Shown piece by piece: positions 1 through 64,000 of a DNA stretch of 64,000 bases (the stretch's first letter is position 1; each line of letters begins with the position of its first letter). The notes under the pieces were generated by a model. That model worked only from the letters and a program-made list of their open reading frames with translations, had not been told where the DNA came from and searched no databases. A program made the position numbers and the translations under genes. The DNA is from Crocinitomicaceae bacterium (GTDB taxonomy: Bacteria; Bacteroidota; Bacteroidia; Flavobacteriales_D; Crocinitomicaceae), in assembly GCA_018402525.1 (NCBI GenBank), contig JAGYIR010000011.1, forward strand, positions 620,001-684,000. The letters are read 5' to 3'.

Positions 1-862
1 CTTTCGGAGTGGTCAAGGAAATCGCCAAATTCTTCTTCTCGTTTAATTGACAGAACTGCTCCAGAAATTTCACATCAACCACGGTAGCTGAAGGAACGGT
101 GAATCCTTCTTTCTTCAATTTCGCTCTGTACTCAGTGCTTTGCAATAAATCCAACGAAATAATTTTCACATCGCCACGGATTCCCTTTTTTGTTTGTGCA
201 TACCATGCTCCGTAAGTATCGTCAAAACCGTGCGTGATCAGAACACCATTTTGTGGAACAGATCTCAAGACGTCCTCGGCATAAGTGACAACACTTTTCG
301 CAAGTCGTCCATTACTGACTAATTTCTCCAGGTAGTTACTGACGTCCGTTACAGAATTTTGAATCATGTAATACGCGGCCAGTTGAACGTGAACATCGGT
401 ATTATTTGGTCTGATTTTCTCAGCTTCCTTAAGATGATTGACCAATGAAACGTTATGATTTCCTGCGATGTATTTGTAATAATGGTATTCAAACGACTCA
501 GGAGCATGCGTTTCAAAATAAGAAACAGCACCATTCATTTGCGATTGCTGCGCTGGTGTAGGTGAACGCTGCTCACGTTGCATTTTTGATTGCGAATTGT
601 AATAATTAAATGTTGATGATTCCTTTTGAGTGTCTTGCTCAGCTTTTCCAGGTGCCATTCCAGTCCCCTCTTGTTCAGTCTTCTTTATTGAAACCTTCTT
701 AGATTCACCGCGAGACTCCACCTCTTCCATCACAGGTGCAATTTCACTCTCAGGCTTGCTTGATGTTTTTTCTTGTTTGTTTTTAACCTCCATCTCGTCC
801 TTCTGTTGACCAAAAGAAAAGCTAGTAATGAAGAAAAAACATATAAAAATCAGATTACGCAT
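1..862 (-). CDS. exported protein of unknown function, C-terminus outside window
   Basis: Open reading frame that starts with ATG at 862 and runs without a stop to the left edge (about 287 codons visible). The first 19 residues form a typical Sec signal peptide (MRNLIFICFFFITSFSFGQ). After it comes a charged Lys/Glu/Gln-rich low-complexity stretch (about 20-90), then a folded region containing a TPR-like helical segment (NHLKEAEKIRPNN...VQLAAYYM) and a segment reading NGVLITHGFDDTYGAWYAQ. In Bacteroidota proteins I know, a motif of this kind ('able to see a value, then a ...TYPLWYLQ... block') sits in large exported or membrane proteins of unknown role. Export to the periplasm or surface is inferred from the signal peptide. 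The family was not recognised. Confidence 0.75.
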   Translation of the reverse strand, partial: MRNLIFICFFFITSFSFGQQKDEMEVKNKQEKTSSKPESEIAPVMEEVESRGESKKVSIKKTEQEGTGMAPGKAEQDTQKESSTFNYYNSQSKMQREQRSPTPAQQSQMNGAVSYFETHAPESFEYHYYKYIAGNHNVSLVNHLKEAEKIRPNNTDVHVQLAAYYMIQNSVTDVSNYLEKLVSNGRLAKSVVTYAEDVLRSVPQNGVLITHGFDDTYGAWYAQTKKGIRGDVKIISLDLLQSTEYRAKLKKEGFTVPSATVVDVKFLEQFCQLNEKKNLAISLTTPK

Positions 863-934
863 ACATCATTTTTTGACACAGTACATTATTCGCAATAAAA
901 CGTTCAAAAGGTACAAAAAAATAAATTGGAACAA

Positions 935-1609
935 TTAACTATTGTCGGCGGTAAACAGGAATTTATTGGGTGATGTTAGGTTTGTTTTGATCGCATACAT
1001 CACGATTCCAGCTGTATTTTTAACGCCCAACTTCGCCATGATGTTCTTACGATGCGTATTTACGGTATGACTACTAATAAATAGTTTATCTGCAATTTGC
1101 TGATTGGTAAACCCTTCAGCAATCAAGGTGATAATCTCACATTCTCGCTTTGAAATAAGCACTGCTTCGCATGAAAAAACATCGTCAAAATCATCTACAT
1201 CTAGATTCGCCTCCTTAATGGTATCCAAAATCTGACCACAAAAGAATTTGTTTCCTTTCAATGTTTCCGTCACCGCTTCTATGATCTCTGGAATCGAGCA
1301 ATCCTTTTTAACGTAGCTTGTAATTCCCGCTCGTAATGCGTCGACCAGGACTTGGGCAGATTGTTCTGGAGTAATTGCCAAAAGGTTTATTTTTGGATAC
1401 ATCCCCTTAATTAAAAGCAAGACATCAATATCAAATCCAGGTGATGTGTAGTCGATAACGACAAGCTCTGTTGGAAACGAGGTTAACATATCAATCAATT
1501 CTTTGCTTGACTGAGCTTCACCGACGATTTCCACATCCAGCTTCGTGTTTAAAATCGTGCGGATACCCACGCGCATTAAATCGTTACTATCTGCTAAAAT
1601 CAACCGCAT
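935..1609 (-). CDS. NarL/FixJ-type response regulator
   Basis: A 224-residue two-component response regulator. The receiver domain (about 1-120) has the acidic pocket Asp near residue 7 (LADSND), the phospho-acceptor Asp near 53 (VVIDYTSP) and the conserved Lys near 101 (SYVKKD). The C-terminal LuxR-type helix-turn-helix spans about 150-212 (LISKRECEIITLIAEG...HTVNTHRKNIMAKLGV). It should bind DNA after phosphorylation, but no histidine kinase gene lies in the window, so it is an orphan or its partner is elsewhere. ATG start at 1609. It is separated from ilvE by a terminator, so it is probably its own transcription unit. Target genes cannot be read from the sequence. Confidence 0.9.
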   Translation of the reverse strand: MRLILADSNDLMRVGIRTILNTKLDVEIVGEAQSSKELIDMLTSFPTELVVIDYTSPGFDIDVLLLIKGMYPKINLLAITPEQSAQVLVDALRAGITSYVKKDCSIPEIIEAVTETLKGNKFFCGQILDTIKEANLDVDDFDDVFSCEAVLISKRECEIITLIAEGFTNQQIADKLFISSHTVNTHRKNIMAKLGVKNTAGIVMYAIKTNLTSPNKFLFTADNS

Positions 1610-1660
1610 TATTTAGAATAAGTTTAAATAACAAAAATACAATTCTAATTCACATGAAAA

Positions 1661-1691
1661 CAAAAAAGCCCCACATAAATTATGAAGGGCT
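1661..1691 (-). terminator. rho-independent terminator after ilvE
   Basis: On the minus strand AGCCC (1691-1687) pairs with GGGCT (1671-1667), followed by a run of T (plus-strand A 1662-1667). It lies 20 bases past the ilvE stop. Confidence 0.7.
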
Positions 1692-1711
1692 CTCGGTTTA
1701 AAAATATCTAG

Positions 1712-2782
1712 TTACACTTTAAGACACCATTTCAATTCGTCCGTTTCGCGTCCCAATTTCAGATCTGTCATGTAATTCTTTATTCTATTCGATAACTCTC
1801 TCGTTTCAACTGCTGGAAGCTCAAGGACTTCTCCTCTATAACCAATCTTTGCGATCGGAGCTATAGTTGCAGCCGTTCCAGCACCAAAAGCTTCTTGAAG
1901 ACTTCCGTCCTTAATCGCAGTGATCACTTCTTCTACAGTTACCTTTCTCTCCTCTACTTCAACACCCCATTTCTGAGCGATTTCAACAACAGACCGTTTG
2001 GTGATTCCACGTAAAATCGTGTCAGAATCTTCTGATGGAGTTATCAGTTTTCCATTAATTACAAAAACAATGTTCATTGTTCCTGATTCCTCGATGTATT
2101 TGTGTTCAACACCATCGGTCCAAACCAATTGGTGAAATCCTTCTTGTTGACCTTTGCGAGCAGGAAACAATGATGCTGCGTAATTTCCAGCCGTCTTCGC
2201 TCTTCCAACACCTCCATGAGATGCACGTGTATAGTATTCTTCAATTTTCACATTCACTGGCTCTGCGTAATACATACCTACAGGACATGTAAAAATCAAA
2301 AACTTATATGTATCTGATGGTTTGATTCCAATGAAATCATCTGTCGCAAACATAAACGGTCTAATGTACAGCGAATAGCCTTCTTTCATCGGTACCCAAT
2401 CCTTATCAACCTCAACTAATTTTCTTACTAATTCAACGAAAATCTCTTCTGGAAGCACTGGCATACACATGCGTTCACACGATTCCGCAAAACGTTTTGC
2501 ATTCATATCAGGACGAAACAATACGATCTCTCCGTTTTCCGTTCTATTCGCCTTCATTCCTTCAAAAATGGATTGTCCATAGTGAATTGCTGAAGTCGCT
2601 GGATGTAAATTCAAGGCCCCAAAAGTTTTAATTACAGGGGTTTGCCATTTACCATCCTTATAATCCATTTCCAACATGTGATCAGAAAAAACCTTTCCGA
2701 AAGGCAGGTTATCAAAATCTACACTGCTCAATCTTGAACTTTCAGTCTTGTTGACGTGGATTGCTATTGTTTCGTTTAACAT
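1712..2782 (-). CDS. ilvE: branched-chain amino-acid aminotransferase
   Basis: A 356-residue fold-type IV PLP enzyme that interconverts branched-chain 2-oxoacids and Leu/Ile/Val with glutamate, in the cytosol. The PLP lysine is Lys196 in RAKTAGNYAAS. The substrate region GQSIFEGMKA (about 69-78) and the C-terminal EAFGAGTAATIAPI segment match the long IlvE type common in Bacteroidota and mitochondria. Start ATG at 2782 sits 19 bases below a strong promoter on the minus strand. Other ilv/leu genes are not in the window. Single-gene unit with its own terminator. Confidence 0.95.
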   Translation of the reverse strand: MLNETIAIHVNKTESSRLSSVDFDNLPFGKVFSDHMLEMDYKDGKWQTPVIKTFGALNLHPATSAIHYGQSIFEGMKANRTENGEIVLFRPDMNAKRFAESCERMCMPVLPEEIFVELVRKLVEVDKDWVPMKEGYSLYIRPFMFATDDFIGIKPSDTYKFLIFTCPVGMYYAEPVNVKIEEYYTRASHGGVGRAKTAGNYAASLFPARKGQQEGFHQLVWTDGVEHKYIEESGTMNIVFVINGKLITPSEDSDTILRGITKRSVVEIAQKWGVEVEERKVTVEEVITAIKDGSLQEAFGAGTAATIAPIAKIGYRGEVLELPAVETRELSNRIKNYMTDLKLGRETDELKWCLKV

Positions 2783-2800
2783 ACTCTATTATCTGAAGCG

Positions 2801-2831
2801 CAAAACTAGTGAATTTAGTGGATATCTCAAA
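2801..2831 (-). promoter_or_regulatory. promoter of ilvE
   Basis: On the minus strand TTTG (2831-2828), exactly 19 bases, then TAGTTTTG (2808-2801). This matches the Bacteroidota housekeeping consensus TTTG/TAnnTTTG and predicts a transcript start a few bases before the ilvE ATG. Confidence 0.7.
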
Positions 2832-2886
2832 TAGATTTCAGTTATCCGCACGATATTATTTGATTAAATTTGAATTTTAACACCAA

Positions 2887-4764
2887 TTGGAAAAGAGCAG
2901 AGACATATTAAAACAATTTTGGGGCTACGATGCTTTTCGACCGTTGCAGGAAGAAATAGTGGATAGCGCTATTTACGGTCACGACACCCTCGCTATCCTG
3001 CCAACTGGAGGAGGTAAATCTATTTGTTTTCAAGTCCCAGGGTTAGCACTCGATGGGTTGACAATTGTTATTTCACCACTCATCGCATTGATGGAGGATC
3101 AAGTCAAAAATTTGCGTTCTCGGGGAATTGATGCTGGTTTGATTACAAGTGCAATGTCTTACCGAGAAATCGATATTACCCTAGATAATGCACGATTTGG
3201 AAAAACTAAATTTCTCTACACCTCTCCTGAACGATTGAAGTCAGATCTATTTTTAGAACGCTTCAAACTCATGAATATCGCACTTATCGTGGTAGATGAG
3301 GCACACTGTATTTCTGAGTGGGGACATGATTTCAGACCTTCCTACACCGAAATTTCAGAAACACGAAAAATTCATCCCAATGTGCCGATTATCGCGCTGA
3401 CAGCTTCCGCAACGACTCGTGTTCAAGAGGACATCATTGAAAAACTCAAACTCAAAAATGTACAGAAATTTGCTGGCAGTCTAGAACGAAAAAATGTTCA
3501 CTACAGCGTAATTCCAACTGAAAACAAACTAAAGCAGGTGATTGATTCCTGCACCAAAAATAATGGTGTCACAGGGATTGTTTATTGTCAAACTAGAAAA
3601 AGTGTAAAGGCAATTGTGCAACAGCTGCGTGCACACAAACTTCCAGCAGGATTATACCACGGTGGACTTAATTCAGAAGATCGAAAATACATGCTGGAGC
3701 ATTGGATGAATGATCAGCTAAAAATTATGGTTGCAACGAATGCTTTCGGAATGGGAATTGATAAGCCAGATGTCCGTTATGTTCTCCATTATGAAATCCC
3801 AAACAATCTGGAAGCATATTATCAGGAGGCAGGTCGTGCCGGACGTGATGGCAACTCTGCCAATGCGATTGCATTATGGGAGCAGAAGGATTTGGAAATC
3901 ATGAAGGATCAATTGGAAACAAAATATCCTCCAATTGAAAAAGTTAAATTGGTTTACCATTCGGTGTGTAACTACTTAAAAGTTGCCATAGGATCTGGTC
4001 AGCAAGAAACGTATAATTTTGACCTCGTCGATTTTAGTAAAAAATTCAACATTTCGATCTCCGATGTGTTCTACGCATTGAAAATCTTGCAATTGAACGA
4101 AAATCTTCATTTTACAGAGAAATCATTCCACCCTACTCGCTTGAAATTTGCAATTGGAAGTTCCGCGCTGTACAAATTTCAGGTAGCCCATACGGTTCAC
4201 AACGACCTCATCACGCTATTGACAAGAAGTTACCCTGGAATTTTCGATCGATTTATTCGCATTGACGAAACTGAAATAACAAAACGTCTCAAATTATCCA
4301 AAGTAAAGCTAGACGCTCAACTAAAAGAACTCGAAAAATACGGTGTAATTGATATTCAATTTCAAACACACTTACCTCAAATTACCTTTTTGCAAGAACG
4401 TTTACCCGATGATTATTTAACCATTCGAAACTCAATTTACAATCAACGGAAAAAGGTTGAAAAAGATAAGTTGGATGGACTGATTCATTACATTTTAACG
4501 AACAAATGTCGTTCGCAAATGATTGGTGAGTATTTCGATTCAGATGTCACCAAATGTGGAACTTGTGATGTCTGCAAAAACGAAGCATCGAGCAATCATA
4601 CGTTTGAGGAACTGCTGGCTATTATCCCAACAATCCTTCCGAGCACTTCCGAGAAAATCAGTCAGCAGTTATTAATTGAAAGGGATTTAACACAGCGTGT
4701 GCTCCACAAATTGTTATTGGAAGAAAAGATTCGCTTGTCGGAAGGTGAATTCGTTCCGTTTTAA
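2887..4764 (+). CDS. recQ: RecQ-family ATP-dependent DNA helicase
   Basis: A 625-residue 3'-5' DNA helicase acting in recombination and repair. Walker A TGGGKS is at 40-45, DEAH at 137-140 in VVDEAHCISEWGHDFRPSY, and the helicase C domain ends with YYQEAGRAGRDG. The zinc cysteines are not directly behind the helicase core but near the C-terminus (Cys541, 557, 560, 563), and there is no recognisable HRDC domain after them. This differs from the E. coli RecQ order and resembles a second RecQ type frequent in Bacteroidota. An in-frame stop at 2878 forces the start to be TTG at 2887; no ATG is available nearby. A TAAATTTG -7 element at 2865 implies a very short leader. Its end overlaps the convergent repressor gene by 4 bp. 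Confidence 0.92.
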   Translation: MEKSRDILKQFWGYDAFRPLQEEIVDSAIYGHDTLAILPTGGGKSICFQVPGLALDGLTIVISPLIALMEDQVKNLRSRGIDAGLITSAMSYREIDITLDNARFGKTKFLYTSPERLKSDLFLERFKLMNIALIVVDEAHCISEWGHDFRPSYTEISETRKIHPNVPIIALTASATTRVQEDIIEKLKLKNVQKFAGSLERKNVHYSVIPTENKLKQVIDSCTKNNGVTGIVYCQTRKSVKAIVQQLRAHKLPAGLYHGGLNSEDRKYMLEHWMNDQLKIMVATNAFGMGIDKPDVRYVLHYEIPNNLEAYYQEAGRAGRDGNSANAIALWEQKDLEIMKDQLETKYPPIEKVKLVYHSVCNYLKVAIGSGQQETYNFDLVDFSKKFNISISDVFYALKILQLNENLHFTEKSFHPTRLKFAIGSSALYKFQVAHTVHNDLITLLTRSYPGIFDRFIRIDETEITKRLKLSKVKLDAQLKELEKYGVIDIQFQTHLPQITFLQERLPDDYLTIRNSIYNQRKKVEKDKLDGLIHYILTNKCRSQMIGEYFDSDVTKCGTCDVCKNEASSNHTFEELLAIIPTILPSTSEKISQQLLIERDLTQRVLHKLLLEEKIRLSEGEFVPF

Positions 4765-5561
4765 CTTTTCATCATTCCCTTCAACTCGTTCATTTCACGT
4801 TGAAGTGATTGCAGTGATTTAGACAAGTCATTGTCATCCATGCGAACTTCGGGAAGCTCAGGAGAAATGTAATTGACAAATTTCCACATTTCAAGAATGT
4901 TGTTTGCGTGGACTTTGTACGGCTCGTAAAAAGTGTTTGTCGAACATAATTGAAACGACTGTTCCGAATCCAAAAGATTGTGCACCACCTTGAAAACAAT
5001 TCCATCATCTTTAGTAACCACAACGCACGGCGTTCCACTACGAATGGACATCCAGTTTTGGACAAATTCACCCACAACATACGAACCTTCAACCACAGGG
5101 GGCATGGAATCACCTTTAATAGGGAACGAACGGTATTTTCTGTCCTTGGATAAAAACGGAAGATGAAATGTAGGGAGCACCTTCAAATAATCCGGATCTG
5201 CGTAACCAGCCGTATATCCAGCGCTTGCTTTTAGCGGGACAAGTTCTATTAATTCTTCATTATCTTGATTGACCATCGACGTTAAAACACGCAATTTTTG
5301 TCCTTTAATATCGGCGTTGAGTCCTTTATCAATTGCGCTCCACTCCGTTTCTGAGCAAGAGCTAAAATCTCGTCGTACCAAATCATCTATGGAAACCTTA
5401 TAATAATCAGAAAAAAGAATCAGACTTTCAAGGTTTGGTTGCGCGACATTATTCTCATACCCTGAGTATGAACTTCTCGTCAATCCCAGCTCCGTAGCGA
5501 CTTCCTCTTGAGATTTCTTACGGCGATTTCTAAGTAACTTTAAGTTTTTTCCGATTCCCAT
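4761..5561 (-). CDS. XRE helix-turn-helix repressor with S24 (LexA/CI-like) domain
   Basis: A 266-residue regulator. The N-terminal Cro/CI-type HTH is at about 4-60 (LKLLRNRRKKSQEEVATEL...). The C-terminal S24 signal-peptidase-like domain carries the catalytic Ser in KGDSMPP (about 152) and a Lys in GIVFKVV (about 190). An Ala-Gly pair in KASAGYTAGY lies before it, where LexA-type proteins cleave themselves. The Bacteroidota family with this layout is chromosomal and widespread, so it need not mean a prophage; no phage genes are near. DNA binding is clear; RecA-stimulated autocleavage is inference. The gene converges on recQ with a 4-bp overlap. Two TTAATCA repeats, 15 bp apart, in its leader (5594-5600, 5609-5615) could be its own operator. 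Confidence 0.88.
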   Translation of the reverse strand: MGIGKNLKLLRNRRKKSQEEVATELGLTRSSYSGYENNVAQPNLESLILFSDYYKVSIDDLVRRDFSSCSETEWSAIDKGLNADIKGQKLRVLTSMVNQDNEELIELVPLKASAGYTAGYADPDYLKVLPTFHLPFLSKDRKYRSFPIKGDSMPPVVEGSYVVGEFVQNWMSIRSGTPCVVVTKDDGIVFKVVHNLLDSEQSFQLCSTNTFYEPYKVHANNILEMWKFVNYISPELPEVRMDDNDLSKSLQSLQREMNELKGMMKS

Positions 5562-5644
5562 GTTTAGTATTTCATCAATTTATTGGCGGAAAATTAATCA
5601 TTTCTTAGTTAATCACCAACTTTTGTTGATATTTTAATCTAAAA

Positions 5645-6538
5645 TTATTGTTCGAGTTCGGAAGGTTTCGCCGTATTAGTTTGAATTTCGTAGCCCATTG
5701 CTCGGGACAGAACAAAAATATACTTCGCACCGAAAAAGATGATCTGTGATGAATAGTAAACCCAAACAAGAATTACAAGAAATGATCCAGCGATCCCACT
5801 TCCTGATGCGAAGAAGAATTTCCCTAGATAAAACTTAATCAACACTTGTCCCAAGTACAACAAAAAACTCGTCAATAGTGCTCCGTGAATCGCCATCTTC
5901 CAACGTACCGTGCCATCGTGTAAAAACTTAAAAATGAAGGAAAACAGAATAACATTCGTCGCAATTGGAATGCCATGTTGTGCTAATCCCGTAAAAAACC
6001 AGTTCACTGCTTCAACATCTTGGAAGAATTGCTTGTTCAAGGATAAGAAAACCGTTTCAGCGAAATAAAGCAACAAGAGTACGATGGTCGCTCCAACCAC
6101 AAAACTCATCGAAACTAGTCGTGTGACTATCGTACTTAAAATCATCCTTTTTCCACTTTTCTTTGGAACTTCGATGTCGTAAAAATCGTTCAAGCTTTGC
6201 TTTAATGCATTGAAAATGGCTCCACACGAAAACAGTAATGCGAGAATACCGCCTACCTGAATAAACACGTTTGCCTTTTCAAAATTGACAGTACTCAATA
6301 GGTCTAGTACCCCGTCGATATTTGAAAGACCTATATTTTCTTGCATGACTTCGGAAATTATTCGCACCATCGTTTCCTGCCCTAAAAACATGCCAACATA
6401 CGTGACTGCTAAGTAAAGCATCGGGATAAGCGCGAGCAACGTATAATATGCCAGTGCAGCTCCGTGCGCCATTGGTTTTTCAGCGAAAAACTCAATAAAA
6501 GTCTGTTTCAAAATTTCAAATCGGTTCTTAAAATTCAT
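5645..6538 (-). CDS. YihY/BrkB-family inner-membrane protein
   Basis: A 297-residue polytopic membrane protein with about six hydrophobic segments and the N-terminal family signature around KPMAHGAALAYYTLLALIPM (residues 21-40). YihY proteins were once called ribonuclease BN; that label is wrong for the family, whose biochemical role is unknown (transport has been suggested). The ATG start at 6538 lies inside the end of the ABC ATPase gene (11-bp overlap), so translation is coupled. Last gene of a minus-strand trio beginning at 7891. Confidence 0.88.
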   Translation of the reverse strand: MNFKNRFEILKQTFIEFFAEKPMAHGAALAYYTLLALIPMLYLAVTYVGMFLGQETMVRIISEVMQENIGLSNIDGVLDLLSTVNFEKANVFIQVGGILALLFSCGAIFNALKQSLNDFYDIEVPKKSGKRMILSTIVTRLVSMSFVVGATIVLLLLYFAETVFLSLNKQFFQDVEAVNWFFTGLAQHGIPIATNVILFSFIFKFLHDGTVRWKMAIHGALLTSFLLYLGQVLIKFYLGKFFFASGSGIAGSFLVILVWVYYSSQIIFFGAKYIFVLSRAMGYEIQTNTAKPSELEQ

Positions 6539-7454
6539 GTTTCAAAATTGAAATGCGTTCAACATGCTTTAGCGACTCGAAACTCGTCAACATAATTTTC
6601 TCATTTGTGTCAGTAGCAAAATAGTTATAAATAGTGAGTCCTGTATCGATTGATTTTATAAATTTTAGGTTGATTTTCATTTCACCTTCTAAAGCATATT
6701 CATTGGGACGAAAAAGTACTTGTTTTCCATTCAAACGAACACTATTAACACTCCCCATTAACTCCGCTTCTTCTTTATCCAAAGGCTGATAGTACATTTG
6801 TTCAACGGAAGAATTGCTCTGCACGCCACCATTGTTTAGTGAAATGACACGTTGCACAAATCCCAGCATTTCTGCTCCATCGTGAGAAACTAAAACAATG
6901 GTCGTTTTCTGTTGTTCATTCAGTTCTAACAAGTAATTGGCAATTTTCCATCGCAATCTTTGATCTAGGTGGACAAACGGTTCATCAAGCAACAGAATTC
7001 GTGGTTCACACGCTAAAGCTCTAGCTAATGCTAGTCGCTGTTGCTCCCCTCCTGATAACAGATGTGCTTTCCGTAAACGAATCTCTGTTAGTTCAACTAA
7101 ATCCAGAAAAAAATCGATTAACTCGTTTTGATCCTCTTTATGTCGCGATAAAATTTTCTCCTTGACATTTTGTTCTACCGTATGATACGGTTCCAGTGCA
7201 AAATCTTGATTTACGAGCTGAATATCATCATAACCAGGAATCAATTTTTCTGAGGGACCAAAGAGCTGTTTACCATTCAACCGAACTTTTCCTTCGTTCG
7301 CATCGAGCAGACCAGCCATTATCTTCAATAGTGTTGACTTACCTACTCCACTTTTTCCAATAATTCCTACAATTTCACCTTCGCCAATCGTAAAATCAAC
7401 ATTTCGAAGCACCCACTCATCACGTTCTATCCCAATATCTATGAGTTCTAGCAT
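6528..7454 (-). CDS. ABC transporter ATP-binding protein
   Basis: A 308-residue ATPase. Walker A GKSGVGKS is at 33-40, signature LSGGEQ at 133-138, Walker B LLLDEP at 154-159 and the switch His in LVSHDG. The C-terminal 80 residues (about 228-308) form a beta-rich extension like the TOBE-type regulatory tail of importer ATPases (Pot/Mod/Fbp class). No permease or binding protein is adjacent; its neighbours are a YihY membrane protein and an unknown soluble protein. It starts on TAATG shared with the upstream stop and overlaps the YihY start, so the three are translated together. Substrate unknown. Confidence 0.88.
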   Translation of the reverse strand: MLELIDIGIERDEWVLRNVDFTIGEGEIVGIIGKSGVGKSTLLKIMAGLLDANEGKVRLNGKQLFGPSEKLIPGYDDIQLVNQDFALEPYHTVEQNVKEKILSRHKEDQNELIDFFLDLVELTEIRLRKAHLLSGGEQQRLALARALACEPRILLLDEPFVHLDQRLRWKIANYLLELNEQQKTTIVLVSHDGAEMLGFVQRVISLNNGGVQSNSSVEQMYYQPLDKEEAELMGSVNSVRLNGKQVLFRPNEYALEGEMKINLKFIKSIDTGLTIYNYFATDTNEKIMLTSFESLKHVERISILKHEF

Positions 7455-7891
7455 TAAAACACTAACTTTTTCGGAAACTCTTGCGCTGCGATGTAAACTC
7501 CTGGTATTGGATTTGACATCGGTTCATAATCCTTGATGTAAATTTTTAACGTATATGACTCTGTAGTTTCAATTAATTCAACATCTTCCAGTATACTCTC
7601 TGAGCAACCTATATATGCTATTGGAGCATCCAAGGATATAATTTCGAACAAACGCATTTTATGGACTTCAATATCAAACGGTTCACCATCTGGCATTGTT
7701 CCTCGGAGTGGGTAAACTGAATTTTCGTGGATCTTAATATCAACAACATCTGATGTAATTGCCAATTCATCTTCCCATTCATATCGTGGATTCAATTCTG
7801 ACTCCTTCCCATCGTTGTTGGCTTGTGCATGTTCTTCAGAAAAATGCTCATTCAGTAAATAAACGTTAATCGTACATTTCATCTGCTTCAA
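7454..7891 (-). CDS. conserved hypothetical protein heading the ABC/YihY operon
   Basis: A 145-residue soluble protein, acidic in its first half, with no signal peptide, membrane segment or motif that I recognise. The ATG at 7891 is used here; a second ATG three codons in is equally possible. The stop overlaps the ABC ATPase start as TAATG, which argues for a joint function. Divergent from the MATE gene across a 110-bp gap. Confidence 0.65.
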   Translation of the reverse strand: MKQMKCTINVYLLNEHFSEEHAQANNDGKESELNPRYEWEDELAITSDVVDIKIHENSVYPLRGTMPDGEPFDIEVHKMRLFEIISLDAPIAYIGCSESILEDVELIETTESYTLKIYIKDYEPMSNPIPGVYIAAQEFPKKLVF

Positions 7892-8002
7892 TTTGTTAGT
7901 AAAAGTACCAACTTTATTGAGATAAATAATCAGAAAGAATTCATTCCTTATTGGTTTTACATACTTTTGCGCAACAAATTAACAGATCATTACAACAGGT
8001 TC

Positions 8003-9331
8003 ATGCTGAGTTTACGCTACCAATCCATCCTTGCAATGGCGATTCCCTTAATGGGCTCAACATTTATACAATCGGTAGTATTGATTACTGACTCTGCGTT
8101 TTTGAGTCGCTACAGCACCATTGCTTTTGATGCTTCAGGAAATGGAGGATTGGTGTACATAACTTTATTCATGGCACTGGTAGGCATGAGTGATGGTGCA
8201 CAAATTCTAATGGCTCGACGAATTGGGCAAGGAAAAGAAGATCTTTTAGCCCGTATCTTTGGAACCGCTATTCTGACCAACTTCTTATTGGTGCTCTTTC
8301 TTTTTTCATTGATCAACTGGGTACTACCCGATTTTATTTTAGGCTATGTGCATCATCCAGAAATAGCAACGGGGCAAATAGATTACATCAACATCAGAGG
8401 ATACGGGTTATTCTTCGCCATGATTTCTTTGGCAATCAACGCCTATTTTATGGCAATGGGAAAAACGGCTGTTGTATTTCTAAGCGCAATAGTCACTGCT
8501 TCTTCTAACATATTTTTGGATTATTCACTCATTTTCGGAAACAACGGATTTTCAGAGATGGGACTAAAGGGCGCTGCGTTGGCATCCACGATTGCGGATG
8601 GACTTGGAATGGTGTTTTTGGTCATCGTACTCACACGGAGTAAATCACGCAAAGCGCATAAACTCTACGCACAGCTTTCGTACAATTTCACTTCATTTAA
8701 GGAGCTGATTAAGTTGGGTACACCCATTTTACTTCAAGGGATTGTTGCGTTAAGCACATGGACGATTTTCTTCGCCTGGATAGAACAAATGGGAACACAT
8801 GAATTGACGATTTCTCAAAACATTCGCTCCTTATACTTTATCGCATTCATTCCCATTTTTGGTTTTGGTGCTACAACCAAGACGTATATTAGCCAATTAT
8901 TAGGTGCCCAGCGTTTCGATGAAATACCCAAAGCCATTCGACGTATTCAATTGATGACCATTGTTTTTCTCTTCGTCTTTTTTCACGGTGCATTTTTGTA
9001 TCCTGAAAAACTAATTGCAATGATTAATCCCGACGAAGCCTATTTAGCTGAAAGTGCTGTTATTTTGCGCTACGTAGGTGGATCGATCTTTATGTTTGGT
9101 TTTTTTAGTGTTTATTTTCATACCATTAATGGAAGTGGAAACACGAAATATACGTTCTACGTCGAGTTGGCAGCCGTGTGTACCTATCTTTTATCGGCGT
9201 ACCTATTTATTAAGGTATATGATGCCGATATATTTTGGGTGTGGACCGTTGAATACATTTACTTTGGAACCATGGGAATTCTTTCAATTGTCTACCTTCG
9301 GTTCTTTAGTTGGCAGAAAAAACAAATATAG
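8003..9331 (+). CDS. MATE-family multidrug/metabolite efflux protein
   Basis: About 442 residues with roughly 12 membrane segments in two six-helix halves, typical of the MATE (MatE, NorM/DinF) Na+ or H+ antiporters that expel cationic drugs or metabolites across the inner membrane. The early segment IPLMGSTFIQSVVLITDSAFLSRYS fits the first MATE helix. An upstream in-frame TTG at 7967 exists, but it lies inside a TACTTTTG sequence (7962-7969) that fits the -7 box. The first ATG, at 8003, is therefore the likelier start. The fmt gene follows after 2 bases, so the two are cotranscribed. Confidence 0.88.
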   Translation: MLSLRYQSILAMAIPLMGSTFIQSVVLITDSAFLSRYSTIAFDASGNGGLVYITLFMALVGMSDGAQILMARRIGQGKEDLLARIFGTAILTNFLLVLFLFSLINWVLPDFILGYVHHPEIATGQIDYINIRGYGLFFAMISLAINAYFMAMGKTAVVFLSAIVTASSNIFLDYSLIFGNNGFSEMGLKGAALASTIADGLGMVFLVIVLTRSKSRKAHKLYAQLSYNFTSFKELIKLGTPILLQGIVALSTWTIFFAWIEQMGTHELTISQNIRSLYFIAFIPIFGFGATTKTYISQLLGAQRFDEIPKAIRRIQLMTIVFLFVFFHGAFLYPEKLIAMINPDEAYLAESAVILRYVGGSIFMFGFFSVYFHTINGSGNTKYTFYVELAAVCTYLLSAYLFIKVYDADIFWVWTVEYIYFGTMGILSIVYLRFFSWQKKQI

Positions 9332-9333
9332 CT

Positions 9334-10287
9334 ATGGATAACATTCGCATTGCCTTTATGGGGACTCCAGAGTTCGCTGTTGAAATTTTAAAAAAATTGC
9401 ACCAAGAGGGAGTTGAAATTACGGCTGTCGTTACGGCACCTGACAAGCCTGCTGGACGAGGTCAACGTATCAACCAAAGTGCAGTGAAAGAATATGCCGT
9501 TGCCAATCAATTAAAGGTCTTACAACCAACAAACTTAAAAGACGCGGCGTTTGTTGAAGAACTTTCTTCTTTAAATGCTGATCTCTTTGTTGTGGTCGCG
9601 TTTCGTATGCTTCCTGAAATTGTTTGGGGCATGCCGCGACTTGGCACTATCAATTTGCATGGATCCCTGCTTCCGAATTACCGTGGAGCTGCACCTATCA
9701 ACTGGGCGATAATAAACGGTGAAAATGAAACTGGGGTGACCACATTCTTTATAGAAAAAGAAATTGACACCGGAAAAATCATTGAACAAGCCAAAGTAAC
9801 CATTGGTGAAAACGAAAACGTAGGATCCTTATACGAGCGACTGATGAAGCTCGGAGCTGACTTGATGCATTCTACAGTTCAGAAAATTGCACAAGGAAAT
9901 ATCGAAGCGATTGACCAAAATACACATGATCTATCCGCAATTCAACCAGCACCAAAAATCTTTAAGTCTGACTGTAAAATTAACTTTGATCAATCTGTTC
10001 GAGCGGTCCATAATTTTTGTCGGGGGCTTTCACCTTACCCAGGAGCCTGGTGCACTATCAAGAACAGTTCAAAGGACGAAGTGAAAACCTTCAAACTATT
10101 CACCACAGAGAAAACAAGTATTCCAGTGTCAGGTTCAGAGATTACATCAAATGAAAACGGCATTCTTTTTCCCTGCTCAGATTATTATTTATTGGTCACC
10201 GAAATTCAGCAAGAAGGAAAACGAAAAATGATTTTCACAGACTTTTTGGCTGGAAACTCTCTGAATGACCTAATTATTGTGGACTAA
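9334..10287 (+). CDS. fmt: methionyl-tRNA formyltransferase
   Basis: A 317-residue enzyme that formylates initiator Met-tRNA using 10-formyl-tetrahydrofolate. The start MDNIRIAFMGTPEFAV gives the family N-terminus. The catalytic region reads TINLHGSLLPNYRGAAPINW with the Asn/His pair, and the Asp is in EKEIDTGKI. The C-terminal OB-like tRNA-binding domain occupies about 205-317. ATG 9334 is preferred over the upstream TTG at 9310, which lies inside the MATE gene. The partner def gene is not in the window. Confidence 0.95.
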   Translation: MDNIRIAFMGTPEFAVEILKKLHQEGVEITAVVTAPDKPAGRGQRINQSAVKEYAVANQLKVLQPTNLKDAAFVEELSSLNADLFVVVAFRMLPEIVWGMPRLGTINLHGSLLPNYRGAAPINWAIINGENETGVTTFFIEKEIDTGKIIEQAKVTIGENENVGSLYERLMKLGADLMHSTVQKIAQGNIEAIDQNTHDLSAIQPAPKIFKSDCKINFDQSVRAVHNFCRGLSPYPGAWCTIKNSSKDEVKTFKLFTTEKTSIPVSGSEITSNENGILFPCSDYYLLVTEIQQEGKRKMIFTDFLAGNSLNDLIIVD

Positions 10288-10418
10288 GCATCCATTTTAT
10301 TTAATCGGTAAAAATCTATTATTGGTCGAAAACACCTTTAAAACAGGCGTTTTTAGGGCATGTTATCAACAAAATGATGGTTTTATCCACAAAATCACCC
10401 TTTTTTTCGCATAAACAC

Positions 10419-10448
10419 TTGCACGGCAAGGATATTACAATATATTTG
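10419..10448 (+). promoter_or_regulatory. promoter of the HU gene
   Basis: TTG (10419-10421), exactly 19 bases, then TATATTTG (10441-10448), a full match to the Bacteroidota consensus. The predicted leader before the HU ATG at 10488 is about 33 nt. Confidence 0.8.
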
Positions 10449-10487
10449 CTTTGATAATTTTTTATACAAACTAAAAAAAACCAAACT

Positions 10488-10760
10488 ATGAACAAAGCAG
10501 AATTAATTGATGCAATGGCATCTAATGCTGGATTGTCGAAAGCAGATGCTAAAAGAGCATTAGACGGATTTGTAGATGCAACAACTGCTGCATTGAAAAA
10601 AGGAGATAGAATTTCTTTAGTAGGATTCGGATCATTCTCTGTTTCAAACCGTGCTGCTAGAACAGGTCGTAACCCACAAACTGGAAAAGAAATCAAAATC
10701 GCTGCTAAAAACGTTGTACGTTTCAAAGCAGGTTCTGAGCTTTCTGGTAAAGTGAACTAA
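10488..10760 (+). CDS. hup: HU family nucleoid DNA-binding protein
   Basis: A 90-residue histone-like protein that bends and compacts DNA. It starts MNKAELIDAMASNAGLSKADAKRAL. The conserved core GDRISLVGFGSFSVSNRAARTGRNPQTG (about 44-71) contains the flexible arm with the Arg/Asn-Pro tip. Full length for the family. Single-gene unit with strong promoter and terminator, and codon use typical of a highly expressed gene. Confidence 0.97.
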   Translation: MNKAELIDAMASNAGLSKADAKRALDGFVDATTAALKKGDRISLVGFGSFSVSNRAARTGRNPQTGKEIKIAAKNVVRFKAGSELSGKVN

Positions 10761-10784
10761 TTAAGACCTTTGAGTTTTGAAAGA

Positions 10785-10810
10785 GGGAATCGGTATGATT
10801 CCCTTTTTTA
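10785..10810 (+). terminator. terminator after HU gene
   Basis: Perfect 7-bp stem GGGAATC (10785-10791)/GATTCCC (10797-10803) with a 5-nt loop and six T. Confidence 0.92.
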
Positions 10811-10828
10811 TTTTGTAATTGCACCATC

Positions 10829-11509
10829 ATGACAATTGACGAGAAAGTATTGGCATCTTTCTACGATATCATCAGTGAGAGTAAACAAGAAATGTACGAC
10901 CGTATCGCTGCCGACAGGACTAAACACCTCACAGTGGTATTAGAAAATATCCGCAAAGAACATAACGCATCCGCCGTATTGCGTACATGCGATTGTTTCG
11001 GAATCCAAGAGTTACATGCCATTGAAAAAGAACACAAATACGAAATTCAACGTGACATTGCGTTAGGAGCCGGTAAATGGGTCGATCTATACTCGTATAG
11101 CGAAGGTGAAAACCCAACCCTCGACTGTCTCAATAAATTAAAAACGAAAGGTTATAAACTAGTAGCTACATCGCCACATACCGCTCAGAGCATTAATGAT
11201 CTTGATATCACGCAGCCAATTGCGCTAATTTTTGGAACTGAAAAAAATGGGGTCTCCAATCAAGTTTTAGAAATGGCAGATGAACTTATTAGAATTCCGA
11301 TGTATGGCTTCACTGAAAGTTTTAACATTAGTGTTTCTGCCGCAATTGCTTTAAATGTACTTCGACAAAAAATGGAGCAGTCAACGATTGATTGGAAAAT
11401 CAGTCAAGAAGAACAAATTCGACTAAAAATAGATTGGTGCACAAAAATTATTCGCGACGGTAAAAGTGTAGAGAACGAAATAAGACGTCGTCATTTTGAA
11501 AAAGAATAA
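10829..11509 (+). CDS. trmH: TrmH/SpoU-family tRNA (guanosine-2'-O) methyltransferase
   Basis: A 226-residue SPOUT methyltransferase. Motif 1 is near HNASAVLRTCDCFGIQ (about 46-61). Motifs 2 and 3 are IALIFGTEKNGVS and IPMYGFTESFNISVSAAIAL, forming the trefoil-knot SAM site. The N- and C-terminal helical extensions resemble TrmH, which methylates G18 of tRNA; rRNA substrate is the alternative. ATG start at 10829, 19 bases after the HU terminator. Confidence 0.85.
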   Translation: MTIDEKVLASFYDIISESKQEMYDRIAADRTKHLTVVLENIRKEHNASAVLRTCDCFGIQELHAIEKEHKYEIQRDIALGAGKWVDLYSYSEGENPTLDCLNKLKTKGYKLVATSPHTAQSINDLDITQPIALIFGTEKNGVSNQVLEMADELIRIPMYGFTESFNISVSAAIALNVLRQKMEQSTIDWKISQEEQIRLKIDWCTKIIRDGKSVENEIRRRHFEKE

Positions 11510-11556
11510 TATATTTGCATAATCAATTAAGTACTAATACTAAAAAACATATCATT

Positions 11557-11847
11557 ATGGGTAGAGGAGATAAAAAAACAAGAAAAGGAAAAATTTCGCA
11601 AGGATCGTACGGAGTTACAAGACCACGTAAAAAATCCACTCCTATATTAGCCGTGGCTAAACCCAAAAAGAAAGCTACAGTGAAAGCTGAAGCCGAACCA
11701 ACCGAAGCTAAGGCAGCTACAAAAAAAACTACCGTAGCTAAAAAGCCTGCAGCGGCGAAAAAACCTGCGGCAGCAAAAAAAACTGCGACAGCGAAAAAAC
11801 CTGCAGCAGAAAAGAAAACGAAAACAACCTCGAAAAAAGAGGATTAA
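11557..11847 (+). CDS. small ribosomal subunit protein bTHX with Lys/Ala-rich tail
   Basis: The first 29 residues (MGRGDKKTRKGKISQGSYGV followed by TRPRKKSTP) match the short 30S protein Thx found in Thermus and Bacteroidota, which is normally only 25-60 residues long. Here it continues as a Lys/Ala/Thr/Pro tail of about 65 residues, with repeats of the AAAKKPAAAKK kind like bacterial histone-H1-like proteins. The ATG at 11557 is chosen because the longer frame would begin at a TTG inside a TATATTTG -7 element (11510-11517). Own terminator follows. The ribosomal identity is firm; the role of the tail is unknown. Confidence 0.85.
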   Translation: MGRGDKKTRKGKISQGSYGVTRPRKKSTPILAVAKPKKKATVKAEAEPTEAKAATKKTTVAKKPAAAKKPAAAKKTATAKKPAAEKKTKTTSKKED

Positions 11848-11854
11848 ATAGTTT

Positions 11855-11881
11855 GGCTGCCTAGATTGGCAGCCTTTTTTG
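11855..11881 (+). terminator. terminator after bTHX gene
   Basis: Perfect 7-bp stem GGCTGCC (11855-11861)/GGCAGCC (11868-11874), 6-nt loop, then six T. Confidence 0.93.
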
Positions 11882-11913
11882 TAACGTATTATTTCTTAAT
11901 TTCCATTTATCAA

Positions 11914-12981
11914 ATGAAACACAACTTTGGAGCTGGCCCTTGTATCTTGCCACAAAATGTATTTAAACAAGCAGCAGATGCTGTAATCGATTTTAACGGA
12001 TTATCATTATTAGAAGTATCTCACAGAAGTGGTGACTTTGTAAAAGTAATGGATGAAGCGCAAGATTTGGTCAAAAAAGCGTTGAACGTTCCATCAGGAT
12101 ATTCTGTTGTATTCCTGCAAGGTGGAGCATCGTTAGGTTTTACGATTGCCGCGTTAAATATGATGCGCGACAAAAAGAAAGCAGGTTACATCAACACTGG
12201 AACTTGGGCGAAAGGTGCCATCAAAGAAGCGAAAGCGGTTGGAACTGATGTAAACGTATTTGCTACTTCTGAAGACAAAAACTTCAGTTATATCCCAAAA
12301 AATTACTCAATGCCCATGGATGTAGATTACATTCACTATACCTCTAACAATACGATTGTTGGTACACAATTTAAATCGATCGTTGAAACAAACTCACCTC
12401 TTGTTTGCGATATGTCTTCAGACATTTTTTCTCAGGTAATTGACGTTTCAAAATTTGATTTGATTTACGCAGGTGCTCAGAAAAATTTAGGCCCAGCTGG
12501 AGCAACACTTTACATTGTAAAAGATGAAATTTTAGGAAAGTCTACTTCTGCCTTCATGCCTTCTTACCTCAATTTAAAAAATCACGTGGAAAAAGAATCG
12601 ATGTTGAATACACCTCCTGTATTTTCAGTTTACACTTCTATGTTGAACTTAAGAGATTTAATTGCAAACGGTGGCGTACCAGCTGCAGAGAAGAAAAACA
12701 TCGCAAAAGCGGCGTTACTCTACAACGAAATTGATTCTAATCCTTTGTTCAATGGCCCGGTAGCTGTCGAAGATCGTTCCCTAATGAATGTAACATTTCT
12801 GTTGAACAAAGAAGAATTAGCCTCAGAATTTGACCAAATCTGGAAAGCCGCTGGAATTGTAGGACTTGCAGGTCACAGATCTGTTGGAGGATACCGTGCA
12901 TCACTTTACAATGCGTTGCCTATCGAAAGTGTTCAAGTTCTGGTTGACACGATGAAAGAATTCACACGAACAAAAGGATAA
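11914..12981 (+). CDS. serC: phosphoserine aminotransferase
   Basis: A 355-residue PLP enzyme making 3-phosphoserine from 3-phosphohydroxypyruvate and glutamate (also used in B6 synthesis). It starts MKHNFGAGPCILPQNVF, the family N-terminus. The PLP lysine is Lys190 in IYAGAQKNLGPAG. The HRSGDF and LAGHRSVGGYRAS segments bind substrate. A longer frame begins at 11866, but that codon is inside the preceding terminator, so ATG 11914 is right. serA follows after 6 bases in the same operon. Confidence 0.96.
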   Translation: MKHNFGAGPCILPQNVFKQAADAVIDFNGLSLLEVSHRSGDFVKVMDEAQDLVKKALNVPSGYSVVFLQGGASLGFTIAALNMMRDKKKAGYINTGTWAKGAIKEAKAVGTDVNVFATSEDKNFSYIPKNYSMPMDVDYIHYTSNNTIVGTQFKSIVETNSPLVCDMSSDIFSQVIDVSKFDLIYAGAQKNLGPAGATLYIVKDEILGKSTSAFMPSYLNLKNHVEKESMLNTPPVFSVYTSMLNLRDLIANGGVPAAEKKNIAKAALLYNEIDSNPLFNGPVAVEDRSLMNVTFLLNKEELASEFDQIWKAAGIVGLAGHRSVGGYRASLYNALPIESVQVLVDTMKEFTRTKG

Positions 12982-12987
12982 AATAAG

Positions 12988-13944
12988 ATGAAAGTATTAG
13001 CAAATGATGGAATTTCAAAATCAGGAATTTCTGCTCTGGAAAATGCAGGTTACACGGTAATTACAGAAAAAGTTGAACAGGAAAACTTAATCGACTATAT
13101 CAACAAAGAGGATATTGGAATTTTATTAGTTCGCAGTGCAACAACTGCACGAAAAGATATGATTGACGCTTGTCCTGGTCTTAAACTAATTGGACGAGGT
13201 GGTGTAGGAATGGATAACATAGATGTTCAATACGCGCGCGACAATGGCAGAACGGTAATCAATACGCCTGCTGCTTCTTCTCAATCCGTTGCTGAATTGG
13301 TCATGGGACACATGTTCGCAATATCTCGATTTTTGAATGACTCGTACAAAAATATTAGCATCGGCAATTTTAACGCACTTAAAAAAAATTACGGAAAAGG
13401 CGTTGAGCTGAGAGGAAAAAACCTAACCATTGTTGGGTTTGGAAGAATTGGACAAAGTCTTGCTGAATATGCCATCGGTTGTGGAATGAACGTTACAGCA
13501 GTTGATATGTTTACTGAACCAAGGTCATTGAATATCCAACTAGGAAATGGACTTTCTGTAAGCACATCAATTACACCAATCACTTCGTTAGAAGAGGGAA
13601 TTAAAAATGCCGATTACATTTCGTTACACGTCCCTAAACAAGCTGATGGCTCGGCTGTTTTCACGAAAAAGGAATTCGCACTCATGAAAGATGGGGTTCG
13701 AATTGTCAACGCAGCAAGAGGCGGTGTGATCAACGAAGATGATTTATTAGAGGTTTTGAATACATCAAAAGTTGCTGGAATTGCATTGGATGTATTTGAA
13801 AATGAACCAGATCCAAGAAAAGATTTATTGAATCACCCTAAAATTGCTTGTACACCGCACATTGGTGCTGCAACGAATGAAGCTCAAGACAGAATCGGAA
13901 CAGAATTAGCTGCTTCTATTATTGCGCAATTTGGTCAATTTTAG
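12988..13944 (+). CDS. serA: D-3-phosphoglycerate dehydrogenase
   Basis: A 318-residue NAD-dependent D-2-hydroxyacid dehydrogenase for the first step of serine synthesis. The NAD fold has GFGRIGQ (about 151-157). The catalytic Arg is in NAARGGV, Glu in ENEPDP and His in TPHIGAAT. This is the short form that lacks the C-terminal ACT domain, so feedback control by serine through ACT is not expected. Follows serC in an operon; the DUF1015 gene starts 13 bases later. Confidence 0.94.
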   Translation: MKVLANDGISKSGISALENAGYTVITEKVEQENLIDYINKEDIGILLVRSATTARKDMIDACPGLKLIGRGGVGMDNIDVQYARDNGRTVINTPAASSQSVAELVMGHMFAISRFLNDSYKNISIGNFNALKKNYGKGVELRGKNLTIVGFGRIGQSLAEYAIGCGMNVTAVDMFTEPRSLNIQLGNGLSVSTSITPITSLEEGIKNADYISLHVPKQADGSAVFTKKEFALMKDGVRIVNAARGGVINEDDLLEVLNTSKVAGIALDVFENEPDPRKDLLNHPKIACTPHIGAATNEAQDRIGTELAASIIAQFGQF

Positions 13945-13956
13945 GAACCGGGGTTA

Positions 13957-15192
13957 ATGGCAAAAATTCACCCATTTAAGGCAATTCGTCCAACACGCGA
14001 CAAGGTTCACTTGGTTGCAACGCGGCCGTATTACACCTATAAGAAGAAAGTCCTTTACGCCAAACTGGAGGATAACCCTTTTACATTTTTGCGCATTATA
14101 AACCCTGAATTCGGCAGTCCAATTAAAACAGAACCAAATTCTGTGGAGCGCTTTTCTTTGGTTGGAGAATCCTATCATTTTTTTCAAGAAAATGGAACGC
14201 TCGTGCAAGACGAAGAGCCACACATTTATATCTATAAACAGACCGTTGGTGATCACGAGTTTGTAGGTGTAATTGCCGGCGCTAGTGTTCAAGAGTACGA
14301 GGAAGATAAGATCAAAAAGCACGAGGCCACGTTGACGAGTCGTGAAAAAATGTTTACCGACTACCTTAACATCGTTGGATTCAACGCCGAACCAGTTTTA
14401 CTTTCTTATGCAGGACAGGATGTTATCGATGCCCTCATCGCTAAAAAATGTGAAGAGCGTCCAGAATACGAATTTACTACCACAGACCTCAAAAAACATG
14501 AATTATGGGTGTTAACAAAAGAAGAAAGCGATAGTATCATTCGCGCCTTTGAAGATGTCAATGCCATTTACATTGCAGATGGACATCACCGTTCAGCATC
14601 TTCAGCAGGTTTAAAACGTTACCGAGAAGAGCAGAAACAACCTCATTTTCCAAACGAAGACTATTTCTTAGCATTTCTGATGAACGAAAGCAAGGTCAAG
14701 ATTTTAGCATTTAACCGATTGGTAAAAACACTCAACGAACACTCGAAAGATGAAGTTATTGCGTTGTTAAGGAATTCCTTTGAAATTGAAAAATTGAATG
14801 AAGCATTAAAACCCAACAAACCACATGAAATGACCATGTGTATTGAAGGTGATTGGTTCAAATTAACATGCAAACCTGAAATCATTGACGAAAATCATCC
14901 TGTAAAAAGCTTGGACGCTGAAATTCTAACGCAGTTTGTGCTGCATCCAATTCTTGGCATTAATGACTTGAAATCGGACGATTCCATTGAATTTATGAGT
15001 GATGATATTCACATAAAAAAATTCGAAAAGAGAATCTTGAAAGGTGAATTTAAAATTGGATTCGTATTGTTCCCTCTTGAGGTCGAACAGGTAAAACGTG
15101 TTGCTGACAATAAAATGATCATGCCTCCAAAATCTACCTGGGTTGAACCAAAATTGAGAAGTGGTCTTACTATTTATCCCATCAACGAATGA
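13957..15192 (+). CDS. DUF1015 family protein in serine operon
   Basis: A 411-residue member of DUF1015 (COG4198). It starts MAKIHPFKAIRPTRDKVHLV. The most conserved motif is IADGHHRSAS with DGHHR at residues 208-212. A similar DGHHR-type motif occurs in ParB-like free-serine kinases (my recollection, not computed). No signal peptide or membrane segments. It is cotranscribed with serC and serA and overlaps the YggS start as ATGA (15189-15192). No phosphoserine phosphatase gene is in this operon, so a phosphoserine/serine role is a reasonable inference but unproved. Confidence 0.85.
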   Translation: MAKIHPFKAIRPTRDKVHLVATRPYYTYKKKVLYAKLEDNPFTFLRIINPEFGSPIKTEPNSVERFSLVGESYHFFQENGTLVQDEEPHIYIYKQTVGDHEFVGVIAGASVQEYEEDKIKKHEATLTSREKMFTDYLNIVGFNAEPVLLSYAGQDVIDALIAKKCEERPEYEFTTTDLKKHELWVLTKEESDSIIRAFEDVNAIYIADGHHRSASSAGLKRYREEQKQPHFPNEDYFLAFLMNESKVKILAFNRLVKTLNEHSKDEVIALLRNSFEIEKLNEALKPNKPHEMTMCIEGDWFKLTCKPEIIDENHPVKSLDAEILTQFVLHPILGINDLKSDDSIEFMSDDIHIKKFEKRILKGEFKIGFVLFPLEVEQVKRVADNKMIMPPKSTWVEPKLRSGLTIYPINE

Positions 15193-15848
15193 TTGCAGAG
15201 AATTTAGCACGCATAAAATCCACTATTCCATCAGACGTAACGTTGGTTGCCGTTTCTAAGACAAAACCGGTTCCCACTATTGAAGAAGCCTATAACGCTG
15301 GTCAACGGATTTTTGGTGAGAACAAGGTGCAGGAAATGGTAGACAAATACACGGAATTACCAAAAGACATTGAATGGCATTTAATCGGACATTTACAAAC
15401 CAATAAGGTAAAATACATCGCACCGTTTGTCAAATTGATACATGCCGTTGATAGTCTAAAGTTATTGCAAGAAATCAACAAACAAGCAAAAAAAAACAAC
15501 CGAATCATTGACTGTCTTTTGCAATTTCACATTGCCGATGAAATAACCAAATTTGGACTGAGTTTTGAAGAAGCGCAAGACCTTCTTTCTTTGGATGAAT
15601 TCGTGCAGTGCGAAAACATTTCTATTGTTGGAGTCATGGGAATGGCGACCTTTACAGACAATAAGGATCAGTTACATGATGAATTTCGCTCACTACACAA
15701 CTATTTCCACATACTTAAAAGTCACTTCTTCAAGTTCAATGACGCATTTAAGTGCATTTCGATGGGAATGAGTAATGATTACCAAATAGCGATTGAAGAA
15801 GGAAGCACGATGGTTCGTGTTGGTAGTTCAATTTTCGGAGAGAGATGA
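15189..15848 (+). CDS. YggS-family PLP homeostasis protein
   Basis: A 219-residue PLP-binding protein of the YggS/PROSC family that balances vitamin B6 pools; it has no known catalytic activity. The PLP lysine is Lys24 in LVAVSKTKPV. The typical segments GENKVQE, EWHLIGHLQTNK and SMGMSNDYQIAIEEGSTMVRVG are all present. The ATG overlaps the DUF1015 stop by 4 bp, and its own end overlaps the next gene by 4 bp, so translation is coupled through this operon. Confidence 0.95.
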   Translation: MIAENLARIKSTIPSDVTLVAVSKTKPVPTIEEAYNAGQRIFGENKVQEMVDKYTELPKDIEWHLIGHLQTNKVKYIAPFVKLIHAVDSLKLLQEINKQAKKNNRIIDCLLQFHIADEITKFGLSFEEAQDLLSLDEFVQCENISIVGVMGMATFTDNKDQLHDEFRSLHNYFHILKSHFFKFNDAFKCISMGMSNDYQIAIEEGSTMVRVGSSIFGER

Positions 15849-16441
15849 AAGCACTCATTGCACTTTTAATTTTATTTTTAACATATCCATTGCATGGACA
15901 GCTTGATCAATCTGCTATAGAACAAAAACGCAAGGAACATATCCAACACCTTTCTGACTCAACTTCAGGCGTTCTTAATCAGGAAGAAATTGAAGCTCTG
16001 GGGCAAGTCGCTTATTTTCGATTTGACACGACCTACCAACTTCAAGCTATATTTACAAAAAATAAAGGCAAAAAGTTTGAAATGCCGACATCAACTGATC
16101 GAAAACCAATATACAGGAGGTTCGGCTATCTTGATTTTAAAATGCACGGAAAAACGTTTCGTTTAGAAGTCTATCAAAACGTAAAACTCAGTAAAAACAA
16201 AGCGTACAAGAACTACTTATTCATACCATTTAAAGATAAGACATCAGGTAATGAAACCTACGGTGGAGGAAGGTATCTGGATGTAACAGTTCCCAATTCT
16301 GAATTGACATGGTTAGATTTTAACACAGCTTACAATCCCTATTGTGCGTATTCATACCGCTATTCTTGTCCTATACCACCAACTGTGAACACTTTACCTA
16401 TTGAAATACGGGCAGGTGAAAAAACCCCAAGCGGTCACTAA
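15845..16441 (+). CDS. exported DUF1684 family protein
   Basis: A 198-residue protein with a signal peptide (MKALIALLILFLTYPLHGQ). The mature part has the DUF1684 features YRRFGYLDFKMHGKTFRLEVYQN, FIPFKDKTSGNETYGGGRYLDV and DFNTAYNPYCAYSYRYSCPIPP near the C-terminus. The function of DUF1684 is unknown. ATG overlaps the YggS stop (ATGA), so it belongs to the serC operon at least physically. Confidence 0.85.
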   Translation: MKALIALLILFLTYPLHGQLDQSAIEQKRKEHIQHLSDSTSGVLNQEEIEALGQVAYFRFDTTYQLQAIFTKNKGKKFEMPTSTDRKPIYRRFGYLDFKMHGKTFRLEVYQNVKLSKNKAYKNYLFIPFKDKTSGNETYGGGRYLDVTVPNSELTWLDFNTAYNPYCAYSYRYSCPIPPTVNTLPIEIRAGEKTPSGH

Positions 16442-16486
16442 TTTCTTCAAATTTTCCGTTATATTTGGTGAAAATTGATTTCTACC

Positions 16487-17182
16487 ATGGCCAGGATTTT
16501 ACTTGTTATTTGTTCTTTATTCTGCTTAAACGTAGTATTCGCTCAGCCATATAAAACGATTAAAAAATATACTCCTTATAAATGGATGATTGGTGTAAGT
16601 TGGGTAGCTATTGATGACAACGGGCACAAATTCGATCGCATGTTTGATTTAGGCAGCAGTTGGAATATACTTCCTTATCCAACAAAACTATCGGTTGATC
16701 GCTATTTCAAAAAAGGATGGAGTGCAGAAATTAGCGGCACCTACGCCATACTGAAAAGCAATCGCTACATCAATGACACGATGGGTATTTCGAGTGATTT
16801 AATCAACATAGATTTGACAGGAAAATACAGTTTCTATACCTGGTACGCACCGCGCCATCGTTGGATTGAACCCTATTTTACTTTTGGAGCTGGATACACC
16901 TACCGTACTAATGCGAATACTGATCAGCATGTGCCTACTGTAAATCTGGGATTTGGTCTTAATTTTTGGGTACTTAAAAATATCGGTGTCCAGCTTCATT
17001 CAACTGGAAAACTAGCCGTCTATCCAACCTTTTGGAACACGCATGGTAATTATTTTCAGCACTCTGCTGGCCTCGTCTATCGATTTAAAACTGGTAGAAA
17101 GAATAGCAATGGAGATTTCGGCAATCAAAAGCATAAATGGGCACACGGAAACAAACGTTTCAAGAAAAAAGGTGGACACTAG
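16487..17182 (+). CDS. predicted outer-membrane beta-barrel protein
   Basis: A 231-residue exported protein. A signal peptide (MARILLVICSLFCLNVVFAQ) is followed by alternating aromatic/hydrophobic strands (WSAEISGTYAIL, IEPYFTFGAGYTYR, NLGFGLNFWVLKNIGVQL) typical of an 8-strand OmpA/OprF-type barrel. The C-terminus is a His/Lys/Asn-rich tail (NQKHKWAHGNKRFKKKGGH). The ATG at 16487 is preferred over TTG 16475 because a TATATTTG -7 element lies at 16460-16467. Function unknown; similar proteins are common near surface genes in Bacteroidota. Confidence 0.7.
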   Translation: MARILLVICSLFCLNVVFAQPYKTIKKYTPYKWMIGVSWVAIDDNGHKFDRMFDLGSSWNILPYPTKLSVDRYFKKGWSAEISGTYAILKSNRYINDTMGISSDLINIDLTGKYSFYTWYAPRHRWIEPYFTFGAGYTYRTNANTDQHVPTVNLGFGLNFWVLKNIGVQLHSTGKLAVYPTFWNTHGNYFQHSAGLVYRFKTGRKNSNGDFGNQKHKWAHGNKRFKKKGGH

Positions 17183-17300
17183 ATCGGTTAATTAGTGGAT
17201 TCCTAAAAATTCATTCGTGCTATTTATTCTAACTTAAAATCTAGATTTAGTTATTTTTTGAATATAAATTTGTACATTGTCTAAATACAATTAGAGCTGT

Positions 17301-18383
17301 ATGAATAAACTAGTACTATTTTTAACTGTAACTATCTCAATAACAGTTACTTTTTTTGCGTGTAAAAAGGACTCAGGAGTATTTGCGCCGTATTCGGACA
17401 TCTCCGTAAACTTTGATATTACGCAAGTTCCTTACGAGAAACTATCTGAATACAATTTTTTCATTGGAGAAATGAAAAATCAATTTCCTGCGAAGGGGGT
17501 CATTGAATATAAACCAGCAAGTACCTTGTTCACTGACTACGCTCTGAAAAAAAGGTTTATATGGATGCCAGAAGGTGTAAAAGGATCGTATGTAGCGGAC
17601 GATAAAATACTCGATTTACCAGAAGGAGCGGTTCTTATCAAGAACTTTTATTATGACAACGTACAGCCGACTGGTGAAACGCGCATCATCGAAACTAGAA
17701 TAATGATACGTAAAAGCACTGGATGGATTTTTGCCGAATACGTTTGGAACGATGAGCAAACGGATGCTGTCCTTTCAATGAATGGAAGTTATACGGACAT
17801 TGAGTGGTATCATGAGGGAAATTTAAAATCTGTCAATTACAGAATACCTTCAGAAACGGAATGTTTTGTATGTCACAAACAAAACAATACTGCTATTCCA
17901 ATTGGAATTAAGCCACAGAATTTAAATGTCAATTTTAATTACTCAGGAAGCTATCAGAATCAGTTAAAGAAATTAATTACCTACGGTTACTTAGAAAATA
18001 ATTTACCCGCTAGCATTAATACCACTGTAGATTACAACGACGAATCGAAGCCACTTGAATTAAGGGTTAGATCTTACTTTGACATGAATTGTGCACATTG
18101 TCACCGAGAAAATAGTCATTGTGATTACCGTCCAATGCGCTTAGCTTTTTCAGAAACAGATCAAAAAGTAAACATGGGTGTTTGCGTCGAACCAGACGAA
18201 TTCATCAATGCGACACTTACGTCAATAATTTCACCTAGCAATATTGAAAGATCAATGCTGCATTACCGACTCGTATCAACTTTAGAAAACGAAAGGATGC
18301 CACTGCTGGGGAGAACATTAGTGCATGAAGAAGGAGTGCAACTGGTAGAAGATTGGATTAACTCTTTCGATTCATGCGATTAA
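17301..18383 (+). CDS. SO_2930-type di-haem cytochrome c lipoprotein
   Basis: A 360-residue protein with a lipoprotein signal (VTFFACKKD, Cys21) and two CxxCH haem-binding motifs: CFVCH at 188-192 and CAHCH at 264-268. The first half, with FTDYALKKRFIWMPEG and the FYYDN...RIIETRIM block, is the conserved domain of the SO_2930 family. It should be a membrane-anchored periplasmic electron carrier; partner and reaction are unknown. Single gene located just upstream of the two T9SS surface proteins. Confidence 0.85.
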   Translation: MNKLVLFLTVTISITVTFFACKKDSGVFAPYSDISVNFDITQVPYEKLSEYNFFIGEMKNQFPAKGVIEYKPASTLFTDYALKKRFIWMPEGVKGSYVADDKILDLPEGAVLIKNFYYDNVQPTGETRIIETRIMIRKSTGWIFAEYVWNDEQTDAVLSMNGSYTDIEWYHEGNLKSVNYRIPSETECFVCHKQNNTAIPIGIKPQNLNVNFNYSGSYQNQLKKLITYGYLENNLPASINTTVDYNDESKPLELRVRSYFDMNCAHCHRENSHCDYRPMRLAFSETDQKVNMGVCVEPDEFINATLTSIISPSNIERSMLHYRLVSTLENERMPLLGRTLVHEEGVQLVEDWINSFDSCD

Positions 18384-18417
18384 TTTTTTAATAAAAAATA
18401 AACCAATAAAATAAACT

Positions 18418-20463
18418 ATGAAAACTAAATTTTACACACTACTTGCAATTGGGTTCCCATTTGCGCTGTTCTCTCAAAACACATGCGCAACGGCAGTTCC
18501 AATTTCGGCTGGAACTCATACCGTCGTAGAGATTAATGGAACTGATGTTCCAGACCCAATCTGTGCCAACAACGGTGTAATTACAAACCCTAATGCTGCA
18601 GGTGAATGGTACATATATACTCCTAGTGATGACTACACTGTGACCGTTACTACCGATTTAGCAGCCAACAGTCCATCTGGAGATACCCGTTTCCACGTTT
18701 ATACAGGAACTTGCGGGGCACTTGCATGTCACGCTGGTGATGACGATGCTGGTACATTGGGAGATGGATACTTATCTGTTTCAACTTTCAATGTGCAGCA
18801 AGGAGTAGACTATTACATTGCCTTTGATAATCGATGGTCAAGCAATGGTTTTGACTTTGAATTAATTGAAGATCCGTTTATTGCTCCTCCAACTGTACCA
18901 GTTAGCTTTACGGCTACAACGCTCCCTGAGATTACAGGAACCTACAGAAGAGGTATCGTAGATATGAATGGTGATTACTTGGATGATATTGTAGTTATTT
19001 CTTCGAATGAAGTGCAAATTCATCAGCAGCAAGTTGGTGGAGGTTTTGTAACTGTAGATATACCAACTACCACTGCAGATTATTTACCTACTTGGAGTAT
19101 GGCTGTTGGTGATTACGATAAAAATGGATTCAATGATCTAGTTTACGGAAGTGGAAGTGGTGTGACGTTTATGAGAGCAAATGCTACAGGAACAGGTTTC
19201 ACTGAAACATCTGGACCTGAATATGTCTTTTCTCAACGCAGTAATTTTATTGATATTAACAACGATGGACACCTAGATGCCTATGTATGTCATGATGTCG
19301 ACCCTTCCGTCTACTACATCAACGATGGATCAGGAAATTTAATTTTTAATCAAGGTGGATTAGGAGACGTTCCAGCTGGTGGTCATTATGCCTCAATTTG
19401 GACCGATTATAACAACGATGGTCTAGTTGATTTGTTTATTTCTAAATGTAGTGGAGGTGGACAAGGAGCAACAGCTAAAATTAATGAACTTTACAGAAAC
19501 GAAGGAAACGGAGTGTTTACTGATGTTTCAGTGGCTTCAAATATGGCGGATCCAGTGCAAACCTGGTCCTCGGCATGGAATGATTTCGACAACAATGGAT
19601 ACATGGATGCATTGGTCGGAGCCAGCAATACAAACGATGGAAGTCACAAATTGATGTACAACAACGGAGATGAAACATTTACGGACATTACCGCAGGAAG
19701 CGGATGGGACGCTAATAACCACTACGACATAGAATATGTATCTTACGATTTTGATAACGATGGTTTTGCTGACGTTCTCGGTGCAGGTAGCACAATTATG
19801 TTCAACAATGGAGGTGATTTAACTTTCACTCCATTTGAATTTGATTTTACAAATGGTCCGATTGGTGATTTGAACAATGACGGGTTCCTTGATATCCAAA
19901 ATGGAACTACCTTATACATGAACGATGGTAATGATAATAACTGGATTAAAATCAGCATGCAAGGAATTCAAAGTAACAGCAATGGGATCGGAGCTAGAGT
20001 TGAGATTTACGGAGACTGGGGGAAACAAATCCGTGATGTGCAAAGTGGAATTGGATTCCGTTACATGAATACATTGAATGTACACTTTGGAATTGGTCAA
20101 GCAACTGAAATTGATTCGATGATTATTCGTTGGCCATCAGGAGTTGTGGATGGGATTGAAAATCCTGCAATCAATGAAACTTTTCATGCTGTAGAGGGAA
20201 CCCATCCATTGAGCCTACTTTCTATTGATGGTGAATCAATTAAAATCTACCCGAACCCAGCGGTAAATGAGTTAACCATCGAGAATTTATCCAAAATTGA
20301 TGCAAGTGCTGTAACGATAGTTTCCAACTTGGGAGCAACTGTAAAGGAGCTTAGTCCAACACAAGCACATGTCGATATTTCATCACTTGAAGCTGGATTG
20401 TATATCTTAATTATTGAGACGAAAAACGGAGCTAAATATTCGGAATCGTTTATTAAAAAGTAA
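18418..20463 (+). CDS. T9SS-sorted FG-GAP/ASPIC repeat protein, copy 1
   Basis: A 681-residue secreted protein. After a signal peptide (MKTKFYTLLAIGFPFALFSQ) comes a PPC-like beta domain (about 20-155), then FG-GAP/VCBS-type repeats with Ca-binding DxNxDG loops (DMNGDYLDD, DYDKNGFND, DINNDGHLD, DYNNDGLVD, DFDNNGYMD, DFDNDGFAD, DLNNDGFLD). Next is an ASPIC/UnbV-like domain (about 505-590) and a C-terminal type IX secretion sorting domain (IKIYPNPAVNELTIEN to the end). It is expected on the cell surface or released. The next gene is a close copy, so the pair arose by tandem duplication. Confidence 0.9.
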   Translation: MKTKFYTLLAIGFPFALFSQNTCATAVPISAGTHTVVEINGTDVPDPICANNGVITNPNAAGEWYIYTPSDDYTVTVTTDLAANSPSGDTRFHVYTGTCGALACHAGDDDAGTLGDGYLSVSTFNVQQGVDYYIAFDNRWSSNGFDFELIEDPFIAPPTVPVSFTATTLPEITGTYRRGIVDMNGDYLDDIVVISSNEVQIHQQQVGGGFVTVDIPTTTADYLPTWSMAVGDYDKNGFNDLVYGSGSGVTFMRANATGTGFTETSGPEYVFSQRSNFIDINNDGHLDAYVCHDVDPSVYYINDGSGNLIFNQGGLGDVPAGGHYASIWTDYNNDGLVDLFISKCSGGGQGATAKINELYRNEGNGVFTDVSVASNMADPVQTWSSAWNDFDNNGYMDALVGASNTNDGSHKLMYNNGDETFTDITAGSGWDANNHYDIEYVSYDFDNDGFADVLGAGSTIMFNNGGDLTFTPFEFDFTNGPIGDLNNDGFLDIQNGTTLYMNDGNDNNWIKISMQGIQSNSNGIGARVEIYGDWGKQIRDVQSGIGFRYMNTLNVHFGIGQATEIDSMIIRWPSGVVDGIENPAINETFHAVEGTHPLSLLSIDGESIKIYPNPAVNELTIENLSKIDASAVTIVSNLGATVKELSPTQAHVDISSLEAGLYILIIETKNGAKYSESFIKK

Positions 20464-20485
20464 TATCGCTAAACAATAATAAAAA

Positions 20486-20511
20486 GGGTTACCATTGTGG
20501 TAGCCCTTTTT
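20486..20511 (+). terminator. terminator between the two FG-GAP genes
   Basis: 9-bp stem GGGTTACCA (20486-20494)/TGGTAGCCC (20498-20506) with one G-T pair, TTG loop and five T. It shows that the second copy does not start at the GTG at 20497. Confidence 0.88.
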
Positions 20512-20529
20512 CAAATCAACTACTTTAGT

Positions 20530-22551
20530 ATGAAAACAAAACTCAACCTACTCTTGATTCTTGGTCTTCCTTTTGGAATCTTTTCTCAAAACACATGTTC
20601 TACCGCCATACCTATAACAGCTGGAATTTATACTGTAGCTGTTATCGACGGTAGTGAAGCGCCAACACCAATTTGTGCTGGCAATGGTCCCGTAACTACA
20701 AATCCTGCTGGAGAATGGTACGTTTATACACCTACCGACGATTACACAGTGACCGTTTCCACGGATCTTTCAATAAATGCGGGCGGAGATACTCGATTTC
20801 ATGTTTACACAGGCACGTGCGGCGCCTTAATATGTCACGCTGGAGACGATGACGGTGGTTCAGGCTTTTTATCAGTTTCAACTTTCAGTGTGATTACAGG
20901 AGTTACCTATTACATCGCCTTTGACAACAAGTGGTCAAGTAATGGATTTGACTTTGAGTTGAGTGAATCCTTCCTACCCCCTCCTATTCCTGCGCCCGTA
21001 ACTTTCACTGGGAATACTATTCCAAGTATTTCAGGCACCTATCAAATCGCAGTTGCTGATATGAACAATGATTATTTGGATGATATTGTTACGGTAAGCT
21101 CATCATCTATTCAAATACACTACCAACAAGCGGGAGGTGGCTTCACAAATACAACAGTCAGCACCACTGATGCTGACTTTCCACCAAGTTGGAGTTTAGC
21201 GATTGGCGATTTTGATAAAAATGGTTTCAATGACATTGTTTACGGAGGAGGAAGTGGCGTTACGTTCATGCGCGCGAACAATGACGGAACTGCCTATACC
21301 GAAATTTCAGGTTCTGAATATGTATTCTCTCAACGAAGCAATTTTGTAGATATCAACAACGATGGACACTTGGATGCATTTGTTTGTCACGACGTTCAAC
21401 CCAATGTTTACTATATTAATGATGGATTTGGTAACTTAACCTTTCATCAAGGGGGCTTGGGTGACCATCCACAGGGAGGAAATTATGGCTCTATCTGGAT
21501 TGACTACGACAACGACGGAGATCAGGATTTATTTATCGCGAAATGTCGTGGTGGTGGCTCTACCGCTGGTATTAACGAATTGCATAGAAATGATGGGAAT
21601 GGCGTTTTCACAGATGTATCGATTGCATCGAACATGTCAGACATGTTACAAACATGGTCGTCTGCATGGAACGATTACGACAATGATGGTTTCATGGATG
21701 GTTTAATCGGTGCGAGTTCTACCAGCGATGGAAGTCACAAACTTATGCGAAACAACGGAGACGGAACATTCTCAGATGTTACCGCAGGAACTGGATGGGA
21801 AGGAAATCTTAGTTTATCCATTGAACATGTGTCCTATGATTTCGACAATGACGGTTTTGCCGACGTTCTTGGTGGAGGAAATAAAATCATGTATAATAAT
21901 GGAGATATGACATTCTCACCTGTAGTTTATTCATTTTCTAACGGAGCAATTGGTGATTTAAACAATGACGGCTTTCTAGATGTTCAAAATGGAGCTACCA
22001 TACACTTGAACGATGGTAATGATAACAATTGGATAAAAATCAGCATGCAAGGAATTCAAAGCAATAGCAATGGAATTGGAGCAAGAGTAGAAATTTACGG
22101 AGATTGGGGAATACAAATCCGTGATGTACAAAGTGGCATTGGATTCCGATATATGAATACGCTTAACGTACATTTTGGGATAGGACAAGCAACCGAAATT
22201 GATTCGATGATAATTCGCTGGCCATCAGGTGTTGTGGATGGCGTTGAAAATCCCACAATAAATGAAACATTTCACGCTGTCGAGGGTACGCATCCGTTGA
22301 GCCTACTTTCTATCGATGGTGAATCAATTCACATCTACCCTAACCCTGCCGTTAATGAGTTAACTATTGAAAATCTAGCGAAAATTGACGCAAGTTCTGT
22401 AACAATCGTTTCTAATCTTGGAGAGACTGTCATGGAGCTCAATCCAACGCAGAAGAATGTAAATATTTCAAAACTTGAAACTGGATTGTATATCGTAATT
22501 ATTGAGACTAAAAACGGAGCAAAATACTCGGAATCTTTTATTAAGAAATAA
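20530..22551 (+). CDS. T9SS-sorted FG-GAP/ASPIC repeat protein, copy 2
   Basis: A 673-residue paralogue of the preceding protein with the same order: signal peptide (MKTKLNLLLILGLPFGIFSQ), PPC-like domain, seven Ca-loop repeats, ASPIC/UnbV domain and T9SS sorting domain. The region from NNWIKISMQGIQSNSNGIGA to the sorting domain is almost identical between the copies, while the N-terminal domain and repeats have diverged. This suggests recent duplication or gene conversion at the C-terminal part. The ATG at 20530 is the start, because the longer frame begins inside a terminator. Confidence 0.9.
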   Translation: MKTKLNLLLILGLPFGIFSQNTCSTAIPITAGIYTVAVIDGSEAPTPICAGNGPVTTNPAGEWYVYTPTDDYTVTVSTDLSINAGGDTRFHVYTGTCGALICHAGDDDGGSGFLSVSTFSVITGVTYYIAFDNKWSSNGFDFELSESFLPPPIPAPVTFTGNTIPSISGTYQIAVADMNNDYLDDIVTVSSSSIQIHYQQAGGGFTNTTVSTTDADFPPSWSLAIGDFDKNGFNDIVYGGGSGVTFMRANNDGTAYTEISGSEYVFSQRSNFVDINNDGHLDAFVCHDVQPNVYYINDGFGNLTFHQGGLGDHPQGGNYGSIWIDYDNDGDQDLFIAKCRGGGSTAGINELHRNDGNGVFTDVSIASNMSDMLQTWSSAWNDYDNDGFMDGLIGASSTSDGSHKLMRNNGDGTFSDVTAGTGWEGNLSLSIEHVSYDFDNDGFADVLGGGNKIMYNNGDMTFSPVVYSFSNGAIGDLNNDGFLDVQNGATIHLNDGNDNNWIKISMQGIQSNSNGIGARVEIYGDWGIQIRDVQSGIGFRYMNTLNVHFGIGQATEIDSMIIRWPSGVVDGVENPTINETFHAVEGTHPLSLLSIDGESIHIYPNPAVNELTIENLAKIDASSVTIVSNLGETVMELNPTQKNVNISKLETGLYIVIIETKNGAKYSESFIKK

Positions 22552-22571
22552 TTCAGAGCAAAAGAGTACTG

Positions 22572-22602
22572 AAAGCTAACTACTTGGTAGCTTTTTCTTT
22601 TT
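22572..22602 (+). terminator. terminator after FG-GAP copy 2
   Basis: 7-bp stem AAAGCTA (22572-22578)/TAGCTTT (22588-22594), then a T-rich tail. Confidence 0.75.
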
Positions 22603-22650
22603 TGATTTCAGTGTGCGTCACATGTGGAAGTTGTGTATATAATCTGATAC

Positions 22651-22756
22651 TTTATAACACAGAGTAACAGAGTTCGGGAGGTCACAGAGAAGAATTCACA
22701 TTTATTACATGGCCTCCGTATACATTGTGTACACTGTTATAACTCTGTGTAAAAAA
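22651..22756. repeat. nested inverted-repeat element with CACAGAG motifs
   Basis: Outer arms ACACAGAGT (22657-22665) and ACTCTGTGT (22742-22750) are perfect complements. Inner arms GGAGGTC (22677-22683) and GGCCTCC (22711-22717) also pair, with one G-T. ACAGAG/CACAGAG recurs three times on the left side. No reading frame. The stretch between the terminator and the M16 gene (22603-22817) holds nothing else that I can identify. Confidence 0.6.
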
Positions 22757-22817
22757 TTGCTACGAAACAACTAGCCTCTAGCACCCAGTATCGTTCATTT
22801 AGGAATTGTCACAATAA

Positions 22818-24050
22818 CTAAAACTCGTAAATCATTTCAGCTAGGTTGTCTTCAGAAAAATAGGTATTGGAAATCTTGTGGACTTCATCTATATCGATTG
22901 CATCAATTTGATCATAGATTTCTTGTACTGAATCAACTCGATTGTGAATCATCACACTCTTAGCAAGACTAAACATCAATTCCAGGTTACTATCCAGCGA
23001 TAATGCAATATGTCCTTTCAACTGCTCCTTTGCTTGAGAAAGTTCATCCGCTGTCAATTTGTTTTTTCGGATGAGATCAAACTCGTTGTATATCAATTCA
23101 AGTGCCTTTGACAAGTATTTTTTGTCCGTTCCCATGTAGACGCTCCAGAATCCCACATCCGAATATGAAGTGTAATTCGCCTCGATATTGTATGCGTATC
23201 CGTATTTTTCACGAATGGATAAAATAAGGCGTGAATTGAGCGCCGGTCCCCCAAGTACATTTGTTAACAGCGTCATTGCTTTTCTTTCTTCTTGATGGTA
23301 AGAAGGTGCCATTCCACCAATTACGGTATGCGTTTGAAAATTTGATTTTTTTTCTCGCGTTTTAAACGGTTCAAATGGTGCAACCGGGTAACAAGTTGGA
23401 ACATCTCCTTCTCCTTTGAAAGTTCCAAAATCTTTCTCCAATGTATCCCGTAGAACGTCCACAGAGATACCACCAACAAAAGAAACAATCATATTCGCTG
23501 GGACAAAATAACGTTCCAAATAACTTCTTAAGTCATCCCGTTTAAATCCAGAAACAGTTTTCTTTGTTCCCAGTGTATTATAGCCCAATGAATTCCCTTT
23601 AAACAGCGCTGCTTCGAAATCATCGTAAATACGTTCGGATGGTGAATCGAGGTATGAAATGATTTCATCCAAAACAACCTCCTTTTCCTTCTCTATTTCT
23701 TCTTCAGGGAATGATGCATTCTGAACAATATCTCCTAATAACTCAGACGCAATAGAAAAGTGTGCCTTTCGAAACGAGGCATGCACGCAGATTTCTTCTT
23801 TGTTGGTGTAGGCATTCAGCTCACCTCCAACGGAATCCAAATCTGTAAAAATATCAAATGCCTTTCTCTTTTTCGTTCCTTTAAAAATACAGTGTTCAAT
23901 GAAATGAGCCAACCCTTCCTCTTCTGCACATTCAAACCTAGAACCCGCAAAAATCATTACGCCCATGTGGGCAACAAAAGCATCTCTCTTTTGATAAACG
24001 ACTCGAATTCCATTCGACAACTGAAAGATGATTGGATCTAATTCAAACAT
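22818..24050 (-). CDS. M16-family zinc metallopeptidase (processing-peptidase type)
   Basis: A 410-residue cytosolic-type M16 peptidase. The inverted zinc motif HxxEH is at 49-53 (GLAHFIEHCIFKGT), with the third ligand Glu in the EKEKEVVLDEI helix (about 130). It has both halves of the M16 fold, with the C-terminal RSYxYxx-like GYAYNIEANYTS loop. No signal peptide, unlike the two plus-strand M16 proteins downstream. It resembles the YmxG/PepR branch; substrate unknown. The start codon shares TAATG with the pdxH stop, so both genes are cotranscribed. Confidence 0.9.
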   Translation of the reverse strand: MFELDPIIFQLSNGIRVVYQKRDAFVAHMGVMIFAGSRFECAEEEGLAHFIEHCIFKGTKKRKAFDIFTDLDSVGGELNAYTNKEEICVHASFRKAHFSIASELLGDIVQNASFPEEEIEKEKEVVLDEIISYLDSPSERIYDDFEAALFKGNSLGYNTLGTKKTVSGFKRDDLRSYLERYFVPANMIVSFVGGISVDVLRDTLEKDFGTFKGEGDVPTCYPVAPFEPFKTREKKSNFQTHTVIGGMAPSYHQEERKAMTLLTNVLGGPALNSRLILSIREKYGYAYNIEANYTSYSDVGFWSVYMGTDKKYLSKALELIYNEFDLIRKNKLTADELSQAKEQLKGHIALSLDSNLELMFSLAKSVMIHNRVDSVQEIYDQIDAIDIDEVHKISNTYFSEDNLAEMIYEF

Positions 24051-24694
24051 TATGGATTCTTACGTTGAGCAGTCCAAAAGCCATTTTCTTCTGTCAAAAC
24101 CAATCGATCATGCAATCGTGACGGTCGACCTTGCCAAAACTCAATTTGCGTTGGTTTGATCTGATACCCGCCCCAATGTTCAGGTCGTGGTACTACGTCT
24201 AAATACCTTTCATTCAGCTCGACAACACGTTGATCAATTTCCTTTCGATCCCTCAAGACTTCACTCTGGTGTGAAGCCCATGCAGCAATTTGACTACTTT
24301 TTGGACGTGAATTAAAATAGAAATCACTTACCTGTTCGTTTGTCTTCGTGCAAATCCCTTCGATTCTCACTTGGCGCGACAATAACGGCCAAAAAAACAA
24401 CATAGAAACACGATTATTTCCCGCAATTTCAATTCCCTTTTGACTGTTATAATTCGTAAAGAACACAAACTGTTGCTCAAAAATTTGCTTTAAATAAACG
24501 ATTCGAGAGGTTGGTTGGTGCTCACTGTTAACGGTTGATAGAACAAATGCATTCGGTTCTAATTCTGGCTTTTCAACTGCTTCATTGAACCAAATTTCGA
24601 ACAACTCGAATGGATTTCCTCCCGTGATATCTTCAAAATTACCGTTGATAAACTCATGGTGATCGTCGCGTAACTTATCTAAATAGTTTGACAT
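24050..24694 (-). CDS. pdxH: pyridoxamine 5'-phosphate oxidase
   Basis: A 214-residue FMN flavoprotein that oxidises pyridoxamine/pyridoxine 5'-phosphate to PLP. Family segments seen include NAFVLSTVNSEHQPTSRIVYLK, FFTNYNSQKG, RQVRIEG, the SRPKSSQIAAWASHQSE block and the C-terminal WGGYQIKPTQIEFWQGRPSRLHDR. Full length. ATG at 24694. Couples to the M16 gene through a TAATG overlap. Together with SerC and YggS it is one of several B6-related genes in the window. Confidence 0.96.
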   Translation of the reverse strand: MSNYLDKLRDDHHEFINGNFEDITGGNPFELFEIWFNEAVEKPELEPNAFVLSTVNSEHQPTSRIVYLKQIFEQQFVFFTNYNSQKGIEIAGNNRVSMLFFWPLLSRQVRIEGICTKTNEQVSDFYFNSRPKSSQIAAWASHQSEVLRDRKEIDQRVVELNERYLDVVPRPEHWGGYQIKPTQIEFWQGRPSRLHDRLVLTEENGFWTAQRKNP

Positions 24695-24733
24695 ACCTTT
24701 TCTAATTACCTATCGCATTTTTAACGAGCTGCC

Positions 24734-25327
24734 TTATTCCTCCTCAAAATTGTCTTCAATTTCGCTCTCCACCTCATCATCTTCGATTTCATCGTCAAAA
24801 TCAGAACCAGAGGCAGAAAAAACAACTCCTTTGGATGAGCTTTCAAACGCTTCTGTTTCCTCTTCCGTCATGGGACGACGATCAATTTCTCGATCTAATT
24901 GTTCGCTGTATGGGAAAATTTCAATGATAGGAGACAGAATAATTGATGGAATTTGAAAATCTACCATTAATCCCTTTAAACTTTCTGTCACTCGCTCAAA
25001 AGCTTGCTTCACAGAACTAGCTGATACCAAAAAGTTCTGCGATACCTTCTTACCCTTGTCGGAATCTGCATCAAAATTTTCGTATGTTACTTTGCATTTG
25101 TACCACGTATCGGCGTCATCGTAAGCAAAAATATCATTGATTTCTGTTGGAGTAATTCCTGTAACGTTAAATTCACCTTTGATCACACTTCCCAATTCCT
25201 CATAAATACGTGCTTCGGCATCCGTAAATGTCATCGCCGCCAATAAGTATGGTTCCGATACTCGTTTAAAAGATCCGTTATCGAGTTGTTTCGTATATTT
25301 TACTTTGACTGTAAACCAGTTGTTCAT
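24734..25327 (-). CDS. DUF4494 family protein
   Basis: A 197-residue soluble protein. The first 150 residues contain two copies of a W-x-K-V-x-Y repeat (NNWFTVKVKY and DTWYKCKVTY), the layout of DUF4494, a Bacteroidota-restricted family. The last 50 residues are very acidic (Asp/Glu-rich, ending DNFEEE). Function unknown. A TATCTTTG -7 element (25361-25354, minus strand) lies just upstream. Confidence 0.82.
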   Translation of the reverse strand: MNNWFTVKVKYTKQLDNGSFKRVSEPYLLAAMTFTDAEARIYEELGSVIKGEFNVTGITPTEINDIFAYDDADTWYKCKVTYENFDADSDKGKKVSQNFLVSASSVKQAFERVTESLKGLMVDFQIPSIILSPIIEIFPYSEQLDREIDRRPMTEEETEAFESSSKGVVFSASGSDFDDEIEDDEVESEIEDNFEEE

Positions 25328-25426
25328 TGTTGTTCATTTTTCAATTCGTCGAACAAAGATACTGAGAGTAATTGGTTTTTGCAGGCAAATCAAATGTGAC
25401 TTTTGAACATGATTTAAACGCAACAA

Positions 25427-26506
25427 TTAAATTGTGTACGCCTTTCCTTTGGAATAGACGATATAGGATCTATTAAAAAGTTCAACGAGTACTGCACTTC
25501 CAAAAATTTGATACGTGGAATTCATTTGAGTGGTAATCGACACAACTTCTCCGTCAATAAAGGCACTCACTCCTCCCATCAAATCTCTGAACACAAGGAC
25601 GTCGTTTTTTATCAAATAATCTTCTGGTATATAACGGGTCACTTCGGTCTTTTTTCCTTTGACAAAAGCATACATAAATCCGTTTTCTATCCACATAGCA
25701 ACGTCATCCTTAACTTCCCACCTATCAGCAGCAAAATTAGAAATTTGCCGTCTGACACCATTGCCGTAATAGATTAAATCCCCATTTCTATTTTCGTAAA
25801 TCACGAAATCTCTTCCTGCCTTGTACGTATTGACATGAAACTCTTCAATATCAATAAATCCACCATTCTCAAATACAGCAAAAGTGCCATTTATAGGATC
25901 GTTGAATGCTAGGATATCCGTTCCACCTTCAAAATTAAAGCGGTTGTGCCATACGTCTAAATCGTAAATTTTTCCACGCCAAAATACTTTATTGAAATTT
26001 CCATTGTCACGAAATGCGACGATATTCTCTCCGATAAAATCTGGGGCATCCATATCCCCCATGCTATTGTATAGTTGATACGTTTTTCCATCGTAATAGG
26101 CGTTCACAGAATTGTAACGCATATCTTCATATACAATGATGCTATCGCGCACCCAGTAATTTCTTGCATCATAACTTAATGTCATTTTGTAACCATCGTC
26201 CCACATGTTTAGTGTTGGACCAATTTTCCAAGTCACCAAACAATCAGAGACAGTGTATTCAACCGCCATATTCGCCAAACGCTCAGGTTTTTCACCGTTG
26301 TAAACCATTAAATCACCCCGATTGTTCATATAGGCGACAACATCATCTCCCGCTTTAAACTCGCTCACTGGTTGAAACTCAAGCTGACGAAAAAAACCAT
26401 CCTTGAAACTCTTAAAATAGTTACTGAAATCGATTAGGGGTATTACCTTTTGCGAAAACGAAGCAACCGAAAGAAAAACGATAAAAAAAGCTAACAAAAT
26501 TCTCAT
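25427..26506 (-). CDS. exported beta-rich protein of unknown function
   Basis: A 359-residue protein with a signal peptide (MRILLAFFIVFLSVASFSQ). The mature part is built of repeating units of about 40-45 residues. Each has a D-x-V/I-A/V-Y/F-x(2-6)-G turn followed by a short 'seen as display value' strand (VVAYMNNRGDLMVYNG, DFVIYENRNGDLIYYG, VAMWIENGFMYAF, VLVFRDLMGGVSAFIDG), suggesting a beta-propeller. No enzymatic motif seen. A TATATTTG box at 26518-26511 lies so close to the ATG that the mRNA may be nearly leaderless. Confidence 0.65.
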   Translation of the reverse strand: MRILLAFFIVFLSVASFSQKVIPLIDFSNYFKSFKDGFFRQLEFQPVSEFKAGDDVVAYMNNRGDLMVYNGEKPERLANMAVEYTVSDCLVTWKIGPTLNMWDDGYKMTLSYDARNYWVRDSIIVYEDMRYNSVNAYYDGKTYQLYNSMGDMDAPDFIGENIVAFRDNGNFNKVFWRGKIYDLDVWHNRFNFEGGTDILAFNDPINGTFAVFENGGFIDIEEFHVNTYKAGRDFVIYENRNGDLIYYGNGVRRQISNFAADRWEVKDDVAMWIENGFMYAFVKGKKTEVTRYIPEDYLIKNDVLVFRDLMGGVSAFIDGEVVSITTQMNSTYQIFGSAVLVELFNRSYIVYSKGKAYTI

Positions 26507-26650
26507 GTTTCAAATATAAACAAATTTCAAGCCATTTGTATTAGTTTAACTCACCGCTTATCCATAAAAACAACCCACGCATCAACAAATTACTTCAATT
26601 ACAAGTTTTATTTCTTTCTTTGTACCCTATCATAAATCTATAAATCAGCA

Positions 26651-28120
26651 ATGAAAAAATTAATTTTCACTGGTCTTCTATCCGCAGTTTCATTCTTGAG
26701 TACATCTCAGCGTGAAATTGAATTCGTAGAGTACGACCTCGATAATGGCATACATGTCATTCTTCATAAAGAACCAGCAACACCAATTGCTGTAGTTTCG
26801 GTATTGTACCATGTAGGTTCGAAAAACGAAAAACCCGACAGAACAGGATTTGCTCACTTTTTTGAGCACCTATTGTTTGAAGGAACCGAAAACATCGAAC
26901 GTGGAGAATACTCTGAACTCGTTGAGAAAAATGGAGGTGGATTAAATGCAAATACGTCACACGACAGAACGTTTTACTATGAATTATTGCCTTCAAACCA
27001 ATTGGAATTAGGAATTTGGTTAGAAAGCGAGCGTATGATGCATGCAAAAGTGGACAACGTTGGAATTGAAACGCAACGGAGTGTTGTAAAAGAAGAAAAA
27101 AGACAGCGCATTGACAATCAACCTTACGCCACTTTTATTGGTGAGATGTTTCAACGTATGTTTAAAACACATCCGTACAACTGGCAACCAATTGGCAGTA
27201 TGGAGCATTTAGATGCCGCGCAAGAAGAAGATTACGTTAATTTTTACAGAACTTATTACGTTCCTGCAAATGCTACTGTTTCAATTGCTGGTGATATTGA
27301 CATTGAACAAACAAAAAAATGGGTAACTAAGTATTTTAGTTCAATTCCAAAAGGTGAGGCAATTAACTTGTACCGTGACCTTGAAACGATGCCAGAAACA
27401 GAATTTATTGGAAAATACGGTGTTGCTAAGTCGGACTTTGATGCAAAAACAAAAGCGCCAACAACTGCAAAAGCGAAAGAAGTTTTCAATAAATATAGCA
27501 ATACACCTGTAAAAATTGAACGCACTCAAAAAGTGACAGAGCGCATTAGTGGTATTACGAAAGATGTCATTTACGATAATATTCAGTTGCCTGGTTTGTT
27601 CATGGGGTATCAATTCCCAGAGCAGACACATGCTGATTTTTACGCATTGAATATGATGAATGATGTTTTATCTGGAGGAGCTTCATCGCGAATCAATAAG
27701 AATCTAGTCGAACGAAAAGAAATGGCGCAATTTGCCTTTTCTTTCGCTTATGGTTTGGAAGATGCAGGAATGGGAATATTTGCAGCAATTGCGGCAAAGG
27801 ATGTTCCATTAGACGATATTCAAACTGAATTTGATGCTGAAATTGAAAAAATTAAAAATGAATTGATTTCTCAAGAAGAATTTGAAAAAATCAGAAATCA
27901 ATACGAGAATCAGTTTATAACATCGAATTCAAGTGTTGCTGGAATTGCTGAGAATTTAGCTGACAACCATGTATACAATGGTGGGGCAAAAAGTATTAAC
28001 ACGGAATTACAAAAATACATGTCGGTTACCCGAGAAGATATTCAACGTGTTGCGAAAGAGTATCTAACGCAAGACGCACGTATCATTTTACACTATTTAC
28101 CAAAAGAAGATGAAAAATAA
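26651..28120 (+). CDS. exported M16 zinc peptidase, active-type subunit
   Basis: A 489-residue M16 peptidase with a signal peptide (MKKLIFTGLLSAVSFLSTSQ) and intact HxxEH at 69-73 (FAHFFEHLLFEGTEN), with a downstream Glu in SVVKEEKRQRIDN. Expected to work in the periplasm on short peptides. The gene immediately upstream of an M16 relative without the zinc motif matches the usual active/inactive pair. The two genes are separated by 7 bases. Confidence 0.92.
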   Translation: MKKLIFTGLLSAVSFLSTSQREIEFVEYDLDNGIHVILHKEPATPIAVVSVLYHVGSKNEKPDRTGFAHFFEHLLFEGTENIERGEYSELVEKNGGGLNANTSHDRTFYYELLPSNQLELGIWLESERMMHAKVDNVGIETQRSVVKEEKRQRIDNQPYATFIGEMFQRMFKTHPYNWQPIGSMEHLDAAQEEDYVNFYRTYYVPANATVSIAGDIDIEQTKKWVTKYFSSIPKGEAINLYRDLETMPETEFIGKYGVAKSDFDAKTKAPTTAKAKEVFNKYSNTPVKIERTQKVTERISGITKDVIYDNIQLPGLFMGYQFPEQTHADFYALNMMNDVLSGGASSRINKNLVERKEMAQFAFSFAYGLEDAGMGIFAAIAAKDVPLDDIQTEFDAEIEKIKNELISQEEFEKIRNQYENQFITSNSSVAGIAENLADNHVYNGGAKSINTELQKYMSVTREDIQRVAKEYLTQDARIILHYLPKEDEK

Positions 28121-28127
28121 TACAGCT

Positions 28128-30209
28128 ATGAAAACAATCATTTTAACACTCGCATTTGTACTGCCTTCTGTATTATTTGCACAGTTGGATCGTTCGGTTC
28201 GCCCAGAACCTGGAGCTGCTCCTTCCATCAATATTAAAGACTCTGAAGTTTTTAAAACATCGAATGGGATCACCGTTATCCTTTCTGAAAATCACAAGTT
28301 ACCAAAGGTATCCTTTAATCTAGTGGTTGCTGCTGCACCCCAGCTAGAAGGTAGTATGACTGGACTTTCGGACATTGCTGGATCATTGATTCAATCTGGA
28401 ACAACAGGAAGAACAAAAGACGAATTAGATGCTGAAATTGACTACATCGGCGCTAGTTTAAGCGCTGACAATAATTCAATTTACTTGTCGTGTTTGACAA
28501 AACATATGGACAAAGGTTTGAACATTATGTCAGACATAACTATGAACGCTAACTTTCCTCAAAGTGAAGTAGATCGTATCATAAAACAAGCAGAATCAGG
28601 ACTTTTGGCTACTAAATCAGATGCAGGTTCTATGGCTCAAAATGCAGTTGCTGTTTCGAATTTCAAAAATCACCCATTTGGTGAGGTATTGAATGAAGAA
28701 ACACTGGCGAACATTAACAGAGAGGCAATTGTTGATTATTACACGAAAACCTTTACTCCAAATGGAAGCTATTTAGTGGTTGTTGGTGACATCAACAAAC
28801 AACAAGCGACTGAAATGATTGAGAAGTATTTCAGTGGCTGGAATGGTGGAGATGTAAATAGAACGAAGTACGATGTTGCACTGATAAACGATGGAAACAA
28901 TGTCGTATTTGTTAAAAAACCTGGAGCTGTTCAATCAGTTATTAATATCACGCATCCGATGGAAATCACACCAAGTAACCCGGATTACATAAAACTTCAA
29001 GTGTTGAATGGAGTACTAGGTGGTGGCGCATTTTCAAATCGTTTGATGATGAATTTGAGAGAAGATAAAGCATATACTTATGGATGTCGTTCTTCCATTG
29101 ACGTGAATGAGTATGGAAGTTCATTTTCCGCTGGTGGTAACTTCAGAAATGAAGTTTCTGATAGTGCCATTGTTGAAATCTTGAAGGAATTAGAAAGTGT
29201 CACCAAAGATCTTGTAGGCGATGAAGAGCTTGCAATTACCAAATCATCCATGGCGGGTGGATTTGCACGTTCATTGGAAAATCCTGCTACAATAGCACGT
29301 TTTGCGTTGAGCATTATCAAGTATGACCTACCAAGCGATTATTACCAAACGTATTTGCAAAAGTTAGATGCTGTGACCAAAGAAGATTTGTTGGCTGTGG
29401 CTAAAAAATACCTATCTCCATCAAATTGTAACATAGTTGTTGTAGGAAACGAAGAAATACTTGATAAGTTGCAACGTTTTGATGCGGATGGCGAAATCAC
29501 CAAACTTGATGCGTTCGGAAAAGTAATGAAAGAAATGCTTCCTGCCGATATCACCAAAGAAGAACTTATCAATAAGTACATTGCTGTTTCGACAATGACC
29601 TCTTCTGCAAAAGAACTTTCTAAAAAAATGAAGAAGGTGAAATCTATGGAAGAAGTGACTGAGCTAAAAATGGAGCAAGTACCATTTCCCTTGAAATCAA
29701 CCCGAGTATGGGTTGCGCCAAACTCTTCTGCTGAAAAAATGGAAGGACAAGGGATGGTTTTCCAAAGATCATTTTTTGATGGTAGCACAGGCGGAAGCTT
29801 TAACATGCAAACGGGTAAATCAACGTTGAGCGAAGAAGAGATCGCAGCAAAAAAGAAATCGATTGGAATGTTTCCCGAAATGAACTACGCAACTTCGGGG
29901 ATGGAATATGAACTTCTCGGAATTGAGAAGCGCGATGGAAAGGATTGCTATGTTCTTAAAACCAATGACGGTCAAACTGAATCCTTTGACTACTTTGATA
30001 AAGAAACATTCTACAAAGTAGGAAGCACGAACATTCAAAAAAATGGAGATCAAGTGCAGGAAACATCGTTGACTTATAGTGATTTTAAAGTACAAGATGG
30101 TTTCTTGTTTCCAAATAAACTAATCATTTCATTGGGACCTACCAGCTTTGAAGCAACAGTAGTTTCGAGAACAATGAATGCGAAAATTGATTTAGAATCT
30201 TACAAATAA
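28128..30209 (+). CDS. M16-family protein lacking the zinc motif, with C-terminal extension
   Basis: A 693-residue exported protein (signal MKTIILTLAFVLPSVLFAQ). The M16 fold is present (about 40-460), but the HxxEH site is replaced by LSDIAGSLIQSGT, so it should be catalytically dead and pair with the preceding peptidase. A further 200 residues follow, including GMEYELLGIEKRDGKDCYVL and TESFDYFDKETFYKVGS, which look like a LolA/LppX-like beta domain. ATG 28128 is chosen over 28110 because the signal peptide starts there. A terminator follows. Confidence 0.88.
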   Translation: MKTIILTLAFVLPSVLFAQLDRSVRPEPGAAPSINIKDSEVFKTSNGITVILSENHKLPKVSFNLVVAAAPQLEGSMTGLSDIAGSLIQSGTTGRTKDELDAEIDYIGASLSADNNSIYLSCLTKHMDKGLNIMSDITMNANFPQSEVDRIIKQAESGLLATKSDAGSMAQNAVAVSNFKNHPFGEVLNEETLANINREAIVDYYTKTFTPNGSYLVVVGDINKQQATEMIEKYFSGWNGGDVNRTKYDVALINDGNNVVFVKKPGAVQSVINITHPMEITPSNPDYIKLQVLNGVLGGGAFSNRLMMNLREDKAYTYGCRSSIDVNEYGSSFSAGGNFRNEVSDSAIVEILKELESVTKDLVGDEELAITKSSMAGGFARSLENPATIARFALSIIKYDLPSDYYQTYLQKLDAVTKEDLLAVAKKYLSPSNCNIVVVGNEEILDKLQRFDADGEITKLDAFGKVMKEMLPADITKEELINKYIAVSTMTSSAKELSKKMKKVKSMEEVTELKMEQVPFPLKSTRVWVAPNSSAEKMEGQGMVFQRSFFDGSTGGSFNMQTGKSTLSEEEIAAKKKSIGMFPEMNYATSGMEYELLGIEKRDGKDCYVLKTNDGQTESFDYFDKETFYKVGSTNIQKNGDQVQETSLTYSDFKVQDGFLFPNKLIISLGPTSFEATVVSRTMNAKIDLESYK

Positions 30210-30226
30210 GAAGGTTTTATTATTTT

Positions 30227-30263
30227 AAGCCCTTCTTCCGTGATACGGTCGAGGGGCTTTTTT
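30227..30263 (+). terminator. terminator after M16 pair
   Basis: AAGCCC (30227-30232) pairs with GGGCTT (30254-30259). The loop carries an inner CCGT/ACGG stem, and six T follow. Confidence 0.82.
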
Positions 30264-30297
30264 ATGGATGGAACAAAAATTGTAATCATAGGTCTCA

Positions 30298-30708
30298 ATG
30301 AGGTATTTTATCATTTTTCTAATTTGTCTAAGTTCCGTTATCGGAAACGCTCAACAGCTCCAAGTTACCGAGCTGTATGAATTCGATATGAAATATATTG
30401 GAAGCAGCACCAGCGTTGATCCAAACTATCAGTATGTACTCATGCACCTGGTTGAGCTTATGAAGAAAAATGAAGATTGGAAACTCCACATCCGTGGCCA
30501 CGTTTGTTGCGGTCCAGACGATAAAATTGGACAAAAACGAGCAAAAAACGTTTATAAATTGCTGCTCAAATTAGGTGTGGACGAGGCTCGAATGACCTAC
30601 AAAGGTTACAGCGATTCCATTCCAATAGTCTTTCCTGAAAAAACAGAAGAAGACGCAAAAAAAAACAGGCGCGTCGATTTTTTGATCACCAAAACGGTGA
30701 ATGAATAA
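30298..30708 (+). CDS. small exported OmpA-like peptidoglycan-binding protein
   Basis: A 136-residue protein with a signal peptide (MRYFIIFLICLSSVIGNAQ) and one OmpA C-terminal domain. It has the LHIRGHVCCGPDDKIGQKRAKNVYKLL helix-strand unit, the GYSDSIPI turn and the end motif KKNRRVDFLI with the paired Arg. In place of the usual GHTD it reads GHVCCGPD, with two adjacent cysteines. Likely periplasmic and peptidoglycan-associated. Confidence 0.82.
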   Translation: MRYFIIFLICLSSVIGNAQQLQVTELYEFDMKYIGSSTSVDPNYQYVLMHLVELMKKNEDWKLHIRGHVCCGPDDKIGQKRAKNVYKLLLKLGVDEARMTYKGYSDSIPIVFPEKTEEDAKKNRRVDFLITKTVNE

Positions 30709-30812
30709 CGCATTACCGTAGGCCTTTCTTGAAAGTTCTAAAATCACTTAATTTTTCAACACCTCCCTATAACTTATCCAAGAAGCAGTATATTTAACCA
30801 AACATTTTTTCC

Positions 30813-31715
30813 GTGAAAAGAATCCTAAAAATACACGAAACCGATTTCGTCCGTCAACTAGTCCTCAAACGAAACATAAAGGACTTCGTACTAATAACTG
30901 GTGGAGTGATTATGGCTAGTATCGGCTTGAAGGCATTTTTGCTTCCGAATAATTTCTTAGATGGCGGTGCTATGGGTGTTTCGCTTTTGCTGCAGATGTT
31001 AACAAGGTTCGACCTTTCTATCCTCATCATTCTGGTCAACCTTCCATTTATCGTATTAGGAGCGCGAAATGTCTCCATGCAATTTGCAATAAAAAGCAGT
31101 CTTGCCATTTTTGCATTAGCAACGCTAGTTCATTTTATAGAATTACCCACTATCACTGATGATAAACTACTAATTGCCGTGTTCGGTGGGTTCTTTCTTG
31201 GCGCTGGAATTGGCCTATCCATTCGAGGTGGATCAGTCATTGATGGAACGGAAGTTCTTGCACTTTCTGTCAGCCGACGATCTAGTCTTACCGTAGGTGA
31301 TTTTATTGCAATTTTTAACATAATCCTTTTTGCCCTTGCAGCATTGATTGTGAGTATAGAAACCGCCATGTACTCCATGCTGACTTATATTTCAGCATCC
31401 AAAACCATCGATTTTATTATTAACGGTATTGAAGAATACATCGGAGTCATGATTATTTCTGATGATGCGGAAACGCTTAGAGAAGTAATCGTTCACGAGT
31501 TAGGAAGAGGGATAACAGTATTTAAATCAGACGGGGGCTATGGTAACAAGGGGGCAGCAGCTCCAGATAAAAATATTCTATTTTGCGTAGTAACGCGACT
31601 TGAAGTCACCAAATTACTATTGGAGATCGACAAAGTAGATTCGAAAGCGTTTGTAATTCAATATCCAATCAAAGACACGAAAGGTGGGATGATCAAAAAG
31701 CGTCCGCTACACTAG
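30813..31715 (+). CDS. YitT family membrane protein
   Basis: A 300-residue protein with five to six membrane helices (about 25-190) starting at the signature ITGGVIMASIGLKAFLLPNNFLDGGAMGVSLL. A cytosolic DUF2179 domain (about 215-295) contains GRGITVFKSDGGYGNK and ends QYPIKDTKGG. The function of the family is unresolved (transport suspected). GTG at 30813 is the only plausible start: the next in-frame ATG is 34 codons later, inside the first helix. The stop overlaps the convergent phosphopantetheinyl transferase gene by 4 bp. Confidence 0.88.
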   Translation: MKRILKIHETDFVRQLVLKRNIKDFVLITGGVIMASIGLKAFLLPNNFLDGGAMGVSLLLQMLTRFDLSILIILVNLPFIVLGARNVSMQFAIKSSLAIFALATLVHFIELPTITDDKLLIAVFGGFFLGAGIGLSIRGGSVIDGTEVLALSVSRRSSLTVGDFIAIFNIILFALAALIVSIETAMYSMLTYISASKTIDFIINGIEEYIGVMIISDDAETLREVIVHELGRGITVFKSDGGYGNKGAAAPDKNILFCVVTRLEVTKLLLEIDKVDSKAFVIQYPIKDTKGGMIKKRPLH

Positions 31716-32284
31716 TTTCCTTCGCTGACATAGACCAAGACAAAATCATGCGCAGCACAATAAGAGAGACGCACCACCTCCTCGTTAATTTGCAATAGCA
31801 TATGATCATTCGAAATGCCCAACACAGTCATCGCCTCCTTGTAACGTTCAATATTTCCTTTTTTGAACTTGTATCCAGCTTCCTTTGCTGCCCAAATAAG
31901 GTTGATGTTCAACGTAGTTTGTTCAATCGCCTCCAATTCTCTATCGTTCACGAAATAATGCTTACCAATATCAATATCTTCTTTAATGACTTGAATATCA
32001 ATCCCAACAATATCGACTTTTGCATACTGAATAGCAAACCATTCCTTAGAATGCGACACAGAAATAAATACATCCTCGAACTGCGGTAAATAAGGTGCTC
32101 CGCTTTCGTGATATGCAATTTCGACCTTATCGGTGTGTAACAACGAGGCAAGGCATTCCTGCACAATCAACCGTTGCTGGTCGACCTTCTTATACCCTTT
32201 CAGCCCCAGCACGCGATCGTTGTGAAAAACACAAATCTCTTCGCCTTCGTTCTTGGTGGGAATATGTAATATTAGCTTGCTCAT
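31712..32284 (-). CDS. 4'-phosphopantetheinyl transferase superfamily protein
   Basis: A 190-residue enzyme of the Sfp/AcpT superfamily that moves 4'-phosphopantetheine from CoA to a carrier protein. The Mg-binding motif is VDIVGIDIQ (about 91-99) and the catalytic motif is IWAAKEAGYKF (WxxKE/A, about 149-159); SVSHSKEW precedes them. The N-terminal part is weakly conserved. No carrier protein is in the window. Its nearness to the C45/ligase pair is suggestive, because all three occur together in Bacteroidota aryl-polyene/flexirubin loci. Confidence 0.85.
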   Translation of the reverse strand: MSKLILHIPTKNEGEEICVFHNDRVLGLKGYKKVDQQRLIVQECLASLLHTDKVEIAYHESGAPYLPQFEDVFISVSHSKEWFAIQYAKVDIVGIDIQVIKEDIDIGKHYFVNDRELEAIEQTTLNINLIWAAKEAGYKFKKGNIERYKEAMTVLGISNDHMLLQINEEVVRLSYCAAHDFVLVYVSEGN

Positions 32285-32343
32285 CTCTATGAGGCAAAAT
32301 TAGCAAACCTGCGCAGAATAGACAGCGTTGAATTAACAAATAA

Positions 32344-32727
32344 CTAATTGCGCATAAAGTAGGGTAGATTATGTTTAATTCCCGGCTTGAAATAAACAAT
32401 TCTGACATCAGTTGGTTGACGTGCGTTGATTCTTATTTTAGTCAAGTATTCAATAACCTGAGTTATAGTTTCCCTGTTGATGTAATAGTAGCAATTGTTA
32501 CCCACGACCTTAAATCCAAGAATACCTGATTCCTGAAGTTCTTTTAGATGTCGCGAAATTGTCGATTGGGCGAGAGGAACAAAAAAACGTAAGTCAGTAC
32601 AGTTTAAGTTCTCCTCTTCAATCAGTTTTTCTACAATTGCAATCCGAGCTGGATGTCCCAGTGCTTTACAAAGTCGAGCCATCTCTATTTGATGGTCGGT
32701 ATAAAAGTGCATTTTTGTTGCTCCCAT
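32344..32727 (-). CDS. ArsR-family winged-helix repressor
   Basis: A 127-residue regulator with a winged helix at about 15-95: ARLCKALGHPARIAIVEKL, CTDLRFFVPLAQSTISRHLKELQESGIL (recognition helix) and the GNNCYYYIN wing. The cysteine pair of the metal-sensing ELCVCDL motif is absent (only NCTDL is present), so a metal ligand is not evident. It is divergent from the C45 gene. Direct repeats and a palindrome lie in the shared 205-bp gap, a typical autoregulatory setting. Confidence 0.86.
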   Translation of the reverse strand: MGATKMHFYTDHQIEMARLCKALGHPARIAIVEKLIEEENLNCTDLRFFVPLAQSTISRHLKELQESGILGFKVVGNNCYYYINRETITQVIEYLTKIRINARQPTDVRIVYFKPGIKHNLPYFMRN

Positions 32728-32741
32728 GATGAATAGTGGTT

Positions 32742-32774
32742 ATTAAATTAGTGTTCTCTCCTATTAAGTTAGTG
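32742..32774. promoter_or_regulatory. direct repeats upstream of the ArsR gene
   Basis: ATTAAATTAGTG (32742-32753) and ATTAAGTTAGTG (32763-32774) are 12-mers with one mismatch, 21 bp apart (two helix turns). They lie 15 bp before the regulator ATG and may be binding sites. Confidence 0.4.
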
Positions 32775-32822
32775 AAAAAATTGATTGTTGAAAACACGAT
32801 CGGCAAATTAATTGCAATTTTT

Positions 32823-32860
32823 CAATTTCGAAATATTGCGATATTGCAATATTTGAATTG
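32823..32860. promoter_or_regulatory. palindrome in ArsR/C45 intergenic region, candidate operator
   Basis: Perfect arms AAATATTGC (32831-32839) and GCAATATTT (32846-32854), flanked by CAATT (32823-32827) and AATTG (32856-32860), which extend the symmetry. It sits about 40 bp before the TATCTTTG -7 box (32899-32906) of the C45 gene. Confidence 0.55.
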
Positions 32861-32932
32861 TCACTATCAACACAGCAACGAAAGGTGAAATAATGTCTTA
32901 TCTTTGCTAACGGAAACTAAATTTAATTTGCC

Positions 32933-34600
32933 TTGCTTAAAAAAGTTGCGATTTTCTTCTTAAAAGCCATTTTGGGAATTACCGAATTCGTCGTTGGTTG
33001 TTTTGTGGCATTGGTGATTTTTATCATTCTTTCCTCTCGCATTAGTCTGCCAGAAGTGCCTGCGATTTCTATCAATGAACGGATAAAATTCGGTAAAGAC
33101 CATTATACCCTCGGCAACAATTGGCTGAAAAAAAATGAACAAGGCATTTGGGAAATGTACATCGAAGGAGCGCCATATGAACGAGGAGTGATTTATGGTA
33201 AACTGGCGAAAGAACTCGTTCAAAAACAAGAGCGTGTGTTTGTGGATCAAATTAATCGTTTTGTACCAAGTTCTGCTTGGCAGCAGTTTCTGCGATTGAT
33301 GCTCGACTTTTTCAATAAAGACCTTCCCGATCACATTCCATTGGAGAATCAACAAGAGATTTACGGAATTTCTCACGCCTTTTCAGATGATTACGATTAC
33401 ATATCATCGAAGTACGGTCGAATTTTAAATTACCATGCCGCACACGATATCGGTCACGCACTGAACGATTATAGTATGGTAGGTTGTACTTCCTTTGCCG
33501 TGAAAAATGAAAAATCGGAAGATGGTAAATTGTTGGTAGGGCGCAATTTCGATTTCTACGTAGGCGACGCGTTTGCCGAAGAAAAAATCATCTTGTTCAT
33601 CAAGCCAGACAAAGGTCACGCATTTGTTTCTTATTCTTGGGCAGGATTTACAGGCGTTGTTTCTGGATTGAACGATCAAGGATTGGGCGTGACGATCAAC
33701 GCGTCTAAATCGGACTTACCGACCTCATCCAAAACGCCAATTTCACTGCTGGTACGTGAAATTTTGCAGTACGCATCAACCATTGATGAAGCGATTGCCA
33801 TTGCGAAAAGTAAAAGCACCTTTGTTTCTGAGACGATTCTGGTTGCTTCCAAAAAGGACGGTCGGGCTGTGTTAATTGAGAAATCACCGAGCAAATTGGG
33901 CGTGCACGACACCAATCAAGACGTGCTCATCTGTGCGAATCATTACCAGTCGAATACTTTTGTAAAAGACGATATTAATATTCAAAATATCATCGAAAGC
34001 GATTCTCGTTACCGTTACACACGAATGAATGAGTTACTGACCTCAAATTTCAAACTAAATCCTGCAGATGCTGCACGTATTCTACGCGATCAAAAAGATT
34101 TTAGAGGAGATACACTCGGAATGGGGAATCCACGAGCGATCAATCAATTGTTGGCACATCACAGTGTTGTCATTCAACCCTCTTCGCTCCTATTTTATGT
34201 TTCCACCAACGATTACCAATTGGGGAAATACGTAGGATACGATCTCAGAAAAGTCTTTAAAACGAGAAGTACAGAAGGGACGTTGTTTATTCCTGCGTCC
34301 CCATTTTTAACGTCGAACGCTTACGAACAATTCAAGTTTTTCAAAGGGATTAAAACGCGCATCACAGAATTTACTATGTTTGATGTTGCATTGGATTTAA
34401 CGCCAAAAGAAATAGAGCAATTCATTCGCTCCAACGGTGAATACTACGGAACGTACGAGTTACTCGGGAAATATTGGATGAAAAAGGGAAACAACAGCGA
34501 GGCTAATAAGTTTTTTGATTTGGCATTGACAAAGAATGTGGCTTCGGAAGCCACTGTGAAAGAAATAAAAGCGCTTCGCGCAGCAACCAAGAAAAATTAA
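32933..34600 (+). CDS. C45-family autoproteolytic acyltransferase/hydrolase
   Basis: A 555-residue protein anchored by one N-terminal membrane helix (about 8-34). The Ntn-hydrolase domain of the acyl-CoA:6-APA acyltransferase (peptidase C45) family follows, with self-cleavage expected between Gly184 and Cys185 in SMVGCTSFAVKN, making Cys185 the N-terminal nucleophile. Other family features are GRNFDFY and GLNDQGLGVTINASKS. The start is TTG 32933, because no ATG lies before the membrane helix; a TATCTTTG -7 box is at 32899. The PaaK-like ligase follows after about 12 bases. Related genes sit in flexirubin clusters; the reaction here is unknown. Confidence 0.83.
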   Translation: MLKKVAIFFLKAILGITEFVVGCFVALVIFIILSSRISLPEVPAISINERIKFGKDHYTLGNNWLKKNEQGIWEMYIEGAPYERGVIYGKLAKELVQKQERVFVDQINRFVPSSAWQQFLRLMLDFFNKDLPDHIPLENQQEIYGISHAFSDDYDYISSKYGRILNYHAAHDIGHALNDYSMVGCTSFAVKNEKSEDGKLLVGRNFDFYVGDAFAEEKIILFIKPDKGHAFVSYSWAGFTGVVSGLNDQGLGVTINASKSDLPTSSKTPISLLVREILQYASTIDEAIAIAKSKSTFVSETILVASKKDGRAVLIEKSPSKLGVHDTNQDVLICANHYQSNTFVKDDINIQNIIESDSRYRYTRMNELLTSNFKLNPADAARILRDQKDFRGDTLGMGNPRAINQLLAHHSVVIQPSSLLFYVSTNDYQLGKYVGYDLRKVFKTRSTEGTLFIPASPFLTSNAYEQFKFFKGIKTRITEFTMFDVALDLTPKEIEQFIRSNGEYYGTYELLGKYWMKKGNNSEANKFFDLALTKNVASEATVKEIKALRAATKKN

Positions 34601-34612
34601 AGCGTGCAATTG

Positions 34613-35890
34613 ATGAATTTAACAGCAAAAGACACGAATACGAAATCAACCGAGGAAATTGTAACTGCTTTGGCTGACTTGACGCGCTACGTAAAAGAGA
34701 AATCACCTTTTTACCAACGAAAACTTTCTTCACTAACCGTAGGAAGTGACTTTTCCATTGAATCCTTCAAAAAATTGCCGTTTACGACCAAGGAAGATTT
34801 GGCTGCAAATGATTTGGATTTTTTATGCGTTCCACGAAATGAAATTGCTGAATACGTTACGACTTCTGGAACAACAGGAAGTCCAATTTCGTTGTATTTG
34901 ACCAAAAGTGATTTAACCCGTTTGGCAAAGAATGAGCACGATTCCTTGCTTTTAATGGGCAACACTTCAGACGATCTTTTTCAGCTCTTAACCACCATCG
35001 ACAAGCAATTTATGGCTGGTCTCGCCTACTTTTTGGGGGTTCAAGCCTTGGGAGCTGGAATGGTGCGCGTCGGTCCCGGTGTACCGCAATTGCAATGGAG
35101 CTCGATTCTCAAATACAAACCGACCAAACTCATTGCTGTTCCTTCTTTCATTGTTACGTTGATTGAATATGCAAAGGAAAACAACATAGATTTCAACAAT
35201 TCATCCGTCGAAGCGATTGTTTGTATTGGTGAACCGATTCGCAACGAAGATTTTTCAAACAACATTTTAGGAAAGCGCATCATTGAAAACTGGGACGTCC
35301 AATTGTTTTCCACCTACGCATCGACGGAGATGGGTGCTGCATTTTCTGAATGTACGGCGCAAAATGGATGTCACCTCAACGAAGATTTACTTTTCTTGGA
35401 GGTCATTAAGGAAGATGGCACCGAAGCTGCGCACGAAGAAACTGGAGAAATTGTTGTTTCCACGCTTGGAGTAACTGGTTCCCCTCTCTTGCGTTACCGC
35501 ACAGGCGATATTGCCAAAGTCTACCGCACAAAGTGTTCGTGCGGAAGGTCTACTCCACGTTTAGGTCCGATTTTAGGGAGAAAAAACCAAATGATCAAGT
35601 TTAAAGGAACGACCTTGTATCCAAAAGCCATATTCGACTTGCTAGATTTGTACCGAGAAGTCTCTTGTTACAAAGTTGTGGTGAGCAAAGATCAACTGAA
35701 CAATGACGAGATTACCATCTTGTTAGAAGATAAAATTGCCAATTCAGAGGTGTTTGCATCCATACTAGAAGAATGCCAAGCAAAACTGCGCGTCATTCCA
35801 AAATTTGACTTTCTAGAAATCAATGCCCTTCGTGCACAGGTGTACAAGAAGAACTTGAGAAAACCTGAGAAGATTCAGTTTTCGGAGTAG
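34613..35890 (+). CDS. phenylacetate-CoA-ligase-like adenylating enzyme
   Basis: A protein of about 425 residues in the PaaK/ANL adenylate-forming family, which makes acyl-AMP and then usually acyl-CoA or acyl-ACP. Seen: the P-loop EYVTTSGTTGSPISLYLT (about 80-97), the FSTYASTEMG core, RYRTGDIAKVY, four cysteine positions around KCSCGRSTPRLGP and the mini C-domain with FKGTTLYPKAI. The ATG at 34613 is used; in-frame GTG 34604 and TTG 34610 are alternatives. Forms an operon with the C45 gene. Substrate is probably an aryl or fatty acid (inference). Confidence 0.83.
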   Translation: MNLTAKDTNTKSTEEIVTALADLTRYVKEKSPFYQRKLSSLTVGSDFSIESFKKLPFTTKEDLAANDLDFLCVPRNEIAEYVTTSGTTGSPISLYLTKSDLTRLAKNEHDSLLLMGNTSDDLFQLLTTIDKQFMAGLAYFLGVQALGAGMVRVGPGVPQLQWSSILKYKPTKLIAVPSFIVTLIEYAKENNIDFNNSSVEAIVCIGEPIRNEDFSNNILGKRIIENWDVQLFSTYASTEMGAAFSECTAQNGCHLNEDLLFLEVIKEDGTEAAHEETGEIVVSTLGVTGSPLLRYRTGDIAKVYRTKCSCGRSTPRLGPILGRKNQMIKFKGTTLYPKAIFDLLDLYREVSCYKVVVSKDQLNNDEITILLEDKIANSEVFASILEECQAKLRVIPKFDFLEINALRAQVYKKNLRKPEKIQFSE

Positions 35891-35931
35891 ATTCCAACAT
35901 CCTATTATACAACCTAAATGCAGTTGTTTTC

Positions 35932-35960
35932 TGTGACATAAATGTGTCACATTGTTTTTT
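35932..35960 (+). terminator. palindrome and T-run after the ligase gene
   Basis: TGTGACA (35932-35938) pairs with TGTCACA (35945-35951), followed by TTG and seven T. It could end the C45/ligase transcript. The same bases also fit a TGTGA-N-TCACA site of the Crp/FNR type, so the role is ambiguous. Confidence 0.5.
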
Positions 35961-35976
35961 TATATTTAGAAATTGA

Positions 35977-36052
35977 CTAACAATAAAACTGTACAAAGCC
36001 GACATGCGCTTGTCGCATATGTAAAGTTTTATGGTACTTATAAACAGGTTAG
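35977..36052. repeat. 76-nt hairpin flanked by CTAAC/GTTAG (attC-like)
   Basis: CTAAC (35977-35981) and GTTAG (36048-36052) close an imperfect fold. It has inner complementary blocks ATAAAAC (35983-35989)/GTTTTAT (36026-36032), or alternatively GTAC/GTAC (35991-35994, 36034-36037), and a tip ATGCG/CGCAT (36004-36008, 36014-36018). It is followed by TGGCAAT. It resembles a cassette recombination site in outline but does not fit GTTRRRY exactly. Confidence 0.4.
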
Positions 36053-36146
36053 TGGCAATCGCCCGAACCCAACCATTATATAAATGAGCTTTAAATATTT
36101 CCTTTTTAGGAAACTTTACTCTATCTTAGCATTATACTGGTATTGA

Positions 36147-36478
36147 ATGAAGAAAAATTTTGATGTCGAGCTTTTGGAAGAAGCGTAAGCATTTTTAGAA
36201 AATCTTGGAGAAAAGGAACGCAACAAGATTTTTTACAATATCCGAAAGGCACAATATATTAATGACAATGAACTCTTTAAGAAATTGAATGATAACATAT
36301 GGGATTTTAGGACGTTGTATAATTCTAAAGCTTATAGACTTTTCGCTTTTTGGGATAAGTCAAAAAAGAATAACACCGTAGTCATTTCTACACATCTACA
36401 CATGGAATTCTGAAGAAGACACAGAAAACACCAACCAAGGAAATTGAGAAAGCGGAAAATATCAGAATAGAATATTAA
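36147..36478 (+). pseudogene. broken HigB/RelE-type toxin gene (phage Gp49-like)
   Basis: Reads as a HigB-like mRNA interferase of the phage-derived Gp49 family: MKKNFDVELLEEA, then FLENLGEKERNKIFYNIRKAQ, DNIWDFRTLYNSKAYRLFAFWD, NNTVVISTHGILKKTQKTPT and EIEKAENIRIEY. Two lesions break it. Codon 14 is TAA (36186-36188). A perfect 8-bp tandem duplication TCTACACA (36387-36394, 36395-36402) shifts the frame just before HGILKK. Removing one copy restores the family C-terminus up to the stop at 36476. The intact antitoxin gene follows. The toxin is therefore inactive unless one of the lesions is an assembly error; both would have to be. Confidence 0.85.
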
Positions 36479-36491
36479 AAAAATAAAGGTG

Positions 36492-36818
36492 ATGAAAAAG
36501 GGAAATAAAATGAAAACGGTAAGTCTTGACCATTTGATCGACAAACATGTCGGTAAGATTGGAACGCCTGAACGGGACGCTTTCGAATATGAATTAAGCA
36601 TTGACTTGATTGGGCATGCGATTAAACAAGCCCGAAAAGAACGCAACTTGACTCAAGAAGAATTGGGTAAGTTGGTTGGTGTTCAAAAAGCGCAGATCTC
36701 TAAAATTGAGAACAGTATTAAAAATGCTCGACTTGATACGATTATGAAAATATTTAAGGCTTTGGGTGCAACGGTAAATTTCAATGTAGAACTTGATCAT
36801 AAAAATTTAGCGTATTAA
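36492..36818 (+). CDS. HigA-type XRE antitoxin
   Basis: A 108-residue antitoxin. The N-terminal part (SLDHLIDKHVGKIGTPERDAFE) is the toxin-binding arm typical of Bacteroidota HigA partners of Gp49-type toxins. The Cro/CI HTH occupies about 40-95 (IKQARKERNLTQEELGKLVGVQKAQISKIEN). ATG 36492 is used; ATG 36510 with AAGGG seven bases upstream, or GTG 36489, are alternatives. It lies 13 bases after the toxin pseudogene. With the toxin broken it may persist as a plain repressor. Confidence 0.85.
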   Translation: MKKGNKMKTVSLDHLIDKHVGKIGTPERDAFEYELSIDLIGHAIKQARKERNLTQEELGKLVGVQKAQISKIENSIKNARLDTIMKIFKALGATVNFNVELDHKNLAY

Positions 36819-36859
36819 GTTGGGCAGACAGGGAAATAAAAATTTTATGGGAGAAAATA

Positions 36860-36925
36860 ATCTAACTTCGAATTTGAGTTTTGTTTAAAAAGTTCGGCAC
36901 ACCGCCAAGCCTGAAAACGTTAAGC
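36860..36925. repeat. possible second cassette-boundary site
   Basis: ATCTAAC (36860-36866) fits RYYYAAC and GTTAAGC (36919-36925) fits GTTRRRY, 66 nt end to end, between HigA and the methyltransferase. Internal pairing is poor, so this is weak. Confidence 0.25.
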
Positions 36926-36970
36926 CTCAATCTAAAACGCGTCACCGAAACATAAAAACACCACAAAAAA

Positions 36971-37600
36971 ATGGAAAATTTTGACCGCAAAAAACATTGG
37001 GAAAATATCTACCAGACAAAAGAGCTGAAAGACGTTAGTTGGTTTCAACCGACACCTGAAACTTCTTTGGACTTCTTCAAGCAATTCAATGTGCCGACAA
37101 CTGCAAAAGTCATTGACATTGGTGGTGGCGACAGTTTTTTGGTAGACCATTTACTCGATTTGGGATATCAAGACATTTCAGTTCTCGACATTTCAGCGGC
37201 TGCTATTGACAGAGCAAAACAACGACTTGGAGAAAAAGCAAAAAATGTGAAATGGATAGTTGCAGATGCCGCAACTTTTAAACCGACTGAAAAATATGAC
37301 TTTTGGCACGACCGAGCCGCATTCCACTTTTTGACCGACGAGCAAGAAATTTCAAACTATTTGCAAACGGCACAAGCAAATATTAACCAGTCAGGTATTT
37401 TGGTTATCGGGACTTTTTCAGAACAAGGACCAAAAAAATGCAGCGGAATTGAAATCAAACAATATTCGGAAACGACAATGACCGACCAACTGAAAAATTT
37501 ATTTGAGAAAATCAAGTGTGTAACCGTTGACCATAAAACACCTTTTGACACCATTCAGAATTTTGTTTTCTGCAGTTTTAGAAAGTTACAAGCGAATTGA
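36971..37600 (+). CDS. class I SAM-dependent methyltransferase
   Basis: A 209-residue cytosolic methyltransferase. The SAM-binding motif I is KVIDIGGGDSFLVDHLL (about 46-62), the acidic loop ends ISVLDISAAA, and the post-I region is VKWIVADAATF. The N-terminus (FDRKKHWENIYQTKELKDVSWFQPTPE) belongs to a methyltransferase group that I associate with scattered, transferable single genes in Bacteroidota. Substrate unknown (small-molecule type, related to thiopurine/tellurite methylases). It has no operon partner and lies in the accessory patch with the toxin remnant. Confidence 0.83.
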   Translation: MENFDRKKHWENIYQTKELKDVSWFQPTPETSLDFFKQFNVPTTAKVIDIGGGDSFLVDHLLDLGYQDISVLDISAAAIDRAKQRLGEKAKNVKWIVADAATFKPTEKYDFWHDRAAFHFLTDEQEISNYLQTAQANINQSGILVIGTFSEQGPKKCSGIEIKQYSETTMTDQLKNLFEKIKCVTVDHKTPFDTIQNFVFCSFRKLQAN

Positions 37601-37648
37601 TATGACGCAAAAAAAATAGCAAGGCGAAAGGCACACAGGAGTTTCAAT

Positions 37649-37871
37649 AAAAAAACCCATGTGGTTGGTTAACTGAGACTTCAGATAACACGCTTAGGAT
37701 TGCTGAAATGATCTGTGATTCGCTGTTTGATTGCTCTCTCTATCCGAAGATAGTGCGACCTGACATCCTACTTCTGAGTCTCTCCTTAAGATAATTTTTT
37801 AAGCCTCAAATTGTCCACATGGGTCCTTCTTGCGAAGTTGACTATACGCCAATCTATGTTGGGATGAGTCA
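37649..37871 (-). ncRNA. candidate structured RNA (6S-like rod), minus strand
   Basis: No reading frame, but a dense fold is seen on the minus strand. A 10-bp perfect closing stem joins ACCCATGTGG (37824-37815) to CCACATGGGT (37664-37655), directly followed by a T-run (plus A 37649-37655). Inside, GAGACTCAGA (37782-37773) pairs with TCTG-A-AGTCTC (37685-37675, one bulge), TAGGAT (37770-37765) with ATCCTA (37700-37695) and TCGC with GCGA. The tip is CTATC-TTCG-GATAG (37753-37740), a C(UUCG)G tetraloop hairpin. A 5' hairpin CTTC-GCAA-GAAG has a GNRA loop. A promoter lies at 37877-37907. The long rod with internal bulges resembles 6S RNA; that identity is inference. Confidence 0.65.
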
Positions 37872-37876
37872 TACAT

Positions 37877-37907
37877 CGAATATAGGCACTTTATTCCACT
37901 AAATCAA
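37877..37907 (-). promoter_or_regulatory. promoter of the candidate RNA
   Basis: Minus strand: TTG (37907-37905), 20 bases, then TATATTCG (37884-37877), one base from the TAnnTTTG consensus. It predicts a transcript start near 37871. FkbM has its own similar box TAAATTCG at 37929-37936 on the plus strand. Confidence 0.55.
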
Positions 37908-37959
37908 GTAATATTTCAACAAAAATTGTAAATTCGCCTCCCTTAGAAGTTAACTATCT

Positions 37960-38742
37960 ATGATCGTTTTTATTAAGAAAATTCTATTCAAGATCTTATC
38001 GCAAAAAGCCTATTTAAAAACGCTACACAGAAGTTTTTATCTGCTTTACTCGCTGGGTTTTCTTAAGAACGATGCACGCTTCAAGTACCATTATTTGGTG
38101 AAGGATTTGATTAAACCAAGTGATACCGTTGTTGATATTGGCGCAAACCTCGGTTATTTCTCCAAGACCTTTTCGCGTTTAGCATCGCAAGGAAAACTGA
38201 TTAGCATAGAACCAGTCAAGCCGTTTTACGATATTTTGGTGTACTTTCTAGGATCAAAAAAGAACGTAACGATTTACAATTATGCGTTGGGAAATGAGGA
38301 AGGCACTATCACAATGGTACTTCCAGAGTCGAATGGTATGATTCGAACAGGTTTACCGCACATTGCTTCGTCGGAAGAAGAAAAAAAGGCACATAAAACG
38401 CACGAAGTCCAACTAGTGAAGGGAAGCGAATTATTGTCGGAACTAGCTAAAATTGATTACATCAAATGTGACATTGAAGGATATGAAGTCGTTGTGTTCA
38501 ATGAACTTCGACCCATCATTCAAAAACACGCACCAACTGTTCAAATTGAAATAGGTCCCGAAAACGAAGCTGAAATGATTGCATACTTTAAAGACTTAGA
38601 CTACATTCAATACGGTGTGGCGAATTTTAAAGTCGTGCGAGAAGTCAACGATACGCAACAAGAGCAAGGTGATTTCCTTTTCGTGCACGCATCCAAATCA
38701 GATGCATTTGAGCATGAGATGAAATCTAAAAATCGTTTCTAG
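37960..38742 (+). CDS. FkbM-family methyltransferase
   Basis: A 260-residue SAM methyltransferase. Motif I is TVVDIGANLGYFSKTFSRLA (about 56-75), followed by LISIEPVKP, NYALGNEEG and the family signature IDYIKCDIEGYEVVVFNEL. FkbM enzymes O-methylate sugars or polyketides, but the family is broad and the substrate is unknown. No glycan cluster is adjacent. ATG at 37960. The stop overlaps the convergent mscS-type gene by 4 bp. Confidence 0.9.
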   Translation: MIVFIKKILFKILSQKAYLKTLHRSFYLLYSLGFLKNDARFKYHYLVKDLIKPSDTVVDIGANLGYFSKTFSRLASQGKLISIEPVKPFYDILVYFLGSKKNVTIYNYALGNEEGTITMVLPESNGMIRTGLPHIASSEEEKKAHKTHEVQLVKGSELLSELAKIDYIKCDIEGYEVVVFNELRPIIQKHAPTVQIEIGPENEAEMIAYFKDLDYIQYGVANFKVVREVNDTQQEQGDFLFVHASKSDAFEHEMKSKNRF

Positions 38743-39608
38743 TCCTTTTTTTTCTGCGCTTGAAACATTTCCATGTTCTCTAGTCCCTTGATGTGAACAT
38801 CGCGCTGTGGGAATGGAATATTTAATCCCTTTTCATTCAATTTTTTGTATACCGCTCTTCGCAAGTCTGATTTTAAGGTGTTAATGACAAACGTTTCCTT
38901 CGACCAAAACACCAATTCAAAATCCAAGGATGAATCACCAAAATTGGAAAATCGAACAAAACTTCCAGGGTCCTTCAAAACTTTAGGATTTTCGTCCAGC
39001 ACTTCTTGCAGGTAAACAATCACCGCTTCAACATCTGAACCATAGGCAACACCAATATCAACTGTGAATCTCACTCGCTCATCATCGTGCGACCAGTTCA
39101 CAATCTTCTCGACGATAAACCTAGAATTTGGGATAATGATCTTCACCCCTTCTCGCGTTAAAATTTCAGAAGAGCGTAGGTTGATGTCCACTACTCGACC
39201 TATTTCATTGTCTGCTTCAATGATATCACCTACTTTCATCGTTCCTTCAAAGAGCAAAAACAATCCTGAAACCAGATCCTTGAAAATATTCTGAACACCG
39301 AGTCCTAATCCAACCAAAAGTGCTGTAGAACCGACCAAAAGGACGCTCATATTGACACCAAGTGATTCCAATACAATCACTATGCTGACCACCCAGATAA
39401 AATACTTAGACAAAAGATAAATAGACATCCTACGCTTCGCATCAATTCGATCCATGATGAAGCGCGGTTTCATGATCATTCTTTTAAGCAATGCCAAAAA
39501 GAAAACTGTTGCCACTAATACTATCGCCGCAACAATTAAATTTCCCATCAGTAATTTAAAATCACCTACTTGAATTATTTCATAATTTAAAAACTCATCC
39601 CATTTCAT
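38739..39608 (-). CDS. MscS-type mechanosensitive channel
   Basis: A 289-residue inner-membrane channel with three N-terminal helices (about 20-110). The pore-lining TM3 and beta domain have the signature LVGLGLGVQNIFKDLVSGLFLLFEGTMKVGDIIE. The cytosolic cage follows (about 140-280, ending FPQRDVHIKG). It should open on hypo-osmotic shock. Size and layout match E. coli MscS (286 residues). Single gene. Confidence 0.93.
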   Translation of the reverse strand: MKWDEFLNYEIIQVGDFKLLMGNLIVAAIVLVATVFFLALLKRMIMKPRFIMDRIDAKRRMSIYLLSKYFIWVVSIVIVLESLGVNMSVLLVGSTALLVGLGLGVQNIFKDLVSGLFLLFEGTMKVGDIIEADNEIGRVVDINLRSSEILTREGVKIIIPNSRFIVEKIVNWSHDDERVRFTVDIGVAYGSDVEAVIVYLQEVLDENPKVLKDPGSFVRFSNFGDSSLDFELVFWSKETFVINTLKSDLRRAVYKKLNEKGLNIPFPQRDVHIKGLENMEMFQAQKKKD

Positions 39609-39709
39609 AGCGTAAATATGTCAATAATTCTGCTTACAAACCAAAAATGGCTCATAATTCAATGTTTAAATCTATTTTCACTATATTCGTCGCTGAATAA
39701 AATTTAAGC

Positions 39710-40273
39710 ATGGCAACAACAGCAGATATTAAAAATGGATTGTGCATCAATCACAATGGAAAACTAGCTCAAATTATCGAGTTTCAGCACGTAAAACCAG
39801 GAAAAGGCCCTGCGTTTGTGCGAACAAAAATGCGTCAAATTGAATCTGGGAAAGTATTGGATTTCACATTTTCTGCGGGACATAAAATTGAAGTAGTTCG
39901 TATTGAAAACCGTGAATATCAGTATTTGTATCAAGAAGGCGATTCTTTTATCTTCATGAACAATGAAACATTTGAGCAAGTAGCTATTCCAGCTTCCATG
40001 GTTGATAAACCTGACTTTTTAATGGAAGGGATGATTTGCAACATCTTGTTTCATGCTGAAGAAGAAATGCCGTTGGTTCTAGAATTGCCTATGCATATTA
40101 TTTCTGAAGTAACATATACAGAACCAGGAATTAAGGGAGATACGGCCACAAACTCCATGAAACCAGCTACAATTGCTACAGGTGCCGAAGTGCGTGTTCC
40201 GTTGTTTATTGGAATTGGAGAAGTTATTAAAATCGATACTCGAACTGGCGTTTACGTAGAGCGCGTTAAGTAA
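39710..40273 (+). CDS. efp: translation elongation factor P
   Basis: A 187-residue tRNA-shaped factor that relieves ribosome stalling at polyproline. It has three domains: KOW-like (1-65) with the conserved tip lysine Lys32 in KPGKGPAFVR, then two OB domains, the last ending with the signature region GAEVRVPLFIGIGEVIKIDTRTGVYVERV. Full length. A TATATTCG -7 element lies at 39682-39689. A terminator follows. No modification enzyme genes (epmA/B) are in the window. Confidence 0.97.
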   Translation: MATTADIKNGLCINHNGKLAQIIEFQHVKPGKGPAFVRTKMRQIESGKVLDFTFSAGHKIEVVRIENREYQYLYQEGDSFIFMNNETFEQVAIPASMVDKPDFLMEGMICNILFHAEEEMPLVLELPMHIISEVTYTEPGIKGDTATNSMKPATIATGAEVRVPLFIGIGEVIKIDTRTGVYVERVK

Positions 40274-40304
40274 CTCGTTTTTCACATAATTTAATTAAAA
40301 AAGG

Positions 40305-40328
40305 ATCCGCCTGAGGCGGATTTTTTTT
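40305..40328 (+). terminator. terminator after efp
   Basis: Perfect 7-bp stem ATCCGCC (40305-40311)/GGCGGAT (40315-40321), TGA loop, eight T. Confidence 0.93.
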
Positions 40329-40349
40329 GTTTAATCTTATCTTTAGTGT

Positions 40350-40793
40350 ATGAATGAAGAATTTGAAAATCCAATTGATCCTGATAAAATTACGGAGCAT
40401 CCAAACACATTGGAATATCCGCATCATGCAGGAAGTGCGCTGGTAAAACCAGAAGATAAAGGGAAGATTAAAGGTCGAGCGTTGGCTGCTATGGAGCACC
40501 AAACGGACATGCAATTGGATCAAATTTACGAGCAAATGCAATTGTTGGCAGCTCAAGCGAAAAAACTGAACTTACGCAAAGACGTTTCAGAACTAATTTA
40601 CCAGGCTGAAATGCGCTTTGAACCACTCATTAATCACATCTATCACTTGTACAGAAAAGAAGATGGAAATTACCTCCTCTCGCTTATTGCACCCGATCAA
40701 TGGGGAAGATCAAAGCGTTCGTTTGAATTTTTAGCAACCGTGCGACTTCTGGCAGATCATACGTGGGATGTGTTGGAAGGGAAGGTTGATTAG
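40350..40793 (+). CDS. DUF2452 family protein
   Basis: A 147-residue cytosolic protein with the DUF2452 hallmarks: NPIDPDKITEHPNTLEYPHHAGSA near the N-terminus, a central helix MEHQTDMQLDQIYEQMQLLAAQAK and the end segment YLLSLIAPDQWG. Function unknown; the family is frequent in Bacteroidota. It follows efp after a terminator but seems to have no other partner. Confidence 0.85.
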   Translation: MNEEFENPIDPDKITEHPNTLEYPHHAGSALVKPEDKGKIKGRALAAMEHQTDMQLDQIYEQMQLLAAQAKKLNLRKDVSELIYQAEMRFEPLINHIYHLYRKEDGNYLLSLIAPDQWGRSKRSFEFLATVRLLADHTWDVLEGKVD

Positions 40794-40804
40794 AATTTCT
40801 TAAT

Positions 40805-40973
40805 GTCCTCCCCCTGCGCCACCTCCGAAGGGGAAGCCTTAATTTCAATTCGTAAAATAAATAATCGGTTTTTAAGTTTATTTGCTAGAAAGTTCTAAAA
40901 AGAACAGTTTCGATTCCGTTTCCCCCTTTTGAGGAGAAGAAGCCAGAGCTTCTGATAGTAAAAAGGGGAGGAC
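40805..40973. repeat. long inverted-repeat element between DUF2452 and yaaA
   Basis: Outer arms GTCCTCCCC (40805-40813) and GGGGAGGAC (40965-40973) are perfect complements. Inside are AAGGGGAA (40829-40835 region) against TTTCCCCC (40919-40926 region) and a local hairpin AGAAGC-CAGA-GCTTCT (40938-40953). No reading frame. It looks like a small non-coding dispersed element. Confidence 0.55.
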
Positions 40974-41004
40974 GTGCTTAAACAATAGGAAGCCTCAAGA
41001 CAAA

Positions 41005-41766
41005 TCACCTCACAAACACCCAATCGTTCTCAGTAGACTGATTGACGTCAAAACTGTATCCGTCTGTATCATATAACTTCAACTGCTCTGGATCGTTGAT
41101 ATTCTTCTTAACGATGTAATTTGCCATTGATCCACGTGCTTGCTTGGCAAAAACCATGATGACTTTATATTCACCGTTCTTGAACTCTTTAAACGTTGGT
41201 GTAATCACTCTTCCTTTGAGCGTTTTCTTGTCGACGGCCTTAAAATATTCAGTGGAAGCCAAATTGATTGTAATTCCTGTTTCGTTTTCTGAATTCAACT
41301 GTTCCGCAATCTTCTTTCCCCAAAACTGATACAAGTTCTTCTTAGCGGGAGTAACTGCCCATTTCGTTCCCATTTCAAGTCGGTACGGGTAAATGACGTC
41401 TAAGGGTTTTAAAACACCATAAACGCCAGAGAGAATACGCACTTTATCTTGTGCAATTGCGAGTTCTTTTGCTGAAAATGACGTTGCATCCAATCCTCGG
41501 TAGACTTCTCCGTTGAAAACCGCAGCGACATGTCCATTGTTGGAATTCATTTCAGCACTCGTTTTCCAGTCTTGGTAACGTTGATGGTTCAGTTCTGCCA
41601 GGTCATCCGACAAGTCCATCATCTTCCCAATTTTCTTCGACGATAATTTCTTCAATTTCCCAATCAGTGTTTCTGCTTCAGTCATAAAAACGGGCACTGA
41701 AACTTCCTTCGTTTGAAGGGTTTTTGTCATGTCAATGGCTTTTGCTGGAGAGAGAAGAACTTTCAT
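41005..41766 (-). CDS. yaaA: YaaA-family peroxide stress protein (DUF328)
   Basis: A 253-residue cytosolic protein. The N-terminal MKVLLSPAKAIDM, the ADLNHQRYQDW segment, PAVFNGEVYRGLDA-like stretch (AAVFNGEVYRGLDATSF) and KPLDVIYPYRLEMGTKW all match YaaA, which lowers free iron and protects DNA during H2O2 stress in E. coli. The ATG at 41766 is preferred; a TTG nine bases upstream is in frame but not conserved. It lies 17 bases after the DASS transporter gene, so cotranscription is likely. Confidence 0.93.
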   Translation of the reverse strand: MKVLLSPAKAIDMTKTLQTKEVSVPVFMTEAETLIGKLKKLSSKKIGKMMDLSDDLAELNHQRYQDWKTSAEMNSNNGHVAAVFNGEVYRGLDATSFSAKELAIAQDKVRILSGVYGVLKPLDVIYPYRLEMGTKWAVTPAKKNLYQFWGKKIAEQLNSENETGITINLASTEYFKAVDKKTLKGRVITPTFKEFKNGEYKVIMVFAKQARGSMANYIVKKNINDPEQLKLYDTDGYSFDVNQSTENDWVFVR

Positions 41767-41783
41767 GGAGAACAATTTAATCG

Positions 41784-43160
41784 TTAAAAATAAAGGGAGG
41801 CAAAAAATACAATCAGTAACACGGCAATTATATTCAGTAAAAATCCGTAGCGTGCCATTTGATTGATTTGAACTTCACCTGATGAAAAGACAATTGCATT
41901 GGGTGGCGTTCCAACGGGTAACATAAAGGCGCAGCTCGCTGCCAATGTCACGGGAACACACAGTTGAATGATGGAATAATCCGATTGCAATGCAAACTGG
42001 GCGATGACAGGAATAAACACTGCTACAAGTGCTGTATTGGACATCAATTCTGTTCCAAAAATAGCCACCGTGACAATCACCAATAAAATTAGAAAGATGC
42101 CAGCGGTCTTGAACTCTAAAAACAAAGATGAGAATTCCGTAATCACACCGTTGACTTCAAACATTTTAGCCAAAGCCAAACCGCCACCGAAAAGGATTAA
42201 AATTCCCCATGGTAAATTGCGGGTATCCTTCCACTCCAACAACATTGTCGACTTCTTTTCGGGAATGATAAACAACAAGGCTGCACCTAATAATGCTGGT
42301 CCAAAATCTTCCAATGGGATTCCCCAATACTTCACAATCAAACTTTTAAACGACCACGCCATGACAACCGCCAAAAACAACAACAAGACTTTTATTTGAG
42401 GGGCTGTCCACTTATTTTTTTCTAATTCAACTATCACTTTTTCATTCCGCTCTTTTCCAAGAAACAGGTAAAAGAATCCGAACAGCGTAAATTGCATCAC
42501 ATAACTAATTGGAATACCAAAGGTCATCCATTCCGCAAAACTAATATGGATATCGTAATTCTGCGCCAAGATAGATTGCATAGAGCCATTCGGTGGTGAA
42601 CCAACAATAGTCGCCATTCCCCCTACACTCGACGCATACGCAATCGACAGCAATAAAAACAGCGAAAACTTCGATTTTCCTTTCTTCTTAGGAATGGCAC
42701 TGATAATCGCCAAAGCCATGGGAAGCATCATTAACGCGGTGGCGGTATTTGAAATCCACATGCTTAAAAATGCGGTACTGAGAATAAACCCTAGTAGCAG
42801 TCGTACTTTTGAATTCCCAACGAACATGATTATTCGCTTTGCAATTTGCTTGTGGACATCATGTTTTTCCAGCGCAAGCGCTAGAATGAATCCACCCAAA
42901 AACAGGTAAATCGTCGTATGTCCATAACTAGCCGCCAGACCTGAATTGTCAATAACTCCTAAAGGAATCCCAAAAATTAGCGGGAACAACGCAGTGACAT
43001 AAATCGGGAGTACATCAAATAACCAAAAGAACACCATCAAACCTCCGAGGGCGATTGAATTCCAAAATGCCGCATCTTTTGCTGGTGCCATCAACACAAT
43101 TGCAAGAAATGCAAATAATCCAAATCCAATGATAAGATGCTTCAACCCTTGTTTTTCCAT
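41784..43160 (-). CDS. DASS/SLC13-family anion:sodium symporter
   Basis: A 458-residue membrane protein with about 11-12 helices. The two SNT motifs that bind Na+ and carboxylate are seen in MWISNTATALMMLPMA and LMSNTALVAVFIPV. The C-terminal signature region is CAFMLPVGTPPNAIVFSSG. Such carriers import di- or tricarboxylates or sulfate; PVGTPPNA fits the dicarboxylate group better, but the substrate is inferred. ATG at 43160, directly behind the terminator of the preceding minus-strand gene. Confidence 0.92.
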   Translation of the reverse strand: MEKQGLKHLIIGFGLFAFLAIVLMAPAKDAAFWNSIALGGLMVFFWLFDVLPIYVTALFPLIFGIPLGVIDNSGLAASYGHTTIYLFLGGFILALALEKHDVHKQIAKRIIMFVGNSKVRLLLGFILSTAFLSMWISNTATALMMLPMALAIISAIPKKKGKSKFSLFLLLSIAYASSVGGMATIVGSPPNGSMQSILAQNYDIHISFAEWMTFGIPISYVMQFTLFGFFYLFLGKERNEKVIVELEKNKWTAPQIKVLLLFLAVVMAWSFKSLIVKYWGIPLEDFGPALLGAALLFIIPEKKSTMLLEWKDTRNLPWGILILFGGGLALAKMFEVNGVITEFSSLFLEFKTAGIFLILLVIVTVAIFGTELMSNTALVAVFIPVIAQFALQSDYSIIQLCVPVTLAASCAFMLPVGTPPNAIVFSSGEVQINQMARYGFLLNIIAVLLIVFFASLYF

Positions 43161-43164
43161 GGCA

Positions 43165-43195
43165 TAAAAAAAGCGCCCGAATGGATCGGACGCTT
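43165..43195 (-). terminator. terminator after the coiled-coil exported protein
   Basis: Minus strand AGCG-T-CCGA (43194-43186) pairs with TCGG-G-CGCT (43180-43172) with one mismatch, followed by seven T. Confidence 0.82.
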
Positions 43196-43226
43196 CTAAA
43201 ATAAGATTTCTAGATGAAACTACATT

Positions 43227-43964
43227 TTAAAGACCGTTTAATTTTGCCTTTAAATCGACTAATCTTTCTTTTTGAGCCTTTAATTTTGTTGCTGTTTCTT
43301 CCAATTCACTTTGATTCTCTTTATTATCCTTCTCTCTATCTTCAATATCATCCGTCATTTTCGATATTTTTTTGTTGTTCTTTTTTATGGATTTTCCCAG
43401 TTTATCTTGAAGCTTTGTTAAGTCTTTCACCTCATCCAGAGCCGCTTTAATTTGCTCATTATAATATTCAGGGATGTATTCATTTAAGAAATTTGACATC
43501 ATTACCTTCAATGCTGCAAACTCAGTTGGATAAGTACTTTCTTCAATAAAAATATCATACCCAAAAGCAGCAAACACTTTCATTGAGGTTTCGCCATTTT
43601 CATCTTTAATAATTTCGGTGTAAAGATCTAGCGCTCTATCGGAAATATTTTTGATTACGACCTGTTCAGCATACAAAACGTCCTTGTTAGTGAGGAATCC
43701 ATTTCCTTTCAGCTTGATGTTACGATCACTTTTCATATAATCCTCCCACTCTTCTCTAAGTAGTTCAGGGCTTGGCTCGACAGAGATTGCCAAGCACGGT
43801 CGTGAAGTTTTTTCATACATCACGGTTTCAACCAGCGGAGTTATATTCTGCCCAAAAGCTAAAGTTGATAGAAAAAAAAGTGCTAAAATTGATTTTCCTT
43901 TAATACTGTTTAAGATAGTTCCACTTACTAATTCACTCAAATTGTTTCCTTCATTTTTCATCAT
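43227..43964 (-). CDS. exported protein with C-terminal coiled coil
   Basis: A 245-residue protein. An internal hydrophobic segment at about 24-38 (ILALFFLSTLAFGQ) ends like a signal peptide, so the true start may be later than ATG 43964. The middle region is mixed alpha/beta with no known motif. The last 75 residues form a Lys/Glu/Asn-rich coiled coil (KLQDKLGKSIKKNNKKISKM ... LKAQKERLVDLKAKLNGL). Not recognised. Single gene with its own terminator. Confidence 0.65.
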   Translation of the reverse strand: MMKNEGNNLSELVSGTILNSIKGKSILALFFLSTLAFGQNITPLVETVMYEKTSRPCLAISVEPSPELLREEWEDYMKSDRNIKLKGNGFLTNKDVLYAEQVVIKNISDRALDLYTEIIKDENGETSMKVFAAFGYDIFIEESTYPTEFAALKVMMSNFLNEYIPEYYNEQIKAALDEVKDLTKLQDKLGKSIKKNNKKISKMTDDIEDREKDNKENQSELEETATKLKAQKERLVDLKAKLNGL

Positions 43965-44086
43965 ATCATAATATAGGCATTATAGACGCACGAAAATCAC
44001 ATTAAACGTTAATTATTGCATTCTTAAGCTTAGAATAAGCCAAATTTGATGATGAGCAGTTTAAATCTTGGTATTTCCATCATAGA

Positions 44087-44116
44087 TAAAAAAAGCGTCC
44101 GAAATGACCGGACGCA
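44087..44116 (-). terminator. terminator after small helical protein gene
   Basis: Perfect 7-bp stem GCGTCCG/CGGACGC (44095-44101, 44109-44115); on the minus strand it is followed by seven T (plus A 44088-44094). Its sequence is close to the terminator at 43165-43195. Confidence 0.88.
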
Positions 44117-44167
44117 TCTAAAATATTTTCTTTATCTAGTAAAGATAGATTTACTGTTTCGCTTGAA

Positions 44168-44422
44168 TTAAAGTTTGTTCACCTTATCGACAAAGTCAAT
44201 TGCCTTTGCTTCGATTTCCGAACGAACACTTTTGAAGTCAGCATTGTTTTTTGCAGCGTTGATTCTCGGAACCATGTTATCGTAAAACGCCACTACCTCA
44301 TCCATCAACTTTGATGCAGCTGGTCCATTTTTATCTCCGGATACAATTACGTAATCGCATTCGTCCATGAGATCGTACACCATTTGCTTTACGTCTTTCT
44401 TTATATTTCTTTTACTTGCCAT
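44168..44422 (-). CDS. small helical conserved protein
   Basis: An 84-residue soluble, mostly helical protein (KKDVKQMVYDLMDECDYVIV ... AIDFVDKVNKL). No motif recognised, but small proteins of this look recur in Bacteroidota. It has a good promoter upstream and a strong terminator, so it is a real single-gene unit. Function unknown. Confidence 0.75.
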   Translation of the reverse strand: MASKRNIKKDVKQMVYDLMDECDYVIVSGDKNGPAASKLMDEVVAFYDNMVPRINAAKNNADFKSVRSEIEAKAIDFVDKVNKL

Positions 44423-44448
44423 GTGTTCTTATTTTTCAATTACAAAGC

Positions 44449-44483
44449 CAAATATACGTTTTTTATTAGTTTGATCATGCAAA
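44449..44483 (-). promoter_or_regulatory. promoter of the small helical protein gene
   Basis: Minus strand TTTG (44483-44480), 23 bases, then TATATTTG (44456-44449). The -7 box is perfect; the spacer is at the long end. Confidence 0.5.
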
Positions 44484-44516
44484 TAAAACTGAATCAGCAC
44501 AGGTAAGTATTGAAAC

Positions 44517-44550
44517 AAAAAAGGTGCAACTCAATGAATTGCACCTTTTT
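44517..44550 (-). terminator. terminator after pnp (bidirectional shape)
   Basis: AAAAAGGTGCAA (44518-44529) and TTGCACCTTTTT (44539-44550) form a perfect 12-bp stem that gives a T-run on either strand. It lies 16 bases past the pnp stop. Confidence 0.9.
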
Positions 44551-44565
44551 GAAATCTAGTGTGAA

Positions 44566-46704
44566 TTAATTTGAACTTTCAGTCGTTTCCGGTTTTGGCA
44601 ACAACACTTTTCTTGAAAGCTTAAATTTCTTCGTTTTTGGATCTTTTCCAATCACTTTAAATTTAACGATATCACCTTCTTTACACACATCTTCCATTTT
44701 TGTTAAACGTTCGTGTGCAAATTCAGAAATGTGGATCAATCCATCTGTACCAGGTAAAATCTCAACGAACACTCCGTATGCTTGAAGCGACTTGATTTTT
44801 CCTTCGTACTCAGCACCTTCTTCCACTACTGGAGGGAAAGCGATTTGTTTAATCATTTTAACCGCATTGGCCATATCGTCTGCATTGTTAGACATGATTT
44901 GAACTTTACCCTCACCAGTTGGCAATTCTTCAATTGTAATGTTCGTATTCGTGTCTTTTTGCATTTGCTGAATAATCTTTCCACCAGGTCCGATAATTGC
45001 ACCAATCATATCGTTTGGCACATTGAATGCTTCGATACGTGGAGTTTGTGGTTTCAATTCTTTGTTTGGTGCAGGAAGTGTTTCCAACATCTTATCCAAG
45101 ATATGTAAACGTCCTTCTCTCGCTTGGTTCAAAGCTTGAATCAATACGTCGTATGGTAAACCATCAACCTTGATGTCCATTTGACAAGCAGTAATTCCAG
45201 CTGCTGTTCCTGTAATTTTGAAGTCCATATCTCCTAGGTGATCTTCATCTCCAAGAATGTCAGACAATACAGCAAATTTACCACCGTCAGCAACTAATCC
45301 CATTGCAATTCCTGAAACTGGTGCTTTGATTTGAATACCACCGTCCATCAATGCTAATGTTCCTGAACATACAGTCGCCATAGATGAAGAACCGTTAGAT
45401 TCTAAAATCTCAGAAACCAATCGAATTGTGTACGAATTGTCGTCTGGAAGAACCGGTTTCAACGCTCTTAGCGCCAAATTTCCGTGTCCAATCTCACGAC
45501 GAGATGTTCCTCTTAACATACGTGCTTCTCCTGTAGAGAATGGCGGGAAGTTATAGTGCAACATGAATTTTTCAGTACCATGGAAGGTAACATCGTCTAT
45601 CATTTGCTCGTCCATTTTACCACCAAGTGTCAATGACATCAACGCTTGTGTTTCACCACGAGTAAATACTGCCGATCCGTGAGCTGTTGGTAGGTAATCA
45701 ACTTCCGACCAAATTGGACGAACTTCGTCAAACTTACGTCCATCCAAACGAATTCCTTCGTTCAACATCACGTCACGTACTGCTTTTTTCATCGTTTCTT
45801 TGAAGTACACAGAAATGAATTTTCCAATTTCCGCTAACTCTTCTTCTGAATACGATGCTTTCAATTCTTCTTTTATCTCACCAAAAAGTTCTGCTCTCTT
45901 TTCTTTTGAAGCATTACCTTGACGTGCAACTGCTTTACATTTTTCGTAAGCAAATTCAAACACTTTCGCACGTACATCTTCGTTGTGATCTTCGTGATTG
46001 TATTCTCTTTTTGTAGAAGACTTCGGTACTTCAGCAGCTAAATCTAACTGGAACTGACATTGTTCCTTGATAGATTCGTGCGCTACTTTTATAATTTCAA
46101 CCATGTCAGCTTCGGCGATCTGTTGCATCTCACCTTCCACCATCACGATGTTTTCTTTTGTTCCTGCAATGATACAATCGATGTCCGATTGTTTCATTTC
46201 TTCCAGTGTTGGATTGATGATGAATTGACCGTCAACACGACCAACACGTACTTCCGACATTGGACCATTGAATGGAATGTCTGATACTGCGATTGCTGCC
46301 GATGCTGCAAAACCAACTAATGCATCTGGACTATTTACTCCATCATACGCAATTAATTGCATCATCAACTGTACTTCCGCATGGTAATCATCTGGAAATA
46401 ATGGACGAAGTGCTCTATCAACAATACGCATCACCAAGATTTCTCTTTCCGATGGTCTCGCTTCTCTTCTGAAAAATCCTCCTGGGATTCTTCCGTCTGC
46501 AGCAAATTTCTCTTTGTAATCTACTGTTAATGGAAGAAAATCTACTCCTTCCTTTGCTTCTTTAGCCGCCACCACGGTAGCTAAAATCATTGTGTCGCCC
46601 ATTCGTAACACTACCGCGCCGTCAGCTTGTTTCGCCAACTTCCCTGTCTCAATTGAGATCTCTTTTCCGCCTGTAATGATGGACTTTTTTGTTCCTATAT
46701 TCAT
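44566..46704 (-). CDS. pnp: polyribonucleotide nucleotidyltransferase (PNPase)
   Basis: A 712-residue phosphorolytic 3'-5' exoribonuclease used in mRNA decay. Order: RNase PH domain 1 (about 1-215), helical linker, RNase PH domain 2 (about 315-535, with [26 protein letters not shown] and the active-site [15 protein letters not shown]), KH domain (about 555-615, [15 protein letters not shown]) and S1 domain (about 625-700, [19 protein letters not shown]). Full length. rpsO lies upstream in the same direction, the classical order, but here a 212-bp gap with a terminator separates them. Confidence 0.97.
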
Positions 46705-46789
46705 ATTTAATTATTTACACATTTATTCGTCCCTTGCCTTCTTTCCTTCATAAGCAGCGCTTGCTCTTGCTCAGTCTACGTGACAAAAA

Positions 46790-46834
46790 ACTTATACTAT
46801 CGATGACTGAGCGCAGTCGAAGACAACGATAAGT
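46790..46834. repeat. REP-like palindrome between rpsO and pnp
   Basis: GACTG-AGCG-CAGTC (46805-46818) is nested in ACTTAT (46790-46795)/ATAAGT (46829-46834). The core, GACTGAGCGCAGTCGAAG, is of a type that I have often seen repeated between genes in Bacteroidota. Confidence 0.5.
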
Positions 46835-46846
46835 ATTTCGTTTTTC

Positions 46847-46881
46847 AAAAAAAAAGGACAGCCGACCAACGTCGAATGTCC
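46847..46881 (-). terminator. terminator after rpsO
   Basis: On the minus strand GGACA (46881-46877) pairs with TGTCC (46860-46856), inner CGAC/GTCG adds a second stem, and nine T follow. Confidence 0.85.
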
Positions 46882-46916
46882 CCCCTTCAATAAAATTATC
46901 TTGCTAAGTCTAGTTC

Positions 46917-47186
46917 TTAACGACGTAAGCCTAGTTCCTTAACAATTGCACGATATCTTTCAATATCCTTTCCTTTCAAGTAATCCAATAAGCTTCTACG
47001 CTTACCTACTAAAAGTTGAAGTGCTCTTTGAGTTCCGTAATCTTTACGATTCTTCTTCAAGTGCTCTGTCAAATGAGAAATTCTAAATGTAAACAACGCG
47101 ATTTGACCTTCCGCCGAACCTGTGTTTGCCTCAGCACCACCGTGCTTTTTGAAAATCTCTTTTTTAATCTCTGAATCAATATACAT
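46917..47186 (-). CDS. rpsO: 30S ribosomal protein S15
   Basis: An 89-residue primary 16S rRNA-binding protein of the small subunit platform. The family core is FRISHLTEHLKKNRKDYGTQRALQLLVGKRRSLLDYLKGKD (about 29-70). Full length. A TTG-N18-TATCTTTG promoter lies 60 bases before the ATG. Terminator follows. Confidence 0.98.
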   Translation of the reverse strand: MYIDSEIKKEIFKKHGGAEANTGSAEGQIALFTFRISHLTEHLKKNRKDYGTQRALQLLVGKRRSLLDYLKGKDIERYRAIVKELGLRR

Positions 47187-47247
47187 TCCAATATTATTTA
47201 AATAATTTTTATGTAGTTGTCCCGATACCTTTCGGAATTCAACGGTG

Positions 47248-47276
47248 CAAAGATAGGAAAGTTATTTGAATGGCAA
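47248..47276 (-). promoter_or_regulatory. promoter of rpsO
   Basis: Minus strand TTG (47276-47274), 18 bases, then TATCTTTG (47255-47248). The leader is about 55 nt, long enough for S15 autoregulation, though no specific fold was worked out. Confidence 0.6.
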
Positions 47277-47324
47277 TAATGATGTGCGAAAATTAATTAC
47301 TTCGGGGGTTGGAGTAACTAGTCT

Positions 47325-48173
47325 CTAACTCCTAAACAATTTCAACGACAATGCCAGTGTCTCTCTCAGGTGTGGACGTTCAACAATATAGTCCAAGAAA
47401 CCATGTTCAAGAACAAATTCTGAAGTCTGAAAACCATCTGGTAAATCGCGACCGATTGTTTCTTTAACGACACGAGGTCCCGCAAAAGCAATCAATGCAT
47501 CTGGTTCAGCGATATTGATATCTCCCAACATTGCGAAAGAAGCCGTAACACCACCTGTCGTCGGATCAGTTAAAAATGAAATGTATGGTAATTTTGCTTC
47601 GGATAATTGTCCCAATTTCCCTGAAACCTTCGCCATTTGCATCAACGAGAATCCTGCTTCCATCATACGTGCACCACCTGACTTAGAAATAATCATAAAT
47701 GGACATTTTACCTTGATCGCTTGGTCAATTGCACGCGCAATTTTTTCTCCCATTACAGAACCCATAGATCCTCCAATGAATGAGAAGTCCATCGCTGCGA
47801 TGATAAAATCTTGCCCATCTACCTTTCCTTGCGCTGTGCGAATTGCATCTTTTAGTCCTGTCGCTGCTTGTGTCGCTTTTAAACGATCGACATATTTTTT
47901 TGTGTCCTCAAATTTTAACGGATCGCCTGAAGTTAACTTCGCATCTAATTCTTTGTACTTTCCATCGTCAAAAATGAGTTGAAAATATTCTTCTGAACCA
48001 ATTCTTTCGTGGTGATTACAACGATCGCACACATAGGCATTTTTCAAAAGATCATCTGCCGAGAAAATGGTCTTACAGTTCGAACATTTTTGCCACAAAC
48101 CTTCTGGAGTTTCTTTCTTCTCCTTAGTCGACGTGGTAATTCCCTCTTTACTTCTTTTAAACCAACTACTCAT
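47325..48173 (-). CDS. accD: acetyl-CoA carboxylase carboxyltransferase subunit beta
   Basis: A 282-residue subunit of the carboxyltransferase that makes malonyl-CoA for fatty acid synthesis. The N-terminal zinc ribbon is CSNC...CDRC (about 30-55). The crotonase-like core has [21 protein letters not shown] and the [18 protein letters not shown] oxyanion region. accA is not in the window. It lies 13 bases after fbaA in the same direction, so the two are probably cotranscribed. Confidence 0.97.
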
Positions 48174-48186
48174 ATCCTCTCTAATT

Positions 48187-49260
48187 TTATTCTGCTAATG
48201 TATTTACATTATTCAAATCTTGAAACGATTGCTCCAATCGTTTAATAAATGTCATTTCACCTTCACGCAACCACTTTCTTGGGTCGTAATACTTCTTATT
48301 CGGCAAATCTTCGCCCTCTGGATTACCAATTTGCGTTTTCAAGTATTCCATTTTCGATGCGATGTAATTCCGTGCACCTTCCGTAAATGCAAATTGCAAA
48401 TCAGTATCGATGTTCATCTTTATAACACCATAACCAATTGCTTCTCTGATTTCTTCCACTGAAGAACCTGATCCACCGTGGAATACAAAATCAACTGGAT
48501 TGTGTCCCGTTTTGAACTTCTCTTGAATGTAATTCTGCGAGTTCAATAAGATTTTCGGTGTCAACTGGACATTTCCTGGTTTGTAAACCCCATGAACGTT
48601 ACCAAATGCAGCTGCAACGGTAAAACGTGGACTGACTTTCATCAATTCCTCATACGCGTATGCCACTTCTTCTGGTTGCGTGTACAATTTAGAAGAGTCT
48701 ACATCGCTGTTGTCTACACCATCTTCTTCACCACCTGTAATTCCAAGTTCGATTTCCAAGGTCATTCCCATTTTGCTCATGCGCTCAAGGTATGTTTTGC
48801 AAATCGCAATATTTTCTTCCAATGATTCCTCCGACAAGTCGATCATGTGTGAACTGAACAATGGTTTTCCTGTTTCTGCATAGAACTTTTCGCTAGCATC
48901 AAGCAATCCATCGATCCATGGCAACAAGTTTTTTGCTGCATGGTCTGTGTGCAGAATCACCGTTGCTCCGTACAACTCCGCTAATGCGTGAATATGTCTA
49001 GCACCTGATACTGCTCCTAGAATACTCGCTTGGAAATTATCATCGATGAGTCCCTTTCCTGCGTAAAACTGCGCTCCTCCGTTGGAGAACTGAATAATAA
49101 CAGGCGAATTCATCATGGAAGCTGTTTCCATTACCGCGTTGACAGTGCTTGTTGTCGTGACGTTCACTGCAGGAAGTGCAAACCCCTTCTGCTTTGCATA
49201 TGCGAAAATCTTTTGAACTTCATCGCCCGTAGCAACTCCAGATTTTATTCCGTGACCCAT
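48187..49260 (-). CDS. fbaA: class II fructose-bisphosphate aldolase
   Basis: A 357-residue zinc aldolase that splits fructose 1,6-bisphosphate in glycolysis. The zinc/catalytic motif is [19 protein letters not shown] (about 104-122), the second signature is [17 protein letters not shown], zinc His is in [10 protein letters not shown] and VFHGGSGSS, and the phosphate loop is [12 protein letters not shown]. Length fits the class IIA type. A TACATTTG -7 element (49293-49286) lies upstream. Confidence 0.97.
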
Positions 49261-49456
49261 GTTTTGTTATTTTACTTAAACCTCGCAAATGTAATAAATT
49301 TAAATTTTCTCTGATAAATATACTTTCTCCTTTTTTTGTGAATTCTTTTCTGAACAATGATTACTTTTTCACAGGTATAATCTCTATTTTTGTGTAAGAG
49401 CAGATTAAGAAGGTTTTTCTTTCCTTCACCACAAAAAAACGCAACAACACCATTAA

Positions 49457-51748
49457 ATGAGCTATCTTGATGAATTAAACGAGCGTCAAATTTTGGCAGT
49501 AAAAAATATTCACGGTCCAACCATGGTGATTGCTGGTGCTGGATCGGGAAAAACACGTGTACTTACTTTTCGAATTGCTCACATGATGCACGAGGGAATT
49601 GATCCATTCAACATCATGGCCTTAACGTTTACGAATAAGGCTGCCAAGGAGATGACGGAGCGAATTGCGGAAATCGTTGGAAATGGCGAAGCGCGTAACA
49701 TCACCATGGGAACGTTTCACTCGGTTTTTTCACGTATTCTGCGTTACAATGCTGATCGTTTAGGTTATCCGACCAACTTCACCATTTACGATACGCAAGA
49801 TTCCAAAAGCTTACTAAAGGACATTATCAAAGGATTTAGCTTGGATGAAAAGGCATATAAACCAAGCAATGTTTTTGGTCGAATATCGTCTGCTAAGAAT
49901 AATCTAATTTCGCCAGAGGCATACGAACAAAATCCTGATATCCAGCAGGAAGACAAAATGGCAAAACGTCCTGAATTGGCACGCATTTATAAAACATATG
50001 CCAGTCGCTGTTTCAATGCTGGCGCGATGGATTTTGATGATTTGTTATACCAAACAAATATCCTACTCCGTGATTTTCCTGACGTGTTGAATTATTACCA
50101 GCAAAAATTCAAATACATCTTAGTAGACGAGTACCAGGATACAAATTATGCGCAGTACTTGATTGTCAAAAAATTGGCGGCCGTTTACGAAAACATCTGT
50201 GTTGTTGGCGATGATGCTCAGAGTATCTATTCCTTCCGCGGAGCCAATATTCAGAATATATTGAACTTCAAAAAAGATTACCCTGATTTTAAATTATTCA
50301 AACTCGAGCAAAATTACCGAAGCACCAAAAACATTGTTGAGGCGGCAAACGGAGTGATCGCCCGCAACAAGGATCAAATCAAAAAAACGGTTTGGACAGA
50401 TAACCAAGAAGGACAGAAAATTAGCGTAATTCGCACACTTACGGATAATGAAGAAGGAAAAACGATTACCAATAAAATCTACGATAAATCACGTGCCGAA
50501 GGGTTGAATTACAGTGATTTCGTGATTCTTTACCGCACCAATCGCCAATCGAGATCCTTTGAGGAATCGCTACGAAAACTCAATGTCCCGTATAAGATTT
50601 ACGGCGGATTGTCATTTTACCAACGTAAAGAGATCAAGGATTTACTCGCCTATTTTCGTTTAACGGCCAATCACAACGATGAAGAAGCTTTGAAACGTGT
50701 GATTAACTATCCGAAGCGAGGAATTGGAAAAACGACGATCGAAAACATCATCATTGCTGCCAATCAGTACAATGTCAGTCCTTGGGATATCATTTCCAAT
50801 TTCAATAGTTTTCCTGTCGCGATTAATGCTTCTGCTAAGAGCAAAATCTCGGATTTCGTTACGATGATTAAAAGTTTTAAGGCGCAGTTGGAATCGATGG
50901 ACGCCTATTCACTCGGACAAGAAATCGCAAAATCGTCGGGAATTTTAAAGGAACTCCATACCGACAAGGACAAAGGTCCAGAAGAAATTGAACGGTATCA
51001 GAACATCGAAGAGTTACTTTCGGGAATTAAATCATTTGTCGACAATCAACCTGAAGATGCTTCTAAGTCGCTTTCGGAGTTTATGTTGGATGTCGCCTTG
51101 CTCACCGATGCCGATGATGACAAGGGAGATGATAAAAATCACGTCACGTTAATGACCATCCACTCAAGCAAAGGACTGGAATTTCCGCATGTCTATTTGG
51201 TAGGATTGGAAGAAAACCTATTTCCTTCACAAATGGCACTAAACACCCGTTCAGAATTAGAAGAAGAACGGCGTTTATTCTACGTCGCTATAACCCGAGC
51301 TAAAGAAACATGTACGCTTTCGTATGCAACATCGCGCTTTCAATGGGGGAATTTGATTTCTTCCGAGGCGAGTCGTTTTATTTCTGAAATTAACGAGAAT
51401 TTTGTCACGCATGAAAGTCCAGAACGTGGTGGACAGGGAAGATCTTTGTCGGGCAGAGCAGCATCGTACGAACAACCGTTTACAGGAGGACTCAACAGAT
51501 CTTTTACTTCTCGCTCATTGACGCCCATCAACAAAGCGATAAGCACCTCATCTTCCAAAACGACAAACATGGCTGATGTCCATTTAAAGGTTGGCTACAA
51601 TGTCGAGCACGACCGTTTTGGAAAAGGCAAAATAACACAGCTTACCGGAGACGGTGGTGACAAGAAAGCAACAATTTTCTTCCCTCATCATGGATCAAAA
51701 ACAGTCTTGTTGAGATTTGCGAACCTGAAGGTGCTAGAATCGGAGTAG
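49457..51748 (+). CDS. pcrA: UvrD/PcrA-type superfamily 1 DNA helicase
   Basis: A 763-residue 3'-5' helicase of nucleotide-excision and mismatch repair. Motifs: Q motif LNERQILAV, Walker A AGAGSGKT (26-33), Ia TFTNKAAKEM, II VDEYQDTNYAQY, III VVGDDAQSIYSFRGA, IV LEQNYRS, V TLMTIHSSKGLEF, VI RRLFYVAITRAKE. The C-terminal 65 residues form the PcrA-type Tudor-like RNAP-binding tail (GYNVEHDRFGKGKITQL...). ATG at 49457. Confidence 0.95.
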   Translation: MSYLDELNERQILAVKNIHGPTMVIAGAGSGKTRVLTFRIAHMMHEGIDPFNIMALTFTNKAAKEMTERIAEIVGNGEARNITMGTFHSVFSRILRYNADRLGYPTNFTIYDTQDSKSLLKDIIKGFSLDEKAYKPSNVFGRISSAKNNLISPEAYEQNPDIQQEDKMAKRPELARIYKTYASRCFNAGAMDFDDLLYQTNILLRDFPDVLNYYQQKFKYILVDEYQDTNYAQYLIVKKLAAVYENICVVGDDAQSIYSFRGANIQNILNFKKDYPDFKLFKLEQNYRSTKNIVEAANGVIARNKDQIKKTVWTDNQEGQKISVIRTLTDNEEGKTITNKIYDKSRAEGLNYSDFVILYRTNRQSRSFEESLRKLNVPYKIYGGLSFYQRKEIKDLLAYFRLTANHNDEEALKRVINYPKRGIGKTTIENIIIAANQYNVSPWDIISNFNSFPVAINASAKSKISDFVTMIKSFKAQLESMDAYSLGQEIAKSSGILKELHTDKDKGPEEIERYQNIEELLSGIKSFVDNQPEDASKSLSEFMLDVALLTDADDDKGDDKNHVTLMTIHSSKGLEFPHVYLVGLEENLFPSQMALNTRSELEEERRLFYVAITRAKETCTLSYATSRFQWGNLISSEASRFISEINENFVTHESPERGGQGRSLSGRAASYEQPFTGGLNRSFTSRSLTPINKAISTSSSKTTNMADVHLKVGYNVEHDRFGKGKITQLTGDGGDKKATIFFPHHGSKTVLLRFANLKVLESE

Positions 51749-51812
51749 AATTAGAAAATAGAAACTAGTGACTAGTTTTTCGTAACTAGTTTATGAATAC
51801 TAGTCACCAACT

Positions 51813-54470
51813 TTAGAACGGATATCCGATACCAAAATGCAGCGTTGGAATAAACGGCAATGGCATCACCTCTTTGTAGTAAGGATCACCGAAGACAGCT
51901 TTTCCTTCATCATAATAGGCTTGTCTCGATTGAAATACCCATCGAGCTCCTTGTGGCAATGCTGGGTTCATGATGGGCATTCCCAAATCAACACGAATGA
52001 TGAAAAAGTCTAAATCCATTCTAAGTCCAACACCTGCCGCTACAGCAATTTCCTTATACCAACTGCCAGATATCTTACCCCCGTCTCTATTATCATCTTG
52101 AAAAATTGTCCAAATATTTCCAGCATCGACAAACACAGCGCCTTTAAACAAAGATGATATTGAAAAACGATACTCAGCAGATGCACTTAAACCAATATCT
52201 CCAATTTGTGTCGCTGTTCTATTCGTGTCTAAGTAATACTTGTATGCTCCAGGTCCTAATGCTCTAGCCCGCCACCCTCGATTATCGTTGGCACCACCGG
52301 CGAAAAAACTGTAATCGTATGGCATCGACGTGGTGGTGTTTCCATAAGGAATTCCAGCTCCCAGGTCTAACTTAAAATTGATGCTTTTATCTTTCTTCAA
52401 TGGCTCAGAAAAGATGAGCTCGGTGTCTAAACGTGAGAACTGCGAATAACCGATCCCAAACATTGCGCGCTGACCAGTTTCTGTCGTATCTTGAAATTTT
52501 TTAAATAGAGAAAATATATTTCCTGCGGGATCGAAAGAAGCTTTAAAGTATACCTGGGCATCGCCTTTTCTATGCTCCCTTTCACGTATGTTGTATTCAA
52601 AAGTCAACTTCCAATCTTGCCATATAAACTGATCGCTGTAAGCATTTATAAGAAATAAGTCATTCAGACTATTCAGCTTTGCTTCAAATTCAGGGGTATT
52701 TTCAATTCCCACAAACTTTACTACAGAAGCCCCGGGGAAGCCACTTTGAAAGATCATCGTTTTACTGACAAAAAATTTCCACAAATAACCCATTTGAAAA
52801 GTTCCTCGTGTAAAATCGTCCCTACGCTGAAAGTTATATGCCGCCGAAATAATCGTTTTTGGACGCAGTTTTTTCGAGAAATCCGACACTCTTAACGGGA
52901 ATAATCCAGGAAGTTCCAGTTGACTGCTCGGCCCTACCTCAAAGGTGTTAAAGCTTCTACCTGCCGATTGAATCTTATCCCCGTCTATGGTTTTATCAAA
53001 TACTGGCGGTTGTGATTCAAATCCACCTGAAAATGAAAGCGTTAGTTTTTCGGCACCTCTGAATAGGTTTTTATTGACGTAATTCACTGTTGCAGCGACT
53101 CCCAAAAATCCATTTGAATTCGTAGCACGTGGTTCGAAACTAAAACTCTGCTTTTTAGCAGGCACCAAGTAATAATGTGCATCAAGACAGCCAAGGTCCT
53201 CTTGCTCATTCAACTCTGTTTTAACAATTTCAAACAGATCCAGCTGTAACAAACTAAGATAGGTCTTTTCTAAATGCCGCTCGGAATACTTGCTGTCAAT
53301 TTCTAAATAATTCTGCCCTTCCAAAATTTTAGGTTTGACCATCAATTTCCCATTGTGCATGAATATTGCCATCCTTGAAATATCTATCCCACCAGTTTCT
53401 TTGTTCTTATAGCGGGTAAAGTAGGTCGTATCCAATGTTCTTATAAACTGACCATCCATAACAGTCAATCCAAGCTCTTGCACCCTTGCACTAAAATCTC
53501 CGATGAAATTCATTGTATCGGCAACATGAAAATAAACGTTAGAAACAAATGCCTCTTGATGTTTTATCCGAACAACCGAATCCTTGTCTTCCTCAGAGAT
53601 CATAACTCGATCACTAAATTGCACACCCATTTTAACACGCATGGTTGACATATTGGTATCCACATGGAACGTAATATGGCTGGTACTAAAACCATAAATC
53701 CCACTGTTTCTCATATGCTTTGCCACTCGGTAACGATGATTGTCTAGCAGATCAGCATCAAATGGCCTATCAAGCATACTGTTTCCATCATCCGAAAGAA
53801 AATCGATGTACTTTTCTCTGACCAGTTTATTGTCCTCTATAATGTAAATACTGTCAATTTTGTATTGCTCTCCAGTTTCAATAGTATAAGTCACAACACA
53901 TTTTTTGTTGTTTCTAAAATTTACATTTCCTGAAACGCCACCATAATAGTATCCCTTTTTCCTCAGAAAAACTTCCAACTGTTCGAGTGATTTGTTGAAG
54001 GGAATTGAATCAAAAACCACTGGCGGTCTACCAATTTTATATTTATACCATTCTCGAAAAAACTTTCTTGGTTCAAGCGTATCTTTTAGAGGAATAATCT
54101 TCTCAGTGTAGTGACTCTTTCCTTTTTTTACTGCCCTTTCAACTCTGCTCTGATTTATCCTTTTCTGCTTCGCTAACTTATTTGCATTCTTTAAACGCAG
54201 TTTTTTGTTTTTTTCAAAACGTTTATCCGCGACCTTGGTCGAATCTATAAGGTTAAATGCCATTAGCTTCCACTTCACACCGAAACGCTTGTAATTTGGG
54301 TGTTGACGTATGATCGATGAAACATCATCCTTGGAAATCTTATCCCCCTCAATTTCAATTTTATTCTTCTTCAAAAGGTGTTTGCCTTCTGGGACATACT
54401 TCGTTTGCTTACAGGAGAACATTCCTGAAATAAAAATCAAAAGAATATATGTATGTTTGAACTTTAGCAC
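51813..54470 (-). CDS. TamL-like outer-membrane lipoprotein of the BamA/TamA family
   Basis: An 885-residue Omp85 protein. The N-terminus is a lipoprotein signal (LLIFISGMFSCKQTKY, Cys20), the mark of the Bacteroidota variant TamL. POTRA-like domains follow (about 30-430), including the KNKIEIEGDKI start and EIDSKYSERHLEKTYLSL. A 16-strand barrel makes up about 430-885, with the signature GGANDNRGWRARALGPG (VRGF-like loop) and RVDLGMPIMNP near the end. It should help insert or export outer-membrane proteins or lipids. GTG 54470 is the only start that keeps the signal peptide. TamB is not adjacent. Confidence 0.88.
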   Translation of the reverse strand: MLKFKHTYILLIFISGMFSCKQTKYVPEGKHLLKKNKIEIEGDKISKDDVSSIIRQHPNYKRFGVKWKLMAFNLIDSTKVADKRFEKNKKLRLKNANKLAKQKRINQSRVERAVKKGKSHYTEKIIPLKDTLEPRKFFREWYKYKIGRPPVVFDSIPFNKSLEQLEVFLRKKGYYYGGVSGNVNFRNNKKCVVTYTIETGEQYKIDSIYIIEDNKLVREKYIDFLSDDGNSMLDRPFDADLLDNHRYRVAKHMRNSGIYGFSTSHITFHVDTNMSTMRVKMGVQFSDRVMISEEDKDSVVRIKHQEAFVSNVYFHVADTMNFIGDFSARVQELGLTVMDGQFIRTLDTTYFTRYKNKETGGIDISRMAIFMHNGKLMVKPKILEGQNYLEIDSKYSERHLEKTYLSLLQLDLFEIVKTELNEQEDLGCLDAHYYLVPAKKQSFSFEPRATNSNGFLGVAATVNYVNKNLFRGAEKLTLSFSGGFESQPPVFDKTIDGDKIQSAGRSFNTFEVGPSSQLELPGLFPLRVSDFSKKLRPKTIISAAYNFQRRDDFTRGTFQMGYLWKFFVSKTMIFQSGFPGASVVKFVGIENTPEFEAKLNSLNDLFLINAYSDQFIWQDWKLTFEYNIREREHRKGDAQVYFKASFDPAGNIFSLFKKFQDTTETGQRAMFGIGYSQFSRLDTELIFSEPLKKDKSINFKLDLGAGIPYGNTTTSMPYDYSFFAGGANDNRGWRARALGPGAYKYYLDTNRTATQIGDIGLSASAEYRFSISSLFKGAVFVDAGNIWTIFQDDNRDGGKISGSWYKEIAVAAGVGLRMDLDFFIIRVDLGMPIMNPALPQGARWVFQSRQAYYDEGKAVFGDPYYKEVMPLPFIPTLHFGIGYPF

Positions 54471-54503
54471 ACCGCGTTATAATAAACAAAAGTAATAAAA
54501 CCA

Positions 54504-55226
54504 TTGTTGGAAACTCTTTCAAAAAATAAGATAAAATGGATTAAGTCGCTGCGCTTAAAGAAAAACAGGAATGCTTCTGACGTTTTTGTTGTGGAAGGTC
54601 AGAAAATGGTGGAGGAACTCATTAGGTTTTACCCAGAGTACATTGAGTTTATATGCACTTCAGGAGCCGTCCCAAAGTTCAACGGGTTGATCTACCTAAC
54701 GGATGAAAAAACAATCAAAGAATGTACGTCGCTATCAACACCAAGTCACCATATAGCCATTGTAAAAAAACCTACCTTTAAACCTAATGCTGCAAAATTT
54801 GTTTTGGCGCTCGACGAAATTCAAGACCCTGGAAACCTAGGTACCATCATTAGAACTGCCGACTGGTTTGGAGTGGATCAAATTGTTTGCTCAAAGGGAA
54901 CTGTTGATTTATATAATCCAAAGGTCGTACAATCGACAATGGGGTCTATGTTCAGAATTCCAATCTTATATGTCGATTTGGTTAATTACCTTAAACAAAC
55001 GGATCTAAATATCTATGGCGCTATGCTAGAAGGTGAGAATATCTATGACCTAAATCTCAAAAAAGAGGCAGTTATTGTCATTGGCAACGAAGGTAATGGC
55101 ATCTCAAAAGAAGTACAAGCCGTAGTACAAGAATCAGTGCACATCCCTAACTTTGGAAAAGCTGAATCGTTAAATGCATCCGTCGCTTCAGCTATTTTGC
55201 TTTCAGAGTTCAGACGTAGATCATAA
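54504..55226 (+). CDS. SpoU/TrmH-family RNA 2'-O-methyltransferase
   Basis: A 240-residue SPOUT methyltransferase with a small N-terminal substrate-binding domain (KWIKSLRLKKNRNASDVFVVEGQKMVEELI) typical of RlmB/TsnR-like rRNA methylases. The SPOUT core has LDEIQDPGNLGTIIRTADWFG, VIGNEGNGISKEV and IPNFGKAESLNASVASAILLSEF. Start is TTG at 54504 or 54507; no ATG exists before the conserved N-terminus. Divergent from the TamL gene with only about 33 bp between. Exact rRNA/tRNA site unknown. Confidence 0.88.
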   Translation: MLETLSKNKIKWIKSLRLKKNRNASDVFVVEGQKMVEELIRFYPEYIEFICTSGAVPKFNGLIYLTDEKTIKECTSLSTPSHHIAIVKKPTFKPNAAKFVLALDEIQDPGNLGTIIRTADWFGVDQIVCSKGTVDLYNPKVVQSTMGSMFRIPILYVDLVNYLKQTDLNIYGAMLEGENIYDLNLKKEAVIVIGNEGNGISKEVQAVVQESVHIPNFGKAESLNASVASAILLSEFRRRS

Positions 55227-55264
55227 GTGCGAACTAACTCAGAAGTTAACCTAATTTTTATCCT

Positions 55265-55290
55265 TTATTTCTTGCGTAGACAAGAAATAA
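55265..55290. promoter_or_regulatory. perfect 10-bp palindrome over the mini-lipoprotein promoter
   Basis: TTATTTCTTG (55265-55274) and CAAGAAATAA (55281-55290) are exact complements around CGTAGA. The left arm contains the TTG of the -33 element, so a bound dimeric repressor would block the promoter. A weak terminator for the upstream gene is the alternative. Confidence 0.6.
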
Positions 55291-55301
55291 GTTTAGTTTT
55301 G
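55272..55301 (+). promoter_or_regulatory. promoter of mini-lipoprotein 1
   Basis: TTG (55272-55274), exactly 19 bases, then TAGTTTTG (55294-55301): a full match to the Bacteroidota consensus. Confidence 0.75.
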
Positions 55302-55336
55302 TAGACGAAATTTTAATTTAACAAATCTAATTTATT

Positions 55337-55525
55337 ATGAAAAAAGTATTAGGAGTAGCTGCAATGGCAGTATTAGGAGTAGTAGCATTGGCATCTTGTA
55401 AAAAAGATTACGAGTGTAAAGTTGCTGGTGTGACAGTATCTGAGTGTGCTGGTTGTGATAGTGATGATAAATCGGCTTTTGAAACTGCTTGTGGACTTGT
55501 AGGAGGAACTGTTTCAACAAAATAA
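55337..55525 (+). CDS. cysteine-rich mini-lipoprotein, copy 1
   Basis: A 62-residue lipoprotein. The signal sequence ends in LASC with the lipidated Cys21, followed by KKDYEC. The mature part of only 42 residues has four more cysteines (27, 37, 40, 52), enough for two disulfides, and ends GGTVSTK. A paralogue follows. The first 29 codons of the two genes are almost identical at the DNA level, whereas the mature ends differ. Function unknown; likely periplasmic or surface membrane-anchored. Confidence 0.85.
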   Translation: MKKVLGVAAMAVLGVVALASCKKDYECKVAGVTVSECAGCDSDDKSAFETACGLVGGTVSTK

Positions 55526-55563
55526 TTAGTGCGGCTGATTTTATCAGCTACAATTATTAATTA

Positions 55564-55592
55564 AAAGACTCGTGAAAATGGGTCTTTTTTTT
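55564..55592 (+). terminator. terminator after mini-lipoprotein 1
   Basis: AAAGACTC (55564-55571) pairs with GGGTCTTT (55580-55587, one G-T), then a T-run. A second hairpin GCTGAT-TTT-ATCAGC lies before it at 55534-55548. Confidence 0.78.
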
Positions 55593-55685
55593 ATTTACCG
55601 GGCACTTAAAATATAAGGCATTTGCCGTATGCATGCAATTCAATTATTTGTTTTATCTTTGGCAAAACAAAAAAACTAATTTATT

Positions 55686-55874
55686 ATGAAAAAGGTATTA
55701 GGAGTAGCTGCAATCGCAGTATTAGGAGTAGTAGCATTGGCATCTTGTAAAAAAGATTACGAGTGTAAAGTTGATGGTGTTGTTATCAGCGAATGTAACG
55801 GTTGTGGTAGCACTACAAAATCTGCATTTGACACTAGCTGTTCACTTTCTGGAGGAACTGTTTCTGCGAAATAA
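55686..55874 (+). CDS. cysteine-rich mini-lipoprotein, copy 2
   Basis: A 62-residue paralogue of the preceding lipoprotein with the same signal peptide, lipobox Cys21 and all four further cysteines at 27, 37, 40 and 52; it ends GGTVSAK. It has its own TATCTTTG -7 box (55654-55661) and terminator, so it is expressed separately. The palindrome found before copy 1 is absent here, so the copies may be regulated differently. Confidence 0.85.
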   Translation: MKKVLGVAAIAVLGVVALASCKKDYECKVDGVVISECNGCGSTTKSAFDTSCSLSGGTVSAK

Positions 55875-55896
55875 TTCAACTCTTGAATTTAAAATT

Positions 55897-55928
55897 AAAG
55901 GATTCGCCTAAGGTGGATCCTTTTTTTA
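55897..55928 (+). terminator. terminator after mini-lipoprotein 2
   Basis: 12-bp stem AAAGGATTCGCC (55897-55908)/GGTGGATCCTTT (55912-55923) with two imperfect pairs, then T-run. It may also serve the convergent FAD gene. Confidence 0.85.
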
Positions 55929-55934
55929 TACCTA

Positions 55935-57482
55935 CTAAGTTGCTGAGAGTGTGTTATAAATTTCATCCATGCACTTCATTCCATCTATCGCAGCAGAGAT
56001 AATACCACCAGCATAACCTGCACCTTCTGCACAAGGATATAGGTTTTTTACATCCGGATGCTGCAAATCTTCGTTTCTTGGAATTTGAACCGGTGAGGAT
56101 GTTCTTGATTCGGGTGCATGTAAAACGGCATCATTTGTCATGAAACCATAGAGTTTCTTACCGAAATCCATCAGCGCCAGCCGTAAATTTTCAGCAATAA
56201 GCGGTGGTAAAACTGCATTTAAATCAGTACTAGTTAAACCGGGTTGATAAGATGTTTCCGGCAAATCCTTAGATTTCCTCCCCTCAATAAAATCCACAAG
56301 TCGCTGCGCTGGAACTTGTTGGTTCTTCCCTGCCGCCTCCCAGCATTTCTGTTCGACTTCCCGCTGAAAATTGAGGCAGGCCAAAGGCGATGTGTCATGC
56401 GGAAAATCTTCGGGTCCAACACTTACTACAATTCCAGAATTAGCGTAGGGATTGTTTCGTTTCGACGGTGACCAACCGTTTGTGACAACTTCTCCGTCGC
56501 TTGTTGCGCAAGGGGCGATTATTCCACCGGGACACATACAAAACGAATACACTCCCCTTCCGTTTACTTGCGTAACAAGACTATACGAAGCAGGAGGTAA
56601 AAATTCATCGTTCAATCGACCACTGTATTGAATCTTGTCTATCAATGATTGCGCATGTTCAATTCGAACCCCAAGTGCAAAAGGCTTGGCTTCGAGTGCC
56701 CAATTCTTCTTTACGAACAACTCAAAAATATCACGGGCAGAATGTCCCGTCGCTAAAATCACATACTCAAACGAAAGCACGTTTGATCCATTGATCTCAA
56801 TTCCCGAAATTTTTCCATCCACCGAAACAAAATCAGTCACCTTCGCGTTGAAATGAACTTCACCGCCACAACGCAAAATTTCTTCGCGCATTGCGACAAT
56901 GATTTGGGGCAGTTTATTCGTTCCAATGTGCGGGTGTGCATCGACTAAAATATCTTCGGTTGCTCCGAAATGTACAAACCACTCCAATGCACGTTGAATG
57001 TCGCCTCTTTTCTTTGAACGGGTGTACAACTTTCCATCCGAGTAGGTTCCAGCGCCTCCTTCTCCAAAACAATAGTTGGATTCAGGGTTAACAATTGACT
57101 CTTTGTTCAATTTCGCTAAATCCCTCCTTCTACTGCGAACATCTTTTCCTCGTTCGAATATAATTGGTTTAAGTCCCAATTCCAAAGCTCTTAACGCTGC
57201 AAACAGACCCGCCGGACCACTTCCTACAATCGCAACAGCTTTTTCTGAATGAACGTTTTTTGGTAAAAAGGAAGGTACATCTGGAATGGATTCTCCGTCT
57301 AGAAAAACCTCGAATGAACAGTTGATTTTAATTTCTTTCTTGCGGGCATCTATAGACCTTCGGTTCCACTTAAATGAAAAATTGGCATCCCCTAATTTTA
57401 ACTCCTTTCTAATTTTATTCTCAAGAAATACTTGATCCTTAGCTTGTTCGGGAGTCGTTTGAAACTGAATTTTTAGCAACAT
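55935..57482 (-). CDS. FAD-dependent dehydrogenase (COG2509 type)
   Basis: A 515-residue flavoprotein. The N-terminal 80 residues form a separate small domain. The FAD Rossmann motif VAIVGSGPAGLFAALRALELG is at about 89-109, followed by IIFERG. Other family stretches are NYCFGEGGAGTYSDGKLYTR, ILATGHSARDIFELF and the C-terminal LYPCAEGAGYAGGIISAAIDG. Proteins of this family are predicted oxidoreductases without a settled reaction. It abuts porT (stop/start adjacent), forming the end of the aspC-to-FAD operon. Confidence 0.9.
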   Translation of the reverse strand: MLLKIQFQTTPEQAKDQVFLENKIRKELKLGDANFSFKWNRRSIDARKKEIKINCSFEVFLDGESIPDVPSFLPKNVHSEKAVAIVGSGPAGLFAALRALELGLKPIIFERGKDVRSRRRDLAKLNKESIVNPESNYCFGEGGAGTYSDGKLYTRSKKRGDIQRALEWFVHFGATEDILVDAHPHIGTNKLPQIIVAMREEILRCGGEVHFNAKVTDFVSVDGKISGIEINGSNVLSFEYVILATGHSARDIFELFVKKNWALEAKPFALGVRIEHAQSLIDKIQYSGRLNDEFLPPASYSLVTQVNGRGVYSFCMCPGGIIAPCATSDGEVVTNGWSPSKRNNPYANSGIVVSVGPEDFPHDTSPLACLNFQREVEQKCWEAAGKNQQVPAQRLVDFIEGRKSKDLPETSYQPGLTSTDLNAVLPPLIAENLRLALMDFGKKLYGFMTNDAVLHAPESRTSSPVQIPRNEDLQHPDVKNLYPCAEGAGYAGGIISAAIDGMKCMDEIYNTLSAT

Positions 57483-58250
57483 TTATCCTTCAAAAATTAT
57501 TGAAAACCACCACCCTCGATTATAAATTCGCTCTATTGGTGCCGCAATAAACGTATTATCTGGAACAAATGAGTTCATAAAACCATGAGAATATTTAACC
57601 TCCATTCCAAACTTAAAATAAGGTGCGAAAAACTCAATCCCAGCACCTACCTGACCCTGAAAATCATGTTTTTTTATTTTGATAAATGGATCCGAGAAAT
57701 CTTGACTGGCATCTTCCTGAGATTGCAAATCAACCGAATATTGTGCACCAAATAGAGCGTAAGCGGCAAAGTTATTCACCCTCAGTGTTCTAAATTGAAA
57801 CATCAGTGGAATGTCAATATTTGTTGAATTGATGCGCTCCTCATTAAAAAAATCTGTTGTTGCCGTAGGGTCTGGATTTTCAAATTGATAGGTTATAACA
57901 CGCTCTTGAAATGAAAGTGTAGGTAGCAAACGTAACCTTACAACGGGTGTCCCTAGCTTCAACGTGCTTACAATTCCAACTTGTCCACCAGGAGAAGCTT
58001 TTGCAATTAATGACTTTAAACCATAATTCTCGTAGACATTTGGTTTTAGGATCACATTAAAATTATTGGTGTTTGCCCCCAACATGAAACCAAAGTGAAT
58101 CAGTCGCTCATCAAACTTTCGATAATTCTTCGGCTTCTCCTTTTGCGCAAACACAGGAAGGGAGATTAGAATCATAAAAATGGCTAGAAACTTCATAGAA
58201 GCTAAGAACGATTTGATCTTTCCAATATTGCGCTGGTTCAATTTAAGCAT
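57483..58250 (-). CDS. porT: PorT/SprT-type outer-membrane protein of the type IX secretion system
   Basis: A 255-residue protein. A signal peptide appears at MKFLAIFMILISLPVFAQ, whose Met lies at 58196, so the true start may be there rather than the coupled ATG at 58250. The mature part has beta-barrel strands beginning LIHFGFMLGANTNNFNV and including VVRLRLLPTLSFQERVITY, NIDIPLMFQFRTLRVNNFAAYALFGAQYSVDL. These match PorT, a T9SS component. Position next to ubiE is also the usual one for porT in Bacteroidota, as I recall. The window contains its likely cargo (two sorted FG-GAP proteins). Confidence 0.82.
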   Translation of the reverse strand: MLKLNQRNIGKIKSFLASMKFLAIFMILISLPVFAQKEKPKNYRKFDERLIHFGFMLGANTNNFNVILKPNVYENYGLKSLIAKASPGGQVGIVSTLKLGTPVVRLRLLPTLSFQERVITYQFENPDPTATTDFFNEERINSTNIDIPLMFQFRTLRVNNFAAYALFGAQYSVDLQSQEDASQDFSDPFIKIKKHDFQGQVGAGIEFFAPYFKFGMEVKYSHGFMNSFVPDNTFIAAPIERIYNRGWWFSIIFEG

Positions 58251-58984
58251 TATTTTGTTCCTGAATAAATTGTGGCTATTCCACCAGATACAAGTTTCGA
58301 TTCAATGTTTTTATACCCAATTTTTTTCATGATCGCTTTAAACGCTTCCCCTTCTGGAAATGCTTCAACCGACTCAGGTAAATATGCATACGCACGTTTA
58401 TCTTTCGAAATCAGCTTGCCAAAAAACGGAATAAGTCGTTTTGAATAGAAACCAAACAGCTGTTTGATTGGGAATTTCTTAGGTTTAGAGAATTCTAAAA
58501 TCACCGCCATACCATCCGGACGCAATACTCTGAGCATGTCTGCTAAGCCCTTCTCCAAATTCTCGTAGTTTCGAACCCCAAATCCAACTGTCAACGCATC
58601 AAAATAATCCGTTTCGAAAGGTAAGTTTTCAGAATCTCCTAACTGCATCTTGATGATGTGGTCGTAATTCTTCTTCCTCATTTTTTCTATTCCAACATCT
58701 AACATTCCTTGCGAAATATCCACACCAACAATTTCTTCAGGATTTAACTTCAACGCAGCAATTGCAAAATCTCCCGTTCCCGTTGCAATATCCAAAATAC
58801 GCTTTGGAGAAATTTTCATCAACTTCTTAATCGCCTTCTTTCGCCAAATCTTGTCTATTCCCAAAGATAAAAAATGATTCAAAAAATCATACCGTTTTGA
58901 AATATTGTTAAACATTTCTGCGACTTCCTCTTTCTTTGAAGCCTCTTCCTTGTAATAAGGTTTTACATTTTTCGATTCTACCAT
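58250..58984 (-). CDS. ubiE: demethylmenaquinone/ubiquinone C-methyltransferase
   Basis: A 244-residue SAM methyltransferase for the last step of menaquinone synthesis. Signatures: [32 protein letters not shown], motif [18 protein letters not shown], and [30 protein letters not shown]. The ATG at 58984 is preferred; the GTG at 58990 abuts the trkH stop and is also possible. The stop shares TAATG with the porT start. Confidence 0.96.
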
Positions 58985-58990
58985 ACTCAC

Positions 58991-60820
58991 TTATCCAACC
59001 ATTGTGTGACCACTCGGGTACTTATAATTTTTACTCAATACTCTCTTCCCAACCAAATAAGCCAAAGTTAACGTTCCTACTCGACCGATAAACATTGCAA
59101 TGACCAGAACAACTTTTCCTGCGGAGCTTAATTCTGCTGTAATTCCAGTGGAAAGTCCAACAGTACAAGATGCAGAAACATGCTCAAACACCAAATCCAT
59201 AAAGGTATACTTTCCTGAAGCCAATAAATCAGCTTCAGTTATTGCCAAAGCGAACGGACCTATAATATTTCCTATAATGAAAAACAAAAAAATTGCATAA
59301 GCCTTTAGCACCGTCTCATTTGAAATTGTTCTTCTAAAAAGTTCTGTGTGCGCTTTCCCTCTAATTGTTGATGTAACAGAGGCCCACATGATCGCAAATG
59401 TTGATGTTCTAATTCCCCCGCCCGCTGAACCGGATGAGGCACCAACAAACATAAGAAACAGGAAAATAATGATAACGGGCATTGCCAATGACGCTGTATC
59501 CACCACATTAAATCCAGCATTTCTAGTGGTCATTGACTGAAACAACGCAGTGATAAGCGTATCAAAAGTGCTCTTTCCCGCCAATGACGTATTCCATTCG
59601 AAAATCATAAATACAATAGTACCTAGCAACAACAACCCCATTGTAAAATACAACGAGATCTTTGTTCCGAACTCAATGGTCTTCCATGGTTGTCGCATGC
59701 GTTCCCTTAATCGCTTGACTTCAAACAAATCAAACAAATAAATCATTCCAAATCCACCTAAAAAGAACAGTACCATTGTAACTGTGTGTACAAAGGTGTT
59801 ACTGATGACATCTGGGTGCATGTATCCACCATGCAGTGTAGAGATCCCTGCATTATTAAAGCCTGAAATTCCATGAAATACTGATTGAAAAAATCGATTT
59901 CCAGTGTCTGCAAAAACACCGTCATTTCCAAAACCTATGAACAGCAAAACAATTCCCACAAACTCGATGGCTGTAGCCCAAATAACAATCTTGGTCAACA
60001 TGGATTTCGCATTTAAAATGGAATCGCTGTTCACAAAATCCTCAATCACCTCATGGTATTTAATTCCAACCCCGAATTTAGCAACTATCAACATGAGAGC
60101 TCCAAAGGCGATCGTATTCAATCCTCCCAATTTGATCAAAATCATCACAATCATTTGTCCTTTGAAGGTCAACGCGTGCGCAACATCTACTGTTGTCAAA
60201 CCGGTCACACTTACTGAAGACATCGATAGGAATAAGGAGTCAATAAAGCCGAGGCCATTTTCTAATCGTGACATCTCTGGAAGCATCAATAATCCAGCGC
60301 CGATTAACGTCATTAAACCAATTGATATGGTAAAGAGCCATCCTGGATGAATTTTCATCCATGGTCGAAAATTACGCTGTTTAATTACCTTTTGAAGTAG
60401 AATTACGAAGATAAACAACTGAACAAAAACCATTGAAAATGCTCCAAAATCAGTGAATCCCATTGCTCTAAAAATTGGCTCGATGATCATCGTTCCGAAG
60501 ATATTGTAAGCGATACCTTCTATGAGAAGTAAGCAGATAATTATTGTTTCAAACCAATTGTTTCGAATGAATGTCGGTGGGTGAAAATCAAAAAAAATCA
60601 GTACTAAAAAGCGGAAAATGTAAAAAGCGAAACTCGTTTCTAGGATTTTAAAACACAATTCTTTGGAAAACTCCGACAACTGAAATCCGTAGTAAAAAAC
60701 AAGTGTTCCAACGGCAGCAATGGATACAATGACATTGAGCACCATTAAAAATGCAAGCACTTTCGGTTTAGCGTCGTAAATTTTCAGGTTGACATTCTCG
60801 CGAAACTCCTTTAAACTCAT
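58991..60820 (-). CDS. trkH: TrkH-family potassium uptake membrane protein
   Basis: A 609-residue channel-like K+ transporter subunit. The four pore loops that form the filter are visible: SSVSVTGLTTVD, GISGFNNAGISTLHG, FQSMTTRNAGFNVVD and SASCTVGLSTGIT. An N-terminal extension of about 150 residues with extra helices makes it longer than the usual 480-residue TrkH. The regulatory partner TrkA is not in the window. The start overlaps the upstream kinase gene by ATGA. Confidence 0.93.
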   Translation of the reverse strand: MSLKEFRENVNLKIYDAKPKVLAFLMVLNVIVSIAAVGTLVFYYGFQLSEFSKELCFKILETSFAFYIFRFLVLIFFDFHPPTFIRNNWFETIIICLLLIEGIAYNIFGTMIIEPIFRAMGFTDFGAFSMVFVQLFIFVILLQKVIKQRNFRPWMKIHPGWLFTISIGLMTLIGAGLLMLPEMSRLENGLGFIDSLFLSMSSVSVTGLTTVDVAHALTFKGQMIVMILIKLGGLNTIAFGALMLIVAKFGVGIKYHEVIEDFVNSDSILNAKSMLTKIVIWATAIEFVGIVLLFIGFGNDGVFADTGNRFFQSVFHGISGFNNAGISTLHGGYMHPDVISNTFVHTVTMVLFFLGGFGMIYLFDLFEVKRLRERMRQPWKTIEFGTKISLYFTMGLLLLGTIVFMIFEWNTSLAGKSTFDTLITALFQSMTTRNAGFNVVDTASLAMPVIIIFLFLMFVGASSGSAGGGIRTSTFAIMWASVTSTIRGKAHTELFRRTISNETVLKAYAIFLFFIIGNIIGPFALAITEADLLASGKYTFMDLVFEHVSASCTVGLSTGITAELSSAGKVVLVIAMFIGRVGTLTLAYLVGKRVLSKNYKYPSGHTMVG

Positions 60821-61806
60821 CCTCGTTCTAGTTTCAGCATTTCTTCTTTCAAGCGCTGACTGTCAATCGGGACCACACCATTCATTTCACACACCAATCC
60901 GCCTGATAGGTTTGCGATTTCTGCGACATCTGTCATGGACATACCAACTGTGAGCGCTAATGTAGCCACAGAAATCACTGTATCCCCTGCTCCGCTGACA
61001 TCAGAAATCGTCCGTAAATGGGCGGGAATATAGTTTTTACTTGAGTTGTTCTTGATGAATACACCGTGCTCAGAAAGGGTTACAAAACTTATTTGGTTGT
61101 TAAGCACTTCTTCCAGCTCATTTACGGCTTTCTCAAATGCCTCTTTATCGGTTAAGAAATCAAAATCAATATTTAGTCCTTCCTTTAATTCCTTTAAATT
61201 CGGTTTGAAAAGCGTAACATTTTTATAAGCAAAGAAATTTTCCTTTTTTGGATCGACTGAAACGATGATATTGTTCTCATTCGCAATCTCAATAACAGTC
61301 TGAATAACTCTTTGCGTTAGTAGGCCTTTGTTATAATCTTCCAAGATGATTGCATCAATTTTTGTCGCTATAATCTCCTTGACATGATCAATTAAATTGT
61401 TTTCCTCCGCAAATGTTAAATCGTTCGTTTGCTCGTCATCGATTCTCACCAACTGCTGATGATTCCCTATAATCCGCGTCTTAACAGTCGTAATTCTACT
61501 AGAACTTGCTATGATTCCCTCGTCACTTAGATTTCGCTTTTTCAATAATTCCGAAAACGTTTCTCCTCCTCGATCTTCTCCAATGACCGCACACAAAATG
61601 GGTGTCGCTCCAAGTGCCAACAAGTTAAGTGCAACATTTGCTGCCCCGCCCAATCTGTTTTCGCGTTCTTTTAAATTGATGATGGGAACTGGTGCTTCGG
61701 GACTTACACGCGTGACTTTTCCACGTATGTAGGCATCCACCATTACATCGCCAATGACGAGAATACGTTTTTGCTTAAATTCCTCGAAGACTGCTTCTAT
61801 GTCCAT
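60817..61806 (-). CDS. rfaE1: PfkB-family sugar kinase, RfaE1/HldE kinase-domain type
   Basis: A 329-residue kinase resembling the first domain of HldE (D-glycero-beta-D-manno-heptose 7-phosphate kinase). Seen: RILVIGDVMVDAYIRGKVTRVSPEAPVPI, GGAANVALNLLALG, VSVDPKKENF and the PfkB end signature DVSGAGDTVIS with the catalytic Asp. The nucleotidyltransferase half of HldE is absent, so this is the separate-kinase form. ATGA overlap with trkH, and its ATG follows the aspC stop directly. Heptose substrate is inferred. Confidence 0.9.
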   Translation of the reverse strand: MDIEAVFEEFKQKRILVIGDVMVDAYIRGKVTRVSPEAPVPIINLKERENRLGGAANVALNLLALGATPILCAVIGEDRGGETFSELLKKRNLSDEGIIASSSRITTVKTRIIGNHQQLVRIDDEQTNDLTFAEENNLIDHVKEIIATKIDAIILEDYNKGLLTQRVIQTVIEIANENNIIVSVDPKKENFFAYKNVTLFKPNLKELKEGLNIDFDFLTDKEAFEKAVNELEEVLNNQISFVTLSEHGVFIKNNSSKNYIPAHLRTISDVSGAGDTVISVATLALTVGMSMTDVAEIANLSGGLVCEMNGVVPIDSQRLKEEMLKLERG

Positions 61807-63000
61807 TTAGGTTAATTTTTCCAATGCATTCTTAATGCGTTTCATTGCTTCGGTAAGCGTTTCTTCAGAAGCTGCATACGAAATTCGAATGCAATTATTA
61901 TCGCCAAATGCTTCACCGGTCACCAAAGCAACCAATGCCTCATCTAACAAATACAAGCACAAATCGCTTCCATTTTCGATGATTTTTCCATTGTAAGACT
62001 TCCCATAAAAATAAGAAACATCAGGGAAAACATAAAACGCACCTCCCGGCATGTTCGTTTTTACGCCTTCAATCGTGTTTAGTGCATCCAAAACCAACGC
62101 TCTTCTGTTGGAAAATGCTTGAATCATGTCTTTCAAAATCACAGGATCTGCTTCCAATGCAGCTATCGTCGCTTTTTGTGTAATCGAACTTGTTCCAGAA
62201 GTGAACTGTCCTTGCACTTTCGTACATGCGTCGGCAATTTGCTTGCTTGCTCCAATGTACCCCAAACGCCAACCTGTCATTGCCCACGCTTTAGAAACAC
62301 CATTTACAGTCACTACCTGCTCGTAGACTTCTGGAAACTGCGCCAAACTTTCGTGACGTGTTCCGAAATTGATATGCTCATAGATTTCATCGCTGATCAC
62401 CACTATGTGCGGGTATTTTTTCAATACTTCAGCTAAACCTCTTAATTCTTCTCTGTTGTACACCGAACCTGTTGGATTACACGGAGTAGAAAAAATCAGC
62501 ATTTTCGTTTTTGGTGTAATCGCTGCTTCCAATTGCGCTGGTGTAATTTTAAAATCGCTTTCAATTCCCGCATTTACAATCACTGGAATACCTTCAGCTA
62601 CTTTTACGATTTCAATATAAGAAACCCAGTACGGCGCAGGAATAATCACCTCATCGCCATTGTTGACAATACTCAACACCACATTTGCAATCGATTGCTT
62701 GGCTCCCGTCGAAGTAACAATCTGATCTGGACGATAATCCAATCCATTGTCGCGTTTAAACTTGTACGAAATCGCTTCACGCAAATCCTCGTACCCAGGG
62801 ACGGGTGTATATGTCGTGAAATTATCCTTCATCGCTTGAACAGCAGCGTCTTTTATAAACTCTGGTGTGTGGAAGTCTGGCTCACCCAAACTCAAAGAAA
62901 TAATGTCCTTCCCTGCGAGTTTTAACTCTCTGCTTTTACGTGACATAGCAATGGTGGCAGACTCCTCCATCGCGTTCAATCGATCTGATAATTCAATCAT
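61807..63000 (-). CDS. aspC: aspartate aminotransferase (class I, Igamma type)
   Basis: A 397-residue PLP enzyme exchanging amino groups between aspartate and 2-oxoglutarate. The PLP lysine is in VNGVSKAWAMTGWRLGY (about 238). Other marks are SLGEPDFHTPEFIKDAA, PAPYWVSYIEI, STPCNPTGSVYNREEL, ISDEIYEHINF and the C-terminal CIRISYAAS with the carboxylate-binding Arg. First gene of the minus-strand run to the FAD dehydrogenase. A TAAATTTG -7 box lies at 63036-63029. Confidence 0.95.
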   Translation of the reverse strand: MIELSDRLNAMEESATIAMSRKSRELKLAGKDIISLSLGEPDFHTPEFIKDAAVQAMKDNFTTYTPVPGYEDLREAISYKFKRDNGLDYRPDQIVTSTGAKQSIANVVLSIVNNGDEVIIPAPYWVSYIEIVKVAEGIPVIVNAGIESDFKITPAQLEAAITPKTKMLIFSTPCNPTGSVYNREELRGLAEVLKKYPHIVVISDEIYEHINFGTRHESLAQFPEVYEQVVTVNGVSKAWAMTGWRLGYIGASKQIADACTKVQGQFTSGTSSITQKATIAALEADPVILKDMIQAFSNRRALVLDALNTIEGVKTNMPGGAFYVFPDVSYFYGKSYNGKIIENGSDLCLYLLDEALVALVTGEAFGDNNCIRISYAASEETLTEAMKRIKNALEKLT

Positions 63001-63336
63001 AGTTATTCAATGCTAAATTTAGAAAGAACAAATTTAAAATAAAGAAACATAGGAGGGTGGATAATGTGGGAAAAAGTTGGAGACTGGCTGCAATGACTTC
63101 AAAACCAGAGTTACTTCTTCTTTACCTCAGTTAATAATTATTGATCCTCCCCAACCTTTTCTTTTTTCCTCTCGTTAGGGTAAATGACAGAACAAAAAGT
63201 GGTGTGAAATTTGGAAGTTCAGAAATTAGCAGTATCTTAGTAGTTCATATTTTAATAAAAAACGCGGAAGCCTATAGAAATAACATTACTCTTAAACAAG
63301 TTTGATCTTTAAATTAAACTACTAAAACAGTAAGTT
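63001..63336. other. 336-bp intergenic region between aspC and the sigma factor
   Basis: Divergent promoter region with no convincing reading frame. It contains an imperfect inverted repeat: GGAGG (63052-63056) and ATAAT (63061-63065) pair with ATTAT (63137-63141) and CCTCC (63146-63150) across symmetric 4-nt internal loops. No full promoter for the sigma gene was found. Confidence 0.5.
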
Positions 63337-63933
63337 ATGGCAATAGAGAATATCGATGACCGCGATTTAGTCAACGCATATATTAACGGAGAGGAAAAAG
63401 CATTTGAAGCTTTGTTGATGCGTCATAAAGACAAGATTTACAGATTTATTTACATGAAAGTGAAAGACAGTGCTTTGGCGCAGGATATCTTTCAGGATAC
63501 GTTCATAAAAGTCGTAAATACCCTAAAAGCAGGAAATTATAACGAAGAAGGCAAATTTTTACCTTGGGCAATGCGAATTGCGCACAACTTGGTGATTGAT
63601 TTCTTCCGTAAGAGTAATAAGGTTAAAATGATTTCTGAATCTTCTTCTCAACGAGAAGACTTTAATATCTTTCACACCTTGAGGTTGGAAGATGAGAATG
63701 TTCAGGATGAGATTACTCGGGTTGAATTGGAATCTCAAATGGTTGAATTGCTCGAGCATTTACCAGATTCACAAAGGGAAATATTAAAAATGAGAATTTT
63801 TAAAGAAATGTCCTTTAAAGATATTGCTGAATTGGAAGATATTAGCATTAACACTGCACTCGGAAGAATGCGTTACGCTTTAATCAATCTTCGTAAGTTG
63901 ATAGAAAAACATCAGTTAGTCGTTCACTACTAA
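63337..63933 (+). CDS. ECF-type RNA polymerase sigma factor
   Basis: A 198-residue sigma-70 of the extracytoplasmic-function class, with region 2 at about 20-95 (LLMRHKDKIYRFIYMKVKDSALAQDIFQDTFIKV, WAMRIAHNLVIDFFRK) and region 4 at about 135-190 (EHLPDSQREILKMRIFKEMSFKDIAELEDISINTALGRMRYAL). No anti-sigma gene directly follows in the 67 bases visible; a terminator does instead. So either the anti-sigma lies elsewhere or control is different. Targets unknown. Confidence 0.94.
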   Translation: MAIENIDDRDLVNAYINGEEKAFEALLMRHKDKIYRFIYMKVKDSALAQDIFQDTFIKVVNTLKAGNYNEEGKFLPWAMRIAHNLVIDFFRKSNKVKMISESSSQREDFNIFHTLRLEDENVQDEITRVELESQMVELLEHLPDSQREILKMRIFKEMSFKDIAELEDISINTALGRMRYALINLRKLIEKHQLVVHY

Positions 63934-63961
63934 GTATAATTTCTTGTTTAGGAATATGTTT

Positions 63962-63990
63962 AGAGGCTTTCCTTAGGTTAGCCTCTTTTA
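63962..63990 (+). terminator. terminator after the ECF sigma gene
   Basis: Perfect 7-bp stem AGAGGCT (63962-63968)/AGCCTCT (63980-63986) with an 11-nt loop and a short T-run. Confidence 0.78.
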
Positions 63991-64000
63991 GTTTATACAA

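Follow-up and report, generated by a model that had tools for sequence, protein, structure and literature searches.

A probable 6S RNA gene with a covarying two-hairpin 5' module in a Crocinitomicaceae bacterium

The primary sigma factor of the phylum Bacteroidota is unusual. Nearly all bacteria are said to possess 6S RNA (excerpt of PMC8414754). In its canonical form (RF00013; E. coli, B. subtilis 6S-1) the RNA is a rod that opens into a central bubble, with a hairpin facing the 5' bulge (excerpts of PMC8414754 and PMC12005410), and in E. coli a central hairpin arises in the refolding induced by product RNA, or pRNA (excerpt of PMC12005410). Within the Bacteroidota, 6S RNA was detected in B. 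thetaiotaomicron, with evidence for pRNAs by dRNA-seq (excerpt of PMC7366714), and a 6S transcript was reported for F. psychrophilum (excerpt of PMC9723704). Two Rfam families describe 6S RNA of this phylum, 6S-Flavo (RF01685) and Bacteroidales-1 (RF01693, Rfam label '6S-Bacteroidales RNA suggested').

The window, a stretch of 64,000 nucleotides of contig JAGYIR010000011.1 from a Crocinitomicaceae genome of an uncultured genus, contains a 359-bp gap (37601-37959) between two plus-strand methyltransferase genes. A class I methyltransferase gene (36971-37600) bounds it on the lower-coordinate side and an FkbM-type methyltransferase gene (37960-38742) on the other, beyond which lies elongation factor P (EF-P, from 39710). 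The minus strand of the gap carries a predicted 6S RNA with a primary transcript of ~224 nt (37649..37872), its start placed from the promoter and its end from the U-tract. Homology, covariation, promoter and anatomy make it very probable that this is the gene of the bacterium's housekeeping 6S RNA, in agreement with the original prediction, where 6S RNA was the leading reading. The annotated-size genes flanking the locus on both sides lie on the strand opposite to the RNA. A coding reading of the element was rejected, as no overlapping ORF exceeds 28 aa. A plus-strand gene for an HTH_3 (Cro/C1-type) regulator of 109 aa (36489-36818) is also close to the locus.

Single-sequence folding gave a z-score of -2.92 for the minus strand (0/200 shuffles as good) and of -2.31 for the plus strand (4/200). 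Folding alone is only suggestive for this RNA, and the z-scores of the two strands are not decisive; the comparison with homologues settles the reality of the structure. The covariance-model score at the window was 168.7 bits on the minus strand versus 20.5 on the plus strand, and the long rod proposed for the minus strand is present.

When 4227 Rfam families were compared with the window, 6S-Flavo came out on top with 26.4 bits (gathering threshold 85), and Bacteroidales-1 reached 19.4 bits (gathering threshold 60). The Rfam check recommended in the original prediction thus pointed to the two Bacteroidota 6S families as the best-scoring ones, but as neither reaches its cut-off at the window, this test alone would have failed. 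The two scores are weak by themselves, because whole-genome searches with the same models found other places at 18.9 and 17.9 bits and did not list the window site, which was lost in the first look. At the window, the RF01693 alignment spans the region from the closing stem to the U-tract. Flavo-1 (RF01705), originally named among the models to search with, gave no window match up to E 10 and was rejected as an identity; the relevant families are RF01685 and RF01693. The RNA follows the canonical 6S plan, but RF00013 had no match in its own genome at E up to 10 and its promoter is of the Bacteroidota type. We class it as a 6S RNA and not as an RF01693 member, since it scores below the RF01693 gathering threshold. 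Because the direct Rfam scores are below cut-off, the case for 6S was built on homologues.

By blastn, matches were found in 32 of 149 genomes, the bacterium's own included. The window core and 27 relatives were aligned (A2) for a first covariance model, R1; alignments A1 and A2 exclude the rearranged locus L010 and the spurious locus L038. R1 matched 88 of the 149 relatives, counting the bacterium's own genome and the 27 genomes used for training. Besides the own genome, these comprised 28 of the 33 other genomes of the same genus (18 of the 28 had given training sequences and 10 had not); the remaining matches fall in the family and order. Single matches were the rule (85 of the 88 matched genomes), with two each in G019, G034 and G084. 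Across the order, 87 of 299 genomes were matched, a set overlapping the 149 relatives. A second model, R2, was made from an alignment (A4) of 86 R1 matches from 85 sources, chosen from the R1 hits with a limit of 1e-8 that dropped four weaker matches (three antisense, one partial). Loci L013 and L034, members of A1/A2, are absent from the A4 sources. R2 matched 76 of 295 Bacteroidia genomes, and both models match the window at 37651-37824. We take f1, the window's family, to be Crocinitomicaceae. L253 and L196 are one locus: f1 counts over 70 rows omit L253, those over 71 rows include the locus twice, and the conclusions are the same.

The original prediction had been staked on covarying stems in homologous loci, and such stems were found. 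In the 28 homologues, 94.9% of 1036 cells were paired and 23 of 37 pairs had changes on both sides; none of 500 shuffles reached the observed values, and slid versions of the structure paired 28-46%. In the 86 sequences of A4, an alignment fitted to the structure and thus favourable to its pair counts, all 37 core pairs had double changes and 93.1% of cells were paired. The structure is a rod of ~200 nt with a closing stem, a central bubble and an apical arm. The 10-bp closing stem P1 (5' arm 37815..37824, 3' arm 37655..37664, minus strand as all elements below) is present as described; 97.1% of it is paired, with double changes in 7/10 pairs. It runs into a terminator-like tract of seven U (37649..37655), and at least four U occur among the five bases from the P1 end in 28/28 homologues. 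The apical arm P3 (37771..37786 with 37696..37708) is 91.9% paired (7/11 pairs with double changes). It is followed by P4/P5, with UGU....UCGC on the 5' side (37755..37765) and GCGAAUCACA on the 3' side (37714..37723), assessed in the 28- and 86-sequence alignments. P5 is 100% paired (4/4 with double changes) and P4 88.1%; the latter is the weakest element, as its third pair is unsupported and fails in 9/28 and 48/86 sequences. A C(UUCG)G-capped apical hairpin (37740..37753), another part of the original prediction, can form and appears when the conserved stems are enforced, but it is absent from the free minimum-energy fold; its sequence and length vary among relatives. The TAGGAT/ATCCTA stem was rejected as not conserved (68.5% of cells paired versus 67.7% in shuffled sequences).

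The long-range stem P2 joins UUGAGGCUU (37801..37809) to the 3' arm at 37673..37681, so that GAAGCUU on the 5' strand is paired to AAGCUUC on the 3' strand. It is 96.0% paired in the 28 sequences (2/9 pairs with double changes) and 94.4% in the 86 structure-fitted ones (9/9). Between P2 and P3 the consensus leaves a central bubble. Its 5' strand (37787..37800), unpaired, is presumed by analogy to be the template side for pRNA; no prediction of the pRNA start was obtained from the sequence. Its 3' strand (37682..37695) carries a conserved UAAnCnUGUU, from column counts in the 86 sequences. The resemblance of UAAnCnUG to the promoter box TAnnTTTG was considered as a -7 mimic and rejected: scored by a matrix built on 68 f1 promoters, it outranks all other sites in the same RNA in just 1/63 f1 sequences. 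A 3'-strand hairpin, Ph (37668..37689), is 90.8% paired with double changes in 4/9 pairs, and supplies what is expected of the 6S class across from the 5' central bulge, a hairpin or else an alternative pairing that could serve the release driven by pRNA. Ph shares bases with P2. The two are mutually exclusive and both conserved, as a pRNA-driven release switch would need. In the window, the P2 form has -44.7 kcal/mol and the Ph form -40.1 (4.6 in favour of P2), with a free optimum of -45.5. The longest-hairpin shuffle test on the 3' strand was weak, with 37/71 f1 rows at p 0.05 or less and one locus counted twice.

We infer expression, polymerase binding and pRNA synthesis of the window RNA by analogy. 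Following known 6S biology, the rod would mimic an open promoter and be bound by the primary sigma-A RNA polymerase, which would be out of use when nutrients are low. On resupply, the polymerase would copy a short pRNA from the 5' bubble strand. The copy would then invade the strand forming P2, leaving the 3' strand able to adopt Ph, upon which the polymerase would be released.

Upstream of the RNA, the predicted promoter TTG-N20-TATATTCG (37905-37907 and 37877-37884) is present as described. The -7 box TATATTCG (37877..37884) is of the Bacteroidota type TAnnTTTG. A box of this type, with at least 5/6 consensus bases and TA required, was located 40-66 nt upstream of the core in 63/70 f1 leaders (shuffled 21%). 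The -33 element TTG (37905..37907) is weak; 11 of the 67 aligned f1 leaders have it at this offset, 23 bases before the box, and 0-5 have it at any of the other 29 offsets. In the box-aligned f1 leaders, the twelfth base after the first T of the box is A in 59/67 (4-40 at seven neighbouring offsets). Since the Bacteroidota box is placed at -12 to -5 relative to the start (excerpt of PMC9723704), this conserved A would be the +1, 37872 in the window. As judged from sequence, the RNA is encoded by a standalone gene with its own terminator and its own housekeeping promoter of sigma-A type.

Two hairpins precede the rod. H1 (37839..37871) has an outer and an inner stem, 96.4% and 75.9% paired in 28 f1 sequences, with double changes in 10/10 pairs; it is part of the window's own fold. 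H2 (37826..37837) is the GNRA-capped 5' hairpin of the original prediction (CUUC-GCAA-GAAG), present and assigned here to a separate 5' module before the 6S rod; it is paired in 100% of cells, and 2/4 pairs have double changes. Together, H1 and H2 have 90.0% of 381 cells paired and 12/14 pairs with double changes in the 28 f1 sequences. None of 500 shuffles reached the observed values, and slid versions paired at most 51%. By single-sequence folding, the two hairpins were recovered in 67/70 f1 leaders (not in L037, L164 and the second L177 copy; shuffled f1 leaders 19%) and in 7/7 leaders of families f3 and f7, and in 3/49 leaders outside f1/f3/f7 (L171, L197, L209). The comparison indicates that the 5' module is a real RNA structure and, in our sample, confined to this part of the order. 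As the hairpins lie between promoter and core, they should belong to the primary transcript. The RF01693 model begins at the closing stem, and the two-hairpin leader is found at 0/8 of its cut-off places; by these comparisons, the two covarying leader hairpins are a feature that Rfam's models of 6S RNA do not include. H1 and H2 may have a role in processing, in stability or in the binding of a protein.

The link to the accepted 6S families of the phylum was made through divergent homologues. Searched at E up to 0.01 in the same 295 Bacteroidia genomes, RF01693 gave 22 matches, of which 8 exceed the cut-off. All 8 over-cut-off places coincide with R2 matches within 4 nt, are aligned by R2 end to end, and were not part of the R2 training. 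Of the 22 matches, 19 coincide with R2 (two, G046 and G047, were in training), and three weak ones (29.5-30.8 bits; G459, G594, G601) had no R2 match. When 39 divergent R1 loci were scanned with Rfam, either RF01693 or RF01685 coincided with the R1 match in 27 of them, with E no higher than 1. Only one of the 39 was over the cut-off: L171, from another family of the order, with 61.7 bits for RF01693 against 60 required, and 80.7 bits for R1. RF01685 had a single match in the 299 genomes of the order (G185, 46.4 bits), inside an R1 match, and reached its cut-off of 85 in none of them. From the coincidence of R2 with RF01693 and the overlaps at L171 and G185, the window RNA is judged to be a homologue of Rfam's suggested 6S RNA of Bacteroidales.

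A different rod-shaped regulatory RNA, functionally unrelated to 6S (a trans-acting sRNA or a protein sponge), would fit the sub-cut-off Rfam scores at the window and the absence of the RNA from some relatives. It would have to account for the recovery of all 8 RF01693 cut-off places by R2, for a bubble and a 3'-strand hairpin like those of canonical 6S, and for the single match in nearly every matched genome, so we regard it as improbable. Far less probable still is a role in cis, as leader or riboswitch, for one of the adjacent genes. The predicted start and the first codon of the FkbM-type methyltransferase gene (37960) are 88 bp apart, but that gene is on the other strand. At its other end, the minus-strand transcript stops at a U-tract; the plus-strand gene 36971-37600 has its 3' end towards it, and the minus-strand ORFs behind the U-tract (65-104 aa) have plus-strand ORFs across from them. 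Inverted repeats that arose by chance between the two genes might be suspected from the plus strand, which also folds better than most shuffles; covariation and wide conservation refute this reading, whose probability we take to be negligible. A housekeeping 6S RNA is therefore the preferred reading.

The distribution of this 6S RNA was not uniform, whether through loss or through divergence. With R2 at E up to 1, no match was obtained in 5 of the 33 same-genus genomes (G001, G003, G004, G005, G032), in any of the 15 tested near-complete genomes of genus g22, of the same family as the window (G054, G071, G083, G149-G153, G157, G160, G171, G183, G210, G212, G217), or in eight further genomes of the 35 tested. 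Unlike these 15, another g22 genome, G297, has an R1 match of 163.6 bits. In the same-genus genome G019, the 6S RNA is split over contigs G019:C55 (L010) and G019:C60, the 5' part being 83% and the 3' part 94% identical to the window, by rearrangement or misassembly. The genus g2 genomes G084 and G034 each contain, ~2 kb away from the first copy, a second one that is 6S-like but weaker (L177 290-460 and 2405-2574; L183 2376-2546 and 293-418). The second copy in L177 is without the 5' two-hairpin module.

Many 6S leaders of other families carried a different element that the Rfam 6S models likewise do not include, the boxA-like motif GUUC[UA]U[UA], a candidate rrn boxA. It was spotted by eye first and then counted on the same sequences, and the split into groups was likewise post hoc. 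Within 75 nt before the core it occurs in 27/49 leaders outside f1/f3/f7 (shuffled ~3%), or in 27/41 versus 0/8 when the 8 RF01693 cut-off places form a group of their own; the corresponding counts are 1/70 in f1 and 0/7 in f3/f7. The leaders with the motif are L175, L190, L191, L193, L194, L198, L206-L215, L217, L220, L221, L224, L225, L227, L229-L231, L245 and L257; also L294. It was missing in the sampled 6S leaders of f9, f14, f16 and some other families. In f13, f5 and f8 the motif lies 6-14 nt after a TAnnTTTG-like box and would be transcribed, as it is downstream of that box; in f22 no good box of this type was seen near the motif. The same motif was found upstream of 16S rRNA in 10/12 genomes, a raw count of one locus each without a shuffle control; a thirteenth genome, outside the 12, gave no recognisable 16S start. 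Genomes of f1 are among those with the motif before 16S rRNA, though f1 6S leaders are without it. In f65, GUUCAUU was present in 3/3 6S leaders seen (G598, G495, G465) and in the rRNA leader of G465.

A tentative, and on balance doubtful, generalization is that the 6S genes of Bacteroidota have 5' control modules that differ by lineage. In many families the 6S transcript would start with a boxA-type antitermination element shared with rRNA leaders, and 6S synthesis would in this way be coupled to the machinery of rRNA antitermination. Crocinitomicaceae would instead have the two-hairpin module, as a part of the functional RNA that modulates how 6S is processed or how it captures polymerase. 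Both leader features, the 5' module and the boxA-like motif, suggest controls on the production of 6S RNA, of which no description was found in the portions of the literature consulted. Literature searches for 6S RNA with Crocinitomicaceae or Fluviicola found none, and those for 6S RNA with boxA nothing relevant. As far as these searches reach, both leader features are new, and so is the lineage model; some cases are perhaps already in Wehner et al. 2014, reportedly a study of 6S distribution. With 76 matches of R2 versus 22 of RF01693 (8 over cut-off) in the 295 Bacteroidia genomes, the broader model adds many new cases of Bacteroidota 6S.

Among the best 80 EF-P relatives (up to 90% identity), the RNA was found on the opposite strand, ~0.5-1.9 kb upstream of EF-P, at 10/80 loci, a synteny of contextual value only. 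One record of this search, CP034120.1 (L078), is titled Glaciecola amylolytica and encodes an EF-P 82% identical to that of the window; Glaciecola is a gammaproteobacterium, and the title or the sequence looks wrong. Elsewhere in the window, the minus strand at 47184-47255 matches the S15-Flavobacteria ribosomal protein leader (RF03161) with 60.5 bits, over the cut-off.
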